In this document: piece by piece, positions 1-64,000 of the stretch
How the letters are laid out: each line of letters opens with the position of its first letter
Numbering within the stretch: position 1 is the first letter of the stretch
Assembly (NCBI GenBank): GCA_035998445.1
Contig: DASYHQ010000018.1
Span: forward strand, 186,001-250,000
DNA from: Tepidisphaeraceae bacterium
Lineage (GTDB): Bacteria; Planctomycetota; Phycisphaerae; Tepidisphaerales; Tepidisphaeraceae
DNA: 64,000 bases
Direction of reading: 5' to 3'
The notes under the pieces: model-generated
The model's database searches: none
The model's input: only the letters and a program-made list of their open reading frames with translations
Told to the model about the DNA's origin: nothing
Translations under genes and position numbers: made by a program

Positions 1-515
1 ACATCAACCCCACGGGTAAATTCGTGGTGGGCGGCCCACACGGCGACACCGGCCTGACCGGGCGGAAGATCATCGTCGACAGCTACGGTGGTCGCGGGGC
101 GCACGGTGGTGGCGCGTTCAGCGGTAAGGACCCGTCGAAGGTCGACCGCAGCGCATGCTATATGGGCCGTTACATCGCCAAGAACATCGTCGCCGCCGGC
201 CTGGCGACCGCCGCCGAGGTGCAGCTGGCGTACGCGATCGGCGTGGCCAACCCGGTGAGCGTGACGGTGAGCACCGAGGGCACGGCCGTGATGAGCGAGG
301 ACGACATCGCCGAGCTGGTGAAGGAGATGTTCCCGCTGACGCCCAAGGGCATCATCAAGCACCTGAACCTGCTGCGTCCCATCTACAAGCAGACCGCCCG
401 CCACGGCCACTTCGGCCGGCTGCCGGGTGCCGATGGTGGCTTCACGTGGGAGCGCACCGACAAGGCCGCCGCGCTCGCCAAGGCGGCGGGGATCAGTGGC
501 AAGGCGAAGAAGTAA
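1..515 (+). CDS. metK: S-adenosylmethionine synthetase, C-terminal part
   Basis: This is the 3' part of a MetK enzyme, which makes S-adenosylmethionine from methionine and ATP in the cytoplasm. The reading frame is open from base 3, so the start lies outside the window. The visible 170 residues contain the family signatures [13 protein letters not shown] and [15 protein letters not shown], the latter being the glycine-rich phosphate-binding loop, followed by the C-terminal domain ([19 protein letters not shown]) and a lysine-rich end. A strong terminator follows directly. The identification rests on these near-invariant motifs and is very secure. Confidence 0.97.
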
Positions 516-546
516 GTTCGCCGCTGCCTGAATCGCAATGCAGAGA

Positions 547-585
547 GGCCCCGGACGTTTCGAAACGTCCGGGGCCTTTTCTTTT
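547..585 (+). terminator. Rho-independent terminator of metK
   Basis: A perfect 14-bp stem (547-560 with 563-576, core GGCCCCGGACG) is followed by a T-rich run. It starts 31 bases after the metK stop codon. Confidence 0.92.
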
Positions 586-721
586 CGTAGCATGGGCGTC
601 TCGCCCATGCATGTGGATTTATCGGCGACTAAGATTTGTGGCAGGCTGCTCCGATCGCGCAGCGGCCACAAATCTGATTAACTGGCCCTACTACAAGCAT
701 GGGCGAGACGCCCATGCTACG
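586..721. repeat. Fold-back (MITE-like) element with 25-bp terminal inverted repeats
   Basis: Bases 586-610 and 697-721 are perfect inverted copies. Each arm is itself palindromic around CATGGGCGTCTCGCCCATG. An inner inverted pair (632-641 and 666-675, AGATTTGTGG) nests inside. There is no transposase. The arms read out as spurious peptide strings (AWASRPCM, GRDAHATV), which to my recollection recur in planctomycete annotations. It fills the gap between metK and the convergent rhamnosidase gene. Confidence 0.8.
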
Positions 722-726
722 GTTGG

Positions 727-3123
727 TCAGAGCACGTTCTGCCCCGCTCGCAGCGATTGTTGCTTCGCCGTGTGAAGCGTGCCGCTGAGGCCCGCGGGCA
801 AGTCGATCGTGCCCGTCAGCTTGCCGTTGGACTGCTTCAGGTCGACCTGGATCAATCCCTTCGGGTGCGGCATTGCGCCGCGGGCCCAGGTGAGTGCGCC
901 CAGCTGCGGGCGAATGTCGACCGACTGGAAGCCGGCGGCGCCGGGACGGATGCCGAGGATGCTGGCGAAGTAATGGTAGATCGGGTGGGCACCCCACGCG
1001 TGGCAATCGGATCGCGTGGGTTCGGGCATTTCCACAGTCGTCTTCAGGCCCAGCATCTTGTGGTTGAACCACAGGTCCAGGCGGTCGAACAGGCGGTCGA
1101 TCCGGTTGATCTTGCGGTACGTCTCGAACAGGTAGTGGTCAAAGTAGATCGTGGTCCGCTGAAGGTCAGCCGCAGTCAGCAGGTTGTCGGCCGTGCGGGT
1201 CGCTTGCTTGCCGGTGACGAGGTCGCCCAGCAGCGCGATGCACTGCGAATGTTCCGAGAAATTCTTGTGAGCCAAATCGTCGGCCAGCAGCCCGCGCGAT
1301 TCGTCCCAGAACCCGTTCAGGCACGCGGCCGTCAGTTCCGCGCTGCGGCGGTCGTGCAGTTCGGCCAGTTCGGGCTCGCCGGCGTAGCGCTCGAGGTCGG
1401 CGGCCTGCTTCATGATCCAAGCAAGCTTCAGGTTCAGCGGCGCGCTGATGCCGTAGTTGCCCTCGGGCGGCATGCCGTTCGTCCAGGCGGGCACCCAGTC
1501 GATGAAGTTCCAACCCATCGGCCCGCTGATCAAACCGTCGCTCGTGCGCCACTTCTGGAACGCATCCAGAATTCCGCGCATGCCGGGCAACAGCGAGACG
1601 ACGAACGCCCGGTCGTCGCGCCAGTACGCGTAGTCGTGCAGCATGCCGATCCACCACGCGCTGAACGGTGGGATGGTCTGCTGAACGCGGCTCGGGTAGC
1701 GCGACTGCGTGAACCCCGGGGCCTTGCGCGATTCGTCAAACATGCGCAGCGCCTTGCGCGGCAGGCGGTCGTCGGGCGTCCACGTGTAGGTTGTCAGCAC
1801 CTCCAACCGCGTGTCGCCCACGTACATCAGCTGCTCGTAGTACGGGCAGTCCATGTAGGTCTCGTGGCTGCACATCTCCATCACGCGCTTGGCGATCGGG
1901 ATGACGTCGCTTAGCCGCTCGTCGCTGCCCGCGAACTGGGCGGTCCAGTCGTACGGGTAGTGCGTCTCGCGCAGTGAGAATCGCTCGATCGTCAGTGGGT
2001 CGGCGGCCGTGCGGACGGTCAGCTCGATGTATCGCCCCGCCTCCCACCACAGCGTCTGGAAGTGACGGTTCGGCTGGCCGTCCGGCTCGAAGGTATCGCC
2101 GATGCCGATGAATGACTTACCCTCGATCTCGTCGCGGTTGCCCTTCACGCGCGTCTTGTACGCCGCCTTCACTTGTTCGTAGGTGTCGGTGTAGAGCGAC
2201 TCGGCCCACCACGACCGCACGACCGCGCCAGCGCCGCCGCTCGTGACCAGATCGGTATATGCGCAGTAGTAGTTCTCCAGGTCGATGATCACCCGCCGGA
2301 GCGTGTTGGGGGGGACGGTGACGGAACCCTGGCCCTTCAGCATGCGGTTCCACTGGGCCGCCTCTTCGGGCAGATGGTCGACCGCGAGCACTTTCTGGTC
2401 TTCGGTGGTGATCGCCGGGATCGCCTGCACGTGCCGCGCGACCCCAACGCGGATCTCGCGATCCAGCATGGGTGGCAGCGTGGCGGGCTTCATGATCCAG
2501 ATGTTGGCCTGGTCGATCACGTTGTTGGCGTCGATCGCGTGGTGAACGTCGACCGCTTTGATCCAGTCGTTCCCTTCACCGCGCTCGACGCCGAACGGGA
2601 AGTCGGCGCCGATCAGGTGCGACTTGGCGCCGGTGCCCCACGTGATGCCCGGCGGCACGAACCGATACCCACCCAGCGACTTGCACTGCCAGTCGGCGAC
2701 GCCGGTCGAGAGCATCGTGCCCGCGTCTCCCTCAGCCGCCAGCAGGAAGCCGGGGCGCAGCGAGATTTGGGCAAACGGCGCGGGGGCGAAGTCGTTCAAC
2801 CACCACGTGCGGGCAACGATCGTGTGCTCGCCGGCCGACAGGTCCAGGTCATAGGTCTCGAAGAACCAGTTCGCTCGATCACCGCGCTCGGGCCCCCGGC
2901 CGATGCGTTGGCCGTCGAGGTACAGCTCGTACCGCTCGTCTGCAGACACGTGGATGCGCACGGTCTGCGGCGCGTCGACCGTAAAGTGCCGCTTGAACGC
3001 CAGCACAATCGGGCCCGTACCGTCCGCCTTGGGGTGCTTCACCCACTTGGCCGGCCAGCGGCCGCGCTCGGACCAGAACTTGGTGATGTCGAAGAAGGGG
3101 GCGTAGTCGATCAACGTGCGCAT
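727..3123 (-). CDS. Alpha-L-rhamnosidase-like glycoside hydrolase (GH78 type)
   Basis: A 798-aa protein predicted to release terminal L-rhamnose from glycans. The N-terminal ~350 residues form beta-sandwich modules (HVSADERYELYLDGQRIG resembles the GH78 sugar-binding domain). The central (alpha/alpha)6 barrel carries METCSHETYMDCPYYEQ-like sequence followed by QLMYVGDTR, matching the GH78 acidic catalytic loop (CPxxE...GDxR). A C-terminal beta-domain follows SDCHAWGAHPIYH. No signal peptide is visible at MRTLIDYAPFFD, so it probably acts inside the cell on imported oligosaccharides. It stands alone between two repeat elements. The exact substrate is not certain; related six-hairpin families are possible. 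Confidence 0.85.
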   Translation of the reverse strand: MRTLIDYAPFFDITKFWSERGRWPAKWVKHPKADGTGPIVLAFKRHFTVDAPQTVRIHVSADERYELYLDGQRIGRGPERGDRANWFFETYDLDLSAGEHTIVARTWWLNDFAPAPFAQISLRPGFLLAAEGDAGTMLSTGVADWQCKSLGGYRFVPPGITWGTGAKSHLIGADFPFGVERGEGNDWIKAVDVHHAIDANNVIDQANIWIMKPATLPPMLDREIRVGVARHVQAIPAITTEDQKVLAVDHLPEEAAQWNRMLKGQGSVTVPPNTLRRVIIDLENYYCAYTDLVTSGGAGAVVRSWWAESLYTDTYEQVKAAYKTRVKGNRDEIEGKSFIGIGDTFEPDGQPNRHFQTLWWEAGRYIELTVRTAADPLTIERFSLRETHYPYDWTAQFAGSDERLSDVIPIAKRVMEMCSHETYMDCPYYEQLMYVGDTRLEVLTTYTWTPDDRLPRKALRMFDESRKAPGFTQSRYPSRVQQTIPPFSAWWIGMLHDYAYWRDDRAFVVSLLPGMRGILDAFQKWRTSDGLISGPMGWNFIDWVPAWTNGMPPEGNYGISAPLNLKLAWIMKQAADLERYAGEPELAELHDRRSAELTAACLNGFWDESRGLLADDLAHKNFSEHSQCIALLGDLVTGKQATRTADNLLTAADLQRTTIYFDHYLFETYRKINRIDRLFDRLDLWFNHKMLGLKTTVEMPEPTRSDCHAWGAHPIYHYFASILGIRPGAAGFQSVDIRPQLGALTWARGAMPHPKGLIQVDLKQSNGKLTGTIDLPAGLSGTLHTAKQQSLRAGQNVL

Positions 3124-3155
3124 TTGAGCCTTGCAAGCGGGGGAGCTATTCCGAT

Positions 3156-3270
3156 CTCTCTCCCGGTACGCCGAGAGAGGCTAGGTGAAGGTGATTCTGC
3201 ACTGCTGACGACTCTCGCAATTGCGAAATCACCCTCACCCTAACCCTCTCTCGGGGTACCGGGAGAGGGG
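3156..3270. repeat. Fold-back repeat with imperfect ~43-bp arms
   Basis: The left arm (3156-3197) and right arm (3226-3270) are inverted copies with a few mismatches. They share the CTCTCCCGGTAC core and a GGTGAAGGTGATT / AATCACCCTCACC segment. The core recurs inside the prophage at 42717-42740. There is no coding capacity of its own. The element lies between the convergently spaced ends of the rhamnosidase promoter region and the M3 peptidase stop. Confidence 0.75.
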
Positions 3271-3275
3271 ACCAA

Positions 3276-4994
3276 TTATACTGGCAGTTCGTCCAGTTCG
3301 TTGCTGAGTGCTTTGATCAACGGCCCAAGCGTCCTGGCCGAGAAGTCGAACGAGATGCCTGCGGCCTTGAACAGGTCGGGCAGTGGCCGGGTGCCACCGA
3401 GGGCCAGGGCCGCGCGGTAGTTGGCCAGGGCGCGCCGAGGATCTTCCTTGCTCTTCATCCAGAGTTGCAGAGCGCCCAGTTGGGCGATTCCGTACTCGAT
3501 GTAGTAGAACGGCGCGTGGAACAGGTGCAGCTGCCGCTGCCACATCGCCTCGCGGACCGATTCAAGTCCGGTCCAGTCCACCTTGCTGCCAAAGCGGTTC
3601 AGTAGGCTGATCCAGTACGCGGTGCGCTCGGCGGGCGTGTGGCCGGGGTTCGTGTAGATCCAGTGCTGGAAGCTGTCGATCGTCGCCATCCACGGGAAGA
3701 ACCTTATGATGCCCTCGATCATCGTCCGCCGGGCGCGGGCGGCGTTGGCGGCTTCGTCATAGAAGACGTCGAAATGTTCGCTGCCCAGCAGTTCCATCGA
3801 CATGCTGGCCACCTCGCAGAACTCCATGGGGGCGCTGCGGAGGAAGACCAACGGCTCACCCGTGGCCGCCAGGTGGTGGAACGCGTGGCCACCTTCGTGC
3901 AGCAGTGTTTCCACGTCCCGCTGCAGGCCGGCGGCGTTCATGAAGATGAAGGGCTGCTTCGATTCCTCAAGGCTGATCTGGTACCCGCCCGGTTGCTTGC
4001 CCTTGCGGCTCTGCAGATCCAGATTGTTGTTCCGGCGAAGCGATTCGAAGTCGTTGGCCAGTTCCGGCGACAGCCGTTCAAAGATCGTCTTGGCCTTGTC
4101 GACCATCATCGACACCTGATCCTCGGCGAACGGTCGCAACGGTGGGCGATTTTGCGGGTCGACGGCCAAGTCCCACGGTCGCAGCGTCTCCAGCTTCAGG
4201 TCGCGCTTCCGCTGTTCGTCCAGCTTCGCCACCACAGGCACGCAGGCCTCGGCAATCGCGTCGGCGAACGTCAGGCAATCCTGCGGCGTGTAGTCGAACC
4301 GCTTGTACGCCTTCCACACGTAGGCGCGATAGTCCGTCATGCCCGCGTTCTGCGCGATCTTGGCACGAAGCGGCAACAATCGGTCGAAAATCGACTCGAT
4401 CGCCTCACGGTCGCGCATCCGGCGGTCGGCACTCACCCGCCATGCTTCTTCACGCACCGCGCGGTCCGGCTCTTCCGTGAACCGCGCCAGCTGCTGCATC
4501 GTGTAGTCCTTCCCGCGGAACTGCACCATCATCGCGCCGCTGATCTTGTCGTACTCGTTGACCGTTTTTGTAACGTCGGTCTCCAGCGGAACGTTTTCGT
4601 CGCGAAACAGCTCGACGTCGGCCTTCCACTTGCGCGTCAAAATTGCGTACCGCTCCCCCTGCAACTGCTTCGCGCCGACTGACTCCAGGAACTTCTTCTG
4701 CAGCTTGAAGTAGAGCGGCTTGATCTTCGGCTCGACCTCTTCCACGAACTGCATGTAGCGCTTTTCGTAATCCGCATTGTCGGTGTGACAGGACTTGTCG
4801 ATGTACCGCCGGCTGCCATACTCGTCGATGACGGCCGTCAGTTCGGAAAACTCGGCCAGCCACCGTTCGGCTTCCGCAGCGGTCAGTAGATCGCGGGCGA
4901 GCAGCTTCTGGTACAACGGTTCCAGTTGGGCGAAATCGGACGGATCGACGTTATTCGGGACGAACGTGCGGACCGGGGCAACGGCGGCAACCAT
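3276..4994 (-). CDS. M3-family oligoendopeptidase (PepF-like)
   Basis: A 572-aa cytoplasmic zinc metallopeptidase that degrades short peptides. The thermolysin-like motif LLHEGGHAFH supplies the zinc-binding histidines and catalytic glutamate, and MEFCEVASMSMEL supplies the third ligand glutamate downstream, as in M3B enzymes. A helical N-terminal domain covers roughly residues 1-180. The start at 4994 (MVAAVAPVRTF) was chosen because the longer open frame would run through the divergent ABC gene. The two starts are 43 bp apart, so they share a promoter region. No signal peptide is present. Confidence 0.92.
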   Translation of the reverse strand: MVAAVAPVRTFVPNNVDPSDFAQLEPLYQKLLARDLLTAAEAERWLAEFSELTAVIDEYGSRRYIDKSCHTDNADYEKRYMQFVEEVEPKIKPLYFKLQKKFLESVGAKQLQGERYAILTRKWKADVELFRDENVPLETDVTKTVNEYDKISGAMMVQFRGKDYTMQQLARFTEEPDRAVREEAWRVSADRRMRDREAIESIFDRLLPLRAKIAQNAGMTDYRAYVWKAYKRFDYTPQDCLTFADAIAEACVPVVAKLDEQRKRDLKLETLRPWDLAVDPQNRPPLRPFAEDQVSMMVDKAKTIFERLSPELANDFESLRRNNNLDLQSRKGKQPGGYQISLEESKQPFIFMNAAGLQRDVETLLHEGGHAFHHLAATGEPLVFLRSAPMEFCEVASMSMELLGSEHFDVFYDEAANAARARRTMIEGIIRFFPWMATIDSFQHWIYTNPGHTPAERTAYWISLLNRFGSKVDWTGLESVREAMWQRQLHLFHAPFYYIEYGIAQLGALQLWMKSKEDPRRALANYRAALALGGTRPLPDLFKAAGISFDFSARTLGPLIKALSNELDELPV

Positions 4995-5037
4995 AGGTGT
5001 TCCTCTTGCAAAACGGGACCGCGAGGCTAACGCAAAC

Positions 5038-5838
5038 ATGACCGTGTCACAACCCGCCATCGAACTGCAACACGTGGGCGTCCTCCGCGGCGACCGGTGG
5101 ATTGTATCCGACGTTTCCGTCGACGTGCCGACCGGTGCCTGTACCGCATTGCTGGGCCACAACGGCTGTGGCAAGAGCACGCTTATGCGGGTCATTAGCG
5201 GCTACCTCTGGGCCACCCGCGGCACTGTCCGCGTGCTTGGCGAGAGGCTGGGTGCCGTCGACGTGGCTGAGTTGCGGCAGGACATCCGCCTCGTGCAGGC
5301 GCAACCGGGTGGCGACGCCGAGCCTTTGGCGGAAGCAACCGCGGTGGAGATCGTTCTCACCGGCTTCTTCGGCACGACTGGCCTGTACGCAGCCGTCGAT
5401 GATGCAATGCGTTGCCGGGCCGTCACCGAGCTAGAGCGCGTGGGCCTTGGCCACCTTGGGGACCACGCGTTTGGCACCCTTAGCGCTGGCGAGCGCATGC
5501 GATGCCTGATCGCCCGCGCCCTCGTCGTTCGTCCACGACTGCTGCTGCTGGATGAACCCACCGCCGGCCTGGACTTTGTCGGCCGCGAGCAGGTGCTGCG
5601 GACGATCGCCAGACTGCACGAGGACGACGTAAACCTGACGATTATCCTTACTACGCATCACCTTGAAGAACTGCCCGCCTCCACGTCGCACGTGCTGCTG
5701 ATGGCCAACGGTAAGCGCGTCGCCTTTGGCTCGCCTGCGGAGGTGCTGCGGAGTGAATCGCTTTCGGATGCGTACAACAGCAACGTGATCGTCACCCGAG
5801 CCGCCGGGCGGTACTTTGCGACAATAGGCGAAGGTTGA
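5038..5838 (+). CDS. ABC transporter ATP-binding protein, ModF/COG1119-like
   Basis: A 266-aa ATPase subunit. Walker A is GHNGCGKST, the Q-loop region is RLVQAQPGG, the signature is LSAGERMR, Walker B is LLLLDEPTAGLD and the switch histidine is TTHHLEE. The HLEELP stretch and the short loop before the signature resemble the stand-alone COG1119 (ModF/PhrA-like) group. No permease or binding protein is adjacent, so the substrate cannot be read from context. It could act with a distant permease or as a soluble ATPase. It is divergent from the M3 peptidase. Confidence 0.9.
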   Translation: MTVSQPAIELQHVGVLRGDRWIVSDVSVDVPTGACTALLGHNGCGKSTLMRVISGYLWATRGTVRVLGERLGAVDVAELRQDIRLVQAQPGGDAEPLAEATAVEIVLTGFFGTTGLYAAVDDAMRCRAVTELERVGLGHLGDHAFGTLSAGERMRCLIARALVVRPRLLLLDEPTAGLDFVGREQVLRTIARLHEDDVNLTIILTTHHLEELPASTSHVLLMANGKRVAFGSPAEVLRSESLSDAYNSNVIVTRAAGRYFATIGEG

Positions 5839-6088
5839 GTGACTTCCCCACGCCGCATTGCGACAGATCGTCAGGTCACGCCGCATTGTCGCGTTAGGTG
5901 TGTGCTGCTTCAAAGGCAGATTTTGCCGTTCACTTCGCCTGGGGCGATGAGGGTGATTGGTTCAACCATTTTCAATTTTTCCGGCAAAAAGAGGGAAGTT
6001 GGCACCGCCGTTGCATTTCCAAAGACAAGCTTGCACATCACGTCGTGCACGGGCATTCGCAGGAACTACTTTCGCATTGGAGGCAATC

Positions 6089-6460
6089 ATGAATCTGTTT
6101 CAAACCACAACAGCCGGTCTCGTGTTGGGCGCCGCAGTACTAGTCGGCGGGTGCCAGTATGAACGCAGCACCGCGATTCCACAGACGGCGATCTTGGCAG
6201 TCGAAGGTGACGGTTTGCTGACCTATCGCGCGTCTGAGGACGGCACGGTCTACCTGTTCAACCGGAACAGCAATCAAGTTGTGTTCAGCGGCCAAATCAG
6301 CCGTGGCCAAGCGATCGTGGTCGACCCCGACAAGAACCACGTGATGCTCGATGACCGCATTGTCACTGAACGCACGCTCCGTCGGGGCGATCAGTATCGC
6401 GTCTTCTTCTCCCCGTCGACCACGGGTGACATGGGTACCGGCAACAACATGCGGTACTAG
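6089..6460 (+). CDS. Small lipoprotein of unknown function
   Basis: A 123-aa protein with a lipoprotein signal: MNLFQTTTAGLVLGAAVLVGGC, with lipobox LVGGC at residues 19-23. The mature part (TYRASEDGTVYLFNRNSNQ, then an arginine-rich RTLRRGDQYRVFF) looks like a small beta-rich domain. A GGAGG ribosome site sits at 6079-6083 before the ATG, which fixes this start rather than the upstream in-frame ATGs. A terminator follows. No family was recognised. It is probably anchored on the periplasmic side of a membrane. Confidence 0.75.
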   Translation: MNLFQTTTAGLVLGAAVLVGGCQYERSTAIPQTAILAVEGDGLLTYRASEDGTVYLFNRNSNQVVFSGQISRGQAIVVDPDKNHVMLDDRIVTERTLRRGDQYRVFFSPSTTGDMGTGNNMRY

Positions 6461-6538
6461 GGCGCCCCGGAGCGTTGCCGAACCGCCCGCACCAAGCCCC
6501 AGTGGTTCGGCATACGCCCGATCATCCATCAACGAAGG

Positions 6539-6566
6539 CCCTGCCACATTGTTGGCAGGGTCTTTT
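6539..6566 (+). terminator. Rho-independent terminator
   Basis: Stem CCCTGCCA/TGGCAGGG (6539-6546 with 6553-6560) followed by TCTTTT. It ends the lipoprotein transcript and separates it from the Snf7-like gene. Confidence 0.85.
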
Positions 6567-6628
6567 GCGTGCATTCGAACGCGATAGGCTTTGCGCGGCG
6601 GTCTGGGATCGGTTACGCTCACGTCGAT

Positions 6629-7237
6629 ATGGGCCTGTTCAAATCGAAAGACGAGCGTCGGATCGACCGCGAGATGAAGATCCGCTCTTCAATGCGTTCG
6701 ATCGAGCGGCTGATCCGCCAGCAGGAGAAGTTCGCCGACGACTTTATTGCGAACGCGCGCAAGGCCAAGCAGATCGGCGACCAGGGCCAGTACCAGTTCA
6801 TCCGCGGCGCGCTGAAGAAGACGGCCGCGGTGAAGAAGATGCTTGAGCGGCAGCTGCTGTCGATCAAGAGCGCGATGCTCATCCAGCAACAGGCCGCGGC
6901 CAGCCAGCAGTTCGCCGAGAGCATGAACCTGATGGCCCGCGAGATCGGCCGCACGTTCGGCGAGACGGACCTCACCAAGACCCAAACTCAGTGGGAACAC
7001 GCCGTCACCCAGGCCGGCAGCCTCGAGGAGCGCATGGACCTCTTCCTCGACAGCATGGAACAATCCGCCAACGCCGGTGCCCCCGCGAGTGCAAAGGATG
7101 ACCTCGTGACCGACGCCGAGATCGACCGTATGATTGCCGCCGACGTGCTGGCGAGCGAGAAGGCGGAGCTAAGCAAGTTGGACGAGCTGGAAAGCGAGAT
7201 CGCCAAGGAACTGGGCGCGACCAAACAACGCGACTAA
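6629..7237 (+). CDS. Snf7/ESCRT-III-like coiled-coil protein (candidate)
   Basis: A 202-aa all-helical protein with no signal peptide or membrane segment. It starts MGLFKSKDERR, like the short MGLF-type N-termini of several CHMP/Snf7 proteins. Two long basic helices follow (about residues 10-50 and 55-105; ARKAKQIGDQGQYQFIRGALKK recalls the AKxGQ region between ESCRT-III helices 1 and 2). Then comes a helix with paired acidic/Met residues (SLEERMDLFLDSMEQ, compare the EEMMD..D.M stretch of Snf7 proteins). The acidic C-terminus has VTDAEIDRMI and a leucine-spaced tail (ELSKLDELESEI), where ESCRT-III proteins carry Vps4-binding motifs. The charge switch from basic core to acidic tail also fits. 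PspA-type signature sequence is not seen. No AAA ATPase lies nearby. The ATG at 6629 is preferred over 6569 because the shorter form begins the helical core. This is pattern resemblance only, not a scored homology. Confidence 0.55.
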   Translation: MGLFKSKDERRIDREMKIRSSMRSIERLIRQQEKFADDFIANARKAKQIGDQGQYQFIRGALKKTAAVKKMLERQLLSIKSAMLIQQQAAASQQFAESMNLMAREIGRTFGETDLTKTQTQWEHAVTQAGSLEERMDLFLDSMEQSANAGAPASAKDDLVTDAEIDRMIAADVLASEKAELSKLDELESEIAKELGATKQRD

Positions 7238-7273
7238 CGCCGAGAAGTACCGCCCCGGACGCGAGCGACTACT

Positions 7274-7294
7274 CCCTCTCGCTCCGGGAGAGGG
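7274..7294. terminator. Hairpin between convergent genes
   Basis: Arms CCCTCTC (7274-7280) and GAGAGGG (7288-7294) enclose a short loop. The sequence resembles one half of the 3156-3270 repeat. It lies between the stops of the Snf7-like and AsmA-like genes and may stop transcription both ways, but there is no clear T-run. Confidence 0.4.
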
Positions 7295-7377
7295 CAGGGA
7301 TGATGGCCAGAGGTTACTAAAGATCCGACCATAGCCGTACCTACTCCACCTTTGGCAACAGGTTATTGCGGCCACAC

Positions 7378-10300
7378 CTACTTCTTTTTCTTCTTCCCTA
7401 ACTCCTTAAATAAGTCCCCCACCGCGTCCTCGATCGTCGCCGGTGGCTGATCCGCATCCCGAGGCGTCTCAGGTTCGCTTGGCGTCGCTTTTTCATTGCC
7501 AGCTTTATCCGATCGTCCGCCGCCCAGCAGCCGTTCCGTCAACTGCTTCTGAATCGCGCCTTCGATCAGCTTGCCGATCAACCGGTCGACCTGCACCTGC
7601 GGCGACAGCGTGGTGCCGGTGATCGGTAGCGTGACTTCTGCAGGCATGTACTTCGCCAGATCGCCGCCGCGACCTTGAAGAAACTCGGTGAGCAGGCTGA
7701 GGTTCATCGGCATCAGCTTCATGTCCGACAAAGAAACCGCCCCGTTCAAACGCAGCGGATACTGCCGCCCGCCCTGCTCGACGGCGATCGTGATGTCGCT
7801 CTTCGTCACGCCTCGCGCCAGTTGCACGCGGCTCTTGCGCACCGCGCCGTTGATTGTCGGGCTGTTGCCCGTGGCCTCGAGCACCTTCGAGATGGTCTCA
7901 TTTCCGAGGATTAACCCCGGCACCTCGAATTCAATCTCGGCCACGCCATCGTTCTCGGGCGCCTTCGACTTGATCAGTTCCGGATCGAGCGGCACGCGAT
8001 CCAATCGAATGATAATCGCGGTTAACTGTCCGCTGGCCTTTGACGGATTCGCGAATACTGGGTTCACGAACTTGCCGAGCACGTTGGTGGCCAGAAACGG
8101 ATTGAGCGTCGCCCCCTGAACGAGTTTCTTGTCAGCCGGCACGGAGAGCCGCGGCGCCAGCGGATCGGTGAAATCGATGACCGCCCCATCGAAGTCGAGC
8201 GTGCCGTCGTTAAACTCCGCCGGCTGCATTCCAATCGCCGCGAGCCCTTCGGCCAACCTGAACGACACGTCGAGGTTCGCCAGTCGCGAGCCTTCCAACT
8301 CGGCCACCGGCACGGCCAAACTGCCCGTCGCGACGACCTGCTTGATCGCTTCGTGGAACGGCAGGTTGGTCGGGTACTGCCCACTTACGGTGAACCGCCG
8401 CTCGACCTTTCCGCTGGGTTTTAGATTGGCAAGGGTGGGTTTGAGATCAACTGGCACTAGAGGCTTGGCCAGCAGCCAGAGCGGCTCAAGGTCGTACGCG
8501 ACGTCGGCAACGATGTTGTCGAACCGGCGGGCGTTCATGTAGTCGCGCACGGCCCCCTTAGCCGTCACGGCGAGTGCCCCGCTGCTGTCCATCTTCAGCG
8601 TGACGGCGTTCAGGACGGCGTCGCTCTTGGTCAGATCGATCAGAAGATCGTTGCCGATGTCGATCTGATCTTCGGAAAAGGCCGGTTGACCGGCCTCGGT
8701 GACCTTCAAACCCTTCAACGGCAAGTTGCCCTTCAGCGACAGTGCGTCGCCGATGGGTGTGATCGTCTGCGTCCCGTTGAACGATGCGAGTTCGAGAATG
8801 GAATCGCCCTTCTGCACTGCCAACTGCCCACCGCGCAGTTCGGAGACGTTCATCGTCGGCAGGCCGTTGACGGCGCGCGACACTTGGGCCTTCGTCGAGA
8901 ACGAGCCGCTGACGACCTTCAACGGTGCCACTGGCGTGCCATCCGTAGCTGGCTCGGCGGGTGGCAGGAACGCTGTGGCGATCGAATACAGCGGCGCCAG
9001 ATTGGGTATAGCCAGCGACACGTCGGCCGACTCGATTAGCTTCATCGGATCGAGTGGCGCATCGGGCTTGGCCGGGTCGCGAAGCGTCAACTTCGTATTG
9101 GCTGCGCGGGCGGACAGCAGTTCACCTTCGGCCGACGCGGTCTCGATCGTCGCGTTCGACAGATCGTCGGCCGCGGCGGCCTTCAGAGCGAGCTTGATGG
9201 GCTGGAAGTTCTGCACGCCGCTGGGCGTGCCAACTGCGAGGTTAGAAGCGACAAAGTCAGCCTGAACGCCCGTTCGGTTGTCATCCGGCCGCGACAGCAC
9301 CAGCGTGCCCTCAATCTGGCCGCTCTTCACGTCGCCCGAGGACGTCTCAATCGCCAACTGCTTCGCGAAAGCCCGGCGTGTAGCGGCGTTCAGTTGCGCG
9401 AGGTCTGCCGATATCGCAAGCGTTCCGGTCGCCTGCGGCAGTGCTGCGTCCTTCGGTAGCGCCGCCGTAAGTGGCCCGTTGGCCGACACGCGGAACATGC
9501 CCTGCGATTGCTGCGCCTGCAGCGACTGTAGCGTCACCGACGGCTCAGCTGTCAGGTTACTTGCGCTGCCAGCAAAGGTCGCACTGAAGTTGCCCTCGAG
9601 CGCCTTCGCCGCCTGGGCCTGTTCAGGCAATAGCGCTGCGATGGCCTGACCCGCTTTGGCCAAATCCAATTCGAACTGCTTCACTTCAAAGGCGGACACG
9701 TCGATGCGTTCACCCGTCTTCGTGACGACGACACTCGCATTCGTTGCGAACAGTCCACCCGAATGTCGCGCGACAAGATCGTTCACCGCCACCTTCGCGT
9801 CGCCCGTCACGCCCATCACTGATCCAGTCAGCGTGGCCGTCACGGTCCCACCGACGGCATCGCTCGCCTCCTTCAATTCCGGGAACAGGCTGCCAAGCTC
9901 GTTGGCAAGCCGTGGCAGGTCGAGCGAGAACTGTCGCACCGCGAACGCGGGCACGTCGATCATCTCTCCGTTGACCATAATCGACGCAGTCGCATCGGCC
10001 GCGATCGAGGCGGCGTGGGCGTCGCCCGTTTGAAGCGTGGCGGTGGTGATGTTCACCGCCTTTGGCAAGTTTGTTTCGGCATCAGTGGATACCTCGGCCA
10101 CCAGCTTGCCCACGATCTGCTTCTGCTCGATGGTGTCACGGTCGGCCAATCCTGCCACGCGCACATCGCTGATGGTTAATTCGCCGGTGAGCACGACGGG
10201 CGTCGTGCTGGCGGTCGTGAGGTCGCCTTGGCTGGCAATGGTGACGTTGAACGCGCCCGTCAGGCGCAACGTGCCGAAGTCGATCACCTGGCCAAGTTCG

Positions 10301-11883
10301 GCCTGCACGCGGTCGAGCGCGCCGGTCAGGGTGCCGTTGATGCCCGCGAGGCTAGGCCCGGTGAAGCTCCCGTTGGCAAACGCGCTGGTCAGTTCGAACT
10401 TCACGTCGCGCACCGACGCCAGCAGGTTGGCGCTTCCGCCGACGGTGGCGGCGAGGTCGATCTTGATCGACTGAAGCGCGATCGGCCTATTCTGATTCGT
10501 ATCGCGGCCCGCGATGCCGTCCAACGACGTCGTCGACGCCAGCGATATCGCCATCGGCGTGACATCGGCGACCGACCGGCTGGCGAGTTGCCCGCCGGTC
10601 AGTTCGATGCCCTCGACGAGTTTGAAGGTGTTTCGGAGATTGGCAGCGAGTTGACCGATATCGAAGTTGGCATCGATGATCGCCGTCCCAGGTTCGCCCG
10701 GCGCCTTTCCGTCGATCACGTTCAAGATCGCCGCCACCGGCGCGTCGGCGAATACGGTCGCCTTGCCTTGCTGGAGGAGGAGCGTCACGGGTTGCTCTGC
10801 CGATTCTCCGATTCGCACCCGCGAGGTTTGGTAATTCAAAAGCCCGTTCGGCATCGAGACCCGCACCGAGGGCACGAGGACTTCGGTCGACTCGGACGCG
10901 AACGTATCACCCTTCAGTATCGGTCCCGCCGCGGCCAGGCCGACGATGTTGGTCTTACCGTTAATCGCGATTTCCCTACCACCCGTGATGGTCGCCGTGA
11001 ACGTGCCGGCCGCCTTGCCGTTGATGGTGTCAATTGGCGCCTGCTCTCCCAACAGTGCGCGCAAGGCCGACAGGTCGACCCCGTCGTACGTCAGCACCTG
11101 CGTGCCCGCGACCGTCGACAGGTCAGGCTGGCCACTGGCATCAATCGTCAGCTTGCCGTTGTTGAATAGCTTCAGGTCCCCCGCAACCGACACCGTGCCG
11201 CCGGCGCCATCGTCGACGCTGGCGATCAGGTCGAGCTTGTTCTGGATCGGCGCATCTCCACCTGGCATCGTTATGTTGCCATTGATGCGGGCCAGCAGTA
11301 CCGCCGGTAGGCCGGGCGCGCCCGAGTGGGTTACGATGCCATCGACAATCTCGATCTGCCCGGCGATGCTCGGGATCTCAATCGGCGATCCGGCCGAGGC
11401 GCTATCACTCGCTTCTTCCATTTTCGGCTTTGTGACCCGCGCAACGTTCAGCGACCCATCCGGGTGATGGCGGACGTTCAGGTTTGGGCGTTCAATGCGA
11501 ATCGTGCCGAGGTTGAAGGGATCGGCGATAAGGCTCGCCAGCGACTTGTCGACCGTCACCTGCGCGACCTCGGCCACGAGCGATTGCTTGTCATCGTACA
11601 CCTTGATGCCGCTTAGCTTCTGCTTGCCAAGCCAGCCAAAGCTCCAGTCCGTCACTTGGATTTTGCCATCCAGCATGTGCTGGTTCGCCTGCGACAGGAC
11701 GAGGTTTCGCACTGGCGACATGCTGGCGAGGGTTGGACCGAGCGCGACCAAGGCCACCAGCCCGACAACGAGCAAAAGCACCAGCAGCACCAGCCGTCGT
11801 AGCCAACGACGCCGCTTGCGCGGTGGCACAGGTGTCGAGTTCGCGGGCTGGGGATCGGTGGGCCGCGAGATGGAATCGGTCAT
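7378..11883 (-). CDS. AsmA-like giant membrane-anchored protein
   Basis: A 1501-aa protein. The N-terminus is Pro/Arg-rich and cytoplasmic (PPRKRRRWLRR), then one membrane helix (about residues 28-50, LVLLVLLLVVGLVALVAL). A very long periplasmic region follows, built of repeating beta-strand patterns such as ANQHMLDGKIQVTDWSF and GTIRIERPNLNVRH, typical of AsmA N-terminal domains. The tail is charged and ends in a lysine run. AsmA-like proteins are thought to form grooved beta-structures that move phospholipid toward the outer membrane and are distantly related to VPS13-type bridges. A lipid-transport role is inferred from the family. It is divergent from gmd and convergent with the Snf7-like gene. 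Confidence 0.75.
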   Translation of the reverse strand: MTDSISRPTDPQPANSTPVPPRKRRRWLRRLVLLVLLLVVGLVALVALGPTLASMSPVRNLVLSQANQHMLDGKIQVTDWSFGWLGKQKLSGIKVYDDKQSLVAEVAQVTVDKSLASLIADPFNLGTIRIERPNLNVRHHPDGSLNVARVTKPKMEEASDSASAGSPIEIPSIAGQIEIVDGIVTHSGAPGLPAVLLARINGNITMPGGDAPIQNKLDLIASVDDGAGGTVSVAGDLKLFNNGKLTIDASGQPDLSTVAGTQVLTYDGVDLSALRALLGEQAPIDTINGKAAGTFTATITGGREIAINGKTNIVGLAAAGPILKGDTFASESTEVLVPSVRVSMPNGLLNYQTSRVRIGESAEQPVTLLLQQGKATVFADAPVAAILNVIDGKAPGEPGTAIIDANFDIGQLAANLRNTFKLVEGIELTGGQLASRSVADVTPMAISLASTTSLDGIAGRDTNQNRPIALQSIKIDLAATVGGSANLLASVRDVKFELTSAFANGSFTGPSLAGINGTLTGALDRVQAELGQVIDFGTLRLTGAFNVTIASQGDLTTASTTPVVLTGELTISDVRVAGLADRDTIEQKQIVGKLVAEVSTDAETNLPKAVNITTATLQTGDAHAASIAADATASIMVNGEMIDVPAFAVRQFSLDLPRLANELGSLFPELKEASDAVGGTVTATLTGSVMGVTGDAKVAVNDLVARHSGGLFATNASVVVTKTGERIDVSAFEVKQFELDLAKAGQAIAALLPEQAQAAKALEGNFSATFAGSASNLTAEPSVTLQSLQAQQSQGMFRVSANGPLTAALPKDAALPQATGTLAISADLAQLNAATRRAFAKQLAIETSSGDVKSGQIEGTLVLSRPDDNRTGVQADFVASNLAVGTPSGVQNFQPIKLALKAAAADDLSNATIETASAEGELLSARAANTKLTLRDPAKPDAPLDPMKLIESADVSLAIPNLAPLYSIATAFLPPAEPATDGTPVAPLKVVSGSFSTKAQVSRAVNGLPTMNVSELRGGQLAVQKGDSILELASFNGTQTITPIGDALSLKGNLPLKGLKVTEAGQPAFSEDQIDIGNDLLIDLTKSDAVLNAVTLKMDSSGALAVTAKGAVRDYMNARRFDNIVADVAYDLEPLWLLAKPLVPVDLKPTLANLKPSGKVERRFTVSGQYPTNLPFHEAIKQVVATGSLAVPVAELEGSRLANLDVSFRLAEGLAAIGMQPAEFNDGTLDFDGAVIDFTDPLAPRLSVPADKKLVQGATLNPFLATNVLGKFVNPVFANPSKASGQLTAIIIRLDRVPLDPELIKSKAPENDGVAEIEFEVPGLILGNETISKVLEATGNSPTINGAVRKSRVQLARGVTKSDITIAVEQGGRQYPLRLNGAVSLSDMKLMPMNLSLLTEFLQGRGGDLAKYMPAEVTLPITGTTLSPQVQVDRLIGKLIEGAIQKQLTERLLGGGRSDKAGNEKATPSEPETPRDADQPPATIEDAVGDLFKELGKKKKK

Positions 11884-12103
11884 CGGAACTTGCTCCTGGA
11901 TCTGCCGGTGAGTTGTCAGACACGCGAGTCGCCCAAAGGTACGGCCGACGAGCTGGCGGACGCGTTCATATTAGCGTCCACCGCCGCTTGCGAAATAGAA
12001 GCCGCCCGCGAAGATGCAACGCCCGAAATTGCGGGCCGGTGGGTTTGCCGGTAGTTTCCACGTCTCGCGGGCAGAATCGGGTTCCACCACTTAGGAAGGG
12101 TCA

Positions 12104-13120
12104 ATGGCGAACGAGAAGAAGGCGCTAATCACGGGCATCACTGGGCAGGACGGCTCGTACCTTGCCGAGCTGTTGATGCAAAAGGGATATCAGGTTCACG
12201 GCATCGTCCGCCGAAGTAGTTCATTTAACACCGAGCGTCTCGATCACCTGTATCGCGACCCGCACGATCCGAAGGCCAAGCTGTTCCTGCACTACGGCGA
12301 TCTGGTTGACGGCATGGGCCTGCGCGAGATTCTGACCCGCGTGAAGCCGGACGAGGTGTACAACCTTGGCGCCCAGTCGCACGTGCGCGTCAGCTTCGAC
12401 CAGCCCGTTTACACCGTCGCCAGTGACGCGCTGGGCACGATGAACCTGCTGGAAGCCATCCGCGACACCGGACTGCCCATCAAGTTTTACCAAGCCAGCA
12501 GCAGCGAGATGTACGGCAAGGTCGTCGAGACGCCGCAAACGGAGACCACGCCCTTCTACCCCCGCTCGCCGTACGCCTGCGCGAAGGTCTACAGCTATTG
12601 GCAGACGCTGAACTACCGCGAAGCCTACGGCATGCACGCCAGCAACGGCATCTTGTTTAACCACGAGTCACCGCGGCGCGGCGAGACCTTCGTGACGCGC
12701 AAGATCACCCGCGCCGCCACACGCATCAAGGAAGGCCTGCAGGACAAGCTGTTCCTCGGCAACTTGGACGCCAAGCGCGACTGGGGCTTCGCCGGAGATT
12801 ACGTCGAGGGCATGTGGCTAATGCTGCAGCAGCCCACCGGCGACGATTACGTGCTGGCCACGGGCGAGACGCACAGCGTGCGCGAGTTCCTCGACGAGGT
12901 GTTCGGCCACCTCGACCTGGACTGGAACAAGTACGTCGAGGTCGACCCACGCTATTTCCGCCCCACCGAGGTCGACCTGCTCCTGGGCGATCCCGCCAAG
13001 GCCAAGCGCGTGCTGAAGTGGGAGCCGAAGGTCACGTTCAAACAATTGGCTAAAATGATGACCGAATGCGATTGGAAACTCGCCAAGCGAGAGAAACTGG
13101 TCGCGAATTCGGAGAAGTAG
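12104..13120 (+). CDS. gmd: GDP-mannose 4,6-dehydratase
   Basis: A 338-aa short-chain dehydrogenase-fold enzyme converting GDP-mannose to GDP-4-keto-6-deoxymannose. It has the NADP-binding motif [10 protein letters not shown], the [15 protein letters not shown] segment specific to Gmd, catalytic SSSEMYG and the YACAK (YxxxK) pair, and [17 protein letters not shown], another Gmd hallmark. The ribosome site AGGAAGGG precedes the ATG. It is the first gene of a sugar-nucleotide cluster followed 42 bp later by fcl, so the pair makes GDP-L-fucose. Confidence 0.97.
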
Positions 13121-13162
13121 CTGCCGCTTGCGCGTCCTCTCTAATTTTGATCGAGATCAACG

Positions 13163-14137
13163 ATGCCGATCGCTAAATCAGACCGAATTATCGTCACCGG
13201 TGGGGCCGGGTTCCTTGGGTCGTTTGTCGTCGATCAACTGAAGGCAAAAGGTTACAACGACATCGTCGTGCCGCGGCGGAAGGACTTCGACCTGACGACC
13301 GAGGCCGACGCTTACCGCCTCTACACCCAGTACAAGCCCGCGGTCATCCTGCACCTGGCGGCGGAGGTCGGGGGCATTGGCGCCAATCGCGACAATCCCG
13401 GTCGATTCATGTTCGCCAACATGGCGATGGGCATGCACCTGATCGAGGGCGCGCGCAAGTTCGGCCTGAAGAAGTTCGTGCAAGTGGGCACGATCTGCGC
13501 CTACCCGAAGTTCACGCCGGTGCCGTTCAAGGAAGAAGACCTCTGGATAGGTTATCCCGAGGAGACGAACGCCCCCTACGGAATCGCGAAGAAGGCCCTG
13601 CTGGTGATGCTGGAAGCCTACCGCGCGCAGTACGGGCTGGACGGCATCTACCTGCTGCCGGTGAACCTCTTCGGCCCGCGCGACAACTTCGATTTACACA
13701 GCAGCCACGTCATTCCGGCGCTCATCCGCAAGTACGTCGAAGCACGTGAGGCCGGCGCCCCCAACGTCAGTGCCTGGGGCACCGGCAAGGCCAGCCGCGA
13801 GTTCCTGTACGTGGAAGACTGTGCCGACGGCATCATCCGCGCGATGGAGAACTACAGCTCGCCGGAGCCCGTGAACCTCGGCAGCGGCCGGGAGATCACC
13901 ATCAAGGACCTGACCGAACTGGTCGCCACCACGACTGGATACAAGGGCCAAGTCGTCTGGGACCCCACCAAGCCCGACGGCCAACCCCGCCGGTGCCTCG
14001 ACGTGCAGCGCGCCAAGCGCGTTCTCGGCTGGACGGCCGGCACGTCGCTCGAAGAGGGCATGCGCAAGACCGTCGACTGGTTCGAAGCCCACCGCGACTC
14101 CTTCACCGAACGGCATTTCGCCCGCGCCAGTTCGTAG
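13163..14137 (+). CDS. fcl: GDP-L-fucose synthase
   Basis: A 324-aa NADPH-dependent epimerase/reductase turning the Gmd product into GDP-L-fucose. Motifs: nucleotide-binding GGAGFLGS, AAEVGGIGANRDNP (typical of GDP-fucose synthase), catalytic VGTICAYPK and YGIAKKA, then LLPVNLFGPRDNFD and KASREFLYVEDCADGI. Length and order match the family. It sits between gmd and a glycosyltransferase gene, 22 bp before the latter, consistent with one transcript for fucosylated surface polysaccharide. Confidence 0.97.
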   Translation: MPIAKSDRIIVTGGAGFLGSFVVDQLKAKGYNDIVVPRRKDFDLTTEADAYRLYTQYKPAVILHLAAEVGGIGANRDNPGRFMFANMAMGMHLIEGARKFGLKKFVQVGTICAYPKFTPVPFKEEDLWIGYPEETNAPYGIAKKALLVMLEAYRAQYGLDGIYLLPVNLFGPRDNFDLHSSHVIPALIRKYVEAREAGAPNVSAWGTGKASREFLYVEDCADGIIRAMENYSSPEPVNLGSGREITIKDLTELVATTTGYKGQVVWDPTKPDGQPRRCLDVQRAKRVLGWTAGTSLEEGMRKTVDWFEAHRDSFTERHFARASS

Positions 14138-14159
14138 ACGGTCGCGACCCACCCAAACG

Positions 14160-15458
14160 ATGCGCCTCACGATCATCAACCAGTTCTATCGGCCCGATGT
14201 CAGCCCCACGGCCCAGCTGTCGGCGTCGCTGGCGGATCATCGAGCGCGGATCGGCGACGACGTCACGGTCGTCACCAGCAGTGGCGGCTACGTCGCCGGT
14301 GGCGTGCCGAAGGACGCGACGGGTGACGCAGATCCCACGGCATCGGCAGTCGACAGGACGCCTAACGTGCGCCGGATGTGGACGCCACGATTGGGTAAAG
14401 CGACCCTGGTTAAGCGGTTGATCGATTATGCATCCTTCTACCTCGCCGCCAGCTGCCAACTGCTGACGATGCCTCGGCAAGACGTGATCGTCTCGCTCAC
14501 CACGCCGCCGTACATCGCGCTGACCGCACTGCTACACAAGTTGTTCCACCGGCGAACCAAGCTGGTGCTATGGAACATGGACTGCTACCCCGACGTGGTC
14601 GAGCGGGCCAACATCATCCGCAAAGGTGGCGTCCTAAGTCGCGTGTTGCGCCTGACGAACCGCCTGCTGTATCGAAAGGTCGACCACCTCGTCTGTCTCG
14701 ACACCGCCATGGTAGACCTGCTGATGTCGCAGTATGCGCCATCGCCCGAACGGCCGCCGGCAACGATCATTCCGAACTGGGAAGATGCCTCGTTCTTCCC
14801 CGCCGACGCGCCGAAACAAACGTGGCCGGAAGCGGCGGCGCTCGACCTGCAGGGCAAGTTCGTCGTGCTGTACCTCGGCAACACCGGCGTCGGCCACACG
14901 TTCGAGACCGTGCTGGAGGCGGCCGAGCAGCTGCGCGGCACAAATGTGCGCTTCCTGTTCGTCGGTGGCGGATCGCGATGGAAGCAGATCGAGCAGACGA
15001 AGCGTGAGCGATTGCTCGACAACGTCCTGCTGCACACATATGTGCCGAAAGAACAAACGCCGGCGGTGATGAACACCGCGCAGGTGGCGCTCATTACGCT
15101 GCGCGACGACGCGCTTGGCATAATGAGCCCCAGCAAGCTCCATTCGAACTTGGCAATGGCGCTGCCGGTCGTTTACGTCGGTCCTGCTGGCAGCAACGTG
15201 GATGACGCGATCACACGGTTCGACTGCGGCGTGAGCCTGCGCGCGGGCCAAACCCAAGCTCTGGTCGATCAACTGACGGCTCTGGCGGCGGATGCGGAGC
15301 GCACGGCGACGCTGCGGCGCAATGCACGGGCTGCGTTCGATGCCGCCTACTGCGATCTGCGAACGCTGCCGCAGTTTGACGCGCTATTGTCGTTACTCGT
15401 CAACCCCTCCGTTGACGCGCCACTGGCACGCACGGCTCTACAAGAGGCCAACCCATGA
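14160..15458 (+). CDS. Glycosyltransferase, GT4/WbuB-like
   Basis: A 432-aa two-Rossmann-domain glycosyltransferase. The N-terminus MRLTIINQFYRPDVSPTAQL and the C-terminal half (VVLYLGNTGVGHTFETVLEAA, FVGGGSRWKQIE, then MSPSKLHSNLAMALPVV with the GT4 nucleotide-binding region) resemble WbuB-type enzymes that add N-acetyl-fucosamine or related sugars. No membrane helix is obvious. The donor is probably a deoxysugar nucleotide, given the neighbouring gmd/fcl, but that is inferred. Its stop overlaps the next start as ATGA. Confidence 0.85.
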   Translation: MRLTIINQFYRPDVSPTAQLSASLADHRARIGDDVTVVTSSGGYVAGGVPKDATGDADPTASAVDRTPNVRRMWTPRLGKATLVKRLIDYASFYLAASCQLLTMPRQDVIVSLTTPPYIALTALLHKLFHRRTKLVLWNMDCYPDVVERANIIRKGGVLSRVLRLTNRLLYRKVDHLVCLDTAMVDLLMSQYAPSPERPPATIIPNWEDASFFPADAPKQTWPEAAALDLQGKFVVLYLGNTGVGHTFETVLEAAEQLRGTNVRFLFVGGGSRWKQIEQTKRERLLDNVLLHTYVPKEQTPAVMNTAQVALITLRDDALGIMSPSKLHSNLAMALPVVYVGPAGSNVDDAITRFDCGVSLRAGQTQALVDQLTALAADAERTATLRRNARAAFDAAYCDLRTLPQFDALLSLLVNPSVDAPLARTALQEANP

Positions 15459-15604
15459 TCAGGTTTACGCTCCTCATCGCCGCGACGACGTTGTTGATCT
15501 CGACCACCGGCTGTAGTCGCGAGGTCCGCGAGGCGCGCGTGCCGCTAGAACAACCGACCCCGGCCATTGAAGGCGGCTCGGCAACCGATATCATCGACGC
15601 CTGA
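15455..15604 (+). CDS. Very small lipoprotein
   Basis: A 49-aa product: MIRFTLLIAATTLLISTTGC is a lipoprotein signal with lipobox STTGC, so the mature peptide is only about 30 residues (SREVREARVPLEQPTP...). Its ATG overlaps the glycosyltransferase stop (ATGA), so it is translationally coupled. It may be a small envelope factor or antitoxin-like entericidin analogue, but nothing in the sequence decides this. Confidence 0.6.
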   Translation: MIRFTLLIAATTLLISTTGCSREVREARVPLEQPTPAIEGGSATDIIDA

Positions 15605-15630
15605 GCCGAGCGCCCTCGCAGCACAATGCT

Positions 15631-15864
15631 ATGGCCGAAAACACACCGACGACCCCGCCGCCCACGGTTGATGTGGGTGAGCAGCTCCGCTACTACATGG
15701 GTGACACGGGTGGCATGAATGGAGTGGCCGGTGGCTATCGCATCAAGGTCTACCACACGCGCGCGTTCCCGTGGGACGAGGTGTTCAAGGTCCTGCTGTA
15801 CCGCGACTTCAAGGTGTATGTCACCCGCCACAAGGCCGACATCTACATCGAAGCGCAACCCTGA
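15631..15864 (+). CDS. Hypothetical 77-aa protein
   Basis: Not recognised. After a Pro/Thr-rich start (ENTPTTPPPTVDVGEQ) comes a compact segment (YRIKVYHTRAFPWDEVFKVLLYRDFKVYVTRHKADIYIE) that reads as alternating strands and one helix. No signal peptide. It lies in the sugar cluster between the tiny lipoprotein and the epimerase on the same strand, 26 bp after the former, suggesting cotranscription. Confidence 0.55.
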   Translation: MAENTPTTPPPTVDVGEQLRYYMGDTGGMNGVAGGYRIKVYHTRAFPWDEVFKVLLYRDFKVYVTRHKADIYIEAQP

Positions 15865-15949
15865 AGTTTTCGCGATTGCGCCGCTGAGGATGCAAACAAA
15901 GACGGGGTTGACGCGTATATAGACTCGCGGGGTCGCACCCTCGCCGACC

Positions 15950-16972
15950 ATGTCATCCGCAAACCAGCAGGAACACCGCGTGTCGACCAACCGTCCCCAC
16001 ATTCTCGTTACCGGCGCCGCCGGCTTCATCGGATCGCACGCGGCCCAGCAACTGCTGGCGCGGGGTTATCACGTGGTCGGCATCGACAACTTCAGCGACT
16101 TCTACGACCGATCGTGGAAGGAACTCAACCTCGCCAGCATTTCGTCGGGCGAGCGCATCGACGTCGAGGAAATCGACATCACCAACGGCACTGCGATCGA
16201 CGCGCTTGTTGGCAAGATCAAACCCGTCGCCATCCTGCACCTGGCTGCGATGGCAGGCGTACGGCCGAGCATCGAGCAGCCGGCGTACTACGCGCGCGTG
16301 AACGTCGAGGGCACGACTCACCTGCTTCAGGCGGCCGTAAGCCATGGTGTGGGCAAGTTCGTGTTCGCGAGCAGTTCGAGCGTCTACGGCAACCTCGCCA
16401 AGGTGCCGTTCAGCGAGAACGACCCGGTCGGTGAGCCCATCAGCCCATACGCCGCCACGAAGCGGGCCGGCGAGCTGCTCTGCTACACATTCTGGCACTT
16501 GTACAAGCTGCCGATCTTCTGCCTGCGTTTCTTCACCGTCTATGGACCGCGCCAGCGCCCCGATTTGGCGATCCACAAGTTCACACGCCTCATCAGCGCG
16601 GGCCAGCCGCTGCCCTTCTTCGGCGACGGCAGCACCAGCCGTGACTACACGTTCGTCGACGACATCGTCGATGGCATCATGAAGTCGCTCGACCGCTGCG
16701 ATCGCTACCGCGTTTACAACCTGGGTGGCAGCAGCCCGGTGACGCTGTTGCAGTTGATCGAGGAACTGGAGCGAGCCATCGGGAAAAAGGCCATTCTCGA
16801 TAAGCGACCTGCGCAATTGGGCGACGTCGAACGCACGTTCGCCGATCTATCGCGGGCGCAGTCGGAGCTGGGTTATCAACCGAAGACCACGCTCGCCGAA
16901 GGATTGCGAAAGTTCGTTGGATGGTACAAGGAGTACGGGCACCTCTACCGGTTGCCAGGCGATAAGGCTTGA
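15950..16972 (+). CDS. NAD-dependent sugar epimerase, UDP-glucuronate 4-epimerase-like
   Basis: A 340-aa extended SDR enzyme. NAD-binding GAAGFIGS, the AAMAGVRPSIEQP loop characteristic of UDP-glucuronate 4-epimerases, catalytic FASSSSVYG and SPYAATKRAGE (YxxxK), RFFTVYGPRQRPDLAIHKF, and SRDYTFVDDIVDGI. It likely makes UDP-galacturonate or a related acidic sugar for surface polysaccharide. It closes the 12-17 kb sugar cluster. The start could also be the internal GTG before STNRPHILV. Confidence 0.88.
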   Translation: MSSANQQEHRVSTNRPHILVTGAAGFIGSHAAQQLLARGYHVVGIDNFSDFYDRSWKELNLASISSGERIDVEEIDITNGTAIDALVGKIKPVAILHLAAMAGVRPSIEQPAYYARVNVEGTTHLLQAAVSHGVGKFVFASSSSVYGNLAKVPFSENDPVGEPISPYAATKRAGELLCYTFWHLYKLPIFCLRFFTVYGPRQRPDLAIHKFTRLISAGQPLPFFGDGSTSRDYTFVDDIVDGIMKSLDRCDRYRVYNLGGSSPVTLLQLIEELERAIGKKAILDKRPAQLGDVERTFADLSRAQSELGYQPKTTLAEGLRKFVGWYKEYGHLYRLPGDKA

Positions 16973-17056
16973 GGGCCAATTTCGTCGCAGGTCAATCACT
17001 TCATTTCGATTTCGCTCCGGCTCCGAGCCTAGACGGGGTCGCCCCGGCTAAACCCG

Positions 17057-17884
17057 TCACGACATTACCCGTACACGGCAAGTGGATGGGGAAATGCCGA
17101 GCTCGCGCCGGAATGCCGTGGCAAACGCGAATGCATTGGAATAGCCGACCTGTGCCGCGACGGTGGATACCTTCAATCGCCCCGATGCCAGTTGTTCCGC
17201 GGCGCGGCGGAGGCGCAGGTGGGCCAGATGGCGCAGTGGGCTGCGGCCGTGCCGCGCGTGGCAGAGCCGCCGAAGGTGTTCGGGACTAACACGGGCGGCG
17301 TCCGCCAGCATCGCGAGCGACCACGGGCGCGATAGGTCGGTCGCAACCGTCTCCCATAGCTGGCTTAGTCGCTGGTCGACCTCCATAGGGCCAAGGATCC
17401 GGCGGGCGTGCAGATCAACCAGGTGAGCCCACGACGAAAGCGCCGCCGGGTCGGCCAAGCCATGCCACTCGCGGTACAACCCGAAGATCGCCGAGGCGAT
17501 GGGCTGCGGGTCGACCGCTTGCAGCCGCGGTTCGGCAACGACGTCCTCCGCATCGCCGGCATATTGCACCCACGCCAACGACCACACCTTTCCTCGGATC
17601 GCGCGGTACCCGTGCGGACAGCGTTGCCCCGTCACGTACGCCTGTCCCTCGCCGCACAGTAGCCACTTCCCAGCCACCCAAACCTCGCCAGCACCCCCTT
17701 CGCACACCAGGACCTGCACGATCAGCGGACTGACACGAACGAACCGAAACCCAACCGCCGCCTGCGATAGCCCGGTCAATGTAATGCCGGTCTTCGCCAG
17801 TGCCGGATAGCTACTTGACCCAACAATGCGCTCCCGCGTCCGGCGGCCGATCATGTGGGTCTCGCGAAGGTATTTGTCATTCAT
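17057..17884 (-). CDS. AraC-family transcriptional regulator
   Basis: A 275-aa regulator. The N-terminal ~150 residues form a cupin-like sensor (LIVQVLVCEGGAGEVWVAG, YRAIRGKVWSLAWVQY). The C-terminal two helix-turn-helix units are clear: WSLAMLADAARVSPEHLRRL and STVAAQVGYSNAFAFATAFRR, ending GISPSTCR. It is divergent from the GH2 gene with about 80 bp between starts, so it probably controls that gene in response to a sugar. The start at 17884 or the Met at 17851 are both possible. Confidence 0.9.
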   Translation of the reverse strand: MNDKYLRETHMIGRRTRERIVGSSSYPALAKTGITLTGLSQAAVGFRFVRVSPLIVQVLVCEGGAGEVWVAGKWLLCGEGQAYVTGQRCPHGYRAIRGKVWSLAWVQYAGDAEDVVAEPRLQAVDPQPIASAIFGLYREWHGLADPAALSSWAHLVDLHARRILGPMEVDQRLSQLWETVATDLSRPWSLAMLADAARVSPEHLRRLCHARHGRSPLRHLAHLRLRRAAEQLASGRLKVSTVAAQVGYSNAFAFATAFRRELGISPSTCRVRVMS

Positions 17885-17966
17885 ACCGATGGTTTTTCGC
17901 CTGCCCTTGCTTCATAGTCAATCGAACGCTATCGCGACGATGGCAAATGACAAAGGAATCACTTCA

Positions 17967-19769
17967 ATGAGCATCCCGCGCAATGAGTACCCACGTCCTC
18001 AGTTCGCACGTGCCGATTGGCTCTGTTTGAATGGCAAATGGCAGTTCGAGATTGACCCCGGCGACTCCGGGATCGATCGCGGATTGTTGAGCCGTGACCT
18101 CAGCGGCGAGATCATTGTGCCGTTCTGTCCCGAATCCACGCTCTCGGGCATCGGTCACGTCGATCGTATGCTTGCCGTTTGGTATCGGCGATCAATCACG
18201 GTGCCGGCGACTTGGACGGGACGCCGCGTGTTGCTGCACTTTCAGGCCTGCGATTACGAGACGACCGTCTGGGTGAACGGCGTCGAGGTGGCGCGACATC
18301 GCGGTGGCTTTACCCCCTTCTCGGCGGACGTCACGGATCATGTGCAGCCCGGCGAGCCGGCGACGATCGTCGTGCGTGCGCGCGACGACTGGCGTCATCC
18401 GAAACCCATGGGCAAGCAATCGCGCAGTTTCGGCAACGCGGGGTGCCACTACACGCGCACCACCGGCATCTGGCAGACGGCCTGGATGGAGCCCGTTGCC
18501 AAGCTGCACATGCATCGGCCGCGCATAACGCCCGACGTCGCTAACGGCGCGTTCCACATGGTCGTCCCGGTCAGCGGCAACGCGCGCGGCAGCCAGGTGC
18601 GCGTCACCCTCTCCGACGCCACGCGCCCTGAGGTGAAGGTCACAGCGACCGCATCCGCAGCATTCGACTTCGCGCCACAGGTCACTTTGAACGTGCCCGA
18701 ACGCCATCGGATCCTTTGGGAACCGCTGAAGCCACACCTGTACGACCTGAAGCTGGAACTGCTGGACGGCAGCGGCACCGTCGTCGACACGGCCACCAGC
18801 TACGCGGGCCTTCGCTCTGTCGCGATCGACGGCATGGCGATCAAGATCAACGGCAAGCCGGTCTTCCAGCGCCTCGTGCTGGACCAGGGATACTACGCCA
18901 ATGGTATCATGACTGCGCCGTCGGACGACGACCTCAAGCGCGACATCGAATTGAGCATCGCGGCTGGGTTCAACGGCGCACGGCTGCACCAGAAGGTGTT
19001 TGAGGAACGCTTCCTCTACCACGCCGACCGATTCGGTTACCTGTGCTGGGGCGAATTTCCTGACTGGGGGTCCGGTGGCTTTGGGCCCAGCCACGACCAC
19101 CAGCGTCCCAGCACGGCGTATGTCACGGAGTGGCTGGAGGCACTAGCCCGTGATTACTCGCACCCTAGCATCATTGGTTGGTGCGGTCTGAACGAGACGC
19201 ACCAGGCGATCCACGATGGCATGGGCGTGCTGGACGACGTCACGCGCGCAATGTTTCTGGCCGCGAAAGCGGCGGACCCGACCCGCCCGGTACTCGACGC
19301 CTCCGGCTACGCCCACCGCGTGCCCGAGACGGATGTCTACGATTGCCACGACTACGAGCAGGACCCTGCCAAGTTCGCCGCCAACCAACGAACGCTCGCC
19401 GACGGTAGGCCGTTCGAGAACAAGATTGGCACGGAGAAGCAACGGCAGAGCACGCCCTACCGTGGGCAACCGTTCTTCGTCAGCGAGTTCGGTGGCATCT
19501 GGTGGAACCCGGCGGCCCGGCCCGGTGAAGACTCGTGGGGCTACGGGCAAAAGCCGGCGACGATCGAAGAGTGGTACGCACGCTTCGAAGGACTGTGCGA
19601 CGTGCTTCTGGATGACCCCAACATGTTCGGCTACTGCTACACGCAGTTGACCGATGTGTTCCAGGAGCAGAACGGCATCTACCTGTTCGATCGCGACGTG
19701 AAGTTCGACATGGAGCGCGTCCACCGCATCCAGACGAAAACGGCTGCGATCGAAAAGATGATCGTGTAA
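17967..19769 (+). CDS. Glycoside hydrolase family 2 (beta-galactosidase/glucuronidase-like)
   Basis: A 600-aa enzyme with the GH2 order: jelly-roll sugar-binding domain (FARADWLCLNGKWQFEID, HFQACDYETTVWVNGVEVA), an Ig-like domain (about 210-310), then the TIM barrel. The general acid/base is in IIGWCGLNETHQ (Asn-Glu pair) and the nucleophile is in PFFVSEFGGIWW. No signal peptide, so it is cytoplasmic. The ATG at 17967 has AAAGGA 10 bases upstream and leaves room for the divergent AraC promoter. Substrate is unknown. Neighbouring AraC suggests induction by its sugar. Confidence 0.88.
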   Translation: MSIPRNEYPRPQFARADWLCLNGKWQFEIDPGDSGIDRGLLSRDLSGEIIVPFCPESTLSGIGHVDRMLAVWYRRSITVPATWTGRRVLLHFQACDYETTVWVNGVEVARHRGGFTPFSADVTDHVQPGEPATIVVRARDDWRHPKPMGKQSRSFGNAGCHYTRTTGIWQTAWMEPVAKLHMHRPRITPDVANGAFHMVVPVSGNARGSQVRVTLSDATRPEVKVTATASAAFDFAPQVTLNVPERHRILWEPLKPHLYDLKLELLDGSGTVVDTATSYAGLRSVAIDGMAIKINGKPVFQRLVLDQGYYANGIMTAPSDDDLKRDIELSIAAGFNGARLHQKVFEERFLYHADRFGYLCWGEFPDWGSGGFGPSHDHQRPSTAYVTEWLEALARDYSHPSIIGWCGLNETHQAIHDGMGVLDDVTRAMFLAAKAADPTRPVLDASGYAHRVPETDVYDCHDYEQDPAKFAANQRTLADGRPFENKIGTEKQRQSTPYRGQPFFVSEFGGIWWNPAARPGEDSWGYGQKPATIEEWYARFEGLCDVLLDDPNMFGYCYTQLTDVFQEQNGIYLFDRDVKFDMERVHRIQTKTAAIEKMIV

Positions 19770-19807
19770 CCGAATCTGCGGCTTGAGCCCAACACCATAC
19801 GCCGCGT

Positions 19808-20695
19808 CTAAAACAGCCAGCCCTGCCGATCCTCCCGAGATGCCTCGCCACTAGCACGCCTTTGCCGCTGCGGCGGCGTCGCGGCTGGGGGCGGTTCGAC
19901 TGGCTTTTCGATCGTCTCAGTCGGTTGCTTCGGCGCTCGCTCGCCGCGCCCACGGTCTCGCGCGCGGTTTGTGGCTGCCGTCAGCGTCTGGCGTGCCTGA
20001 CCGGTCGGGCAGAGATCGAGGACGGGGCACCGTTCGCAGGCGGGATTGGCGTGGAAGCAGCAGCGCTGACCGTGCAGCATCATCACTTCATGGTTGTCGT
20101 AGACCTGCTGCGCCGACCAGTCTGCCGGCAGCTGCGCTGCCAGCAGCACGTGCGATGGACCGACCGGCACGTCCGCAGGGATTAGGGCCAACCGGACGGC
20201 CACCCGGTGATGATGACTGTCGACCGGCAGCGCTGCCTTGCGCAACGTGCTGAACGACAGCACCGCCGCACTCGTCTTCGGCCCCACGCCCGGCAGCGTC
20301 TCCAGCCACGCACGCGCCCCAGGTACGTCCATGTCGCCGAGGAACGCCAGCGATAGCTCTCCACGACGGCTGGTGATCTCTTGAAGGATGCGCTGGATGC
20401 GCGGCGCCTTTTGTTCCGGCCAGGTCACAGCGCCGATAGCCCGTTCCACATCCAACGTCGGCGCGTCGCGCACGGTGGCCCAATCAGCGTACGCTGCGCG
20501 CAATGCCTTGAACGCCCTGCCGCTGTCGGCGTTACGCGTGCGATGCGACAGGATGGAGGAGATCAGCTCGCTCAGTGGGTCCAACGAGTGGAAGTACGGG
20601 ATCGGGCACCCGTACGTCTCGCAGAGCCGCTCGTGAACCATCAACGCCTTCGCGCGCGGCGCTACGTCGTCCGGCGTTTCATCACTTCGCACCAT
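19808..20695 (-). CDS. Endonuclease III-like DNA glycosylase/lyase
   Basis: A 295-aa HhH-GPD repair protein. Helix-hairpin-helix LPGVGPKTSAAVLSF contains the catalytic lysine position and VDSHHHRV contains the catalytic aspartate. The Fe-S loop C-x6-C-x2-C-x5-C is complete in CFHANPACERCPVLDLC. It removes damaged pyrimidines from DNA. Unusual is the ~55-residue basic/proline-rich C-terminal extension (RARDRGRGERAPKQP...). The ATG at 20695, preceded by GGAGG, is preferred over a GTG at 20746. Confidence 0.88.
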   Translation of the reverse strand: MVRSDETPDDVAPRAKALMVHERLCETYGCPIPYFHSLDPLSELISSILSHRTRNADSGRAFKALRAAYADWATVRDAPTLDVERAIGAVTWPEQKAPRIQRILQEITSRRGELSLAFLGDMDVPGARAWLETLPGVGPKTSAAVLSFSTLRKAALPVDSHHHRVAVRLALIPADVPVGPSHVLLAAQLPADWSAQQVYDNHEVMMLHGQRCCFHANPACERCPVLDLCPTGQARQTLTAATNRARDRGRGERAPKQPTETIEKPVEPPPAATPPQRQRRASGEASREDRQGWLF

Positions 20696-20851
20696 GCGGC
20701 CTCCGTGCCTGCTCTTCAAGCGTAGCTCAAGCAACGTAGCGCGCACACTCTCAAATGGCGGCGGGGCAATTTTCCTGCAGCAGCCCGGGAGGGTTCTATT
20801 GGCGTGTCCGCACGCGCGGCACCTTCATCATGCAACGGATGGCGGTGCCAC

Positions 20852-23800
20852 TCACTTCACCAAGGCATCAAAGGCCGGCGCCATCGCTTCAGCCCACGCG
20901 GCATAGCCGGCCGATGACAGATGTAGTTCATCTTGCGCGAACAGTGACGTCACGACGCGTCCGGGCGCGACCGAGAACGTGTCGGTTAGATCGAGATACG
21001 TCACGGCATCGCCTGCGATCGCGGGCAGGTCGCGCTGGATCATCGCGTTGATTTTTTCGATGCGATTGCAAAAGTATTCGTTCTGGCGCGGCAAGATGCC
21101 CAGCAGCAGCACTTTCGCGTCTGGCAACTTGGCGCAAATCGCTTTCACACATTCCAGAACGCCCGCGGCGATGTCCTCGTCGTTCCCGCCGTTGGGTGGG
21201 CCATAGAGGTTGTTGGTGCCGATCATCAAAACGACCAGCTTCGGCTTCAATTCGTCCAACTCGCCGTTTGCAATGCGCCACAGCACCTGCCGTGTGCTGT
21301 CACCGCCAATTCCGTAGTTGACGGATTTCACGGGCGCGAACCGGGCATCCCAGATGTCCTTGCCCTCGCTGCCCCAACCTTGGGTAATCGAATCGCCGAG
21401 GAACACGACCCCCACGTCCCCCTGCTTCGTGCGTGCAAGGAACTCATTGTGCCGGCTTTGCCATGCGGTAGGATGCTGCTCCCAAAAGCCCCACGCCGGC
21501 TCGGTGGGCTTGCCGGCGGTGGGACTGGTGAAGAGCGGATTGCTAGGGTCCATCTTTGCCGGCTCAGGCGCGGCGTTGAGGGCGACGGGAACGTTGGCTG
21601 CGGTGATCGACACGTCGTCAAGCCACGCGGAGCCAGTTCCCTCGGCCAACAGCACGACGCCGAACGACGCCGTCTTCGCCGGCAGTGTGATCTGCTTGGA
21701 TGCCTCCGCCCAATCGTTCGTTCCCTGCGCGTACTTCACTTGTACGAACTCGATCGGCGTCCCGGTGGCCGCCATGGGTTGGATCGCAAAATTCACCTTC
21801 ACGTCGCCGGTGGTCTTCACGCGGCCATGAATCGTGAATGTGGTGCCGGGGTCGGCGGTGATGCGCTGCGATGCCTGACCCTGCTTGCCATTCACATCCA
21901 CGCGCAGCGCGCCTGGCTTGTCGCCCCCCTCGGTGGCGTCGCGCGAGACCTTGGCATCGCCCCAGTGATCGACCCAGCCCACTGGTTGATCGCTACCTTG
22001 GTCGAACGACGCGTTCAACAACACCAGCGGTTCAGAAGCGCTCCTGATCGGCGCGGGTGCTGTCGGCGTCAGTTTTACGTCGTCCAGCCACGCCCGACCA
22101 TCGCCTTCAATCATCAACAACACGTTGGACCGCGCGGCCCACTCGGGCAGTTCGATGCTGGTGGAGAACTCGCTCCAATCGGTTTCGTCCTGCACGTACT
22201 TCGCCTGGCGAAACTCGTTCTTCGTCCAGCCCTCGTCGAACGACTGCACGGCCACGTTCACCCGCGCGTTGCCCTCGCTCTTCACGAAGCCGCTGAGCCT
22301 GAACGACTTGCCCTCCAACCCTTCGATCTGTTGAAAAGCCTGGCCCGAGCCACCCGCCTTCGACGGATCGATGCGCAGCGATGCAGGCGCCGATCTAAAC
22401 ACGTCGGTGTCGCGCGCTGCGACCACGTCGCCCCACGAGCCGGACCAACCGACAGGCACAACGCTGCCGTCGTTCATGTTGCCGTTGGCCAACACGCTGC
22501 CCTCCATCGCGGGATGGGGCGGCGCGACGGCCAAGCGATCATCCTCGGTCGACTTGTACGATCGCGTGCCGGCCGGCACAAACGCCTTGTTCCACGTCGC
22601 AATGAAGAACCCGCGCCCGAACGTACCCACCACCAGGCGCCCCGGCGTGTGCGGGTCGAATGCGATCGCCTGCCCTCGCAACATGGGCAACTGATCGTTG
22701 GCCGGCGCCCAGGTCTTGCCCGCGTCGGCGCTCAGCCATACGCCAGTGGCGCCGGTGTGGTCGTGGTACGGATCGTCGTTAGTGATCAACGCCAGTCGAT
22801 TTGGGTCGAACGGGTCGGCATTCACCTCAAACGCGAAGTGTTCATCCAGCAGCCGCGTCCACATCCTACCCGCTGCGTCGTATCGCCAGACGCCGGGTCT
22901 TCCATCGCGCCACTGGCATGCATACACGTTGCCGACCGAGTCGCAGTTGATGCGTCCACGCCCGGCTGGCTTGGGGCCGCCGATGTTGGTAAAGGTTCTC
23001 CCGTCGCTCGTCACATACACGCCATTCTTCGCCGACACGTAGAAGCGCCCTGCCTCTGTGGGGTCGGCCGCGATCCAGACGCTGCCAGCGGGCGCACCAT
23101 CGATGGGCGTCCATCGCTCGCCAGCGTCGGTGGACCCAAGCAGCTTGCCGCCGACCGTGACCCACACGCGCATGGCGTCGTCCGGGTGCGCGTAGATGCC
23201 GTTGCTTTCGGGCCGCTTGCCGAAGCCGGCATCAGGCAGGCCGCGGGTCGCGCCGCTCAGCACGGTCCAGTTCGCGCCACCGTCGCTGCTGCGCAGAATA
23301 CCGTTGAAGTCACCATGCTGGCCGGTCGTCACGTAGATGCGGCCATCTTTGGTGAACGCGGCGTCGGTGCCGCCAAGCCAGGGGTTTGGCTCACTGGTGC
23401 TGTAACGCCAGCTCTTGAGGTCGTCGTCGCTGATCCACGCACGGGCGGCGTCCATCGCTTGAATGATGCTCTGCCCCTTCACGTACGGGTTGAACACGAC
23501 GTTCGTCGCACACCACCCGGTAAACCCGCGGCCGCGCCAGTGGTCTTTCTTTGATTCGTCTGGGCGGAACGCGGTGATGTCAGTCCAGGATTTTCCGCCA
23601 TCCGTCGTGCGCAGCAGGTACTCGGTGCCGAAGCCGTAGGCGACCAGCGGGTCCTTCGGGTCGGCTTCCATGTTGCTCAGCGCGGCGCCGGCGAACGTCG
23701 CGGTGATGATGGGGGCGGCATCCAACAGGGACCGGCGGGTCGGGTCGGATTCGTCCTGTCCGATGTTCTGCTTCGTGCCGACCGGCGTCCAAGTGGCGCC

Positions 23801-24811
23801 GCCGTTGGTGGTGCGGTAGAGCACACCGGTGTTCCAGCGGGCGTCGCTGGTCCAGATGACGTTCGAATCGATGGGCGATACTGCCAGCGCATTGTAGTGC
23901 GCCGTAAAGTGATAGCCGTCGCTACGATCTTGCGGCAGGTTGCCACTGATGCTGGTCCATGAGCGTCCGCCGTCCGTGCTCTTGAAGATGCCACCAGGCA
24001 GGTGCTGTGCTTCGCCTGATGGCTTCGCCGCGCCAAGCGAAACCCATAACGTGTCCGGATCGGTCGGATGGGTCGCCAGCCGTGCCACGTTCGTGTGCGG
24101 CAGGCCGGCATTGTGCTTTGCCCAGGTCTTCCCACCATCTTCCGACAGGTAGAAGCCCTGCCCATTGCCCAATGCCGCAAGCCGAGTGCTGGAGCCCGCA
24201 AGGAAGGAACCGGCGACGAGGTTCACGCCGCCCTTGATCGCTTCCGGCGTCGATCCGTCGTTCGTCACCGTGGCGATGTGCCGCCAGGTGTCGCCAGCGT
24301 CGGTGCTCTCCCAGACTCCGCCGAACGAGTCCGACTGCGCCCACCGGCGGCTCGAGCCCCCGATGGCGATCAGTCGGCGAACGTTGTTCGGATCGAACAG
24401 CACGCGCTCGACGGCGGCGCTGTAAGTGCCACCACTGATCGGCGGGAAGCCGCTGCGCTGCTCGGTCCAGTTCAGCCCCCCATCCACGCTCTTGTACGGC
24501 CCGCTCATCGTGCCGGCCCAGACGACGTTCGGGTCCGTCGGGTGGAACGTGACGTCCGCCATCTCGTAACTCTTAAACCCGAAGGTCGACTGCCACGTTT
24601 CGCCCGCATTGGTCGAGAGCGCCATCGACAGCATGTCCCCGCCCGACAGGATGCGCCGCGAATCGTGCGGGCTGACCCGCAGCGACACCGTCGCCCCGCC
24701 GTTGCCCGGCTCGTACAACGGCGCCCACCGCGGCGCATCGGCGGCGAGCGCGGAACGGGTGATGAAGGTGAGCATGACGGAGAGGACCAGTCGCGTGATG
24801 AGGGTGCGCAT
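20852..24811 (-). CDS. Secreted BNR/sortilin-type propeller protein fused to SGNH esterase
   Basis: A 1319-aa secreted protein starting MRTLITRLVLSVMLTFITRSALAA, a clear signal peptide, which decides the start. Residues ~25-740 are repeated beta-propeller blades with Asp-box motifs (STDGGRSW, TTNGGATW, TTDGGKSW, SSDGGANW, STDAGERW), as in GH74/sortilin-like proteins. Two similar jelly-roll modules follow (each VxWxxxWGD ... ENDW/TDW ... GxAWLDDVxxT). The last ~230 residues are an SGNH hydrolase: block I FLGDSITQGWG, block II GIGGD, block III GTNN, block V DELHLS. It probably binds and deacetylates a polysaccharide outside the cell. Specific substrate is unknown. Confidence 0.85.
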   Translation of the reverse strand: MRTLITRLVLSVMLTFITRSALAADAPRWAPLYEPGNGGATVSLRVSPHDSRRILSGGDMLSMALSTNAGETWQSTFGFKSYEMADVTFHPTDPNVVWAGTMSGPYKSVDGGLNWTEQRSGFPPISGGTYSAAVERVLFDPNNVRRLIAIGGSSRRWAQSDSFGGVWESTDAGDTWRHIATVTNDGSTPEAIKGGVNLVAGSFLAGSSTRLAALGNGQGFYLSEDGGKTWAKHNAGLPHTNVARLATHPTDPDTLWVSLGAAKPSGEAQHLPGGIFKSTDGGRSWTSISGNLPQDRSDGYHFTAHYNALAVSPIDSNVIWTSDARWNTGVLYRTTNGGATWTPVGTKQNIGQDESDPTRRSLLDAAPIITATFAGAALSNMEADPKDPLVAYGFGTEYLLRTTDGGKSWTDITAFRPDESKKDHWRGRGFTGWCATNVVFNPYVKGQSIIQAMDAARAWISDDDLKSWRYSTSEPNPWLGGTDAAFTKDGRIYVTTGQHGDFNGILRSSDGGANWTVLSGATRGLPDAGFGKRPESNGIYAHPDDAMRVWVTVGGKLLGSTDAGERWTPIDGAPAGSVWIAADPTEAGRFYVSAKNGVYVTSDGRTFTNIGGPKPAGRGRINCDSVGNVYACQWRDGRPGVWRYDAAGRMWTRLLDEHFAFEVNADPFDPNRLALITNDDPYHDHTGATGVWLSADAGKTWAPANDQLPMLRGQAIAFDPHTPGRLVVGTFGRGFFIATWNKAFVPAGTRSYKSTEDDRLAVAPPHPAMEGSVLANGNMNDGSVVPVGWSGSWGDVVAARDTDVFRSAPASLRIDPSKAGGSGQAFQQIEGLEGKSFRLSGFVKSEGNARVNVAVQSFDEGWTKNEFRQAKYVQDETDWSEFSTSIELPEWAARSNVLLMIEGDGRAWLDDVKLTPTAPAPIRSASEPLVLLNASFDQGSDQPVGWVDHWGDAKVSRDATEGGDKPGALRVDVNGKQGQASQRITADPGTTFTIHGRVKTTGDVKVNFAIQPMAATGTPIEFVQVKYAQGTNDWAEASKQITLPAKTASFGVVLLAEGTGSAWLDDVSITAANVPVALNAAPEPAKMDPSNPLFTSPTAGKPTEPAWGFWEQHPTAWQSRHNEFLARTKQGDVGVVFLGDSITQGWGSEGKDIWDARFAPVKSVNYGIGGDSTRQVLWRIANGELDELKPKLVVLMIGTNNLYGPPNGGNDEDIAAGVLECVKAICAKLPDAKVLLLGILPRQNEYFCNRIEKINAMIQRDLPAIAGDAVTYLDLTDTFSVAPGRVVTSLFAQDELHLSSAGYAAWAEAMAPAFDALVK

Positions 24812-25016
24812 GTTGGGTCGGATCCTTGGAAGCGGGATCAAAAGTGCTTGGTGTGCAAGAGACGGATTACTCGCCCATGTCGTCATACGCCGAACGAGCG
24901 GAGAACACGGGTGTACGGCCCCCCCCTGCCATAACCTGTTTGCGGTCATGACTGATGTCCCACACCGCCGGTCGTCCTTTCACCCCGTCGGGTTGGCAGC
25001 CCGCCGTACCATGCGC

Positions 25017-25703
25017 TCACAGAAGCGACCGCCGCCGCCGCCGCCCGAGCGCCGCCAGCGCCACCGCCACGGCACTGATCGCCGCGCCGGTGGGCTCGGG
25101 TACGGCAGCTTGGACGGTCACATCATCGACGTAAAACGTCTGCGCTTTGGTGATGCCCGGAAAGCCCGAGTTGTCGAAAAAGAACTCGAAGAACGTCCCC
25201 CCACCGGCAGCGTATGCGTCGAGCGCGCCCTTGAACGCGGTGTTCGCCGAGTAATCGTACGAGAAGTTCACCGTGCCGGCGGTCGCCGGCACCGCGACCG
25301 CTGCCAGGCCGACGTAGCCAAAGTTGTTGGCGTTCGAGTTGGCGACGAGCCGAAAGTTGAATGCCTGCGGCACGGCGGTGTCGGCGTCGAAGCGGGACAG
25401 CGTCAGGTCGATGCTCGTCCCGTTCAGCAGCGCCTCGATCGTCGCCCCGGTCCGACCGAGGCCGCTCGACTTGGCGAACTGCGTGAACGTGCCGCTCGTG
25501 CTGAACGCCGACTCGATCCGAAGTTCCAGGTCGTCACTGGCATCGGCCGAGTCGGCGACGGTGACGATCGATCCCCCAGCCGCCGAGAACGTGAGGTTCG
25601 CCGTGCCGTCAAAGTCGTTCACCACGAACGCCCCACGGGCCGCGCCGGCCAATCCGATCGCCAACGACGCAAAAGCCATGATTCCCAATCGACCATTCAC
25701 CAT
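25017..25703 (-). CDS. PEP-CTERM surface protein
   Basis: A 228-aa exported protein: N-terminal signal (IMAFASLAIGLAGAARGA) and a C-terminal sorting signal VPEPTG followed by a hydrophobic stretch and an RRRRR cluster. The middle is beta-rich, Ser/Thr/Asn-rich and has few charged residues, typical of extracellular matrix proteins. Family knowledge: such proteins are processed by an exosortase, none of which is in this window. The role of the middle domain is unknown. Confidence 0.85.
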   Translation of the reverse strand: MVNGRLGIMAFASLAIGLAGAARGAFVVNDFDGTANLTFSAAGGSIVTVADSADASDDLELRIESAFSTSGTFTQFAKSSGLGRTGATIEALLNGTSIDLTLSRFDADTAVPQAFNFRLVANSNANNFGYVGLAAVAVPATAGTVNFSYDYSANTAFKGALDAYAAGGGTFFEFFFDNSGFPGITKAQTFYVDDVTVQAAVPEPTGAAISAVAVALAALGRRRRRSLL

Positions 25704-26121
25704 GAAATCCTCCTAAGAGTGAGACGTGAAACGCGCCGCCCGCACGACGATGCGGTAGGCCAAAATCTCGTAACCGAGCGATTGAACGCGTCTGGACGCT
25801 CACGAGGCCGTCAAGGCAAAAAACGCGACGTTCGGCTAAATCTGACGCCGGGTGCCCCGGGTTGCGCCCGACTTGGGCGTCTCCGACCTTGGGTTCCCCA
25901 ACGTTTTATGGTTCAGTGTTTCGTGCTAGAACCCGTTGCGGCTCGCATCCGGCGTTGCCGGTCCTTACTGCGGGACCAGGAGGTTCATGCCGAGCAGTTC
26001 ACGCCCTTCACCGCTTCGGCGGTCGAGCCGTCCTTCGTCACCATGGTGGGTCGACAGACCACAGACGACTGAGGTGCGGGTGAGCATCTGGTGGCTCACC
26101 CGCACCTCGGTCGGGAACCCA
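25704..26121. other. Gene-free stretch upstream of a PEP-CTERM gene
   Basis: 418 bases without a credible gene. It contains the promoter region of the 25703 gene (purine-rich ATCCTCC complement next to its start) and a strong hairpin near the prepilin stop (see 26071-26108). Short open frames here lack coding character. Confidence 0.6.
26071..26108 (-). terminator. Strong hairpin after the prepilin gene
   Basis: A perfect 15-bp stem (26071-26085 with 26094-26108, core GAGGTGCGGGTGAGC) starts 14 bases past the stop of the minus-strand prepilin gene. It lacks a U-tract, so it is a stabilising or weak terminator hairpin. Confidence 0.55.
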
Positions 26122-26970
26122 TTACTGCGCGACCCATACGTTCCCATGCTTCAGCTCGCCGCCATCGATGACGGTGCCGACGTTGTTCCGCTTCAGTTGA
26201 AGTGGCGCGACGTGGCCGTCGACGAAGACGAAGTTTGCGGTCGAGTTCTTCTTGTGACGGAAGCGTACGTTCGCGCGACCGCCGTAGTTGCCCCAGCCCG
26301 TGACGTCTAGGTTGGCATCGCCTAGCGAGCCGAATACGGCAGGGTTACCCTGGTCAGCCATGTTCCCACTATCCAATACCAGCCCCTGCCAATAGACGCG
26401 ATTGCTGTCGAGGGCTTCGGGCTCCCAAACTGCATTTCCGAACGGCACTTCGCCCCACCCGGTATCAAACAGGATTTGCCCCGCGTCGAACGCAAGCACG
26501 ACCTCAGAGGCGCGCTTGGCCCTAGCCACCCGGTAATGGGCATACGGGCGGGTGTAACCTGTCGCCGGATCGAGTCGGTTCGCTTCGAGGTTAGGCACCA
26601 TGCGCGGGTGGGCCGCGTAGTGCGTGAACCCACCCTCTTGAGCCCGGGGACAGTGAAGCGCGCCGCCGACGTTTTCCTTCAGCGGCAGTCCGGCTTCGTC
26701 GCGCAGGGCTTCCCACCACATCAGATTTTCGCCTGTCGTTGGATAGTAGACGCGAGCACCGGGCAGGAATCCCTTGTTTCCGTTGGCGTACAACGACATA
26801 GCCAAACCAACCTGGCGCAGGTTCGACTGGCACTGTAGGTCAAGCGCAGCCTCACGTGCCTTGTTCAGGCTCGGCAGCAGGATGCTGATCAGCAGCGCGA
26901 TGATGCCGATCACCACGAGCAGTTCAACCAACGTGAAGGCCCGTGCGGGCGAGTGTGACTTCCTAGTCAT
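26122..26970 (-). CDS. Prepilin-like protein with H-x9-DG ending
   Basis: A 282-aa type IV pilin-like protein of the kind abundant in Planctomycetes. The N-terminus has a basic leader then [23 protein letters not shown]-type sequence, cleaved before Phe by prepilin peptidase, with Glu+5. The C-terminal H-x9-DG motif is [17 protein letters not shown]. The middle carries a small globular region with a Cys pair ([14 protein letters not shown]). Many such paralogues occur per genome, and their job (pseudopilus or surface display) is unsettled. It sits between two PEP-CTERM genes. Confidence 0.9.
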
Positions 26971-27258
26971 GACAAACCTCCAAAAACAGAACCCGTTCGA
27001 TATGTGTTCCGCAGCGGCGGTCGGCCGAACGGCCGGACTTGCCTGGGCGGTTTCAATGGCACGTGAGACGCGCTGACCACCCTCTCAGTCCTTCAAACTT
27101 GCCACGGCTACGCGCCGCGGGGCTGACGTGGTGGTCGATGCACCAGCAGCTCGATGGGCGTGAACGCCTTCGTTCGAATGCCGGCCGTGCATGGTTCCGA
27201 CCGAGTGGGTCAAGCGGCGCCACGAGCGTTGCCCCGTTGCGCCGGCAATAGCGTTCCC

Positions 27259-28014
27259 TTACGCCCGGCGCCGCCGCATCAGCAGTGGCGCCCCGACGGC
27301 CGCCGCGAGCAGGCCGGTCGGCTCCGGCACGGCGACGGCGGTGTAGTTGATGACGGGGCGAAACGCCTCATTAACGGCATTGGCGCTGTAATTTGAAATG
27401 CGGTCGAACTCACCCCCGGCCGGGTTATCCGGGTTGATGCGCAGGAACACGTAGTTGCCGATGCCGGTCCCCGCGGCGTACTGCGCGTTCAGGTACGCCA
27501 ACAGGGCGGTGTCGCCACTCAAGCTGGTCGTCTTGGTCACGTTGGTTGCGAACCGGTTCGTGTTGCTCGCGTTGATGAAGTTGTCCTGGATCGGCGTGGC
27601 GTCGGTCGCGTCGATGCCGCCCAGGAAGAAATCGGTGTTCGACACGCTCGCCGACGGACGGGCGCCGAGCCCGTACAGATCGTGCGAGATGCCGCCGTTG
27701 AACCCGTCGATGCTGTTGGCGGCAGCGATCGTCATCGTGAAGCTGGCCGACGTGAACGGCGCGGGAATCGCGCCCAGGTTCGGCAATTGGAAGACGTAGA
27801 CCGAGTTGTTGATGTTGCTGAACGTCCGCCCGGAGTCGATGGTTCCCGCGCCGTCGGCCGCGACGGTGCCACCACCGTCGGTCGGGGGGGTTGGGCTCGC
27901 GACGCTTACCTGCGTGTCTGCCGTGTTACCGGCGATCACCGCGGCGTGGGAGATCCCGGCCAAGCTTGCCACGGTTGCGACGACGGCCCCAAACAGGAAA
28001 TGCGGACGCTGCAT
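27259..28014 (-). CDS. PEP-CTERM surface protein
   Basis: A 251-aa exported protein: signal peptide MQRPHFLFGAVVATVASLAG..HAA and C-terminal VPEPTGLLAAAVGAPLLMRRRRA (PEP motif, membrane segment, Arg cluster). The body is Asn/Thr/Ala-rich and beta-like (FTSASFTMTIAAANSIDG, YVFLRINPDNPAGGEFD), resembling DNRLRE-like or cohesin-type surface domains only loosely. Probably sorted to the cell surface by an exosortase encoded elsewhere. Confidence 0.85.
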   Translation of the reverse strand: MQRPHFLFGAVVATVASLAGISHAAVIAGNTADTQVSVASPTPPTDGGGTVAADGAGTIDSGRTFSNINNSVYVFQLPNLGAIPAPFTSASFTMTIAAANSIDGFNGGISHDLYGLGARPSASVSNTDFFLGGIDATDATPIQDNFINASNTNRFATNVTKTTSLSGDTALLAYLNAQYAAGTGIGNYVFLRINPDNPAGGEFDRISNYSANAVNEAFRPVINYTAVAVPEPTGLLAAAVGAPLLMRRRRA

Positions 28015-28128
28015 AAACGCTCCTCCTCAATCTTGCCCTTCGACGTGAAGACCGGCATTCACCGCCGTCGCACCAAGTGCGACGTACGACCTCACCGGCC
28101 TTGTATCACCCGTTCGCTATTCATCGAC

Positions 28129-29298
28129 TCAAGCGATGTGCGATCTCACCGTGCCACCCACCTGTAGACCGCAGGGCAGGTAAGCCTCGCCCGCCACCGG
28201 CCGATCCTCGGCCGCCAGCCTCGCCATGTGCGCCAGTTGGCGGCCCATGGCTCGCAGCGGCAGTTGCACGGTCGTCACCGGCAGGCCCGACAACCACTCG
28301 GTGCCGGGCAGGCGTTGTTCGAAGCTGACCACGCTCACGTCCTCCGGCACGCGCAGCTCGCCGGCGCGCACCAGTTGGTCGACGCAGAACATCGGCACGA
28401 AGCTCGTCGGCACCAGCGCCGTCGGTCGGGCGCGCCTCAGGTACTGCCGTAGGGCGGCGATCGCATCGTTGGCGGTCGCCGGCGTGGTGGCGGCGGGCAT
28501 CCAGTGGACGAGCGACTCGTCCACCTCCAGCCCTGCGGCCCGCATCGCGTCGAAGTAGGCCTCGTGGCGGTCGAACGTCCAGCGCTCCACCTGCCGTTGC
28601 ACGACCAGCCCGATGCGCCTGTGACCGTGTTCGACCAGGTGCCGCACCGCCAGCGTCATGCCGTGCCGGTTGTCCTCGCAGACCGCGGGCAACCCGAGCG
28701 ACACGTGCGGCGTGCCGGCGAGCAGGCACTTCACGCCCAGCTTCTGCGCGTCGCGGATCACGAACGCCTGCTTCGGCTCGGCCGACAGGCAGGCCAGCAC
28801 GTCGGGCGGGCTTTGCGACAGGCGGCGCGACAGCGCGTCGACGTCGCGGTCGCGGTTGCCCAGCAGTTCGACGCGCACGCCATGCTGTTCGGCCGCCTCA
28901 TCCATGCCTTCCAGCACCGGCGGGGTGTACCAGTCGTGCGCCAAGTCGCCGATGGCGAAGATCAGCACCGCCAGACGGACCAGCTGCCGTTCACCCCCGC
29001 GATCTTCGCGTCCCGCGGTGGTCGCGTCCCGAAGTACGTCGGCATACGCAGCGCGCGGCCCGACGAACGTGCCGTCACCAATCCGACGATCGATCCAACC
29101 ATCCCGCGACAACTCATCCAGAGCCCGGCGAACGGTCGAACGACTCAGCTTGGACCGTTCGACAACTTCCGCATCCGTCAAGAACCGGCTACCCACCGGC
29201 GGCTGCGCCGTGCGAATGTATGCCGCAATCCGATCCCGCAGCACCTTCGCCGCATTGCGATTAGGAAACTCAAGTCCAAGATCGGGAATGGCTAACAT
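28129..29298 (-). CDS. GntR/LacI-type (AraR-like) transcriptional regulator
   Basis: A 389-aa repressor. Residues ~12-85 are a GntR winged helix (VLRDRIAAYIR, LTDAEVVERSKLSRSTVRRALDELSRDGWI, GDGTFVGP). The remainder is a periplasmic-binding-protein-like sugar sensor as in LacI (LAVLIFAIGD, VRHLVEHGHRRIGLVV, VVSFEQRLPGTEWLSGLPVTTV). Such GntR-LacI hybrids (AraR type) bind DNA until a sugar is bound. The palindrome at 29406-29422 in its upstream region is a candidate site, implying autoregulation. It may also control the adjacent surface-protein genes on the same strand. Confidence 0.88.
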   Translation of the reverse strand: MLAIPDLGLEFPNRNAAKVLRDRIAAYIRTAQPPVGSRFLTDAEVVERSKLSRSTVRRALDELSRDGWIDRRIGDGTFVGPRAAYADVLRDATTAGREDRGGERQLVRLAVLIFAIGDLAHDWYTPPVLEGMDEAAEQHGVRVELLGNRDRDVDALSRRLSQSPPDVLACLSAEPKQAFVIRDAQKLGVKCLLAGTPHVSLGLPAVCEDNRHGMTLAVRHLVEHGHRRIGLVVQRQVERWTFDRHEAYFDAMRAAGLEVDESLVHWMPAATTPATANDAIAALRQYLRRARPTALVPTSFVPMFCVDQLVRAGELRVPEDVSVVSFEQRLPGTEWLSGLPVTTVQLPLRAMGRQLAHMARLAAEDRPVAGEAYLPCGLQVGGTVRSHIA

Positions 29299-29672
29299 TG
29301 TGAACCCTGTATCAGATAGACCCTTGGTGCCTTCTCCCCCTCAAATATGCCTCTCTGGGAGCTAGAAGCAAACTGAAAGATCAACAGCGACGAGAAAATT
29401 GGCCTAAATGTATTATACATTTGGCGCAACATGTGAAATCATATCTGTCGATCTAGAGCCGTAGCCCCGAACGACGACGGTTTTGCCACCGATTCGCCGA
29501 TCTCAGCCCGGGAAAGCGCCGATCAAACGTCTGCTTTTGAGAGAACCGGCCAAGAACGGCTAGAAGATCCGATATCGCGTCTGCCGCAGCGGGCGAACAT
29601 GTAGACGAAGAGATGTGGTCCAGCGACGTTCGCCAGGATGCTACCAGAACACGGATCGGCGCACCGAATGAC
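29299..29672. other. Gene-free regulatory stretch
   Basis: 374 bases lacking a credible gene. The part near 29300-29430 is AT-richer than its surroundings and should hold the promoter of the minus-strand regulator, including the palindrome at 29406-29422. Nothing further is seen in 29440-29670. Confidence 0.5.
29406..29422. promoter_or_regulatory. Palindromic operator candidate
   Basis: AAATGTATTATACATTT: perfect 8-bp arms around one central T, 107 bp upstream of the GntR/LacI regulator start. The TGTA-n-TACA form matches operators of AraR-type GntR proteins. Confidence 0.55.
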
Positions 29673-29712
29673 CAAAAAGAAAAGGCCCGCTTCCAAATGG
29701 AAACGGGCCTTG
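29673..29712 (-). terminator. Rho-independent terminator of tRNA-fMet
   Basis: On the minus strand a stem with outer AAGGCCCG/CGGGCCTT and inner TTTCCA/TGGAA-type pairing is followed by TTTTCTTTTT. It lies 6 bases past the 3' end of the tRNA. Confidence 0.9.
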
Positions 29713-29717
29713 ACAAG

Positions 29718-29791
<74 letters not shown>

Positions 29792-29888
29792 ATTGAGATT
29801 CGGATCATAGGTTTGGCGTTGGGCGTGTCAAGGGGCGGCGATGGCGAATTGTGGAGAAGGCATCCAAAGGGTTTTCATTTCGGATGCG

Positions 29889-29914
29889 TAGCGGGATCGA
29901 TTATGATCCCGCTA
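29889..29914 (+). promoter_or_regulatory. Hairpin covering the likely start of the diguanylate cyclase gene
   Basis: A perfect 10-bp stem (29889-29898 with 29905-29914, TAGCGGGATC/GATCCCGCTA) with a 6-base loop ends on the A of the ATG at 29914. It could mask initiation. If translation starts at 29851 it is simply coding sequence. Confidence 0.35.
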
Positions 29915-31320
29915 TGCATCGGGCCGCCTTCGACCGCGTATTACTAATTGGGGATACCGACCGCCACGTGCAGGCGGCGGTGCGGGATGCGCTACCGATG
30001 AGTCAGGTGGTCAACGTGGCCAACGTGTTCGACGGGATCGCCGAGCTTGCCACCGGGGAATTCTCGACCGTGTTGGCGGCGGCGGAGCCGATCGAGCGGC
30101 GGCCGGAGGCGGCGGTGCGGACGCTGCGCGATCTCACCGGCGCCGGTCGGCTCGTGTTGTTTGGGCATCCCACGCTTGAGCCGCTCAGCCGGAAGATGCT
30201 GGAGTTCGGCGTCGATGATTATCTCGTGACGCCGGCGCAGACGAACGAGTTGAAGCAGATGTTCGTCAGCGCGCCGATGCGCATCGCGCCCAACGAGCCA
30301 TTGTCCAACGGCAACGGCGTCGCGGACGAGTCGGACGAAGTCGAATCGCATCGCGCACCTCACGTTAAAGTTTCACCGTTCGCGGCCGTGCCGTTGACCG
30401 ATGCCGTGCTCGACGCGCTCGTACAATTTCCGCACGACCCCGTCGCCGGCGCGGTTCGGCAGATCGCGGTGTCGCTGCCGGAGCCGGCGACGCTGAAGCT
30501 GTTCAAAGCGGACCAGACGCTGCCGGAACCCGTCGAGGGCATGACGTCTCACGGGCACCCGGTTCGGCTCGGCGGCGCGGTTCACTCGCAGCTTCAGTTG
30601 AACGTGTCGGAAAACGTGCCCGACGACGAGGCCCGGCACTTCCTCTCGCAGGTCGCGCATCAACTCGGCAAGCTCGCGACGCTGCAGGAGCGCCACGCGC
30701 AACTTCAGAAGCTGGCGATCACCGACGAGCTCACCGGCGTCTACAACGGCCGCTACTTCCGCCATTTTCTGTCGAAGATCCTCGACAAGGCCAAGGCGAT
30801 GCGCTTCCCCGTCACGCTGTTGCTCTTCGATATCGACAACTTCAAGAAGTACAACGACCAGTTCGGCCACTCGGTGGGCGACGAGATCTTGAAGCAGACG
30901 TCGGCCCTCATGAAGCGCTGCGTGCGCGAGCACGACTGCGTGGCCCGCATCAGTGGCGACGAGTTCGCGGTCGTCTTCTGGGAAAAGGAAGGCCCGCGCA
31001 CACCGCTGCCCAGTGGCGTCGCCGGTAGCGGTGGCATGCCGGGCCGGCCACCGCAGACGCCGTTGCAGGTCTTCCAGCGCTTCCGCGCGTTGCTGAATCG
31101 GCAAGAATTCAACGGTCTGGGCGCCAAGGGCCAAGGTGTGCTGACGATCAGCGGCGGGCTGGCGGTTTACCCATACGATGCGCAGACCGCCGAGGAACTG
31201 TACGACGCCGCCGACAAGGCCCTCATGTTCGGCAGCAAGAAGGCGGGCAAGAACACGATCTTCCTCGTCGGCAGCGACGAGCCCCCGCGCCTGCCTCCAC
31301 TGTCGGTGGAGGAACTGTAA
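29914..31320 (+). CDS. Diguanylate cyclase with degenerate receiver domain
   Basis: A 468-aa protein. Residues ~1-115 look like a response-regulator receiver fold (VLLIGDTDRHVQAAVRDAL, ...FGVDDYLVTPAQTNEL) but the phospho-acceptor Asp position reads TVLAAAEP, so phosphorylation is unlikely. The C-terminal GGDEF domain starts ITDELTGVYNGRYF, has LLLFDIDNFKKYNDQFGHSVGDE and the active-site motif as SGDEF. The inhibitory RxxD site (REHD) sits at the usual spacing. It should make cyclic-di-GMP from GTP in the cytoplasm. A Pro/Gly insert lies after SGDEFAVVFW. Its stop abuts trpF. The start could be 29851. Confidence 0.88.
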   Translation: MHRAAFDRVLLIGDTDRHVQAAVRDALPMSQVVNVANVFDGIAELATGEFSTVLAAAEPIERRPEAAVRTLRDLTGAGRLVLFGHPTLEPLSRKMLEFGVDDYLVTPAQTNELKQMFVSAPMRIAPNEPLSNGNGVADESDEVESHRAPHVKVSPFAAVPLTDAVLDALVQFPHDPVAGAVRQIAVSLPEPATLKLFKADQTLPEPVEGMTSHGHPVRLGGAVHSQLQLNVSENVPDDEARHFLSQVAHQLGKLATLQERHAQLQKLAITDELTGVYNGRYFRHFLSKILDKAKAMRFPVTLLLFDIDNFKKYNDQFGHSVGDEILKQTSALMKRCVREHDCVARISGDEFAVVFWEKEGPRTPLPSGVAGSGGMPGRPPQTPLQVFQRFRALLNRQEFNGLGAKGQGVLTISGGLAVYPYDAQTAEELYDAADKALMFGSKKAGKNTIFLVGSDEPPRLPPLSVEEL

Positions 31321-32013
31321 GTGCAGGCCGCCATGAATCGCACGCGCGTGAAGATCTGTGGCGTCCGCCGGTCGGTCGACGCGATCGCCGCCGCACGCGC
31401 GGGCGCCGATGCGGTCGGTCTGGTGCTGCACCCCGCTGCTAAGCGCAACGTCGAGATCAGAACCGCCCGCGACATCCTCGCGGTGCTGCCACCATTCGTC
31501 ACGCCGGTCGGCTTGTTCGTCGATGCGACGATCCCGCACATCCTGAAGACCACGCACGACCTTGGCCTGCGGCATGTGCAGTTGAACGGCCAGGAGTCGC
31601 CAGAGTTCGTCGCGAACCTGCCCGGCCTGCGCGTCGTGAAAGCCATCCGCGTGAACCGTGACACGTTCACCGCCACGCTAGACCTTTGGCGCCGATCGGT
31701 CGCACAGATGGACATGCGTCACCTGACCGGCCTCGTGCTGGAACCCGACAACACCGGCCACGCCGGTGGCAGTGGTGTTGCGAACGACTGGGCGGCGGTC
31801 GTCGACGCCGCCACCCGCGGCGCGTTCGAAGGCCTGCCCCCGATCATCGCGGCCGGTGGCTTGTCGCCCGACAACGTCGCCGATGTCGTGAGGGCCGTTC
31901 GACCGTACGCCGTCGATGTCAGCAGTGGTGTCGAGGACGGAGTGATCGGTGAGAAGTCCGCCGCGAAGATCGCCGCGTTCGTCGCCGCCGTCGCGCTGGC
32001 GGAACGGGGTTGA
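31321..32013 (+). CDS. trpF: Phosphoribosylanthranilate isomerase
   Basis: A 230-aa TIM-barrel enzyme of tryptophan synthesis, isomerising N-(5-phosphoribosyl)anthranilate. The family hallmarks are present: VKICGV (catalytic Cys), ADAVGLVLHPAAKR, PVGLFVDA, HVQLNG, LEPDNTGHAGGSG (catalytic Asp and phosphate grip), IIAAGGLSPDNV and AVDVSSGVEDG. The GTG at 31321 has GGAGG upstream inside the end of the diguanylate cyclase gene. The ATG at 31333 is the alternative. No other trp gene is near. Confidence 0.95.
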   Translation: MQAAMNRTRVKICGVRRSVDAIAAARAGADAVGLVLHPAAKRNVEIRTARDILAVLPPFVTPVGLFVDATIPHILKTTHDLGLRHVQLNGQESPEFVANLPGLRVVKAIRVNRDTFTATLDLWRRSVAQMDMRHLTGLVLEPDNTGHAGGSGVANDWAAVVDAATRGAFEGLPPIIAAGGLSPDNVADVVRAVRPYAVDVSSGVEDGVIGEKSAAKIAAFVAAVALAERG

Positions 32014-32689
32014 TCGACGGGCATTCTCCGCTTCTTCTGTAGGACCGGCATTCCTGCCTGTCTCTCCCCCCGTATTCCTTCATCTGGCTTCTGTGGCACA
32101 GACATTCTCGCCTGTGTCTCTTCTGTCTTTCTCTTTTCCTGTTGGGACGGACATTCTTCTCTGTCTCTCCATGAGCGACTGTTGCGCCCTCATCGAAGGA
32201 GAAGAGACGCGAAGTCGCGAAGCCACGAAGAAGTCGCGAAGACGACACTGCGACCTCACGCGGCGGCGGCGGTTTGGGCAAGGCAAAACGCGAATCCCTG
32301 CACCATTATGCACCATTGTGCAACATCGGGTGATGGTCGAGGAGCCCCCGACAGCAATCACGTCGGCTATTCGGTTGTCAAAGAGCACGTTATCCATCTC
32401 TCCGCACGCGCTGCGCGATTGAGGCAGTTGATGCGCAACGCTCTCTCTTTTTTCCTTCGCGTCCTCCTTCGCGCCTTCGCGTCTCTTCCTGTGCCCTATC
32501 GCGGCTCCGCCGCGCGGCACATAAGAATGTCCGCCCCACTGGAAGACAGAAGACGAAAGACAGGAAGAGACACAGGCAAGAATGCCTGTGCCACAGAAGA
32601 GAGGATACGGGGGGAGAGAAAGGCCGGGGGGAGAAGACAGGCAGGAATGCCTGTCCTACAGAAGATCGAGCACGCCTCAACCGGCGGCT
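32014..32689. repeat. Composite fold-back repeat filling a gene-free stretch
   Basis: 676 bases with no real gene. Two arms (about 32030-32240 and 32440-32668) are imperfect inverted copies made of degenerate units around CAGGCATTCCTGCCTGTC, with CTGTAGGACAGG / CTGTGGCACAGG variants, plus a CGCGAAGnCGCGAAG tract. The unit gives spurious peptides such as GQAFLPV and RQECLSYR in all frames. The middle (32250-32430) is unique sequence. No transposase is present. Confidence 0.75.
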
Positions 32690-33793
32690 CTACTGCTTCT
32701 TTCCCATCGATTCGAACAGCGGGTTCGTGATCGCCAGCTTCACCGTTGGCATGGCCGGCGACTCAACATCGTCCACCGCCCCGCCGAACTCCGAGGCGTC
32801 CGCGGCGTCATCGTCGGGCGGCGCGACGTCGGGGCGGTACAGGCGGCCGCTGAAGGCCTTCATGTACTCGGTCCAGTTGCCGTCGGCGTTGGCGCTCGCC
32901 TCGCCGCGCGTGGCGCCGAGCGACATCATCAGCTTCGCGTCGAGATTCTCGATCGTGTGCACCGCGATGGCCTCCGGCGTGCTGGGCGTGCGGGCGGCGC
33001 CGTGTTCGGGCAAACCGTGGTGGCTCAGCACGATGTGCTGCATCACGTCGATCAGGCACTGCGGGATTTCCTCGCCCAGCGCGATCGCGGCCGCCTCGGC
33101 CTTCTGTTCGATCCACATCGCGCCTTTGACGACGTGGCCGACCAGTTGGCCGCAGTCGGTGTAACCGAAGGCCGTCTCGTACTTCAGTTCCCACGTCTTG
33201 GCCAGGTCGTGCACGAAGACGCCCGCCACCACCACGTCGCGGTTCAGGCCGGGATAGAACCGGCAGATGGCGTCGGCCACCTCGACGGCGTTCAGCGTGT
33301 GCTCGAGCAGCCCACCCAGGAACGCGTGGTGGAACGTCTGCGCCGCAGGCGCTTTCTGGAACTCGTTCATCAGCTTCGTGTCGGCGAAGTAGGCCTCCAT
33401 CAGCGCCCGCAAATGGCGGTTGCGCACGCCCAGCACCAGCCCCTTCAGCTTGGCGAACATCTCGGGGATGTCCCTGGTCGTCATGGGCATCAGATCGCCC
33501 ATGTCGAACGAGCCCTCCTTGGCCGGCCACACCGCCTCGATGATCACCTGCGTGTTGCCCTGATAATTCTCCACCCGGCAGCGGGCCTTCAGGAACCCAT
33601 TATCCGGCAGCGCGTTGAACAACTCGCGCGACGCGTTCCACATGCGGGCCGTCACCTGCTGCGACTTGTCGGAGATAAACCCCTTGATGTAATGCTTCCC
33701 GTTCGACCCCGCTGCGAACTGCTTGTTGGCAAGCACGAAGACGTCTTCCAAGATATCGCCGGGCTGGGCATCGCGAAGGTAACGTTGTCGCAT
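32690..33793 (-). CDS. OB-fold/HD-domain 3'-5' exoribonuclease, YhaM-like
   Basis: A 367-aa cytoplasmic protein. The N-terminal OB-fold (about 1-95; YLRDAQPGDILEDVFVLANKQ, VTARMWNASRELF) is followed by an HD phosphohydrolase domain: HHAFLGGLLEHTLNAVEVA, VVVAGVFVHDLAKTWEL (HD motif) and LSHHGLPEHGAARTPSTPEAI, matching YhaM/Cbf1 nucleases that trim RNA or single-stranded DNA 3' ends. The C-terminal ~50 residues are acidic and low complexity. It is preceded by no operon partner. Confidence 0.88.
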   Translation of the reverse strand: MRQRYLRDAQPGDILEDVFVLANKQFAAGSNGKHYIKGFISDKSQQVTARMWNASRELFNALPDNGFLKARCRVENYQGNTQVIIEAVWPAKEGSFDMGDLMPMTTRDIPEMFAKLKGLVLGVRNRHLRALMEAYFADTKLMNEFQKAPAAQTFHHAFLGGLLEHTLNAVEVADAICRFYPGLNRDVVVAGVFVHDLAKTWELKYETAFGYTDCGQLVGHVVKGAMWIEQKAEAAAIALGEEIPQCLIDVMQHIVLSHHGLPEHGAARTPSTPEAIAVHTIENLDAKLMMSLGATRGEASANADGNWTEYMKAFSGRLYRPDVAPPDDDAADASEFGGAVDDVESPAMPTVKLAITNPLFESMGKKQ

Positions 33794-33935
33794 GGCCCCG
33801 TTCTACGGCAACGACGGGATGGGGGCAAGAAGGGGCGGAGTAACGGATCAGCCTTCAATGGCCGGCCGGCCAGGCGCCGAGCCGCGTTGGACTCACAAAG
33901 ACCGCTCCGCCCGGCCGGTCCGTTGCCGTGCGTGG

Positions 33936-34376
33936 TTAGAGGGCACCGCCGGACGGCCGCACCTTCAGCTTCGCGAACCACTCGACGTCATCGGCGGCAG
34001 CGTCGGCTTGCCCGCGGACATACTCGTGTGCGTCCGTCAGCCCAGACCGCACCGCCTCGATGCTCTCCGGCCGGTTTAACGTCTCGAAGCGCCGCGCGAG
34101 ATGGCCCAATGAGACGATCGCGTTGCCTCGGACGTTGAAGTGCGGGTGACGAGCAAGGCGAAGGCAAAAGTCCTCAAACCACGCGAGATCTTCGGAATGG
34201 GGGCCGACGCTGATCGCGACAAGGAGCAGTTCCCCCGGATCGTTTCGTTCGAGCGCGGCCTCGGCATCCGGGACTTCAACCGGTTCGATAACCTGATAGA
34301 TGCGTCGCTCTGAGCCATATAATCGACCGACGTTGAATGCCCTGTCCGGCTCCGACCACGCTTCGAACGACGCGGA
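33936..34376 (-). pseudogene. HEAT-like protein with damaged or missing 5' end
   Basis: About 146 residues look genuinely coding (RIYQVIEPVEVPDAEAAL, ELLLVAISVGPHSEDLAWFE, NVRGNAIVSLGHLARRFE), forming HEAT-like helical repeats. No in-frame ATG, GTG or TTG precedes this part before the end of the upstream gene. The only nearby ATG (34462) is in another frame. So the start codon is lost, a frameshift has occurred, or a rare codon is used. The open frame running further to 34991 is a shadow of the upstream gene. Confidence 0.5.
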
Positions 34377-34465
34377 CCGTGACGTTCGGGGCCGGGCCCG
34401 CGGCGGGCGATCGGCGCGCCGGACGTGCAGCCGAGCGCGCCCGCGACGGAAAAATTGAGCATGCT

Positions 34466-36592
34466 CTATTTCGGACGCTCCGTTAGCCCGCGCAGCTTCA
34501 GGTTGCTGAAGCTGCCACGCTTGTTCGGGAGCGGCGGGAACAGTTCGAGTATGAGGCGACCGATCTGTGGCTCGGGCAGCGGGCGTCCGTCGACCATGCG
34601 CTTGCCGTTGATCGTCAGCCAGATCTGGCCATCCCACACCTCGGCCAGCACCTCGCAGCCGTCCGGTTTCGGGTCGAACTGCTCGGGCAATCGCTCGGTG
34701 CCGAACAAGAGCTGCCGGGTCGTCATGGCGACGACGATCGCGCCTTGCATCGCGAGCGGATCGTCGTTGAAGCGGAACGCGAACGACGGGAACTCGCCGG
34801 CGACCGTCATGGTGACGGCGAACCGATTGGAGGCGAGCGGCGCGTTCATGACGATCCCCGGTCCACGCACGCCGCGCATCTGCGGGGGCGGGCCCTGGTA
34901 CTCGCCCGTCAGCTTCCCATCCGCCACGGTCCAGACGCCGATCTGCGGACGCCAGCCAGTGAGGTGCGAATCGGGCATCAGGTCGATCCATTCACCCGTA
35001 GCCATGCGGCTGGGCCGTTCGTAGTTCATCAGACGACCGTGCACGAATCGCTTCGCCGGGTCGTCGGCCTTCGCCGCGCCCATGCGGTCGGCCACCTGGC
35101 GAAGCGCCTCGACGCCGTTCGCCCGGCGCGTGGCGTCCAGCAGGTCCTGTTCGATCGCGACCATCTCCTTGCCGTGCGGGCCGGTCATCGCCAGCGTCTT
35201 ACCGACGGCCTCGTCGATCGACAGGTCGAACTTCCGCAGCGCCAGGTCAACCGGCGCGCCACCGGTGCGATCGAGCGCATCGCGAGCGTCGTCGTAACGC
35301 TTCACCTTCAGCGCGAACGCCAGGTCGTACGAGTCGTGGTACTTCACGAACTCGGGGAACTTCACCGCACGGCCAAGGCGAACGAGGATGGGCTTCGTGA
35401 AGTCGTAGATGGCGGGCGTCAGCACGAACGCGCGGCCGCCGTCGGCCATGATCGCCTCGAGCGTCTCCTGATACTGGAACGGCAGGTCGGTGTCGTACCG
35501 GTCCCCCTCCACGCACTCGCGCGCCAAGGCCATCATGAGCGGGTAGTTGCCCCCCCAGCGTGGCAGGATCGCGTTGCGGTAGGCGAGGAAGGCGGGCTTG
35601 TAGTCGAGCTGCGCCTCGATCGCGTCTTCGAAGCACTGGCGCACGTCAAGGTTCAACCGATCGCCCGCCCCCATCGCGACGGGAATCAGGCTCGCGGCGG
35701 CCTCGGGGCGCTGCGGTGCGATGGCGTGCGCGCGCTGGAGGTGGTCGCGCGCGATCGTCAGTTCCTCGAAGAACGTCTCCCACGCGTCGTCGTTCACGTC
35801 GCGTGCCCACCCGCCACCGCGCGCCAGCCAGGCCCGATCGATCGCGGCCCGGCCGGCGATGACGTTGCTGATCCACGGGTCGGCCTGCGGATCGGCGAGC
35901 ATCGCCCCCACGGCCTGCTCGCGAAAGACGTTGACCTGCCTGGCCGGTGGCCACAGCGCCGATGACCAAAGCTCGACGATCAGGCGCGGGCCGGCAGGGT
36001 CGGTGGGATCCACCGATCGGCCGATCTCGGCGACATGTTTACGGAAGAAGGCGTCCGCCCGGGCCACCGCCTCGGCGTGATCGTCCTGGACGCGCATGGC
36101 CATCAGGCGCGCCATCGCACGCAACCGCCGAAACATGGGGTATTCGCTGTCGGCGAACCCGTCGCACGCGGCGACGAGATGCGCGATCGCCTCTTCCTTG
36201 CCCGCCTCTTCCAGCAACGACGCGTAGCAGTATAGGACGAGCGGGTCGGTGCACTTTAATCCGATCAGGTCCGCCCCCATCTGCAGAAGTTCCGGCAGCG
36301 CGCGCTCGTTGGGGACCCGGCTGACGACCGAAACGCCGGAATTCGAGAAGCGAATCGCCACCGCATCCAGGAACGTTTTCGCCTGTTCATCCCAAGCCGG
36401 GTTCCGCACGCCGGCCTTCGCGTAGACGGCGGACATGGTCTTCTGGTTAAACGCGAGAAGGTCGCGCCGAAAGGCGGCTTCGGTGCGCGCGCCGGGGTCC
36501 TTCACCCCTGGCAGCTCCGCGCTCGCGCGCGGTAACCCGGACCACGAGCAGAACAAAAGTGACATCGCTACGAACAGGCGGACGAAGTGCAT
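34466..36592 (-). CDS. Secreted protein with helical-repeat region and DUF1080-like C-terminus
   Basis: A 708-aa exported protein: signal peptide MHFVRLFVAMSLLFCSWSGLPRASA. Residues ~30-480 are helical and TPR/DUF4034-like (AIAHLVAACDGFADSEYPMF, PQRPEAAASLIPVAMGAG). The C-terminal ~190 residues start WIDLMPDSHLTGW and continue GVWTVADGKLTGEYQGP and PSFAFRFNDDP, the pattern of DUF1080/3-keto-disaccharide hydrolase-type beta-sandwich domains common in Planctomycetes. It likely binds or cleaves extracellular sugar. No catalytic residue can be named with confidence. Confidence 0.75.
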   Translation of the reverse strand: MHFVRLFVAMSLLFCSWSGLPRASAELPGVKDPGARTEAAFRRDLLAFNQKTMSAVYAKAGVRNPAWDEQAKTFLDAVAIRFSNSGVSVVSRVPNERALPELLQMGADLIGLKCTDPLVLYCYASLLEEAGKEEAIAHLVAACDGFADSEYPMFRRLRAMARLMAMRVQDDHAEAVARADAFFRKHVAEIGRSVDPTDPAGPRLIVELWSSALWPPARQVNVFREQAVGAMLADPQADPWISNVIAGRAAIDRAWLARGGGWARDVNDDAWETFFEELTIARDHLQRAHAIAPQRPEAAASLIPVAMGAGDRLNLDVRQCFEDAIEAQLDYKPAFLAYRNAILPRWGGNYPLMMALARECVEGDRYDTDLPFQYQETLEAIMADGGRAFVLTPAIYDFTKPILVRLGRAVKFPEFVKYHDSYDLAFALKVKRYDDARDALDRTGGAPVDLALRKFDLSIDEAVGKTLAMTGPHGKEMVAIEQDLLDATRRANGVEALRQVADRMGAAKADDPAKRFVHGRLMNYERPSRMATGEWIDLMPDSHLTGWRPQIGVWTVADGKLTGEYQGPPPQMRGVRGPGIVMNAPLASNRFAVTMTVAGEFPSFAFRFNDDPLAMQGAIVVAMTTRQLLFGTERLPEQFDPKPDGCEVLAEVWDGQIWLTINGKRMVDGRPLPEPQIGRLILELFPPLPNKRGSFSNLKLRGLTERPK

Positions 36593-36655
36593 CGGTTACC
36601 CCTTCAACGTGATGATGTAACAGCCCGTAAGATAACATCGCAGCGCCAACGAGAA

Positions 36656-36681
36656 AGCCTGTGGACAGTTGTCCACAGGCT
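36656..36681 (-). terminator. Terminator hairpin after the SOD gene
   Basis: Stem AGCCTGTGGAC/GTCCACAGGCT with a 4-base loop, about 30 bases past the stop of the superoxide dismutase gene. A short TTTCT follows on the minus strand. Confidence 0.7.
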
Positions 36682-36712
36682 TCCGGAAGGCTTCTGAATT
36701 CGGCGCGATGCG

Positions 36713-37342
36713 TTACTTGGCGCGGTTGAAGCGGTCTTCGGCCGTCTTCCAGTTCACCACGTTCCAGAACGCGGCGGCGTAGTCGGGGCGCTTGTTCTGG
36801 TACTTCAGGTAATAGGCGTGTTCCCACACGTCCAGGCCGATGATCGGGAAGGCGCCTTCCATCAGGGGGCTGTCCTGATTGGCGGTGCTGGTGACCTCGA
36901 CCTTGTCGCCCTTCTTCACCAGCCATGCCCAGCCGGAGCCGAAGCGCGTCTTGGCGGCGGTCTCGAACTTTTCCTTAAAGGCGGCGAAGCCACCGAACGT
37001 GCTGTCGATGGCGGCCTTCAGGTTGCCGACGGGCGCGCCGCCGAAGGACTTATCGCCCTTCTCACCGGGGCCGAGGATTTCCCAGAAGAGCGCGTGGTTG
37101 TGCGCGCCACCGCCATGGTTGCGGACGATCGTCTTCACGTCGTCGGGGGCCATGGCGCAGTTATTGGCGAGCACCTCGTGCAGCGGCTTGCCATCGAGCT
37201 GCGGGGCCCTGGCGAGCATGCCGTTGTAGGTGTCGACGTAGGTCTTGTAGTGCTTGCCGTGGTGGATCTCCATCGTCGTCTTGTCGATGTGGGGTTCCAA
37301 CGCGTCGGGCGAGTAAGGCAGCGGCTTGAAATCGATCGGCAT
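36713..37342 (-). CDS. Superoxide dismutase, Mn-type signature
   Basis: A 209-aa Fe/Mn-family enzyme converting superoxide to peroxide and oxygen. Metal ligands are visible: [13 protein letters not shown] (His), [11 protein letters not shown] (His) and [15 protein letters not shown] (Asp, His). The second-sphere glutamine occurs in [10 protein letters not shown] and the glycine in GGGAHNH, both typical of manganese enzymes. There is no signal peptide, so it is cytoplasmic. GGAG precedes the ATG. The last bases before its promoter hold the fold-back repeat at 37425-37503. Confidence 0.95.
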
Positions 37343-37424
37343 GGCGGGTCTCCTTCGGGGTCCTGTGTAGGTCTCTTACGCGCCGAAGGATAGGACGATT
37401 GATGAGGGCGGTCAACGGTGTAAC

Positions 37425-37503
37425 GTAGGGGCGGGCCTCCGTGCCCGCCCTGCTTTGATTGCACCGGACCAGCAGAAGGGCGGGCACGGAGGCCCGCCCC
37501 TAC
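37425..37503. repeat. Fold-back repeat with perfect 27-bp arms
   Basis: Bases 37425-37451 and 37477-37503 are perfect inverted copies (core GGGCGGGCCTCCGTGCCCGCC) around a 25-base spacer. The right end overlaps the 3' end of the MiaE gene and supplies its stop codon. Spurious peptides GGHGGPPLR arise from it, a string I associate with planctomycete repeats. Confidence 0.8.
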
Positions 37504-38108
37504 GCGACGCCCGAATGCATCCGCGGGCCCGTCGATTGGCGGGCGATGATGGCGGCTTCGGCGTCAAGCATTTCGTCCCAGCGCTTGGCGACCTGCGGCG
37601 CGGGCAGGATCTGCTCGGCGAGCTGGATGAAGGTGAGGTAGTGGCCGTGCTCGCTGGCCCACAGGCCGCTGTACATCTTCTTGAATTCCTTGTCCGTACA
37701 CGCGCCGGCGAGGATGTTGAACCGCTCGCACGAGCGGGCCTCGATGAGGGCAGAGATCATCAACCGATCGACCAGTTCTTCCGATCCCTTGCCGCGGCGG
37801 ACGAGCCTGTGAAGGTCGGCGGCGTACGGGTTGGCGTGTTGCTTGGTGAGCCGGCCGCCCCGCCGGGCGAGCAGGCGCGAGACGAACGCGAGGTGTTCGA
37901 CCTCGTCGCGCGAGACGGCCGTCATGGCGGCGACCCAGTTCTCGGGCGGGTTGGGCTCGGGCCAGCGCGTCAGCAGCTCCAACGCGTTCGTCGCGGCCTT
38001 CTTTTCCAGATGCGCATGGTCGTTCAGCAGTTCCAACGGCTGTTCCAACACGGCGGCGGCCCACGGTTCGGGCGTGAGGTAACGCAAAGGCAGGTCGGCT
38101 TCGGGCAT
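37500..38108 (-). CDS. miaE: tRNA-(ms2io6A37) hydroxylase, MiaE-like
   Basis: A 202-aa ferritin-like di-iron enzyme that hydroxylates the isopentenyl group of ms2i6A37 in tRNA. Iron-ligand motifs appear in order: HAHLEKKAATNALELL, SRDEVEHLAFVSRLL, EARSCERFNIL and SEHGHYLTFIQLAEQ. The N-terminal LPLRYLTPEPWA is also typical. The last codons and the TAG stop come from the repeat at 37425-37503, so the original C-terminus was probably changed by its insertion. Confidence 0.9.
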   Translation of the reverse strand: MPEADLPLRYLTPEPWAAAVLEQPLELLNDHAHLEKKAATNALELLTRWPEPNPPENWVAAMTAVSRDEVEHLAFVSRLLARRGGRLTKQHANPYAADLHRLVRRGKGSEELVDRLMISALIEARSCERFNILAGACTDKEFKKMYSGLWASEHGHYLTFIQLAEQILPAPQVAKRWDEMLDAEAAIIARQSTGPRMHSGVA

Positions 38109-38214
38109 GACTTAAGATGTACGCCTCTCAGGCGCATTTCGCAACCCGGGAGCCGCCGCACCGTCCTGCCATCGGAATTACCCTGTTGACCCGCCCCACC
38201 GACACGACAATAGA

Positions 38215-39144
38215 ATGCGCACGATGAAACAGACCACTCTCGGCAAGACCGGACTCTCCGTCACCCCCCTTGGATTTGGATCGGCGCCCGTGGGCTACGT
38301 CGGCGCCGGCGACGACAGCGATGCCAGGCTGTTGAACGCGGTGCTGGACAGTGGCATCAACCTGATCGACACCGCTGCGTCGTACAAAGGAGCCGAGAAG
38401 CTGATCGGCAGCGCGATCGGGCACCGGCGTGGCGAGTACGTGCTGGTGAGCAAGTGCGGGCAGAAGATCCCCGAGGCCGGCGACGCCAAGGAATGGTCGG
38501 CGGCGGTCATTACCGCGACGGTCGACCGGGCGCTGAAGCGCCTGCAGACCGACTCGCTTGACGTCATGCTCCTGCACAGCTGCGACCTGGAGACGCTGCA
38601 GAAAGGCGAGGCGCTGGGCGCGCTCGTGAAGGCGCGCGAGGCGGGCAAGATCAAGTTCGCCGGCTACAGCGGCGACAACGAGGCCGCCGCCTACGCCGCG
38701 GGACTGCCGGACGTGGCCGTGATCGAGACCAGCATCAACATGGCCGACCAGGTGAACATCCACAAGGTGCTGCCCCTCGCCCGGCAGAACAACGTCGGCA
38801 TTCTCGCCAAGCGCCCGATCGCCAACGCCGCCTGGCGACAACCCACCGAACAGAAGGGTTTCTACGGCGACTACGCGCAGGTCTACCACGATCGATTGAA
38901 GCAGATGAAATTGAAGCCCGAAGAGCTCGGCTTCCCCGCCGACGGCTGGTCGGAACTGGCGCTGCGATTCACGCTGAGCCAGCCCGGCACGCACGTCGCG
39001 ATCATCGGCACGACGAACCCGAACAACCTGCAATCAAACGTCGCAGCGGTGACGAAGGGGCCACTGCCCGCCGAAACCATCGAGAAAATCCGGGCCGCGT
39101 TTGTGGCGGCCAATCCGGACGGATCGTGGACGGGACAGACGTAA
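38215..39144 (+). CDS. Aldo/keto reductase
   Basis: A 309-aa NADPH-linked oxidoreductase. TIM-barrel landmarks: TTLGKTGLSVTPLGFGSAP, INLIDTAASYKGAEKLIG (catalytic Asp and Tyr), YVLVSKCG (Lys), LDVMLLHSCDLE (His), then NNVGILAKRPIANAAW and IIGTTNPNNLQSNV (cofactor site). No signal peptide. Substrate unknown. The divergent MiaE start is about 105 bp away, so promoters may be shared. The start could be the second ATG at 38224. Confidence 0.92.
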   Translation: MRTMKQTTLGKTGLSVTPLGFGSAPVGYVGAGDDSDARLLNAVLDSGINLIDTAASYKGAEKLIGSAIGHRRGEYVLVSKCGQKIPEAGDAKEWSAAVITATVDRALKRLQTDSLDVMLLHSCDLETLQKGEALGALVKAREAGKIKFAGYSGDNEAAAYAAGLPDVAVIETSINMADQVNIHKVLPLARQNNVGILAKRPIANAAWRQPTEQKGFYGDYAQVYHDRLKQMKLKPEELGFPADGWSELALRFTLSQPGTHVAIIGTTNPNNLQSNVAAVTKGPLPAETIEKIRAAFVAANPDGSWTGQT

Positions 39145-39308
39145 GCACAACTCGCGAATGATGTTCAAATATCGCTTCCCTCTGATGTGTAGGCGGCTGT
39201 GCTGCGCCGTCAGAATTTGTCAAAACTTTAGTGTGCAGTTTGACCTCCGACGGGCGATACTGGACGGACGTCCAATATCAAACCGCATGATCATCACGGA
39301 GGAACACA

Positions 39309-39974
39309 ATGGCTCGCAAGGAAAAGAAGGAATCGAAGAAGCGTCACACTGCCGTCCCCGCCAAGCCGAAGGCCGCCGCCAAGGCAACGAAGCCGAAGAC
39401 GACCGCCGAGGCCGTTACGCCCGAGGCCGTTGAGGCGGCTCAGGTTGAAACGATCGCACAACCTGCTGCGACGGCAGAAATGTCGATCGACCGCGAGGCG
39501 ATGATGGCCCATATCGGCAACCTGCACCGCGCCGACGCCGACATCGCCCGCGAGGCCGCGGTTTCGCTGGCGGACTATCGCGACGCCGAGGCGGTCGACG
39601 CGCTGATGGCGGTCGTCGCCAACAGCGACGGTTACTACCACGGCGTCGTCCGCTCCGCCGCCGCCGCCAGCCTGGCGAAGCTGGGCGACGTGCGGGCCGT
39701 CGACGCCCTGTTGTCGGCCGTCCGCGACCCCATGGCCGAGGCGAGCGCCGAAGCCGTTCGCGCTCTGGCCGAGTTGGGCGACCCGCGAGCGATCGAGCCG
39801 CTGGTGAACGTCATCCGCAACGTCGAAGGTTACTTCCTGCCGGTCGTGCGCCTGGCCGCGGTGCATGCCCTGGCGAAGTTTAAGACGCCCGAGGCCACCG
39901 CCGAGCTGGCGAACGTGGCGTCTGACGAGTTCGAGGACACCGTCATCCGCAACGCAGCCGCCAACGCTGCATAA
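39309..39974 (+). CDS. HEAT-repeat (PBS lyase-type) protein
   Basis: A 221-aa protein. The first ~60 residues are Lys/Ala-rich and resemble histone-H1-like tails (KKESKKRHTAVPAKPKAAAKATKPK). Three or four HEAT repeats follow (EAAVSLADYRDAEAVDALM, SAAAASLAKLGDVRAVDALL, EAVRALAELGDPRAIEPLV, LAAVHALAKFKTPEATAEL). It is likely a scaffold for protein or nucleic-acid contacts. A GGAGG-like site lies at 39297-39303. A terminator hairpin follows at 40081. Confidence 0.85.
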   Translation: MARKEKKESKKRHTAVPAKPKAAAKATKPKTTAEAVTPEAVEAAQVETIAQPAATAEMSIDREAMMAHIGNLHRADADIAREAAVSLADYRDAEAVDALMAVVANSDGYYHGVVRSAAAASLAKLGDVRAVDALLSAVRDPMAEASAEAVRALAELGDPRAIEPLVNVIRNVEGYFLPVVRLAAVHALAKFKTPEATAELANVASDEFEDTVIRNAAANAA

Positions 39975-40080
39975 GTGGTGGATTGCGCGATGAGGCCACC
40001 CCGTTGAGGCGACGCTTGTGTCGCCCGTTTACCCTCCCACGTTCATGGTGGGACACGGGCGACCCAATGAAACGCCAATG

Positions 40081-40108
40081 ACGGGCCGCGCGGCGACGCG
40101 CGGCCCGT
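40081..40108 (+). terminator. GC-rich terminator hairpin
   Basis: A perfect 11-bp stem (40081-40091 with 40098-40108, ACGGGCCGCGC) with a 6-base loop, about 107 bases after the HEAT gene. A second looser hairpin (TCGCCCGT...ACGGGCGA) lies at 40021-40062. T-run is weak. Confidence 0.55.
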
Positions 40109-40289
40109 TGCCATTGCTGACCCCGTCACGGAGAATTTCTCCCGCTCCCGGAACAAGCTGGAATGTTGGTCCGTAGTGAGTTAAAAGAACGGACGGGCAG
40201 ACGCGATCGGCCGGGGCGTATTGGGCAGGATGCCCTTCCCGCTGATCTCCAATCCTGATCAATTCGATTTCCAACGCTGGGAGCCATGG

Positions 40290-41054
40290 ATGGCGACGAA
40301 GACCCTGTTACTGTTGACCGGCGCAATCGCGATGTCCGGCTGTTCGACCGGGCCGAAGACAGTCGGATCGCTGCCCTCCCCCTCGTTCGCGGCGCCGATC
40401 GTCCTGGCTCCCGAACCGGCCCCCCGGTCGGCCCCCGCCGCCCCCGTCGTCGTGCGTCCACCCACCGCCACCCCGAGCAAGCGCGTTCCCACAGCAATTT
40501 CGGGTGGCCCACGTGATTGGGCCCCACCGGTACCGGCGCGGGCATGGAAGTATGTGGTCGTCCACCACAGCGCCACCGCCGGCGGTGGCGCCGCTGCGTT
40601 CGACCGCATGCACAAGGCCAAGGGTTGGGACGGCCTGGGCTACGACTTCGTGATCGGCAACGGCACCGACACCGCCGATGGGCAGGTCGAGGTCGGCTTC
40701 CGCTGGAAGCAGCAGATCACCGGCGCTCACGCGCGGACGCCAGACAACCGCTACAACGAGTACGGCATCGGCATCTGCCTCGTCGGCAACTTCGACGTCG
40801 ACCGCCCCACCGCCGCCCAGATGCAGTCGCTGTCGAAGCTGGTGGCTTATCTGACGCGCACGTACCGCATTACGCCCGACAACGTCATCGGCCACCGCGA
40901 CACGAAGTCGACGGAGTGCCCCGGCAAGTTCATGAACGTCGAGATCGTCCGCCGATCCGTCGGCCAGAACGTTGCCACCGACCGCAACACCACCGGAAAA
41001 CCCGACAACTACGCCACCGCCACCGAACTGCTGACCCCGCTGGCCAAGCCGTAG
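40290..41054 (+). CDS. Lipoprotein N-acetylmuramoyl-L-alanine amidase (amidase_2/PGRP fold)
   Basis: A 254-aa protein. The start at 40290 gives MATKTLLLLTGAIAMSGC, a lipoprotein signal, so it is membrane-anchored in the periplasm. A Pro/Ala linker precedes the amidase domain from ~residue 85: VVVHHSATAGGG (zinc His), GYDFVIGNG, ARTPDNRYNEYGIGICLVGNF, VIGHRDTKSTECPGKF (zinc His and Cys). It should cut the amide between muramic acid and peptide. It lies on the host side of tRNA-Val. The signal and position argue against it being the phage endolysin. Confidence 0.88.
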   Translation: MATKTLLLLTGAIAMSGCSTGPKTVGSLPSPSFAAPIVLAPEPAPRSAPAAPVVVRPPTATPSKRVPTAISGGPRDWAPPVPARAWKYVVVHHSATAGGGAAAFDRMHKAKGWDGLGYDFVIGNGTDTADGQVEVGFRWKQQITGAHARTPDNRYNEYGIGICLVGNFDVDRPTAAQMQSLSKLVAYLTRTYRITPDNVIGHRDTKSTECPGKFMNVEIVRRSVGQNVATDRNTTGKPDNYATATELLTPLAKP

Positions 41055-41198
41055 TCTTTCAGAAGTCTTTCGACAGGGCCCGTACCGAGCTTTGCGATGG
41101 TGCGCGCCTCTTGTCCTGCCGCGCAACTTGGCTATACTGCCCTTCAGTCGCGTCACAACGCGACTCAGCCGGCAGCAAAGTTGCCGACTGATTCTCCC

Positions 41199-41272
41199 GG
41201 GCGGTTGGCGCAGTTGGCTAGCGCACCAGCATGACACGCTGGGGGTCACAGGTTCGAGCCCTGTACCGCCCA
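41199..41272 (+). tRNA. tRNA-Val (GAC)
   Basis: A 74-nt cloverleaf: acceptor GGGCGGT/ACCGCCC, D-arm GCGC..GCGC, anticodon stem CCAGC/GCTGG with loop ATGACAC (anticodon GAC), T-arm CACAG-GTTCGAG-CCTGT-type. CCA is not encoded. It is the probable integration site of the prophage, whose integrase gene begins 113 bp downstream. Confidence 0.95.
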
Positions 41273-41345
41273 TTTCACACAAGCTGAAGCCGAAGACGTA
41301 GTTACGTCATCCTGCCTCGACGGGCAGTGCCGGCCGAAGCGGTTA

Positions 41346-41371
41346 GTTGTTCTCCAACCTTGGAGAACAAC
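41346..41371. promoter_or_regulatory. Perfect inverted repeat before the integrase gene
   Basis: Arms GTTGTTCTCCA/TGGAGAACAAC (11 bp) around 4 bases, 13 bp before the integrase ATG. It could be an operator, an integrase or excisionase site, or a hairpin that limits integrase translation. Confidence 0.5.
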
Positions 41372-41384
41372 CCGCTACGGAGCG

Positions 41385-42710
41385 TTGCACATGCCGCGTC
41401 CCATTGCCCTCAATCCCAAGTACTGCCGCGATAAATCCAACAACCGGGCGTTCGTCACGCTCGGCGGCCGCAAGGTCAGCCTGGGCGTCTGGAACACGCC
41501 CGACAGCATCGCCCGCTACGACCGGGCCATTGCCGAGTGGATCTCGCGCGGCCGCCCTGCCGTCGCGCTGCCCACGGCCGAGCCGTCGCCAGCGTTCGAC
41601 GGGCCGTCGGTCAACGTCATTATCGCCGGTTTCGTCGCCTGGGCCGCCAAACGGTACGGCGGCGGCGTGGTGCTCGACGGGCGCCGCCCCCGCGGCGAAC
41701 TGGGGAACTATTGGGACGTCCTGCGCCCGCTCCGCCGGCTGTACGGCACCACGCCCGCGATGAAGTTCGGCCCGCGGGCCCTGAAGGCGCTCCGCCAGGA
41801 GATGGTCGATCGACGGTTGGCCCGGTCCCACATCAACCGCCAGGTCCTGCGCCTGAAGTCCGTCTTCCGCTGGGCGACCGAAAACGAGTTGCTGCCGGCG
41901 GACGTCTACGGCGCGTTGCGGTCGGTCCGCGGTCTGCGCTACGGCGAGGATGGCGCGCTCGAGGCTGAGCCGGTCCGGCCGGTGCACGACGCCGACGTCG
42001 CCGCGGTGCTGTCCCACCTGTCGCGCCACGTCCGCGCGATGGTCGAGCTGCAGGTGCTCACCGGCATGCGCCCGGGCGAGGCGTGCGCGATGCGGATCCG
42101 CGAGATCGACACGTCGGGCAAGGTCTGGGTCTACCGACCGCCCCACCACAAAACCGCTCACCACGGCAAGACGCGCGAGATCCGGATCGGACCCCGCGCA
42201 CAGGACCTGCTGCGGCCGTTCCTACGCCACCAGGTCGACGCGCACGTGTTCAGCCCGGCCGAGGCCGAGAAAGAGCGCCACGCGGCCCTACGCGACGCCA
42301 GGACAACGCCAGCAAAGCCGTGGGAGCATCGTCGGGACCGATCGACCGAACCCCGCCAGCGGGCGCCTCAGGACCACTACACGACGGCCAGCTATCGCCG
42401 AGCGATCGACCGAGCCTGCATGCGGGCGTTCCGGATGCCGGCGGAGCTGAAGGAGCCGACGACGGCCGCGGCGATCGCAGCCGACACGCCAGCAGCGCAG
42501 ATCGCCCGGCGCGAGGCTCGGGCGGCGTGGCGTGCGGAGCACGTCTGGACGCCGAACCAACTCCGCCACAACGCGGCCACGGCCGTTCGCCGGCAGTACG
42601 GTTTGGAGGCGGCCAGCGTCATCCTGGGCCACAGTTCAACGAAGACGACGGAGATCTACGCGGAGATCGACACCGCGAAGGCTGACTTGATCATGTTCGA
42701 GGTGGGATAA
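41385..42710 (+). CDS. int: Phage tyrosine integrase
   Basis: A 441-aa site-specific recombinase. N-terminal arm-binding region, core-binding helical domain (about 100-190; LARSHINRQVLRLKSVFRWA), then the catalytic domain: Arg in LTGMRPGEACAMR, Lys in HHGKTREIRI, box II NQLRHNAAT, ILGHSSTKTTEIYAEID with the nucleophile Tyr. Box II has Asn where His is usual in HxLR. A basic insert (RRDRSTEPRQRAP) precedes box II. It probably inserts the phage into the adjacent tRNA-Val. The start is 41385 or the Met at 41391. Confidence 0.93.
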   Translation: MHMPRPIALNPKYCRDKSNNRAFVTLGGRKVSLGVWNTPDSIARYDRAIAEWISRGRPAVALPTAEPSPAFDGPSVNVIIAGFVAWAAKRYGGGVVLDGRRPRGELGNYWDVLRPLRRLYGTTPAMKFGPRALKALRQEMVDRRLARSHINRQVLRLKSVFRWATENELLPADVYGALRSVRGLRYGEDGALEAEPVRPVHDADVAAVLSHLSRHVRAMVELQVLTGMRPGEACAMRIREIDTSGKVWVYRPPHHKTAHHGKTREIRIGPRAQDLLRPFLRHQVDAHVFSPAEAEKERHAALRDARTTPAKPWEHRRDRSTEPRQRAPQDHYTTASYRRAIDRACMRAFRMPAELKEPTTAAAIAADTPAAQIARREARAAWRAEHVWTPNQLRHNAATAVRRQYGLEAASVILGHSSTKTTEIYAEIDTAKADLIMFEVG

Positions 42711-42716
42711 CGCATA

Positions 42717-42740
42717 CCCTCTCCCGGGGTACCGGGAGAC
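42717..42740. repeat. Copy of host fold-back repeat core after the integrase
   Basis: CCCTCTCCCGGGGTACCGGG and following bases form an 8-bp hairpin and match the right arm of the host repeat at 3244-3268 with about one difference. It may act as the integrase terminator. Confidence 0.55.
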
Positions 42741-42776
42741 GGACGATATCGGGAACTTCGGGATATACTGGCCTCT

Positions 42777-42974
42777 GTGCAGTCAAGTCATTCGCCACCG
42801 GTCGGGAAGGATCCGCCTATCAACACCGAGGCGCAGTGGGCGCACGTCAAGTGCGACCTGTCGCCGCTCGACTACGTGCGGCTGAAGCAGCTCAAGCGCA
42901 TGCGCGGGTGTCGCTACCTCACGGACGCGATCCGCCTGGCGATCAACTCGGGGTTGAAAGCCGAGGGGTTATGA
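42777..42974 (+). CDS. Small ribbon-helix-helix-like protein
   Basis: A 65-aa product from a GTG start. The second half (CDLSPLDYVRLKQLKRMRG, YLTDAIRLAINSGLKAEG) reads as strand-helix-helix, like CopG/Arc-type DNA-binding proteins. It lies just after the integrase on the same strand, a usual place for an excisionase or small repressor. Function is inferred from fold resemblance only. Confidence 0.5.
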   Translation: MQSSHSPPVGKDPPINTEAQWAHVKCDLSPLDYVRLKQLKRMRGCRYLTDAIRLAINSGLKAEGL

Positions 42975-43210
42975 GGTTCACAAGCCAGCTGACGTCGGTC
43001 GGATCCTTTGAACCGGGGTCGACACCTAGGGGCGCTATCCCAAAGGTTGCCCCCGCCAGCCGAACTTGTGGTAGACTTCGCCTGGCGAATCACGTCGCAA
43101 AAGGGGAAACCCAGGTCGATTTACGCTTGAGGGCGGATTGTTGGCCGTTTTGCGTCCTGTGGCCCTAGCGGCGGCCTGTGGACATCGCGAATAGTGAAGG
43201 GTGGCGGGTT

Positions 43211-43486
43211 ATGGAATGGGATGATGAGGATATGACTTTGCCCCGTGTGGTGAACGCGATTGTGGTTTTCGCTGCCACGATCCTTTTCGGGGTGATGATC
43301 GTCTGGTTTGGCAACGCCACCAACCAGCCAGATCAGCGGCGGTACCTAGGGGTTGCTGCCGTTTGTACCGTCGTGGCGATCGTCGGCGCCGGTGCGGACT
43401 ACTACCTGAAGCACCGGAAAGCGGCGACCGAACGGCAGCGGGGATTCCCGATCGTCATCCCGATGGAGAAACACAATGAAACGTAG
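43211..43486 (+). CDS. Small two-helix membrane protein
   Basis: A 91-aa protein from the ATG at 43211 (AAGGGTGG upstream). After an acidic start (MEWDDEDM) come two membrane segments, VVNAIVVFAATILFGVMIVWF and YLGVAAVCTVVAIVGAGADYY, then a basic tail. Its end overlaps the pseudopilin start by 11 bases, so the two are translationally coupled. Size and topology would also fit a class II holin, but it is separate from any lysis gene. Not recognised otherwise. Confidence 0.6.
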   Translation: MEWDDEDMTLPRVVNAIVVFAATILFGVMIVWFGNATNQPDQRRYLGVAAVCTVVAIVGAGADYYLKHRKAATERQRGFPIVIPMEKHNET

Positions 43487-44756
43487 CGCCTTCACCCTTG
43501 TCGAGCTGCTGATCTCGGTCGCGATCGCGCTGATTCTGATCGTCGGCATTGCGACCGTGTTCAACCTGACCGGCCAGACGATCGGGGCCGGCATGGCGCT
43601 ATCCGCCGTCACGCGCGACCAGCGAGCCGCGCAGACGGTTTTCAGCTCGGACTTTGAAGGGCTCGCCAGCACCAATCCCGGCCTCGTCATCTGGAGCGGC
43701 ACGACGGCTGGGTATCTCGACGCAGCGGCGCGAGATCAGGATCCGACGCGAGATGCAGCCATGACAGGCCGGACGCTCTACCGCACGGATCGCCTGGGCA
43801 TGTTCGTCACCGGCGAATTCCGCCGGCAGAGCGGCAACGATAACTACCTGACGGCTGACGTGACGGCCGAACAAGCGTATGTGTGGTACGGCCACCTGAT
43901 GCTTCCGGACAACAGCGGTGCGTTCGTCTACAACAACGATCCGAACGACTGGATCACGATCGGCTCGATCAACCCGAACGCTGGCTCCACGTTCGCGACC
44001 AACCCAAACAATTACTTCGCGCGACAGTGGACGCTAGGTCGCGTTGCGCTGTTGATGAAGTCGAAGAATGCGAGCACCGGCGAGATTTTGGACAAGGCGA
44101 ACACCCCTCAATACTTCATCGACGACGACAACAGCGGCAACGATATGCGACCGTTCATGTACAACTCCCCCGACAACAACACCGCTGCAGCGGCGGCGGC
44201 TCGGGCGCGTGTCCAGCAGTCGCGATATGACCTGGTGGGGTTGAACGGCGATCCGTTCGTCCGCGTGGCGTCTAAGCTGGTGGGCACATGGTGGGATGAA
44301 CTCAACTACCCGTTCCAAGCCGATCCGTACCCGTCCCGCCCGCTAACGTCTGCTGGCGCAGCGAAGACGGCCCCGCTATTTCTCCCTGGGGTGACTGAGT
44401 TCCGGGTTGAGTTCGCGGGCGATTATGCGGCACCGGTCGGGATCGACAGGGTAGACGTGGATCCGGACGGCGGAGGCGGGCTGCCTGCCGTTTCGCAGAT
44501 TCGTTGGTACGGGCTAGCTCGCGACGTTAACGAGGACGGCGACCTTCTCGATCCCGAAGACGTAACGTGGCCGTACGGTACAGGCACCACCAGTGCCGCG
44601 CAGAACGTCGTCGGCGGCACGCCCACCGTCTTCGCATGGGGGCCGACAACGACGACTCCCTGGCCGTCGCTGATCCGCATCACCTACACGATGCAGGACG
44701 CGCAGGGGCGGCTGAACAACCCGCAGCCGGTCGAGATGATCTTCAAGGTTCAGTAG
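43476..44756 (+). CDS. Pseudopilin-like protein (GspJ/PulJ type leader) in the prophage
   Basis: A 426-aa protein with a type III (prepilin) leader: [20 protein letters not shown], cleavage before Phe, Glu+5, then a hydrophobic helix. The large globular part is Asp/Asn-rich (DDDNSGNDMRPFMYN, GIDRVDVDPDGGGG, possible calcium-type Asp loops) as in minor pseudopilins of the J class. It is coupled to the membrane protein before it and its last 14 bases overlap the convergent zinc-ribbon gene. It occupies the cargo slot between integrase and tail genes. Host secretion or pilus machinery would be needed to process it. Confidence 0.8.
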   Translation: MKRSAFTLVELLISVAIALILIVGIATVFNLTGQTIGAGMALSAVTRDQRAAQTVFSSDFEGLASTNPGLVIWSGTTAGYLDAAARDQDPTRDAAMTGRTLYRTDRLGMFVTGEFRRQSGNDNYLTADVTAEQAYVWYGHLMLPDNSGAFVYNNDPNDWITIGSINPNAGSTFATNPNNYFARQWTLGRVALLMKSKNASTGEILDKANTPQYFIDDDNSGNDMRPFMYNSPDNNTAAAAAARARVQQSRYDLVGLNGDPFVRVASKLVGTWWDELNYPFQADPYPSRPLTSAGAAKTAPLFLPGVTEFRVEFAGDYAAPVGIDRVDVDPDGGGGLPAVSQIRWYGLARDVNEDGDLLDPEDVTWPYGTGTTSAAQNVVGGTPTVFAWGPTTTTPWPSLIRITYTMQDAQGRLNNPQPVEMIFKVQ

Positions 44757-45033
44757 ACGGCCATCGCGGAATCGGCAGCGGGCATTGCTCCGATGCCAGC
44801 CTCGTCTTGGCGGCTAGGAAGCAGTTGCAGATGGTGCAGCGGCTCAAGTTGGTCAGTCCCTTCGTGGCGGCGTGCTTCGGATCGTGGTTTCGAGTGGCGA
44901 ACTCGCACGCCCGGCACTGGTCGCGCCTGGCCTGCACCACATCGTCGCGAGCCTGATCGACGGCGACGCCCACAGCTTGCAGTCCGGCCTTGGCCAATCC
45001 GACGACGCCCTTCGTGCAATCGGAGCAGTTCAT
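44743..45033 (-). CDS. Cysteine-rich zinc-ribbon phage protein
   Basis: A 96-aa protein. Cys pairs occur as CSDC near the start, CRAC in the middle, then CTICNCF and QCP, fitting one or two zinc knuckles. The end (TKGLTNLSRCTICNCFLAAK..QCPLP..RW) resembles small phage tail-region proteins with a CxxCxC..K..CPxxxW pattern. The ATG at 45033 overlaps the stop of the preceding tail gene (ATGA) and has GGAGG upstream. It is the last gene of the late operon. Confidence 0.65.
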   Translation of the reverse strand: MNCSDCTKGVVGLAKAGLQAVGVAVDQARDDVVQARRDQCRACEFATRNHDPKHAATKGLTNLSRCTICNCFLAAKTRLASEQCPLPIPRWPSTEP

Positions 45034-45929
45034 ATCCCCACCTCCACGTAAGGCGTCACCGTGGCGGTGCCGCCGGTGGCGATCGTGGTCACGGCTTCGA
45101 ACGGGTCGCCGGTCGGGCACACGTTACTGTTGACGCCCGAGTATGAACCAAGGCAGTCGAAGGACGCCGTTGCAATCATTGCATCAAAAAGTGACAGGCG
45201 CGAGTACCCGGGGACCGGAATGTTGTCGAGCCTCATCGCCAGGCTCCAGAAACCACTGGAAAGGTTGCGGTTCAGTATAACTGTGACAGGAACCTCAACC
45301 TCGGCATCGGTGCATCCTCCGGGGTCTGGCTGTCCGGCATAGACCGTCGTCTGGTGACCGCGCACCAGATCGGTATGGGGATTGGTCCAAGCGGAGGCAT
45401 TGAATCGCCGCAGGCAGAACCGGTTGTTGGGATTACCGCTCCACCTCGCGTAGAAGTAATCGCCGAATGACCCGTTGCGCTTAACGCATCCGCAGTTGTT
45501 CACAATTCCCGAGAACTCCACCTCGATAAAGTCTGGGGAGGAACCACAGCCCGTTACGGCGGTGGTCCTCAATGACACCGTGATGGTGCCGGTGGCGGGG
45601 GTCGTAAGCGTGTTGCTGACAGAGTACGTAACGGTGGTTGCGCTCGCGACCGTCCCTGATCCGTTGGTGAAGTTGTACCCGCTGGGGGTCGCACCGCTTA
45701 CGGTGAAATTCGGCGGGAATGAAGGGTTGAACAGGTGAGGTTCAGGAAACGTGATCGTGGCAACGGTGCCGGACCGCGTGATCGTCACGCCCGTCCATGA
45801 CTTCGGCAGGTTGTTGCACGGTCCGCCACAGCAGCAATCGTCGCCGTTACCATCCGACAGAATCACGTTGCCGCTGTCGTCTAGGATGACGTTACCGCTT
45901 GCGTCGAGTAGTCGGTCACCATTTGCCAT
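45030..45929 (-). CDS. Putative phage tail-tip/fiber protein
   Basis: A 299-aa protein. It opens with a repeated motif (LLDASGNVILDDSGNVILSDG) then a DDCCCGGPC cysteine cluster, then beta-rich Ig-like sequence (VTYSVSNTLTTPATGTITVSL). No signal peptide. Position after the tape measure points to the tail tip or receptor-binding part. The start 45929 was chosen because the longer frame overlaps the previous gene. Confidence 0.6.
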   Translation of the reverse strand: MANGDRLLDASGNVILDDSGNVILSDGNGDDCCCGGPCNNLPKSWTGVTITRSGTVATITFPEPHLFNPSFPPNFTVSGATPSGYNFTNGSGTVASATTVTYSVSNTLTTPATGTITVSLRTTAVTGCGSSPDFIEVEFSGIVNNCGCVKRNGSFGDYFYARWSGNPNNRFCLRRFNASAWTNPHTDLVRGHQTTVYAGQPDPGGCTDAEVEVPVTVILNRNLSSGFWSLAMRLDNIPVPGYSRLSLFDAMIATASFDCLGSYSGVNSNVCPTGDPFEAVTTIATGGTATVTPYVEVGI

Positions 45930-45930
45930 A

Positions 45931-46560
45931 TCAGCATCCTCCCGATCCAGGCGTCTCGCCCGCGTCCCAGAGAACCAGCGCCCCCGTCTGATTGTAGAAC
46001 GCCAGGCCGTAGCCCGTGCCGAACGCCATGGCGCCAAGTGGGCGAGGGCGGCCGACGGCGACAGCGGTTCCAATCTCAATGTCCCCGATCGTGCTGACCG
46101 TGTACGTCCAGGATGCCGCGGTTGTCTTTGAACCACCGGCACCACCCGTTTTCGTCACCTTCACCGGGAAGATCTGCCCGGTGCCGGCGAACAGATAGAC
46201 CGGGTCGCCGCTGGCGTTGTAGCCATGCGTGCGTGCACGATAACGCTGCGGCAAGTTGGTGGCGGCGCTATACAGCCCGCTGCTCTGGTTCTGCTCGCGC
46301 GCGTTCGTCGTGCCCGTCACGGCCGGATCCACGTCGGCCCAGGCGTTGGTGACGGGGTTGAAGTAGACCAGCTTCCAGCTGTACCAGCCGGCCAGCGTAC
46401 CCGTGCCCTCGGCGGTCAACTGAATCCAGAACTCATCTGACGGCACCGGCCTGCCTGGCGTCTGGCGGGTCGACCTGTAGTCGGGGTGGCGCTCGTAGTG
46501 TCGCGTGGCGGCGACGACGCGCGACGCCCCCGCTCGGTCAAGCCTCAGCTCTTCGGCCAT
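45931..46560 (-). CDS. Phage tail-region protein, unknown
   Basis: A 209-aa beta-rich protein. YERHPDYRSTRQTPGRPVPSD near the start, WYSWKLVYFNPVTNAW and a Gly/Ala-rich end (FGTGYGLAFYNQTGALVLWD). It is not recognised. It lies between two other tail-tip genes with 1-15 bp gaps, so it is cotranscribed and likely structural. Confidence 0.6.
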   Translation of the reverse strand: MAEELRLDRAGASRVVAATRHYERHPDYRSTRQTPGRPVPSDEFWIQLTAEGTGTLAGWYSWKLVYFNPVTNAWADVDPAVTGTTNAREQNQSSGLYSAATNLPQRYRARTHGYNASGDPVYLFAGTGQIFPVKVTKTGGAGGSKTTAASWTYTVSTIGDIEIGTAVAVGRPRPLGAMAFGTGYGLAFYNQTGALVLWDAGETPGSGGC

Positions 46561-46575
46561 CTGCGGATCCTCCTG

Positions 46576-47478
46576 TTATGCGAGCGGCAAGCTTGTGTGC
46601 GCTACCGAAGCGTAGGGCTTGAACGTCAGCTCTGCCGGCGTGTCCGAAATGTTGGTTTTCTTCGCGCCCGCTCCGTCCAACGGCCACGCGGTCTCGACCG
46701 GCGTCGGATCCTTGTCGCCCTTCACGATCGTCTTCAGCTTGCCGGTGGTGCCGTCCTTCTCATTGAAGCCGCGATCCTCGACGACGTGGTCCCAGCTTGA
46801 GCGGAACTGATAGAGGACCTTGGACTGTCGGTAGGTCACCGCCACGCCGTTCACCGTCTCGGTCTGCACGCCGCCGACGGTCCAGCTCTTCAGCTTGGCC
46901 TTGCCCGCGGGCACGGGCACGCCGTCGACCGTGATGCTGCCCGCGTTGACCGTGTCCTTCAGGTCCAGAGCCGCCACGACGCTGTACGACCCGGCACCGC
47001 TGGTCGGAATGTTCTTGGTGATCGTGGCGGTCAGACTGCCGGTCTCGCGTTCCAGGAACTGCTCGAATCGCTCCTTTGCACTGTTCACCACGGGCTTGGG
47101 CGTGCTGCTCTTGTCGATGAAATACGGCTCGGTTGAGTCGTCGAAATCCCACGTCACGTCGGCCGTCCGGTTGAGCGGGTTGGGCTCGACCGTCACGACG
47201 TTGATCTTGTCGCTGTACCCGACCTCGACCGTGAAGACCTTGCGCTTGCCGTCCTTCTCGGTCGACGCGCTGATGGAGGTGACCTTGCGCGTCGCGTCGT
47301 GCGGGTGGCCGGCCCCCCGGGCGGGGATCGACGCAGCGCCCACGGTAGCGGTCTCGGCCGCCACGGTCGTCGTCGGCGTGTCGGAGATCGCGACGAAAAC
47401 CCGCTTGGCGGTCTTCTCGTCGTTCGTCTGCTCGCTCTCCGACAGGTGGCCCTGCTCGCTGACCTGTATCCATGCCAT
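46576..47478 (-). CDS. Phage tail-region protein, unknown
   Basis: A 300-aa protein directly after the tape measure gene. Thr/Val-rich N-terminus, a central VTWDFDDSTEPYFIDKS segment and a beta-rich end with YQFRSSWDHVVEDRGFNEKDG. This place in siphovirus operons is usually held by the distal tail protein or hub. No sequence motif confirms this. RBS-like GGAG lies upstream of MAWIQVSEQGH. Confidence 0.6.
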   Translation of the reverse strand: MAWIQVSEQGHLSESEQTNDEKTAKRVFVAISDTPTTTVAAETATVGAASIPARGAGHPHDATRKVTSISASTEKDGKRKVFTVEVGYSDKINVVTVEPNPLNRTADVTWDFDDSTEPYFIDKSSTPKPVVNSAKERFEQFLERETGSLTATITKNIPTSGAGSYSVVAALDLKDTVNAGSITVDGVPVPAGKAKLKSWTVGGVQTETVNGVAVTYRQSKVLYQFRSSWDHVVEDRGFNEKDGTTGKLKTIVKGDKDPTPVETAWPLDGAGAKKTNISDTPAELTFKPYASVAHTSLPLA

Positions 47479-47492
47479 TGGGTTTCGGCTCC

Positions 47493-50258
47493 TTAAAACG
47501 TGATGAGCGACACCGTGTTCTTGTGCACCGCGTCGTCGATGCTCTTCAGGTGGGTAGTCTGCTTCGTCATCTCGACCAGCTGCTTCTGAATCAGCTCGCT
47601 GGCCGTCTCGCGCATCCCGCTACTGGTCGATACCGATAGCGGCGCCGGCTGCGACAGCCCCGCCAGCGTTCCAGACTGCGGGATCCGCGGACCGCCGCCG
47701 GCGATACTCGCCGCGTCCGGAACCATCGTCGACAGCACCGGGGTGATGAACCGCATCGCCTGGGCCTCTGCGCTGCCCGCCATGGTGAGGCTCGCTCGCT
47801 TCAGTTCGGGCGGCTGCAGTTTCGCGGCCGCAGCGGCCGTGGCCTTGTCGAAGACGGCCTGGGTGATCAGCCCCTGGTCGAGCATCGTCTGCAGGTTCGC
47901 CAGCTCGTCGTTGTACTTCTCCAGCGGCGACTTGACCGATTCGGTGATGCTCCGCGCGTCGGCGGCGAGCTTGTCGGTCATCGTCTTGCGCGACTCGTCG
48001 CGCACCGCGGCGAATTGCTCGGCCGTCAGCTTGCCGGTCGCCCAGAGTTGCTGCAGGGCCTCCATCTGGGCCGCGTACGTCTGGAGCGGGTTGCCGGCGT
48101 CGATGTCCTTCAACGACTGCAGCTGCGTCTTGAGGTTCAGCAGACCCGTCGCCTCCGCCAGGTCGCCCTGCTCGGCGCCCGCGGCCCGCAGCTCCGCCAG
48201 CTCCTTCTGGACGTCCGACAGCCCGAACGACGCGACGTCGGCCTTCAGCTTCTCCATCGCGTCGCGGACCTTCTGATTCGGCCCCTTCACCGCCTGCTCG
48301 ACGGCCATCGCGGTCTGCTGGGTCTTCGTGCCGACGTCTGCGGCCGCGGCGGCGGCCGTCGCGGCGCTGGTTCGGACGCCGTCGAAGAACTGGCCGACCT
48401 TCGATGCGCTGTCGGCCGTCATGAACTGGTTGAACGACGCGCCCGCGTCGTCCTTCATTCGCCTGGCGTCGGCGATAAGGCCATCGGCGAGATCTCCGGT
48501 GAACGTGGTCCACTGCACGCTGACGCCGGGCATGAGGTTGAGCAGGCTCACCAGGCCAGCCCCCACCAGGTCGACCGCCTTGACGACCCCGAACACGGCG
48601 AACGTCGCGCCGGCCTGCAGCATCTTGAAGCCCGCAACGAGCAGGTTGCTGTAGTCGATCGCGTAGGCGAAGCCCTTGGCGATCATTTCCGCGCCGCTGA
48701 GCACCAGGTTGCCCGCGTTCTGGCCGACGCTGCCGCTGGCGGCGAGCCCGCCGATGAACGACTCGAGGATCGGCATCGCGGCGTCCGCCAGCACGCTCAA
48801 CGAGCCGGTGACGCCGGCGATTGCCCCGCGCAGGTCCAGTTTCTCGGTGATCGTCTCGCCGATCTTTGTGAGGCTCATCGTCACCGTGTCCTGCAGGGTG
48901 CTGTAAAGCCCCGCCATGGTCAGGCTCTGCGCCCCCATCATGTTGTGGAACTTCCCGCCCTCGCCCGTCAGGCTGATCATCGCCTGCTGCAGCTGGGGAA
49001 AGCCGATCTTCCCCTGCTCGACCATCTTCCGGACCTCGCCGTCGGTAACGCCGAACTGCTTGGCAAATTCCTGAATGACGGGGATGCCGCGGCCGGTGAG
49101 CTGGTTGACGTCCTCCATGTACAGCCGGCCCTGCACGCGGGCCTTGCCGTAGATCTCCGACAGCTCGCCAAGCGGGATGTTCAGGCCGGCCGACACGTCG
49201 CCCAGCGCCCGCATCGTCGGGATGATCTGGTCTTGCGCCACGCCGAACGACAGCAGCGCCTTGGCGGCACCGACCAGCTCGGGCGTCTGGAACGGTGTGG
49301 CGGCGGCGAACGCATTGATCTCGCCCTGCAGCTGCCTCGCCTTGTCGGCCGAGCCCAGCATGGTCGTAAACGCGACGCGCGACGTCTCGGCTTCGGCCGC
49401 CAGCTTGATCGAGTAGGCGGCAAGCCCGCCGACGCCGGCGATCGCCGCACCGGCACCGACGGCCGCGACCCGGGCCATCCCACCACCGATCCGCCCCATC
49501 GTGCCCATGACCGACGAGGCGACGCCCTTGGCGTGGCTGGCCAGGCCGCTCAGGAGCGCACGGGCCTTCGTGACGGCGACGGCAACCCCGTAATGCGTTG
49601 CCCGCAGCGCTACGATGACGCCCTTGCCGGCCAGACGGCTCAGCGGCGCCAGCGCCTGCAACGCGCCGGCGGCGGGGAGTTTGGCGGCATTCACCGCTGC
49701 GATCACGATGCGCACGGCGCGGTACTGCTTCAGCGCGTCGATGCGAGCCCGAGCGGCGGCGACCTGGGCGCTCAGACGGTCGCCCGCCAGCCACACGCGG
49801 AACTGGATCGGCTCAGCCATGCGCATGAGCCGGGCCCGCTGCGTCCGCATGAACGCCTGCGCCTCAGCGGCCTTGCCGGCGACAATCGACGCAGCGACCT
49901 GCACGCGGCTTGCGGCGACGATCCCCTGCAGGATCGGACGTGCCCGCAGCCAGGCCTCCGCCAGCTTCTCGCGCCCGATCTCCATGCCGATCTGTACGTC
50001 GCGGTTTCGCGCGAACGTACGCATGGCGGACTGCGCGAACGCCATCGTGGTCTGCAGGGAGGCGATCGTGTCGGCGCCGGCCAGCTTCAGCTCACCAGCG
50101 CTCTTGCTCATCCTGGAGTAGGCGGCCGTGGAATTCGTCAGCCGGTTGAACGCGGCCGACGCGATCGACACCGACCCGGCCGCCGCGGCGAACGTCGCGG
50201 CCAGGCCGTTGGCGGTGCCGGTGATGCCCACCGACATGGTGCTGATGCGTTTAGCCAT
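47493..50258 (-). CDS. Tail tape measure protein
   Basis: A 921-aa protein that sets tail length and is ejected during infection. It has the N-terminal tape-measure domain pattern (SRVAFTTMLGSADKARQLQ, ATPFQTPELVGAAKALLSFGV, DVNQLTGRGIPVIQEFAKQ), long Ala-rich helices on both sides and hydrophobic Gly/Ala stretches (AAVGAGAAIAGVGGLAAY). It is the longest late gene, as usual. Its start overlaps the end of the frameshifted tail chaperone by 8 bases. Confidence 0.93.
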   Translation of the reverse strand: MAKRISTMSVGITGTANGLAATFAAAAGSVSIASAAFNRLTNSTAAYSRMSKSAGELKLAGADTIASLQTTMAFAQSAMRTFARNRDVQIGMEIGREKLAEAWLRARPILQGIVAASRVQVAASIVAGKAAEAQAFMRTQRARLMRMAEPIQFRVWLAGDRLSAQVAAARARIDALKQYRAVRIVIAAVNAAKLPAAGALQALAPLSRLAGKGVIVALRATHYGVAVAVTKARALLSGLASHAKGVASSVMGTMGRIGGGMARVAAVGAGAAIAGVGGLAAYSIKLAAEAETSRVAFTTMLGSADKARQLQGEINAFAAATPFQTPELVGAAKALLSFGVAQDQIIPTMRALGDVSAGLNIPLGELSEIYGKARVQGRLYMEDVNQLTGRGIPVIQEFAKQFGVTDGEVRKMVEQGKIGFPQLQQAMISLTGEGGKFHNMMGAQSLTMAGLYSTLQDTVTMSLTKIGETITEKLDLRGAIAGVTGSLSVLADAAMPILESFIGGLAASGSVGQNAGNLVLSGAEMIAKGFAYAIDYSNLLVAGFKMLQAGATFAVFGVVKAVDLVGAGLVSLLNLMPGVSVQWTTFTGDLADGLIADARRMKDDAGASFNQFMTADSASKVGQFFDGVRTSAATAAAAAADVGTKTQQTAMAVEQAVKGPNQKVRDAMEKLKADVASFGLSDVQKELAELRAAGAEQGDLAEATGLLNLKTQLQSLKDIDAGNPLQTYAAQMEALQQLWATGKLTAEQFAAVRDESRKTMTDKLAADARSITESVKSPLEKYNDELANLQTMLDQGLITQAVFDKATAAAAAKLQPPELKRASLTMAGSAEAQAMRFITPVLSTMVPDAASIAGGGPRIPQSGTLAGLSQPAPLSVSTSSGMRETASELIQKQLVEMTKQTTHLKSIDDAVHKNTVSLITF

Positions 50259-50637
50259 TGGGGAGCGCCTTCTGCTGTTGGGCGGCGTTGTTCATCCGCT
50301 GGGCGATGACCGCATAATGGGCCATCGCCTTTTCCTTGTACTTCTCCGGGCTCAGCGGTTCGGGCTCGATGAACTCGAACAGGAAATCGGACTCGCTGTG
50401 CCGGCGCTTCGAGTGCGGCATCAGGATCGTTCGGCAGAGGCGGGCCATGCGAAGGTCGGCCCGCTCGTCCCCCCACGGCGCGACCGCGAATGCCGTCATC
50501 CAGTCGTCGAAAGACGGAACGCTCATATCCTCGAGCATTTGGTCTGGGTGGACCCACCGCCCGTTGCCGAGCGTGCGGCAGAGGAAAAACGCGAACTGGC
50601 GCCGCCGGTCCTGCGCTAGCTCGCGGCGGGCTTTTTT
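50251..50637 (-). CDS. Tail assembly chaperone extension (GT-type, reached by -1 frameshift)
   Basis: This frame has no convincing start. It is entered from the upstream chaperone by slipping one base at 50631-50637, adding about 126 residues (ARRELAQDRRRQFAFFLC..., WVHPDQMLEDMSVPSFDDWM, ...EKYKEKAMAHYAVIAQRMNN). The fusion would be about 250 aa, like lambda gpGT. Located just before the tape measure gene, the universal site for this element. Bases upstream of 50637 in this frame are shadow. Confidence 0.8.
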   Translation of the reverse strand, partial: KKARRELAQDRRRQFAFFLCRTLGNGRWVHPDQMLEDMSVPSFDDWMTAFAVAPWGDERADLRMARLCRTILMPHSKRRHSESDFLFEFIEPEPLSPEKYKEKAMAHYAVIAQRMNNAAQQQKALPNG

Positions 50638-51002
50638 GACGGGTCCTCGGAATCCTCGGCCCCGGCTGCGGCCGGCACTTGAATGCCGCTGAACGGCGTC
50701 GCCTCGTCGACGATCTTGTTCAGAACGGCGATCGACAGCCCGGTGCGCATCTTCGCGGCGTCGTCGTCGGTGAAGATCTGCTTGTCGTCCTCGTCGAGCA
50801 TCACGCGGACGGCCACCCAAATGGCCACGTCGATGAACGGCGTCCCCTCCGGCGTGCCGGCGGTCTGGATCTTCTTCAGGTAATCGTCGACTTCGGCAGC
50901 GCTGAGCTGGCGGATCTTGACGTCGCCGCAGTCGTCGGGCAGGGTTACGGTCTTGCGCTTCAGGGCTGCGCGGGAAAAGAAGCGGGCTTTGGAATCGCTC
51001 AC
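50616..51002 (-). CDS. Tail assembly chaperone (gpG-like)
   Basis: A 128-aa protein (MSDSKARFFSRAALKRK...). The middle (VKIRQLSAAEVDDYLKKIQ, VRVMLDEDDKQIFTDDDAA) resembles gpG-type tail chaperones, which coat the tape measure during tail assembly. The end contains CCG-TCA-AAA-AAG, the slip site used to make the longer GT form. It lies between tail tube and tape measure genes. Confidence 0.82.
   Translation of the reverse strand: MSDSKARFFSRAALKRKTVTLPDDCGDVKIRQLSAAEVDDYLKKIQTAGTPEGTPFIDVAIWVAVRVMLDEDDKQIFTDDDAAKMRTGLSIAVLNKIVDEATPFSGIQVPAAAGAEDSEDPSKKPAAS
50631..50637 (-). other. Programmed -1 frameshift site A-AAA-AAG
   Basis: In the reading frame of the chaperone the heptamer falls as A AAA AAG, the canonical X-XXY-YYZ form and among the most slippery in bacteria. 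The stop of the short product comes 5 codons later. Confidence 0.85.
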
Positions 51003-51096
51003 GGTGGTGTCCTTGGTAAGGTTAAATGCGGAACGGAAAGCACGCCGCGGCGGAGTAACCGCTGCAGCGTGTGAGTTGGATCTGCGGCCGCTGCGG

Positions 51097-51522
51097 TTAG
51101 GTGCCCGGGATGTAGGTCGGCGCCGTCGTTAGCTTGATCGTCAGCGACCCCTCGTACACGCCGTCGACCGTCTCGCCCTCGCCGCCGATGTTCTTCAGGT
51201 AGCCCTCGAAGCGGTACTTCGCGCCGTCCTTGAATTCCTCCTCCCAGAAGTAGTTCTCGCCGTCGCCGAACATCGTGTACAGCGCGGTCCAGCCCGCCTT
51301 GTTGTAGATCGTGGCAAACTCCAGCTCGCCGGGCTCGATCAGGCCGCCGCCGCCCAAGTACTCCTTGGCGTTGTTGGGCGAATCATCGTTGGTGATCTCG
51401 ATCTCGCCGATCTCCGGCGACGGCATCGCCAGGTCCTTCGTCTGGGCGATCTTGGTGTACGTGCCGTCGACCGTGGTGCAGAACGACAGCTTCGAACCGA
51501 ACGCTTTGGTTGCGGTGCTCAT
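51097..51522 (-). CDS. Phage tail tube protein
   Basis: A 141-aa protein, beta-rich and acidic (FCTTVDGTYTKIAQTKDLAMP, EITNDDSPNNAKEYLGG, FWEEEFKDGAKYRFEGYLKN). Size and the PEIGEIEITNDDS/GELEFATIYN pattern fit the major tail tube families. Position between the tail terminator and the chaperone agrees. It forms the hexameric tube of the tail. Confidence 0.82.
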   Translation of the reverse strand: MSTATKAFGSKLSFCTTVDGTYTKIAQTKDLAMPSPEIGEIEITNDDSPNNAKEYLGGGGLIEPGELEFATIYNKAGWTALYTMFGDGENYFWEEEFKDGAKYRFEGYLKNIGGEGETVDGVYEGSLTIKLTTAPTYIPGT

Positions 51523-51553
51523 GGGGAACGCTCCTCAAATGGGGTGAAAGTGA

Positions 51554-51955
51554 CTATTCCTGATAGTGGACGTTGAAGTCGAGCAGCACGCCCTTGATGC
51601 CCTCTTCTTGGCCGGCCGACTTCGATTCGGGTGCGGTGTTCTCGTCGTCGAGAAATATCGCGTCGATGACCAGCCCGTTGACCGTGCCGTTGAAGCCGTC
51701 GAGCGCGATCCGCACGGCCGCGGCGATCGCCAGTGCAACCTCTAACCGGTCAGCCCAGCAGCCAACCTGTACGGTGGTGCGCGGCGCCCGCGTGGGCCCG
51801 TCGTTGGTCCAATCCCGGCGCGTCGAAAGTCGCTGGTAAACGACGTTCGGCCGTGCAAGTCCGCGCGAACCGGCAGGCATGACGCGGCCACCGGCAATCG
51901 ACGCAACGTCTGGGATCGCGCGTAACAGCGACACAAGGGCCTCTTCGATGGTCAT
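51554..51955 (-). CDS. DUF3168-type tail terminator/completion protein
   Basis: A 133-aa protein. The N-terminus MTIEEALVSLLRAIPDVASIAGGRVMP and PNVVYQRLSTRRDW, with a central TTVQVGCWADRLEVALAIAAAVR helix, match DUF3168 proteins, which cap the tail tube. Its ATG overlaps the stop of the gp10-like gene (ATGA). Confidence 0.85.
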   Translation of the reverse strand: MTIEEALVSLLRAIPDVASIAGGRVMPAGSRGLARPNVVYQRLSTRRDWTNDGPTRAPRTTVQVGCWADRLEVALAIAAAVRIALDGFNGTVNGLVIDAIFLDDENTAPESKSAGQEEGIKGVLLDFNVHYQE

Positions 51956-52428
51956 CGCTTCATCGCCTCTCGCTCGATTTCCTTGGCGGCCTTGTCGGCG
52001 TAGATCTGCTCGGCCTTGGCGCTGGACGCGTCGAACCCGCGCCGCAGCGGCGCGACGGCGGGTACCGACTGGCCGTCCTTCGTCTGATAGCCCAGCTCGA
52101 CCAGGTGGTCGATGTTGGACGGGACGTGCTGCGAACCCTTGCCGGATGCCGACCGGCCGGCCCGCGGTGCCGACGCGTTGGCGTCGATGCCGATGATCGC
52201 GGCGTATCCGCCCTTCGTCTGGATGACCTTCTTGGCGATGCTCTTCTTGCTGAGCCCCGTATCCTCCGGCCAGAGCTTGCGCACGGCCTTGACGACGGGC
52301 GTCGCCGACGCGTTGGTGGCCTTCTTCAGCACACGGCGCATGCGCTTCTTGTCGCCCAGGCGCTTCAGCTTGCGGATCAGGGCCTTGTCGCCCTTGATGA
52401 CCGCCCGGATCCGGGAATGCTTAGCCAT
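51952..52428 (-). CDS. HK97 gp10-like head-tail component
   Basis: A 158-aa very basic protein (MAKHSRIRAVIKGDKALIRKLKR; KKRMRRVLKKATNASATPVVKAVRKLWPEDTG). The ...TG-L-KKSI pattern and the later AGRSASGKGSQHVPSNIDHLVELG are characteristic of HK97 gp10 family tail completion proteins. The start at 52428 (MAKHS) fits the overlap with the head-closure gene. An upstream ATG at 52437 is possible. Confidence 0.85.
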   Translation of the reverse strand: MAKHSRIRAVIKGDKALIRKLKRLGDKKRMRRVLKKATNASATPVVKAVRKLWPEDTGLSKKSIAKKVIQTKGGYAAIIGIDANASAPRAGRSASGKGSQHVPSNIDHLVELGYQTKDGQSVPAVAPLRRGFDASSAKAEQIYADKAAKEIEREAMKR

Positions 52429-52756
52429 TGGTAGCAACCTCGGTGCGGCTGAACGCGTTCACGCGCATCTCACGCCGGCGGCCGTCGACGTCGGTGATGC
52501 CGTCGACGTAGAGCTCTTTCCCCTCCCACAGGAACCGCCGTTCCGGGGTGACTTCGTCGGTGTAACGCAGCTTCACAAGGAAGGCGGTCTCCATGTTCGT
52601 GATGCGGGCACGCACGTTTTCGTACGCGCGCACGGACTGCACCGACGCATGGACGGTCGTCACCGTTTGCCACGTTGGCACCGACTCGCCGAGTCCGTCG
52701 ACGGTGACGATCGGCTTCTGGATCTCGACGCGGTGCCGAAGTTCGCCAGCCCTCAC
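52421..52756 (-). CDS. Phage head-closure/head-tail adaptor protein
   Basis: A 111-aa protein from a GTG at 52756 (MRAGELRHRVEIQKP). Opening LRHRVEIQ, WQTVTTVHASVQSVRAYE and the end FLWEGKELYVDGITDVDGRRREM match the SPP1 gp16-like head-tail joining family. The GTGA overlap with the connector stop fixes the start. The much longer open frame upstream is a shadow of the connector gene. Confidence 0.85.
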   Translation of the reverse strand: MRAGELRHRVEIQKPIVTVDGLGESVPTWQTVTTVHASVQSVRAYENVRARITNMETAFLVKLRYTDEVTPERRFLWEGKELYVDGITDVDGRRREMRVNAFSRTEVATNG

Positions 52757-53379
52757 GCGATCCCGACCTTTCTGCTGTGCAAACGGTAGAACGCCTGCAG
52801 GCTGTGTGGGATCGCGGCCATGGCCTTTTCGCCGACGCTCTCGCGGTGCTCGTACAGGGTGGCCACGTGCGCGAGGATGGCCAGCTTGATCGACGGCGGG
52901 ATCCGACCGGCCACGTATCCGGCCTCGTACATCACGCTCACCGGATAATCGACCGCGGCCGCCGGTACGACGCGCGTCGTGCGGCCCACGTTCTGCAGCG
53001 TGTAATTGCTGACCGCCGTCTGGCCGGCGTCGACGATCGACGCGATGCTGATGATCGGGCCGCGCGGCAACACGATCGGCTCCCGGCCGTAGAACGTCGC
53101 GCAGAGCGTGCGCGGCATGAGCGACGTTGCCATGGACTCCTCCGCGAAGTCCGTCGCGGCCTGCACCAGCAGATCGATGTACGTCTGCGGCTCGGTGCTC
53201 GGCTGTAGCCTCAGGTGCGTTTCCACCGCAAACGATGTCACCGGCAACGACGTCGGCGGCGTGACGACGCGCCACTTGGCCGTCTGAGCGTTGGGAGATA
53301 CGGGCACAGGGTTGCCTCCGGACTGACGGGACGGATGCTCGGACGCGTACCGTGGCCGCTCCTGGACTGGAACGGCCAC
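52753..53379 (-). CDS. Head-tail connector protein (gp6-like)
   Basis: A 208-aa protein, mostly helical at both ends (YIDLLVQAATDFAEESMATSLM; PPSIKLAILAHVATLYEHRESVGE). Central LPRGPIISIASIVDAGQ and YPVSVMYEAGY are typical of HK97 gp6-like adaptor proteins (phage_connect_1). The first ~25 residues (Ser/Arg-rich) may be extra, so the start could be a GTG nearer 53304. Confidence 0.85.
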   Translation of the reverse strand: MAVPVQERPRYASEHPSRQSGGNPVPVSPNAQTAKWRVVTPPTSLPVTSFAVETHLRLQPSTEPQTYIDLLVQAATDFAEESMATSLMPRTLCATFYGREPIVLPRGPIISIASIVDAGQTAVSNYTLQNVGRTTRVVPAAAVDYPVSVMYEAGYVAGRIPPSIKLAILAHVATLYEHRESVGEKAMAAIPHSLQAFYRLHSRKVGIA

Positions 53380-53395
53380 GGCGTCACCTTGAGAT

Positions 53396-53815
53396 TCAGC
53401 CCCCGGCTGACTCGGACGCTGGGGATGCTTTGCCCTTCGGATTCGCCGCGACCTTCGGTTTGCGGATGACAGGTGAGGCTGGCCGGGCCCGGCGGGCCGG
53501 CTTAGCGGCCGCTGGCACCGACTGAGGGGCGCCCGCGAGCTGGTTTGCGACCAGGGCCGCGGCCAGCTCGAGCTTCGCAGGATCCGTCGTGGGCGGCGGG
53601 ATGACCAACGGCCGCGCGTCGTCGGTCGGCGCTACCTGCTTGCGCGGGTGAAACGCTTCCGCCGGCACGGCCGGCACCGGTAGCTCCGGCGCGTCGACCG
53701 CAATCCCCTTCGCCAGGAACTCGCGATTCTCAGACGTATCGGGAACGTTGTAGAAGTGGCCGCGGCGGTAACAGCCGGCCGGGCCGGCGACGGTTTCCAT
53801 GAACTTGATGCGCAT
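53396..53815 (-). CDS. Phage hypothetical, Pro/Ala-rich
   Basis: A 139-aa protein. The first ~45 residues (MRIKFMETVAGPAGCYRRG, FYNVPDTSENREFLAKGIA) form a small globular part seen as a short domain in many phage head regions. The rest is a Pro/Ala/Lys-rich tail. It lies between capsid and connector genes. A decoration or scaffold-like role is possible but not shown. Confidence 0.65.
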   Translation of the reverse strand: MRIKFMETVAGPAGCYRRGHFYNVPDTSENREFLAKGIAVDAPELPVPAVPAEAFHPRKQVAPTDDARPLVIPPPTTDPAKLELAAALVANQLAGAPQSVPAAAKPARRARPASPVIRKPKVAANPKGKASPASESAGG

Positions 53816-53896
53816 GATGCTGGATCTCCTTTGAAGGCCCGCAGCGTGCGTTAGCTCGCCGCGGGCTCGAACGGCTCGTTACTACGCTGGCACCGA

Positions 53897-55342
53897 TTAG
53901 GATGCCGGCGTGCGAAGCTTCGCGATCGCGGTGACCGCGTAGCCGTACGCGTGATAGCCGATCAGGTTGAAGCCCGTCTGATCGACCTTCGCGGTGTTCT
54001 GCGTGATGCGGTGCAGCTTCTGGTTGGCCGTGTCACGTAGGCGGAAGCCGCGGAGCGAGATCACGAGGCCGATTACCTTCGTGGCCCCGAAGCCCTCCAA
54101 GTTGTCGCATCGCAGCACGGGCGTGCCGTTGAATCGCAGCAGCTCCTGATTCTGGGGGTCGCGCGTCAGCACCGGGTGGCCGTCGTCGCCCAGCAGCTTC
54201 TCGGCGGTCGCGTAGGCGGTGCGCGACAGCAGGATCACCTTCTGACGGTCGAAGCGCTTGGGCAGCGACCGGTTCAGGTCCACCAGGTTCGCGTAGGTGA
54301 ACGTGGCCGTCGTGCTGGTTGGCACGATCTGGGTGATCGTGGCGTCGGCGATGATGGCCGCGATCGCGGCCGCCTCCAGGCCCTGCTCCTTGGCGTCCAG
54401 CAGGTCCGTCTGGATGTACTGCACCAGGTCGAAGCTGTTGGCGTTCAGCACGAGGTTGCTGAAGTAGCCGGTGCCGGACTGGTACGTCGACACGTTCAGG
54501 ACGATCGAGTCGGTCAGCGTCGGGGCGTTTTCCGTCTCGGCGTTGGCGTTTTCGGCGACGACGCCGCCCGCGGCTGCGCCGAGGATCGGGATCGTCATCG
54601 CCTCGGTGCCGGTCGTATAGACGGGCTTGATGGTGTAGAGGTCCATCGCCTCGCGCAGCACGTTGCCGACGGTCGGCACGTCCGGCAAGGCAATCGTCTT
54701 CGGCAGAAGCGCTCCGCTTTGGGTGGCGCTGGTGATGGTCGCGAACTTGCGATCCATGTCGCCCGTCTCGCTCCAGCGGACCAAGGCGCGATTGAACTGC
54801 ACGCGGTCGACGTCGTCGGCCTTCGGCCCGGTCTGCTTGCCGCGGCCCTCGCTGGCGTCGAACTCGGCCCGGCCGTTTGCGTCCTGCGGCAGCTGGATCG
54901 AGCCGACGGCGTCGGCGCCGCCCGACAGCTTCAGCGCCGCGAACCGCGCCGCCTCGTCGAGCGTGTTCTTGATCGCGGTCATCCGGGTGAAGCGCGTCTC
55001 GTTGGCGGTCTTCTCCTCCGGCTTCATCTCACGGTTCTCGCGCGTGACCGTGTCGATCACGGTGTGCGCCTCGCCGTACAGCCGGCTGAACTCCTCGCGC
55101 AGGCCCTTGAACGGCTCGGGCTTGGGCGCGACGTCGAGCCCGCCCGGGTTGTCCTCGCTGGGCGTGTTGAAGTGGAAGGAACTGTGCAGGCCGCCGATGC
55201 CGTTGAAGGCCCGGCGGAACGACACCCCGCCGGTCGGTTCAGCCGCGACGAGCGCCGTGCGGGCGGCCGTCATCGCCACGGTGAAAGCGACGGCGTTGAT
55301 CGCCAGGTTGTCGCTCATCGAGCTGATCATCTTCGAACTCAT
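53897..55342 (-). CDS. Major capsid protein, HK97 fold
   Basis: A 481-aa precursor. The N-terminal ~170 residues are a delta-domain with coiled coil (LREEFSRLYGEAHTVIDTVTRE, RMTAIKNTLDEAARF), which acts as internal scaffold and is removed by the protease. The mature part begins near SGALLPKTIALPDVPTVGNVLRE and has GYFSNLVLNANSFDLVQYIQ, QKVILLSRTAYATAEKLLG and LRCDNLEGFGATKVIGL, typical of HK97-like capsids. The start at 55342 avoids a shadow N-terminus. Confidence 0.92.
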   Translation of the reverse strand: MSSKMISSMSDNLAINAVAFTVAMTAARTALVAAEPTGGVSFRRAFNGIGGLHSSFHFNTPSEDNPGGLDVAPKPEPFKGLREEFSRLYGEAHTVIDTVTRENREMKPEEKTANETRFTRMTAIKNTLDEAARFAALKLSGGADAVGSIQLPQDANGRAEFDASEGRGKQTGPKADDVDRVQFNRALVRWSETGDMDRKFATITSATQSGALLPKTIALPDVPTVGNVLREAMDLYTIKPVYTTGTEAMTIPILGAAAGGVVAENANAETENAPTLTDSIVLNVSTYQSGTGYFSNLVLNANSFDLVQYIQTDLLDAKEQGLEAAAIAAIIADATITQIVPTSTTATFTYANLVDLNRSLPKRFDRQKVILLSRTAYATAEKLLGDDGHPVLTRDPQNQELLRFNGTPVLRCDNLEGFGATKVIGLVISLRGFRLRDTANQKLHRITQNTAKVDQTGFNLIGYHAYGYAVTAIAKLRTPAS

Positions 55343-55409
55343 GTGCAGGTCCGTTTCTGCCCCGGCTTTGGGGGCGTTCTGGTGAAATTGGCGTTCGCGG
55401 AACACCCCG

Positions 55410-55994
55410 CTACAGCCGGTATTGGTCAAGCGTGAATCGTTGTAGTTGGAGCGCCTGAGCGGCGCGGGCGGCATATTTAGGCGACGCGTCGCCGGGCGGC
55501 TTTACCTCGACGCTCGATGCGGTGAACGCCGGCGTGGCCGTGATCGTCACCTCGTCGACGACGAACGCGCTCGCGTTGAGGATCGATTGCCCGTTCTCCT
55601 GCGTCGTCACGCCGTCCGGGCTCGTTACCATGCTGAAGCTCATGCCCGTCACGTAGCCTTTGCCGACCAGCTCGGCGACGTCGCGGCCGGTGGTGGTGTC
55701 GGGCAGGTCAATCTCGACCTTGACCCCGTAGTCGTCGGGCATGATGCGCAGCGTGCCGTTGGCCGTGTTGCCCAGGATCTGCGGCGTCCAGTGGTGATAG
55801 AGCGCCAGCGTCGGCTTGGCGAACGTCGCCGAGCCCGGCATGAGGCGCACGCGATAGCCACCGCGGTCGTCGCTCGACACGTTCCAGACAAGCGCGTAAC
55901 CCGACAGGGTCACCGGCTTGCCGTCCGCCTTCGCGACGGCAAACTTGGCGTCGCGGGTGAAGAACTGGCGCTTGTCTTTGTCCGTGTTGCTCAT
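55410..55994 (-). CDS. HK97-type prohead protease
   Basis: A 194-aa serine protease processing the capsid delta-domain. VTLSGYALVWNVSS, TFAKPTLALYHHWTP (catalytic His) and VGKGYVTGMSFSMVT (catalytic Ser) match peptidase family U35. ATGA overlap with the portal stop fixes the start at 55994. Confidence 0.92.
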   Translation of the reverse strand: MSNTDKDKRQFFTRDAKFAVAKADGKPVTLSGYALVWNVSSDDRGGYRVRLMPGSATFAKPTLALYHHWTPQILGNTANGTLRIMPDDYGVKVEIDLPDTTTGRDVAELVGKGYVTGMSFSMVTSPDGVTTQENGQSILNASAFVVDEVTITATPAFTASSVEVKPPGDASPKYAARAAQALQLQRFTLDQYRL

Positions 55995-57157
55995 TTCTGA
56001 TCCTCGGGTTGGGGTGCGGTGTCGCCCAGGCGGCGGAGCTTGTTGGCTTCCGGATCGTCGATCGGCGGCAGACCCAGGAGGCCCCGGCCCTCGTTTTCCG
56101 TGTAGAGGCCGTTCCGCACGCCGAGCGAGATGATCTCCATCTGCTCTTTGCCGCTGCCGCGCAGCAGCGCGTCCGGGTTGATGTGCACCGAGTAGCCGGC
56201 GTCCTGGTCGGCCTCGGTCAGCAGCTTCGACGTCAGCTCGTCCTCGGCCATCTCGATCCACGGCCGGAACACGTAGCGGACGATGAACTGCCCGGCCTGC
56301 TCGACGATCGCGTTGTACTTCGCCTCGGTCAGCTCATAGAGGAATTCGGGCGGGACGCCCGTCGCCTGCGAGATCTGCTTCGTCGTCGCCGACACCTGGC
56401 CGACGATCTGGGAGGCTTCAGGCGAAATCGTGTGATTCGTGAACTTGGCGCCGTTGCCCAGCACGAGCACGTCGTCCTCGCCCTCGCCGCCGCGATACTT
56501 GCGGATCTCGGCCTTTACCTGGGCAATGCCGTCGTCGTCGATCTCGCCCTCGACCGTCACGGATCCGCGAATGACTGAGCCCCGCTGCAGGTAGGTCGTC
56601 TGGTAGTTTTCCAGCGTGGCGGCACGCTGGAACGTGCGCTCGTGCAACGCGATCGGGTCCGCCCCGGCTTGCCCATCGTAGCTCAGGCCCTGAAAGTGCA
56701 GGACGTCAGAGTCGTAGTGCATCTGCTTCGTCGGCACATGCCAGTAGAACTGCTGGGGGCCGGAACCGTCGCCGCGGTCGTAGCGGACCGGCCGGACGTC
56801 CTCCGGCAGCAGGATGTGGATCGCCCGCGGGCGGAACGTGCCCGGCTCCCGCTCGATCCGTGCGTACGCGTTACCCGTGTGCGTCACGTGAAAGTACAGC
56901 GTGCGCCAGAACGTCGTCGCGTTCTGATACGCGTTCGGCCGGCGGTTTAGCAGCCGGTCCAGCCGGTGCGTCCCGTCGATCTTCGTCCCTCCCTTGCGCA
57001 CGCTACGGCCGAAGCTGGCCAGGTTGCTCGACAGGAACTCGATCGCCCGCCTGTACGCGGGGATCGTGAGCGCGGAGTAGCAGTTGATCAGCGTAGATCG
57101 GATCGATTGATTGCTGAAGCCGCCTTGGTCGTCTAGGACTTGGATTCCGTTGCTCAT
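55991..57157 (-). CDS. Phage portal protein
   Basis: A 388-aa protein forming the dodecameric DNA gate. LTIPAYRRAIEFLSSNLASFG, TFWRTLYFHVTHTGNAYARIERE, NYQTTYLQRGSVIRGSVTVEGEIDD-type sequence, and SATTKQISQATGVPPEFLYELTEAKYN are hallmarks of HK97-like portals. Start at 57157 overlaps the large terminase stop (ATGA). The end overlaps the protease start. Confidence 0.93.
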   Translation of the reverse strand: MSNGIQVLDDQGGFSNQSIRSTLINCYSALTIPAYRRAIEFLSSNLASFGRSVRKGGTKIDGTHRLDRLLNRRPNAYQNATTFWRTLYFHVTHTGNAYARIEREPGTFRPRAIHILLPEDVRPVRYDRGDGSGPQQFYWHVPTKQMHYDSDVLHFQGLSYDGQAGADPIALHERTFQRAATLENYQTTYLQRGSVIRGSVTVEGEIDDDGIAQVKAEIRKYRGGEGEDDVLVLGNGAKFTNHTISPEASQIVGQVSATTKQISQATGVPPEFLYELTEAKYNAIVEQAGQFIVRYVFRPWIEMAEDELTSKLLTEADQDAGYSVHINPDALLRGSGKEQMEIISLGVRNGLYTENEGRGLLGLPPIDDPEANKLRRLGDTAPQPEDQK

Positions 57158-58755
57158 GTGGCGAAGACCTGCACCTTCTTCTTGGCAATCGGGAACGCGT
57201 GTTTGCGCGCTTCCGTCAGCGCGGTCACCAGCGCCGAGATGCCGTCGACCTTCTTCCCGCGCGTGCCGGCGTACTTTTCCTTGGCGTTGGGCTTGATCAC
57301 GCGAATGGCGCCGTAGCTGTTGGTCTCGATCTGCGCGTTCTCGGCACAGAACCGCAGGACGTCGTTTGGCTCGACGACGATCGAGCGTTCCTTCAGCCGG
57401 CGGTCGAGCTCGAAGCAACCGGGGGACGTCGTGAACCCCTGGGGCACCGTGACGCAGGTGATGCGGGCCGCCTCCAACATGGCGACCGTCTCATCGGCGC
57501 GGTACGTGTCGTAGCACACGGCCTTGATCTTGTTCGACTTCCCGATCGTGATGATGTGCTGCGCGATCTCCTGACGCACGGCGGAACTGATCGTGTCCTC
57601 ATCGAGCAGCACGATGTGGCCCGCCGTCGCCCACGCCGCGTATGGGACGGCGTTCTTCTCCTCGTACCGCTTGGCCGTCTTCCGCGGCATCCAAAACTTC
57701 GATTTCACGTAGAACCGTTCGGCCGTGACGCCCACGGTAACGACGCCGCATAAGTCGTCGCTCTGGGCCAGGTCCATGCCGATGTAGACCTCGCAGCCGT
57801 CGGGCGTCGGATCGGACGTCGCCGACTGCGACTCGTCCCAGATCAGCATGTCGAGCCACGGACCGTCCCCGCGCGTCAGCCATTGTGAGAGGAATAGCCG
57901 CCGGTACCGGGATTCGCCGTCGTCCGAGTCGCGCCCCTTGTCCAGTTCCTTCTTCAGGTCCTCAAACGTGATGATCGTGCCCAGTGAAGGGTTAGCGGCC
58001 TTGGCGGCCGCCTCGCTCGTCCAGTCCATCGCCTCGTCCGCGGCGTAGATCACCGGCAGCAGTGACTTGTCCTGGCTCTTTCCCTCCAAGACGGCCACGG
58101 CCCGCTTGTGCAGCTGCCACGCAAACGAGCAATGGTTGCTCCCGGCGTTGGTCGTGACGAGCGTGAGCGGCTGGCGGCGCTTGGTCATGTTGGCGGTCAA
58201 CGTGTCGTAGAGCTTCCCGTTCGGCCACTCGTGCGCCTCGTCCATCAGCAGCACCGACGGCCGGAAGCCGTGGCGGCCCTCGGCGGTGCCACTCAGGACG
58301 GTCCATTTCGAGTTATTCGGGGCTCGGATCTCGAACTGCTTCGGGTCGCAGGCCTTCTTCAGCGCGGCGTGGGCGGCGACGAACTTCTTGCCCGCGTCCA
58401 GCGTGAGGTACGCTTGCTGGAAGTCGGTCGCGGAGCTGATCACGTGGGCGCCGGGCTCGTGATCGGCCAGCAGGCAGTACATGCCGCACAACGCTAGCAG
58501 CGGCGTCTTGCCCGCCCCCTTGGCGGTCAGCAGCCACAGCTCCTTGAACCGCCGACGGCCGTCGGCGCGCCGCTTCCAGCCGAACAGCGGGCGGATGACG
58601 TTTTCCTTCTGCCAATCCAACAGGTCGAACGGCAGGCCGGCCCACTGCCCCTCGTAGTGGCGCAGGAACTTCTGCGCGAAGCGGATCGGCCGGTCGGCCG
58701 CCTCCGCGTCAAAGTAGAATTCCGCGTCCTCCTTCAGTTCAAGGACGCCCGGCAC
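57154..58755 (-). CDS. Terminase large subunit
   Basis: A 533-aa packaging motor. ATPase: LTAKGAGKTPLLAL (Walker A), VLLMDEAHEWPNGKLYD (Walker B), TLVTTNAGSNH (coupling motif). Nuclease: VYIGMDLAQSDDLCGVV with catalytic Asp and DTYRADETVAML later. Starts from GTG (58755) with a 17-bp overlap with the HNH gene. It belongs to the HK97/P27-associated terminase_1 type. Confidence 0.94.
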   Translation of the reverse strand: MPGVLELKEDAEFYFDAEAADRPIRFAQKFLRHYEGQWAGLPFDLLDWQKENVIRPLFGWKRRADGRRRFKELWLLTAKGAGKTPLLALCGMYCLLADHEPGAHVISSATDFQQAYLTLDAGKKFVAAHAALKKACDPKQFEIRAPNNSKWTVLSGTAEGRHGFRPSVLLMDEAHEWPNGKLYDTLTANMTKRRQPLTLVTTNAGSNHCSFAWQLHKRAVAVLEGKSQDKSLLPVIYAADEAMDWTSEAAAKAANPSLGTIITFEDLKKELDKGRDSDDGESRYRRLFLSQWLTRGDGPWLDMLIWDESQSATSDPTPDGCEVYIGMDLAQSDDLCGVVTVGVTAERFYVKSKFWMPRKTAKRYEEKNAVPYAAWATAGHIVLLDEDTISSAVRQEIAQHIITIGKSNKIKAVCYDTYRADETVAMLEAARITCVTVPQGFTTSPGCFELDRRLKERSIVVEPNDVLRFCAENAQIETNSYGAIRVIKPNAKEKYAGTRGKKVDGISALVTALTEARKHAFPIAKKKVQVFAT

Positions 58756-59113
58756 GCGAGGCCTCCGCTTCGACGATGTTGTGACACGGTGGGCAGACGC
58801 TCATCAGGTTTTCCGGATCGGTGCGCTCGGGCGGCGTGCACTGCGCCAGCGGCTTCTTGTGGTGAACGTGCGACGCGAACACGCGCCGGCACCGTTCGCA
58901 GACCGGGTCGCGGGCTAGCTTTCGCCCACGCGCTCGTTTCCACTCCGCCGAGTCGTAGAACTGCTTGGCGGCGGGGTTTCGCTGGTGCTGGTCGTAGAAC
59001 CGGTCGCGTTGCCGTCGGGCCTCGCGTCCCTGCTGTGTGTGTTCATCGCAGTAGTCGCCGCGCCGCACGACGTACGCGGTGCACGTGGGGTGGCGGCAAG
59101 GGGCGCTGGGCAT
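58739..59113 (-). CDS. HNH endonuclease
   Basis: A 124-aa nuclease. The N-terminus has a zinc-like C-x4-C..C-x2-H (CRHPTCTAYV, DYCDEH). The HNH core is CERCRRVFASHVHHKKPL followed by DPENLMSVCPPCHN, with two CxxC pairs holding zinc. HNH proteins beside terminase genes assist DNA cutting during packaging in HK97-type phages. It overlaps the terminase start. Confidence 0.9.
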   Translation of the reverse strand: MPSAPCRHPTCTAYVVRRGDYCDEHTQQGREARRQRDRFYDQHQRNPAAKQFYDSAEWKRARGRKLARDPVCERCRRVFASHVHHKKPLAQCTPPERTDPENLMSVCPPCHNIVEAEASRAGRP

Positions 59114-59610
59114 CGTGGTGCCTCGATCACGTTCAGGCGGGCGAACTGGCCGTACGCAGCGATTGCGGCCTCGTTGTAGGCTTCGGCCGCTCGAAGCTCA
59201 TCGCTGAACAAGCCCAGGTGTCGCGGCGCGCCATCGACGACGATCTGCGCACGCCAACGGCCTCGCTGGCGGTGCCATGACACGCCCTTGTAGGCCGACG
59301 TGCATCGCTTCAGCATCTTCTTGCACCGAGCCGCGCACTGCGCGCGGTCCTTGGGGCGGAGATTCGCCCTTCGGTTGTTCAGTGGATCGTCGTCAATGAA
59401 ATCGATGTAGACGTCGCGATCGGTTAGGCCGAGGATGACGCGGCCCATCGTGAGCCGCTTTTGGTGCTTCTTGCCGGAGCCGGGCTTGTGCGTCAGGACG
59501 TGCAGCTTCCCCTGGTGTCGGGTGACGTGCCACTTGTATTGGGACACCAAGGCGGCGTCGGCCACGTCGACCAGCGCGGCGAGACCCTGGGTGAGTTGTA
59601 CTGTGAACAT
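58915..59610 (-). CDS. HNH-AP2 homing-endonuclease-like protein
   Basis: A 231-aa protein. An HNH-like part (YIDFIDDDPLNNRRANLR, where the first His is replaced) is followed by an AP2 DNA-binding domain (SAYKGVSWHRQRGRWRAQI, LGLFSDELRAAEAYNEAA, GQFARLN). The last ~65 residues overlap the HNH gene by 199 bases in another frame and look like low-complexity shadow, so the original stop seems lost. Start ATG overlaps the small terminase stop (TGATG). Possibly a mobile selfish gene; the altered histidine may make it inactive. Confidence 0.75.
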   Translation of the reverse strand: MFTVQLTQGLAALVDVADAALVSQYKWHVTRHQGKLHVLTHKPGSGKKHQKRLTMGRVILGLTDRDVYIDFIDDDPLNNRRANLRPKDRAQCAARCKKMLKRCTSAYKGVSWHRQRGRWRAQIVVDGAPRHLGLFSDELRAAEAYNEAAIAAYGQFARLNVIEAPRCPAPLAATPRAPRTSCGAATTAMNTHSRDARPDGNATGSTTSTSETPPPSSSTTRRSGNERVGES

Positions 59611-59975
59611 CAGAATTCCCCGATCCCGCCGGCGTCCGGCGACCCGGCGCCCTTGCCGCGTGCCGCCGGCGTTAGTCCCATGTCGTTCAGCATCTTGTTC
59701 AGCATCACGGCCGTGGCCTTCTGCACCTTGAAGAACGGGTTCTCGCCGACGACGCCGTTCGAATGTTTGATGACCGGCCCGAACTGCTCAACGTGTCGCG
59801 ACGCGACCTGATGTGTCGCCCAGGTCCTCACGTAGATGCTGATCATTGCCCGATCGGTCTTGTCGAGACGGCCGGCCGCTTCCATCTCCTCGATGACGCG
59901 CTCCCATTCCAGCAGCGCCTCGCCGTCCAAGTCATCCGGCGCAGCCGGGCGGTTTGTGGTTTCTGTGCTGCTCAC
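59610..59975 (-). CDS. Terminase small subunit, P27-like
   Basis: A 121-aa helical protein. The pattern LLEWERVIEEMEAAGRLDKTDRAMISIYVRTW and the end NPFFKVQKATAVMLNKMLNDMGLTPAARGK are those of P27-type small terminases, which recognise the phage DNA start site. It overlaps the upstream PLD-like gene by 44 bp. Confidence 0.88.
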   Translation of the reverse strand: MSSTETTNRPAAPDDLDGEALLEWERVIEEMEAAGRLDKTDRAMISIYVRTWATHQVASRHVEQFGPVIKHSNGVVGENPFFKVQKATAVMLNKMLNDMGLTPAARGKGAGSPDAGGIGEF

Positions 59976-60693
59976 CAGTTGGCCTGAATACTTCCTGCAC
60001 CATCCAGCGGCGGTGGAACGCGTACAGCCGGGGACAGCGCGTCAGAACGAACTGTTCAATGTTCTGGCAACTCCGCAGGTTGGCCGACGACTCGCACACG
60101 TAACGGGCGCCGCCGGTCATGCGGACCACGATCAGCTTGCAGTGGGTCCGGATCGCCTTGACGCGCTGGCCTCGCTTCAGCAGCTCCGGCACGACGGCGT
60201 CGTAGATCCCGTTCGACGTCTTCTCGAAGTAGTAGGAAACCAACAGCGACACGCGGCGCACGTGACGTTCGTCCAGCATTCCACACAGGTCAGCGCCGTT
60301 CTGCTTGCTGAAGCCGAGCGTCGCCAGGTACAGGTCGGCGATCGCCTCGCCCTTGTGTCGTTCCAGCAGCGCCGGCACCAGGTCAAATAGCGCGTAGCGC
60401 CCGCTGATGATCCCGTGAAGGCTCTGGCCCTCCTTCGGCAGCCGCTTCAAGTGGCGATACGCGTCAGGATTTGATCGGTAATCCAAGAACAGCCGCCGCG
60501 ACGGCGTGCGGATCATCGCCCGGTCCGCAGACAGCTTGGCGGCGACGTCGATCTCGGGATGCGATTCGGTGTCGAAGTCGGGCTCATCGCCCCACGGCTG
60601 CAGCAGGTCCTTGCCGATGTCGTCGACGCTGGCGATGTCCTGAAGGGCGGCCGCGTCGAGCGATCTCACCTGGGCGAACGGGTCGGCGGGCAT
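59932..60693 (-). CDS. PLD-like phage protein
   Basis: A 253-aa protein heading the late operon. Its second half has THCKLIVVRMTGGARYV (an HxK motif) and CESSANLRSCQNIEQFVLTR (Ser-Ala-Asn-Leu...Asn-Glu), the layout of phospholipase D-superfamily nucleases, with one HxK motif per chain as in dimeric members. Ends FHRRWMVQEVF. DNA or lipid substrate cannot be decided; position beside the terminase favours DNA. Confidence 0.65.
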   Translation of the reverse strand: MPADPFAQVRSLDAAALQDIASVDDIGKDLLQPWGDEPDFDTESHPEIDVAAKLSADRAMIRTPSRRLFLDYRSNPDAYRHLKRLPKEGQSLHGIISGRYALFDLVPALLERHKGEAIADLYLATLGFSKQNGADLCGMLDERHVRRVSLLVSYYFEKTSNGIYDAVVPELLKRGQRVKAIRTHCKLIVVRMTGGARYVCESSANLRSCQNIEQFVLTRCPRLYAFHRRWMVQEVFRPTGEQHRNHKPPGCAG

Positions 60694-61051
60694 GGGCTGA
60701 GTTTTCGTTGCGGGGGGATACCCCCCTCTGCGGACGGTTCACAAAAAATGCGACAGACCACCGTTCGGTCGGGACGGGGTGGGGTCATTTTTCCTAAAAA
60801 GCACCCCCCGGCACCCCGCCATTCTGGCAGCACGGTAAAAAATGCCCACGACGGCGGCACGTTACCCGCCGTCGTGGGGCTCCGGAGTGGGGCCCTCGGC
60901 CACGCTGGTAGGGCCGACGCCTACGCAACATGGATCGGACACGCGTGAATCAGGTGGTGGAACGGGTCGCGGCAAAAGCGCTCCCCTCTACCTATAAGCG
61001 TGAGATTTAAGGTTTCTGTAAACAGCGGCGAACGCGTAGCGCCAATGGCAC
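60694..61051. other. Gene-free stretch between early and late phage genes
   Basis: 358 bases without a credible gene. The terminator at 60837-60878 closes the upstream minus-strand transcript. The part from 60830 down to 60694 should hold the late promoter and leader of the packaging operon. A CCCCCC-rich element sits at 60704-60725. Nothing recognisable is seen in 60880-61050. Confidence 0.55.
60837..60878 (-). terminator. Rho-independent terminator (minus strand)
   Basis: A perfect 13-bp stem CCCACGACGGCGG/CCGCCGTCGTGGG (60845-60857 with 60866-60878), followed on the minus strand by CATTTTTTACC. It separates the regulator gene from the late operon. Confidence 0.9.
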
Positions 61052-61810
61052 TTATGATGGCCTACCACTGCGGCCAACCTTCCGCCTGCGAGCACGTCGA
61101 CGCCGCCGCCTGCGTGGCTGCTGCTGACGCACGGCCGGCCCGTGCTGTCGCTCAATGGCGCCTTCACGTTCGCGACGGTGTCGCTCGACCGTGCGCGGGT
61201 TTGCGTTGCGCCACGCCGCGTAGATCGCGCTGACGATGTACGGGTTTCCCCTGCCGCCGAGCGTGTCCTGCTCTGGGTCGGCTTGGTAAGCGCGACGGAT
61301 GTCGTCGAACACCCGATGGCGATCGTCGCGTGACTCCTGGGCGGCCAGGTAGAGCGCAAGCCGTCCCGGCCGTGGTCCGAGGATGATGTGCTCGGGCACG
61401 TCGTTACGCGCTCGCTGTGACCGAACCGGCTTCGGCTCAGGTAGGCGATTTGCCAGGAAGCTGTGTCGGATGTCGGCCAGCGCCATACTGATGGCCGGGA
61501 TCGTCACGTTACGCAGGACCGCCAGCTCCTGCTGTGAGAACCCGCGCACGTAGTGATCGACCAGGAGCGAGCAGCGTCGGCGGGTGAAGGTGCTGGTGAG
61601 GCGCAGCACGGCGTCGCGGTCTATGGAGAACATCAACGCGAACGAACACCGGCCGTACGGCCATCGGTCCGACGGCATCTCGTAACTGCTGTCGCCCATG
61701 ATGCCGCGCGAGTAGTCGATGCCCGGCTTGAACGAGACGCCAATCGCCCTGCGACCATCGGCCGGCCTGTTCGGTTGGTCTCGCGTTGCTCGTCGTTTGC
61801 TGCTTGCCAT
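61052..61810 (-). CDS. Phage regulator with sigma-region-4/ArpU-like helix-turn-helix
   Basis: A 252-aa protein. Residues ~80-115 (CSLLVDHYVRGFSQQELAVLRNVTI..SMALADI) read as a sigma-70 region 4-type HTH. The end is extremely Arg-rich (RRRRRRRARRRKVGRSGR). The protein lies between replication and late genes and is followed by a terminator, where lambdoid and Gram-positive phages keep their late-gene activators (ArpU/RinA-like). An activator of the late operon is the likely role. Confidence 0.7.
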   Translation of the reverse strand: MASSKRRATRDQPNRPADGRRAIGVSFKPGIDYSRGIMGDSSYEMPSDRWPYGRCSFALMFSIDRDAVLRLTSTFTRRRCSLLVDHYVRGFSQQELAVLRNVTIPAISMALADIRHSFLANRLPEPKPVRSQRARNDVPEHIILGPRPGRLALYLAAQESRDDRHRVFDDIRRAYQADPEQDTLGGRGNPYIVSAIYAAWRNANPRTVERHRREREGAIERQHGPAVRQQQPRRRRRRRARRRKVGRSGRPS

Positions 61811-61936
61811 TCCTTCTGATTCCTTCGGCGTTGAGGCTACAATCGACGTCGCACCCCGTTGGACTCTGACGTTCCATCATCCGCTTCACCGCCGCGCGGC
61901 AAACGGTCTCTCCCGGCCGGGCGTCGGTGCACGCCC

Positions 61937-62122
61937 ATGAACCTGTCACTTCCCCTCACACACCGGCTGAAGTTCGAAGCTCAGGCCGCCACGCTCGGCA
62001 TCAAGCCCAGCGAGTTACTTCGCCGTTGGATCGATGAGCACGATCGCAGCGAGCGCCTCACGCGCTCCGGGACAGCCGGGCCGGAGTCGTTTCGGGGCAG
62101 CAACCCTCTCCCGTTCACTTGA
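61937..62122 (+). CDS. Small CopG/ribbon-helix-helix-like protein
   Basis: A 61-aa plus-strand product (MNLSLPLTHRLKFEAQAATLG, KPSELLRRWIDEHDRSE). Strand-helix-helix pattern of CopG-like proteins. It is divergent from the late regulator and might repress it. RBS is weak, so it may not be real. Confidence 0.45.
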   Translation: MNLSLPLTHRLKFEAQAATLGIKPSELLRRWIDEHDRSERLTRSGTAGPESFRGSNPLPFT

Positions 62123-62408
62123 CGGGGTCCCTTGACTTGCACCGCGGGCTACGCGGACGCGGCGGGCGGGCCAGCTCACCGTAGATCTGCGGCGCGTCGA
62201 TCGACGGACCGAGTTCGACACGCGCCCGGCGCGATAGACCCTCAGCAAGCGCCCGGACGGCTTCCTGTGCGGCCCGCGCTAACCGAGCGCATCGCGTTTG
62301 TCGACCATAACGCGTGGCGGCGGCGGTCTCGACGTCGAGCAGCGCCCTGGCGGCGGTCGTGATTGCGCGGGCGGTCGCGTCGTGAAACTTTCGGCGATCG
62401 TCTGTCAT
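62115..62408 (-). CDS. Phage hypothetical 97 aa
   Basis: Not recognised. Helical, Ala/Arg-rich (AITTAARALLDVETAAATRYG, LARAAQEAVRALAEGL) with a basic tail. It lies 28 bp after the helicase-loader stop on the same strand and overlaps the end of the small RHH gene by 8 bases. Coding status is plausible only by position. Confidence 0.4.
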   Translation of the reverse strand: MTDDRRKFHDATARAITTAARALLDVETAAATRYGRQTRCARLARAAQEAVRALAEGLSRRARVELGPSIDAPQIYGELARPPRPRSPRCKSRDPVK

Positions 62409-62435
62409 CCTGAGGTACTCCGAAGGATCTCTCCG

Positions 62436-63350
62436 TTATCTCGCGGCGTGCTGGGCGGCTTTTCGCGCCGCTAGAAACGGGACGATCATGGGCCACTCGC
62501 AAAGCTGATAACCGCCCTCCTCGCCCATGCGGCGCAGCAGCTTACCGCCCATGTCGGCGGCGAGGGCTTCAGAGCTGAGGTTTGTGATCATCAGCGTCGC
62601 CAGTTCATTGCCGTAGCGATGGTCCAGCAGATCGCCGAACACGGCATCCTCGCGCGGCGTTGCACTTCGATCTTGGACCTCGTCTATCACCAGCAGGTGA
62701 GCGCGCTCGAACTTCCGACGCACCGCCATCTTTCGATCCCAATCGGCGGTGGTGAGCTCGTCGATCATCCGCCGGGCCGTGGTGTAGAAAGCGTGGCGAC
62801 CGCGAACCGTGTAAGCGCGGATCAACCCGCTGGCCAGGGCTGTTTTGCCGATACCCCGCGACCCGCCGATCGCGAGGAAGAACGGCGAACCGGCAATGTC
62901 CGACAGCTTGCGGGCGGCGGCGAGGTAGTCGGGCGGCAGATCCCGGTCGAGCTGTTCCAGGTCGATCGACAAGTATCGCTCGGGCACGCCCCGCGCCAGC
63001 ATCGACGCGTTGATGGCCCTCCCTCTCTCCGCGGCGATCTTTTCGTCGTTCTCTGTGGGTGGCGCTGAGCCCAGCACGCTCCGAAGAAATGCTTCGTTCA
63101 TCGTCGGGCGCAGCGGGCGGGGTGCGGTCCGCGCAGCCGGTTCATCGGCCGCCGCCGGCGGGGCATTGGCGAGCCAATCGATCTTGCTGCGCAGCGTGTC
63201 GAGCGTCTCACCCGGCTTGAGCTGCAGCAAGGTCCGCAGCGCGTCCGACCTCATCTCCGCCGAGCTTAGTGACGGGGAGGGCTGGGGTTTGGTCTTTGTG
63301 GAAGCCTCGGCGCGCCTCTTCCTCTTTGCGGGTTTCTTTGAACCGTCCAT
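62436..63350 (-). CDS. DnaC-like helicase loader ATPase
   Basis: A 304-aa AAA+ ATPase. The first ~110 residues are basic and linker-like. Walker A: FFLAIGGSRGIGKTALASGL. Walker B: HLLVIDEVQDRSA, sensor-1 TLMITNLSSEAL, and arginine-rich GGKLLRRMGEEGGYQLCEW, as in DnaC/IstB-like proteins that place the replicative helicase. The start at 63350 overlaps the preceding replication gene by 143 bp. The Met near 63254 would reduce this. Confidence 0.88.
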   Translation of the reverse strand: MDGSKKPAKRKRRAEASTKTKPQPSPSLSSAEMRSDALRTLLQLKPGETLDTLRSKIDWLANAPPAAADEPAARTAPRPLRPTMNEAFLRSVLGSAPPTENDEKIAAERGRAINASMLARGVPERYLSIDLEQLDRDLPPDYLAAARKLSDIAGSPFFLAIGGSRGIGKTALASGLIRAYTVRGRHAFYTTARRMIDELTTADWDRKMAVRRKFERAHLLVIDEVQDRSATPREDAVFGDLLDHRYGNELATLMITNLSSEALAADMGGKLLRRMGEEGGYQLCEWPMIVPFLAARKAAQHAAR

Positions 63351-64000
63351 TGTTGCTCCCGTGATTTGTTCGCGGCTCGAAAATGCCTTGCCACGTATTC
63401 GCGATGCTGGTCTCGATGGCGTCGACCGCCCGTTGCGGCCCCCATCCGGCCAGCTTCTTTAGCTGCTTCTCGGCTGACATTGGCCCGAGCGGTTTTTTCA
63501 TCTGCTGGCGGTACTCAATCCACTCGCCCCACGCTTGGCGAAACTCCGACGTGTCGAGCACGGCCGGAATCGGTGCGTTGTCGCATGATGGTTTTGGTCG
63601 CAGCGCGCGGCTGTTGTTGTTCTCTTTGTTGTTCTTTGAGTTGTTCTTAGTTGTTCGGGGGACGGTGCGCGGCCCGGTTGAGGGTCGCTGAGCGGCCCGG
63701 TTGCAGGGTCGCCCACCGTCCCGGTTGAGGGTCGCTGAGCGGCCCGGTTGGCCGCCCCCGTTTTGCTCGGCGTCCGGGACGTTCACCGTCCCGGTTGAAC
63801 CGGGCCGCTCACCGTCCCGGTTGGGAACCGACAACCGGCGCAGTACGACGTTGCGACCGTGGCTATCCACCCGCCGCACGAGGATGCCTTTATCCTCCAG
63901 ACGCTGCACGGCCTTTCGCGTCCGGTTTAGGTTCTTGCAGCCGACGTCGTCGGCGATCGACTCGATGCTTGGATAAGCGTCGCCAGTGAGGTAGTCGGAT
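63208..64000 (-). CDS. Phage replication initiator (partial, wHTH + DnaD-like)
   Basis: Open to the right edge in the frame starting at 63999. Visible 263 residues: winged-helix part (AYPSIESIADDVGCKNLNRTRKAV, QRLEDKGILVRR), an Arg/Gly/Asn-rich linker (NRDGERPG..., NNSKNNKENNNSR), then a DnaD/replisome-organiser-like helical segment (FRQAWGEWIEYRQQMKKPLG, KQLKKLAGWGPQRAVDAIETSI). It resembles lambda O in place and plan. The linker DNA holds the iterons at 63673-63823. The DnaC gene overlaps its end. Confidence 0.82.
   Translation of the reverse strand, partial: SDYLTGDAYPSIESIADDVGCKNLNRTRKAVQRLEDKGILVRRVDSHGRNVVLRRLSVPNRDGERPGSTGTVNVPDAEQNGGGQPGRSATLNRDGGRPCNRAAQRPSTGPRTVPRTTKNNSKNNKENNNSRALRPKPSCDNAPIPAVLDTSEFRQAWGEWIEYRQQMKKPLGPMSAEKQLKKLAGWGPQRAVDAIETSIANTWQGIFEPRTNHGSNNGRFKETRKEEEARRGFHKDQTPALPVTKLGGDEVGRAADLAAAQAG
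63600..63823. repeat. Iterons plus pyrimidine/T-rich segment: probable phage origin
   Basis: CCCGGTTG occurs at 63673, 63696, 63720, 63743, 63790 and 63816 (spacings 23, 24, 23, 47, 26), and a 23-bp segment (63681-63703) is exactly repeated at 63728-63750. Directly beside them, 63605-63656 is a T/G-rich, AT-richer stretch (TTGTTGTTCTTTG-like). Iterons plus an easily melted segment within the initiator gene match the lambda origin layout. Confidence 0.7.

Follow-up and report, generated by a model that had tools for sequence, protein, structure and literature searches.

Introduction

Systems that combine vps4 with ESCRT-III have been placed in archaea and eukaryotes only (PMC10936438), as CHMP/CdvB-type ESCRT-III has been placed in eukaryotes and archaea (PMC8281802). 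In bacteria the known branch is PspA/Vipp1 (PF04012), which belongs to the same superfamily and has the same fold (PMC8281802). Bacterial Vps4-like ATPases associate with a TPR protein, which is encoded by a separate gene, and in these systems an unrelated gene has taken the place of snf7 (PMC11237479). Sporadic bacterial loci of a 'Snf7 clade' have also been reported (AKJ06548.1, CBH24266.1 and OGG56892.1), some of them near AAA+ ATPases, in a paper whose main text does not name Planctomycetes (PMC11237479). Planctomycetota are known for budding without FtsZ (PMC6952346).

Here we analyse a gene of a Tepidisphaeraceae bacterium, located in a stretch of 64,000 nucleotides that is referred to below as the window. 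A preliminary description had likened the gene product to the Snf7 plan of ESCRT-III, and profile comparisons, structure prediction and a search for a partner ATPase all support this. We consider it very probable, from sequence comparison, that the protein is a bacterial member of the ESCRT-III superfamily, of the CHMP/Snf7 type, and that it serves as filament subunit in an ESCRT-III/Vps4 system that has been passed down within the Planctomycetota. This reading is based on the core plan, on CHMP3, Snf7 and CHMP2A being nearest, and on an ATPase with an MIT-like domain and two further families, called c2 and c5, which co-occur with the gene almost perfectly and usually lie nearby.

The planctomycete protein shares with eukaryotic CHMP/Snf7 proteins (PF03357) the helical plan, a basic N-terminal hairpin and an acidic tail after a flexible linker. 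An MGLF-type start is common to it and CHMP3, and the nearest proteins in sequence are CHMP3, SNF7 and CHMP2A. It differs in that the family is about 15% identical to them, lacks a strict MIM1 motif and occurs in a bacterial host without endosomes. As in the archaeal Cdv system (CdvB with CdvC), an ESCRT-III-like gene is accompanied by an ATPase that has one AAA domain and an MIT-like domain at its N-terminus. The best NCBIfam model for the planctomycete ATPase is CdvC, but it falls far under the CdvC equivalog cut-off, and the kinase and SPFH-propeller fusion found in planctomycetes are additions for which no description was found. An SPFH gene is linked in archaeal Meth_adaptin systems too (PMC10936438).

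Among bacterial systems, those of the ACB74714.1 type (Vps4-like AAA with TPR; PMC11237479) also have a Vps4-like ATPase, and the genome of the window itself encodes another AAA ATPase of Vps4-like type, this one with TPR repeats at the N-terminus, at 207 kb on contig C17 (G000, about 207,000-208,500, L220). The planctomycete system analysed here, in contrast to these, has the ESCRT-III gene, which co-occurs with an MIT-type ATPase. The 'Snf7 clade' loci resemble the planctomycete ones in having Snf7-like proteins in bacteria, but they differ, as described, in lying beside PspA or in having a TM-bearing Snf7 with AAA+ ATPase and transporter genes (PMC11237479). Single elements (Snf7-like, Vps4-like) are therefore already known in bacteria, while the conserved pairing in Planctomycetota is undescribed as far as checked: no report of a conserved pairing of ESCRT-III with an MIT-type ATPase in this phylum was found in the searchable literature, which covered the main text of open-access journal papers.

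The gene and its product

The coding sequence runs on the + strand from an ATG at 6629 to a stop codon ending at 7237 and encodes 202 amino acids (P0001), which confirms the reading frame given in the preliminary description. A longer reading from a GTG at 6569 exists, but it is the ATG that relatives conserve as their start; proteins with this start are found throughout the planctomycetes of the surrounding lineage, at identities of 51-82%.

The elements picked out by eye in the preliminary description are all present, namely an MGLF-type start (MGLFKSK), a turn (AKQIGDQGQ) that separates two long basic helices, a Met/acid-rich amphipathic helix, an acidic VTDAEIDRMI patch and a leucine-spaced tail. 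The charge layout it described is also found (+11 for residues 1-85, -6 for 86-145 and -7 for 146-202) and is kept across the family, whose mean charges for the same three segments are +10.7, -4.9 and -9.8.

Two AlphaFold predictions were made, and helix boundaries and Foldseek ranks are taken from the second. In both runs a hairpin is followed by two shorter helices, then by a disordered linker and a helix at the C-terminus. Confidence in the model is moderate (pLDDT 75, pTM 0.51): the hairpin is confident (pLDDT about 90), while the helices past residue 112 are weak, with the later core helices at 46-58. The predicted parts are as follows.

6629..6646, + strand: N-terminal MGLFKS stretch, alpha0-like, hydrophobic/basic; M1, F4 and K5 are invariant in 48 members; coil in the model
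6647..6775, + strand: predicted helix alpha1, residues 7-49, basic (AlphaFold, pLDDT about 88-93)
6776..6781, + strand: hairpin turn, residues 50-51, inside AKQIGDQGQ (sequence and AlphaFold)
6782..6961, + strand: predicted helix alpha2 running into alpha3, residues 52-111, with an invariant ERQ motif at 73-75 (A2 alignment and AlphaFold)
6971..7012, + strand: probable alpha4, residues 115-128 (AlphaFold, low confidence, pLDDT about 57)
7022..7069, + strand: probable alpha5, residues 132-147, the amphipathic helix EERMDLFLDSMEQ (AlphaFold, low confidence, pLDDT about 50)
7070..7111, + strand: flexible linker, residues 148-161 (segment 147-158 of the model has pLDDT <50)
7112..7231, + strand: C-terminal acidic helix, residues 162-201, candidate MIT-binding tail (AlphaFold)

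The model has the long alpha1-alpha2 hairpin (7-49 and 52-111) followed by alpha3 to alpha5, with alpha4 and alpha5 predicted at low confidence only. In Foldseek searches with this model, ranks 1-10 are all CHMP or Asgard ESCRT-III structures, including CHMP2A-CHMP3, CHMP1B and other ESCRT-III filaments. PspA, Shrub, Snf7, CdvB and Vipp1 follow from rank 11, all ahead of any unrelated protein, so that CHMP/Snf7 and Asgard ESCRT-III stand above PspA/Vipp1. The scores are modest (best E 0.0028, TM at most 0.54 to the query).

The strict MIM1 motif, (D/E)xxLxxRLxxL(R/K), is found in none of the 48 aligned family members, and a relaxed MIM1-like leucine spacing in 11 of them. There are CHMP members with other types of MIM, and so strict MIM1 does not define the whole CHMP branch.

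Profile comparisons

In single-sequence searches of Pfam, NCBIfam and the PDB, the window protein gave nothing significant (Pfam Snf7: E 7.9, 6.6 bits, insignificant), and the Pfam Snf7 model had no match when run over the window's own genome. The significance for ESCRT-III comes from the family profile, because the window sequence alone is too divergent. The profile used (A2) was made from 48 diverse members with identities down to 37% and 16 invariant columns. Against all PDB sequences it gave eight matches, all of them CHMP3, SNF7 or CHMP2A, with a best E of 0.002. An earlier profile of 33 close members (A1) found no significant match in the PDB; the more diverse A2 succeeded.

The Pfam Snf7 model (gathering cut-off 27.3 bits) was also scanned over all six frames of 118 planctomycete genomes. 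The family loci rank first, with two of them above the cut-off (28.9 and 28.4 bits) and the better matches extending over most of its length, up to positions 5-169 of 171. As full proteins, the same two members score 27.2 and 22.3 against the cut-off of 27.3, and most family members are below it.

HHalign comparison of the family with CHMP/Snf7 gave 94.7% (local) and 96.1% (global), with E from 6e-8 to 2e-9, and the local alignment covers residues 1-170. The reference consisted of three sequences entered by hand and two based on PDB matches, and the set matches named CHMP1B/2A/3/4B/SNF7 chains. Reversed-profile controls against CHMP reached at most 0.3%. By sequence profile, the family is significantly similar to the ESCRT-III superfamily.

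The family scores 21-39% against planctomycete PspA, which in turn scores 49-81% against CHMP. At 95-96% as against 49-81%, the family is nearer by profile to CHMP/Snf7 than PspA is. The earlier proposal of a protein closer to CHMP than to PspA is supported by these scores, as a ranking by profile similarity. In the genomes where PF04012 (PspA_IM30) was run, it matched no family locus and found true PspA genes elsewhere in some of them; the genome of the window gave no PspA match. The family differs from PspA/Vipp1 also in its linkage to an ATPase of the MIT-Vps4-like kind.

Distribution of the family

By profile search, 56 of 198 Phycisphaerae genomes carry the family, as do 45 of 392 genomes drawn across the Planctomycetota, with a single copy per carrier genome. 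Conservation down to 37% over 48 sequences, together with this single-copy occurrence, argues that the protein is not a chance resemblance. A tree of the 48 members tracks lineages, with high support at deep splits, and is consistent with vertical inheritance within the phylum. Eukaryotic contamination and recent transfer were considered and rejected on the same grounds, and because the gene lies among bacterial genes. One member, 76% identical, comes from a Gemmatimonadota MAG (L013, JADZCT010000058.1, Gemmatimonadaceae), where it lies on a contig of 3.2 kb that is probably mis-binned planctomycete DNA.

The probable partner ATPase

A search for a Vps4-like AAA ATPase with an MIT domain, which the preliminary description had suggested, found one with an MIT-like domain in the window genome (C41:234122-235249) and one near the gene in most related loci. 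The ATPase consists of an N-terminal helical region, a single AAA domain, whose pore loop reads KWVG, and a C-terminal end like Vps4_C. For type a, a PDB search with the profile of the N-terminal region puts MIT domains, those of VPS4B, SKD1 and VPS4A, in the first seven places (E 5e-4). For type b, which includes the protein of the window genome, the first match is 2mpk (chitin synthase 1; E 0.001), which we take to be an MIT domain. TPR proteins come next after the MIT-type matches. On these PDB profile matches, the ATPase has a predicted N-terminal MIT-like domain. The Pfam MIT model, searched over the Phycisphaerae, gave no clear match and mostly short, partial ones, and for this reason is not used as evidence.

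Pfam Vps4_C is above its cut-off in members from L210, L020 and L182 and below it in others; for the ATPase of the window genome it is not listed at E 0.01. The best NCBIfam model for the latter is CdvC (233.4 bits), with Cdc48 nearly equal (232.3), and as a single sequence against the PDB it scores highest with Cdc48/p97. Type-b ATPases score 233-240 bits against the CdvC equivalog NF041006, which is their best model, yet they are far under its cut-off of 650. Judged by sequence, the ATPase is Vps4-like in architecture, and its AAA lineage is as near to Cdc48 as to CdvC by score. In seven loci from outside the Phycisphaerae (L178, L188, L196, L197, L214, L215 and L217), two Vps4-like ATPases with differing N-terminal domains flank the ESCRT-III gene.

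Gene neighbourhood and co-occurrence

In the window the ESCRT-III-like gene stands alone, with a short ORF (5957-6460), lipoprotein-like by eye, on one side and a convergent 1501-aa ORF (7378-11883, - strand) on the other. The product of the latter has a weak DUF748 match (31 bits, below the cut-off), and a similar ORF of 1548 aa follows the ESCRT-III-like gene in L205. Just upstream of the gene, at 6539-6566, CCCTGCCA-CATTGT-TGGCAGGG followed by TCTTTT resembles an intrinsic terminator that would serve the preceding gene; it is absent from the output of the terminator scan.

Neighbourhoods were counted in 45 related loci (overlapping sources included), with codon-scored gene calling. The conserved cluster consists of a membrane protein, a Ser/Thr kinase with zinc ribbons, c5, c2, the ESCRT-III-like gene, the AAA ATPase and an SPFH protein, the last of these an SPFH domain with a beta-propeller-like part (Band_7 is above cut-off in one member). 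The ATPase gene is on the same strand and at most five genes away in 36 of the 45 loci, often at a spacing of a few to tens of bases. In other lineages c5 and c2 are replaced by c8 (which combines a MerR domain with a further region), c9 and c7, and two ATPases are often present.

The c5 protein is in two parts, a c8-like region joined to a c9-like region (HHalign of c9 with the C-terminal part of c5, 99%). Pfam matches nothing in its N-terminal part, which is winged-helix-like by eye only, and its C-terminal half looks ESCRT-III-like in sequence. Direct comparison with CHMP does not support c2 and c7 as ESCRT-III (HHalign 0.5-3.3%). They are graded only as probably ESCRT-III-like because they are joined solely through c9 and the C-terminal part of c5.

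The ATPase was found in 56 of the 198 Phycisphaerae genomes (E <= 1e-95), and 54 of these are among the 56 with the ESCRT-III gene (hypergeometric P <1e-42, a value inflated by shared ancestry). The genomes with c2, a second filament-like family, number 56 as well and coincide one for one with those that have the ESCRT-III gene. The genome of the window has all three, dispersed over three contigs, with c2 at C33:195775-196374 and c5, the kinase and the membrane protein just upstream of it. Relatives such as G007, G011, G013 and G017 likewise retain the three genes, and in these the ATPase gene is found on a different contig or at a distance of megabases.

No FtsZ-family match was found in the window genome, nor in 188 of the 198 Phycisphaerae genomes as a whole. 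Divergent FtsZ/tubulin-family matches of 35-50 bits occur in the other ten (G056, G062, G068, G098, G117, G122, G172, G181, G193 and G199), none of which carries the ESCRT-III gene. Division is a candidate role, since FtsZ-family matches are absent from most of the class; many of the genomes without them also lack the ESCRT-III system. Replacement of FtsZ was rejected as the sole explanation: 188 genomes have no match, yet the ESCRT-III gene is in 56.

Alternative explanations

The protein could be a divergent PspA/Vipp1, from the branch of the superfamily that is ordinary in bacteria, with a role in envelope stress that needs no Vps4. This branch is the one reported from bacteria, and PspA structures do appear in the Foldseek list, but we regard this reading as very unlikely, given that PF04012 misses the family loci yet detects genuine PspA genes in some of these genomes, that HHalign strongly favours CHMP over planctomycete PspA, that the PDB matches are all CHMP/Snf7, and that the gene is linked to an ATPase of the MIT-Vps4 type. 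Nor do we give much credit to an unrelated long coiled coil that mimics CHMP in its charge and in the periodicity of its helices. Spurious matches are a general problem with long basic helices, and Pfam does list many weak unrelated families for single family members. However, reversed profiles of the same composition, and the helical families c2 and c7 from the same loci, score next to nothing against CHMP, the PDB matches are to ESCRT-III proteins only, and co-occurrence with such an ATPase is unexpected for a random coiled coil; this makes the coiled coil barely credible.

A different possibility is that the protein is a true ESCRT-III, but one that works independently of the ATPase in the lineage of the window, perhaps as a PspA-like membrane stabiliser. 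The separation of the three gene sets on three contigs and the lack of a PspA match in this genome would fit such a role. Against it, co-occurrence outlasts the loss of linkage, both here and in the relatives with a distant ATPase, and we therefore consider it highly improbable. The filament subunit of an ESCRT-III/Vps4 system is the reading that we adopt below.

Proposed mechanism and implications

In the proposed ESCRT-III/Vps4 system, the basic hairpin and the N-terminal MGLF stretch would bind the cytoplasmic face of the membrane, and the subunits would polymerise, probably together with c2 and the C-terminal part of c5. The acidic tail beyond the flexible linker may then be engaged by the MIT-like domain of the ATPase, in a manner that does not use a canonical MIM1. 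The ATPase would thread subunits through its KWVG pore and so remodel or strip the polymer, upon which the membrane would constrict or reseal. The kinase, the SPFH/beta-propeller protein and the membrane protein encoded alongside may recruit or regulate the system. Possible cellular roles are cell division, budding and membrane repair.

A wider and more tentative suggestion, which we think rather doubtful as a whole, is that an old ESCRT machine of several subunits has been passed down vertically in the Planctomycetota, made up of a CHMP-type filament, further ESCRT-III-like subunits (including one within a two-part protein), MIT-Vps4 and SPFH. ESCRT-III with Vps4 would then not be exclusive to archaea and eukaryotes; the bacterial branch would either predate the archaeal one or stem from a very early transfer, and the machine would serve division or the scission of internal membranes in cells without detectable FtsZ.

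If true, a bacterial ESCRT-III/MIT-Vps4 system would alter the picture of a machinery limited to archaea and eukaryotes, and would do so in a phylum known for its unusual membranes. It would bear on the origin of ESCRT, and would open ESCRT-based membrane cutting to testing in bacteria.
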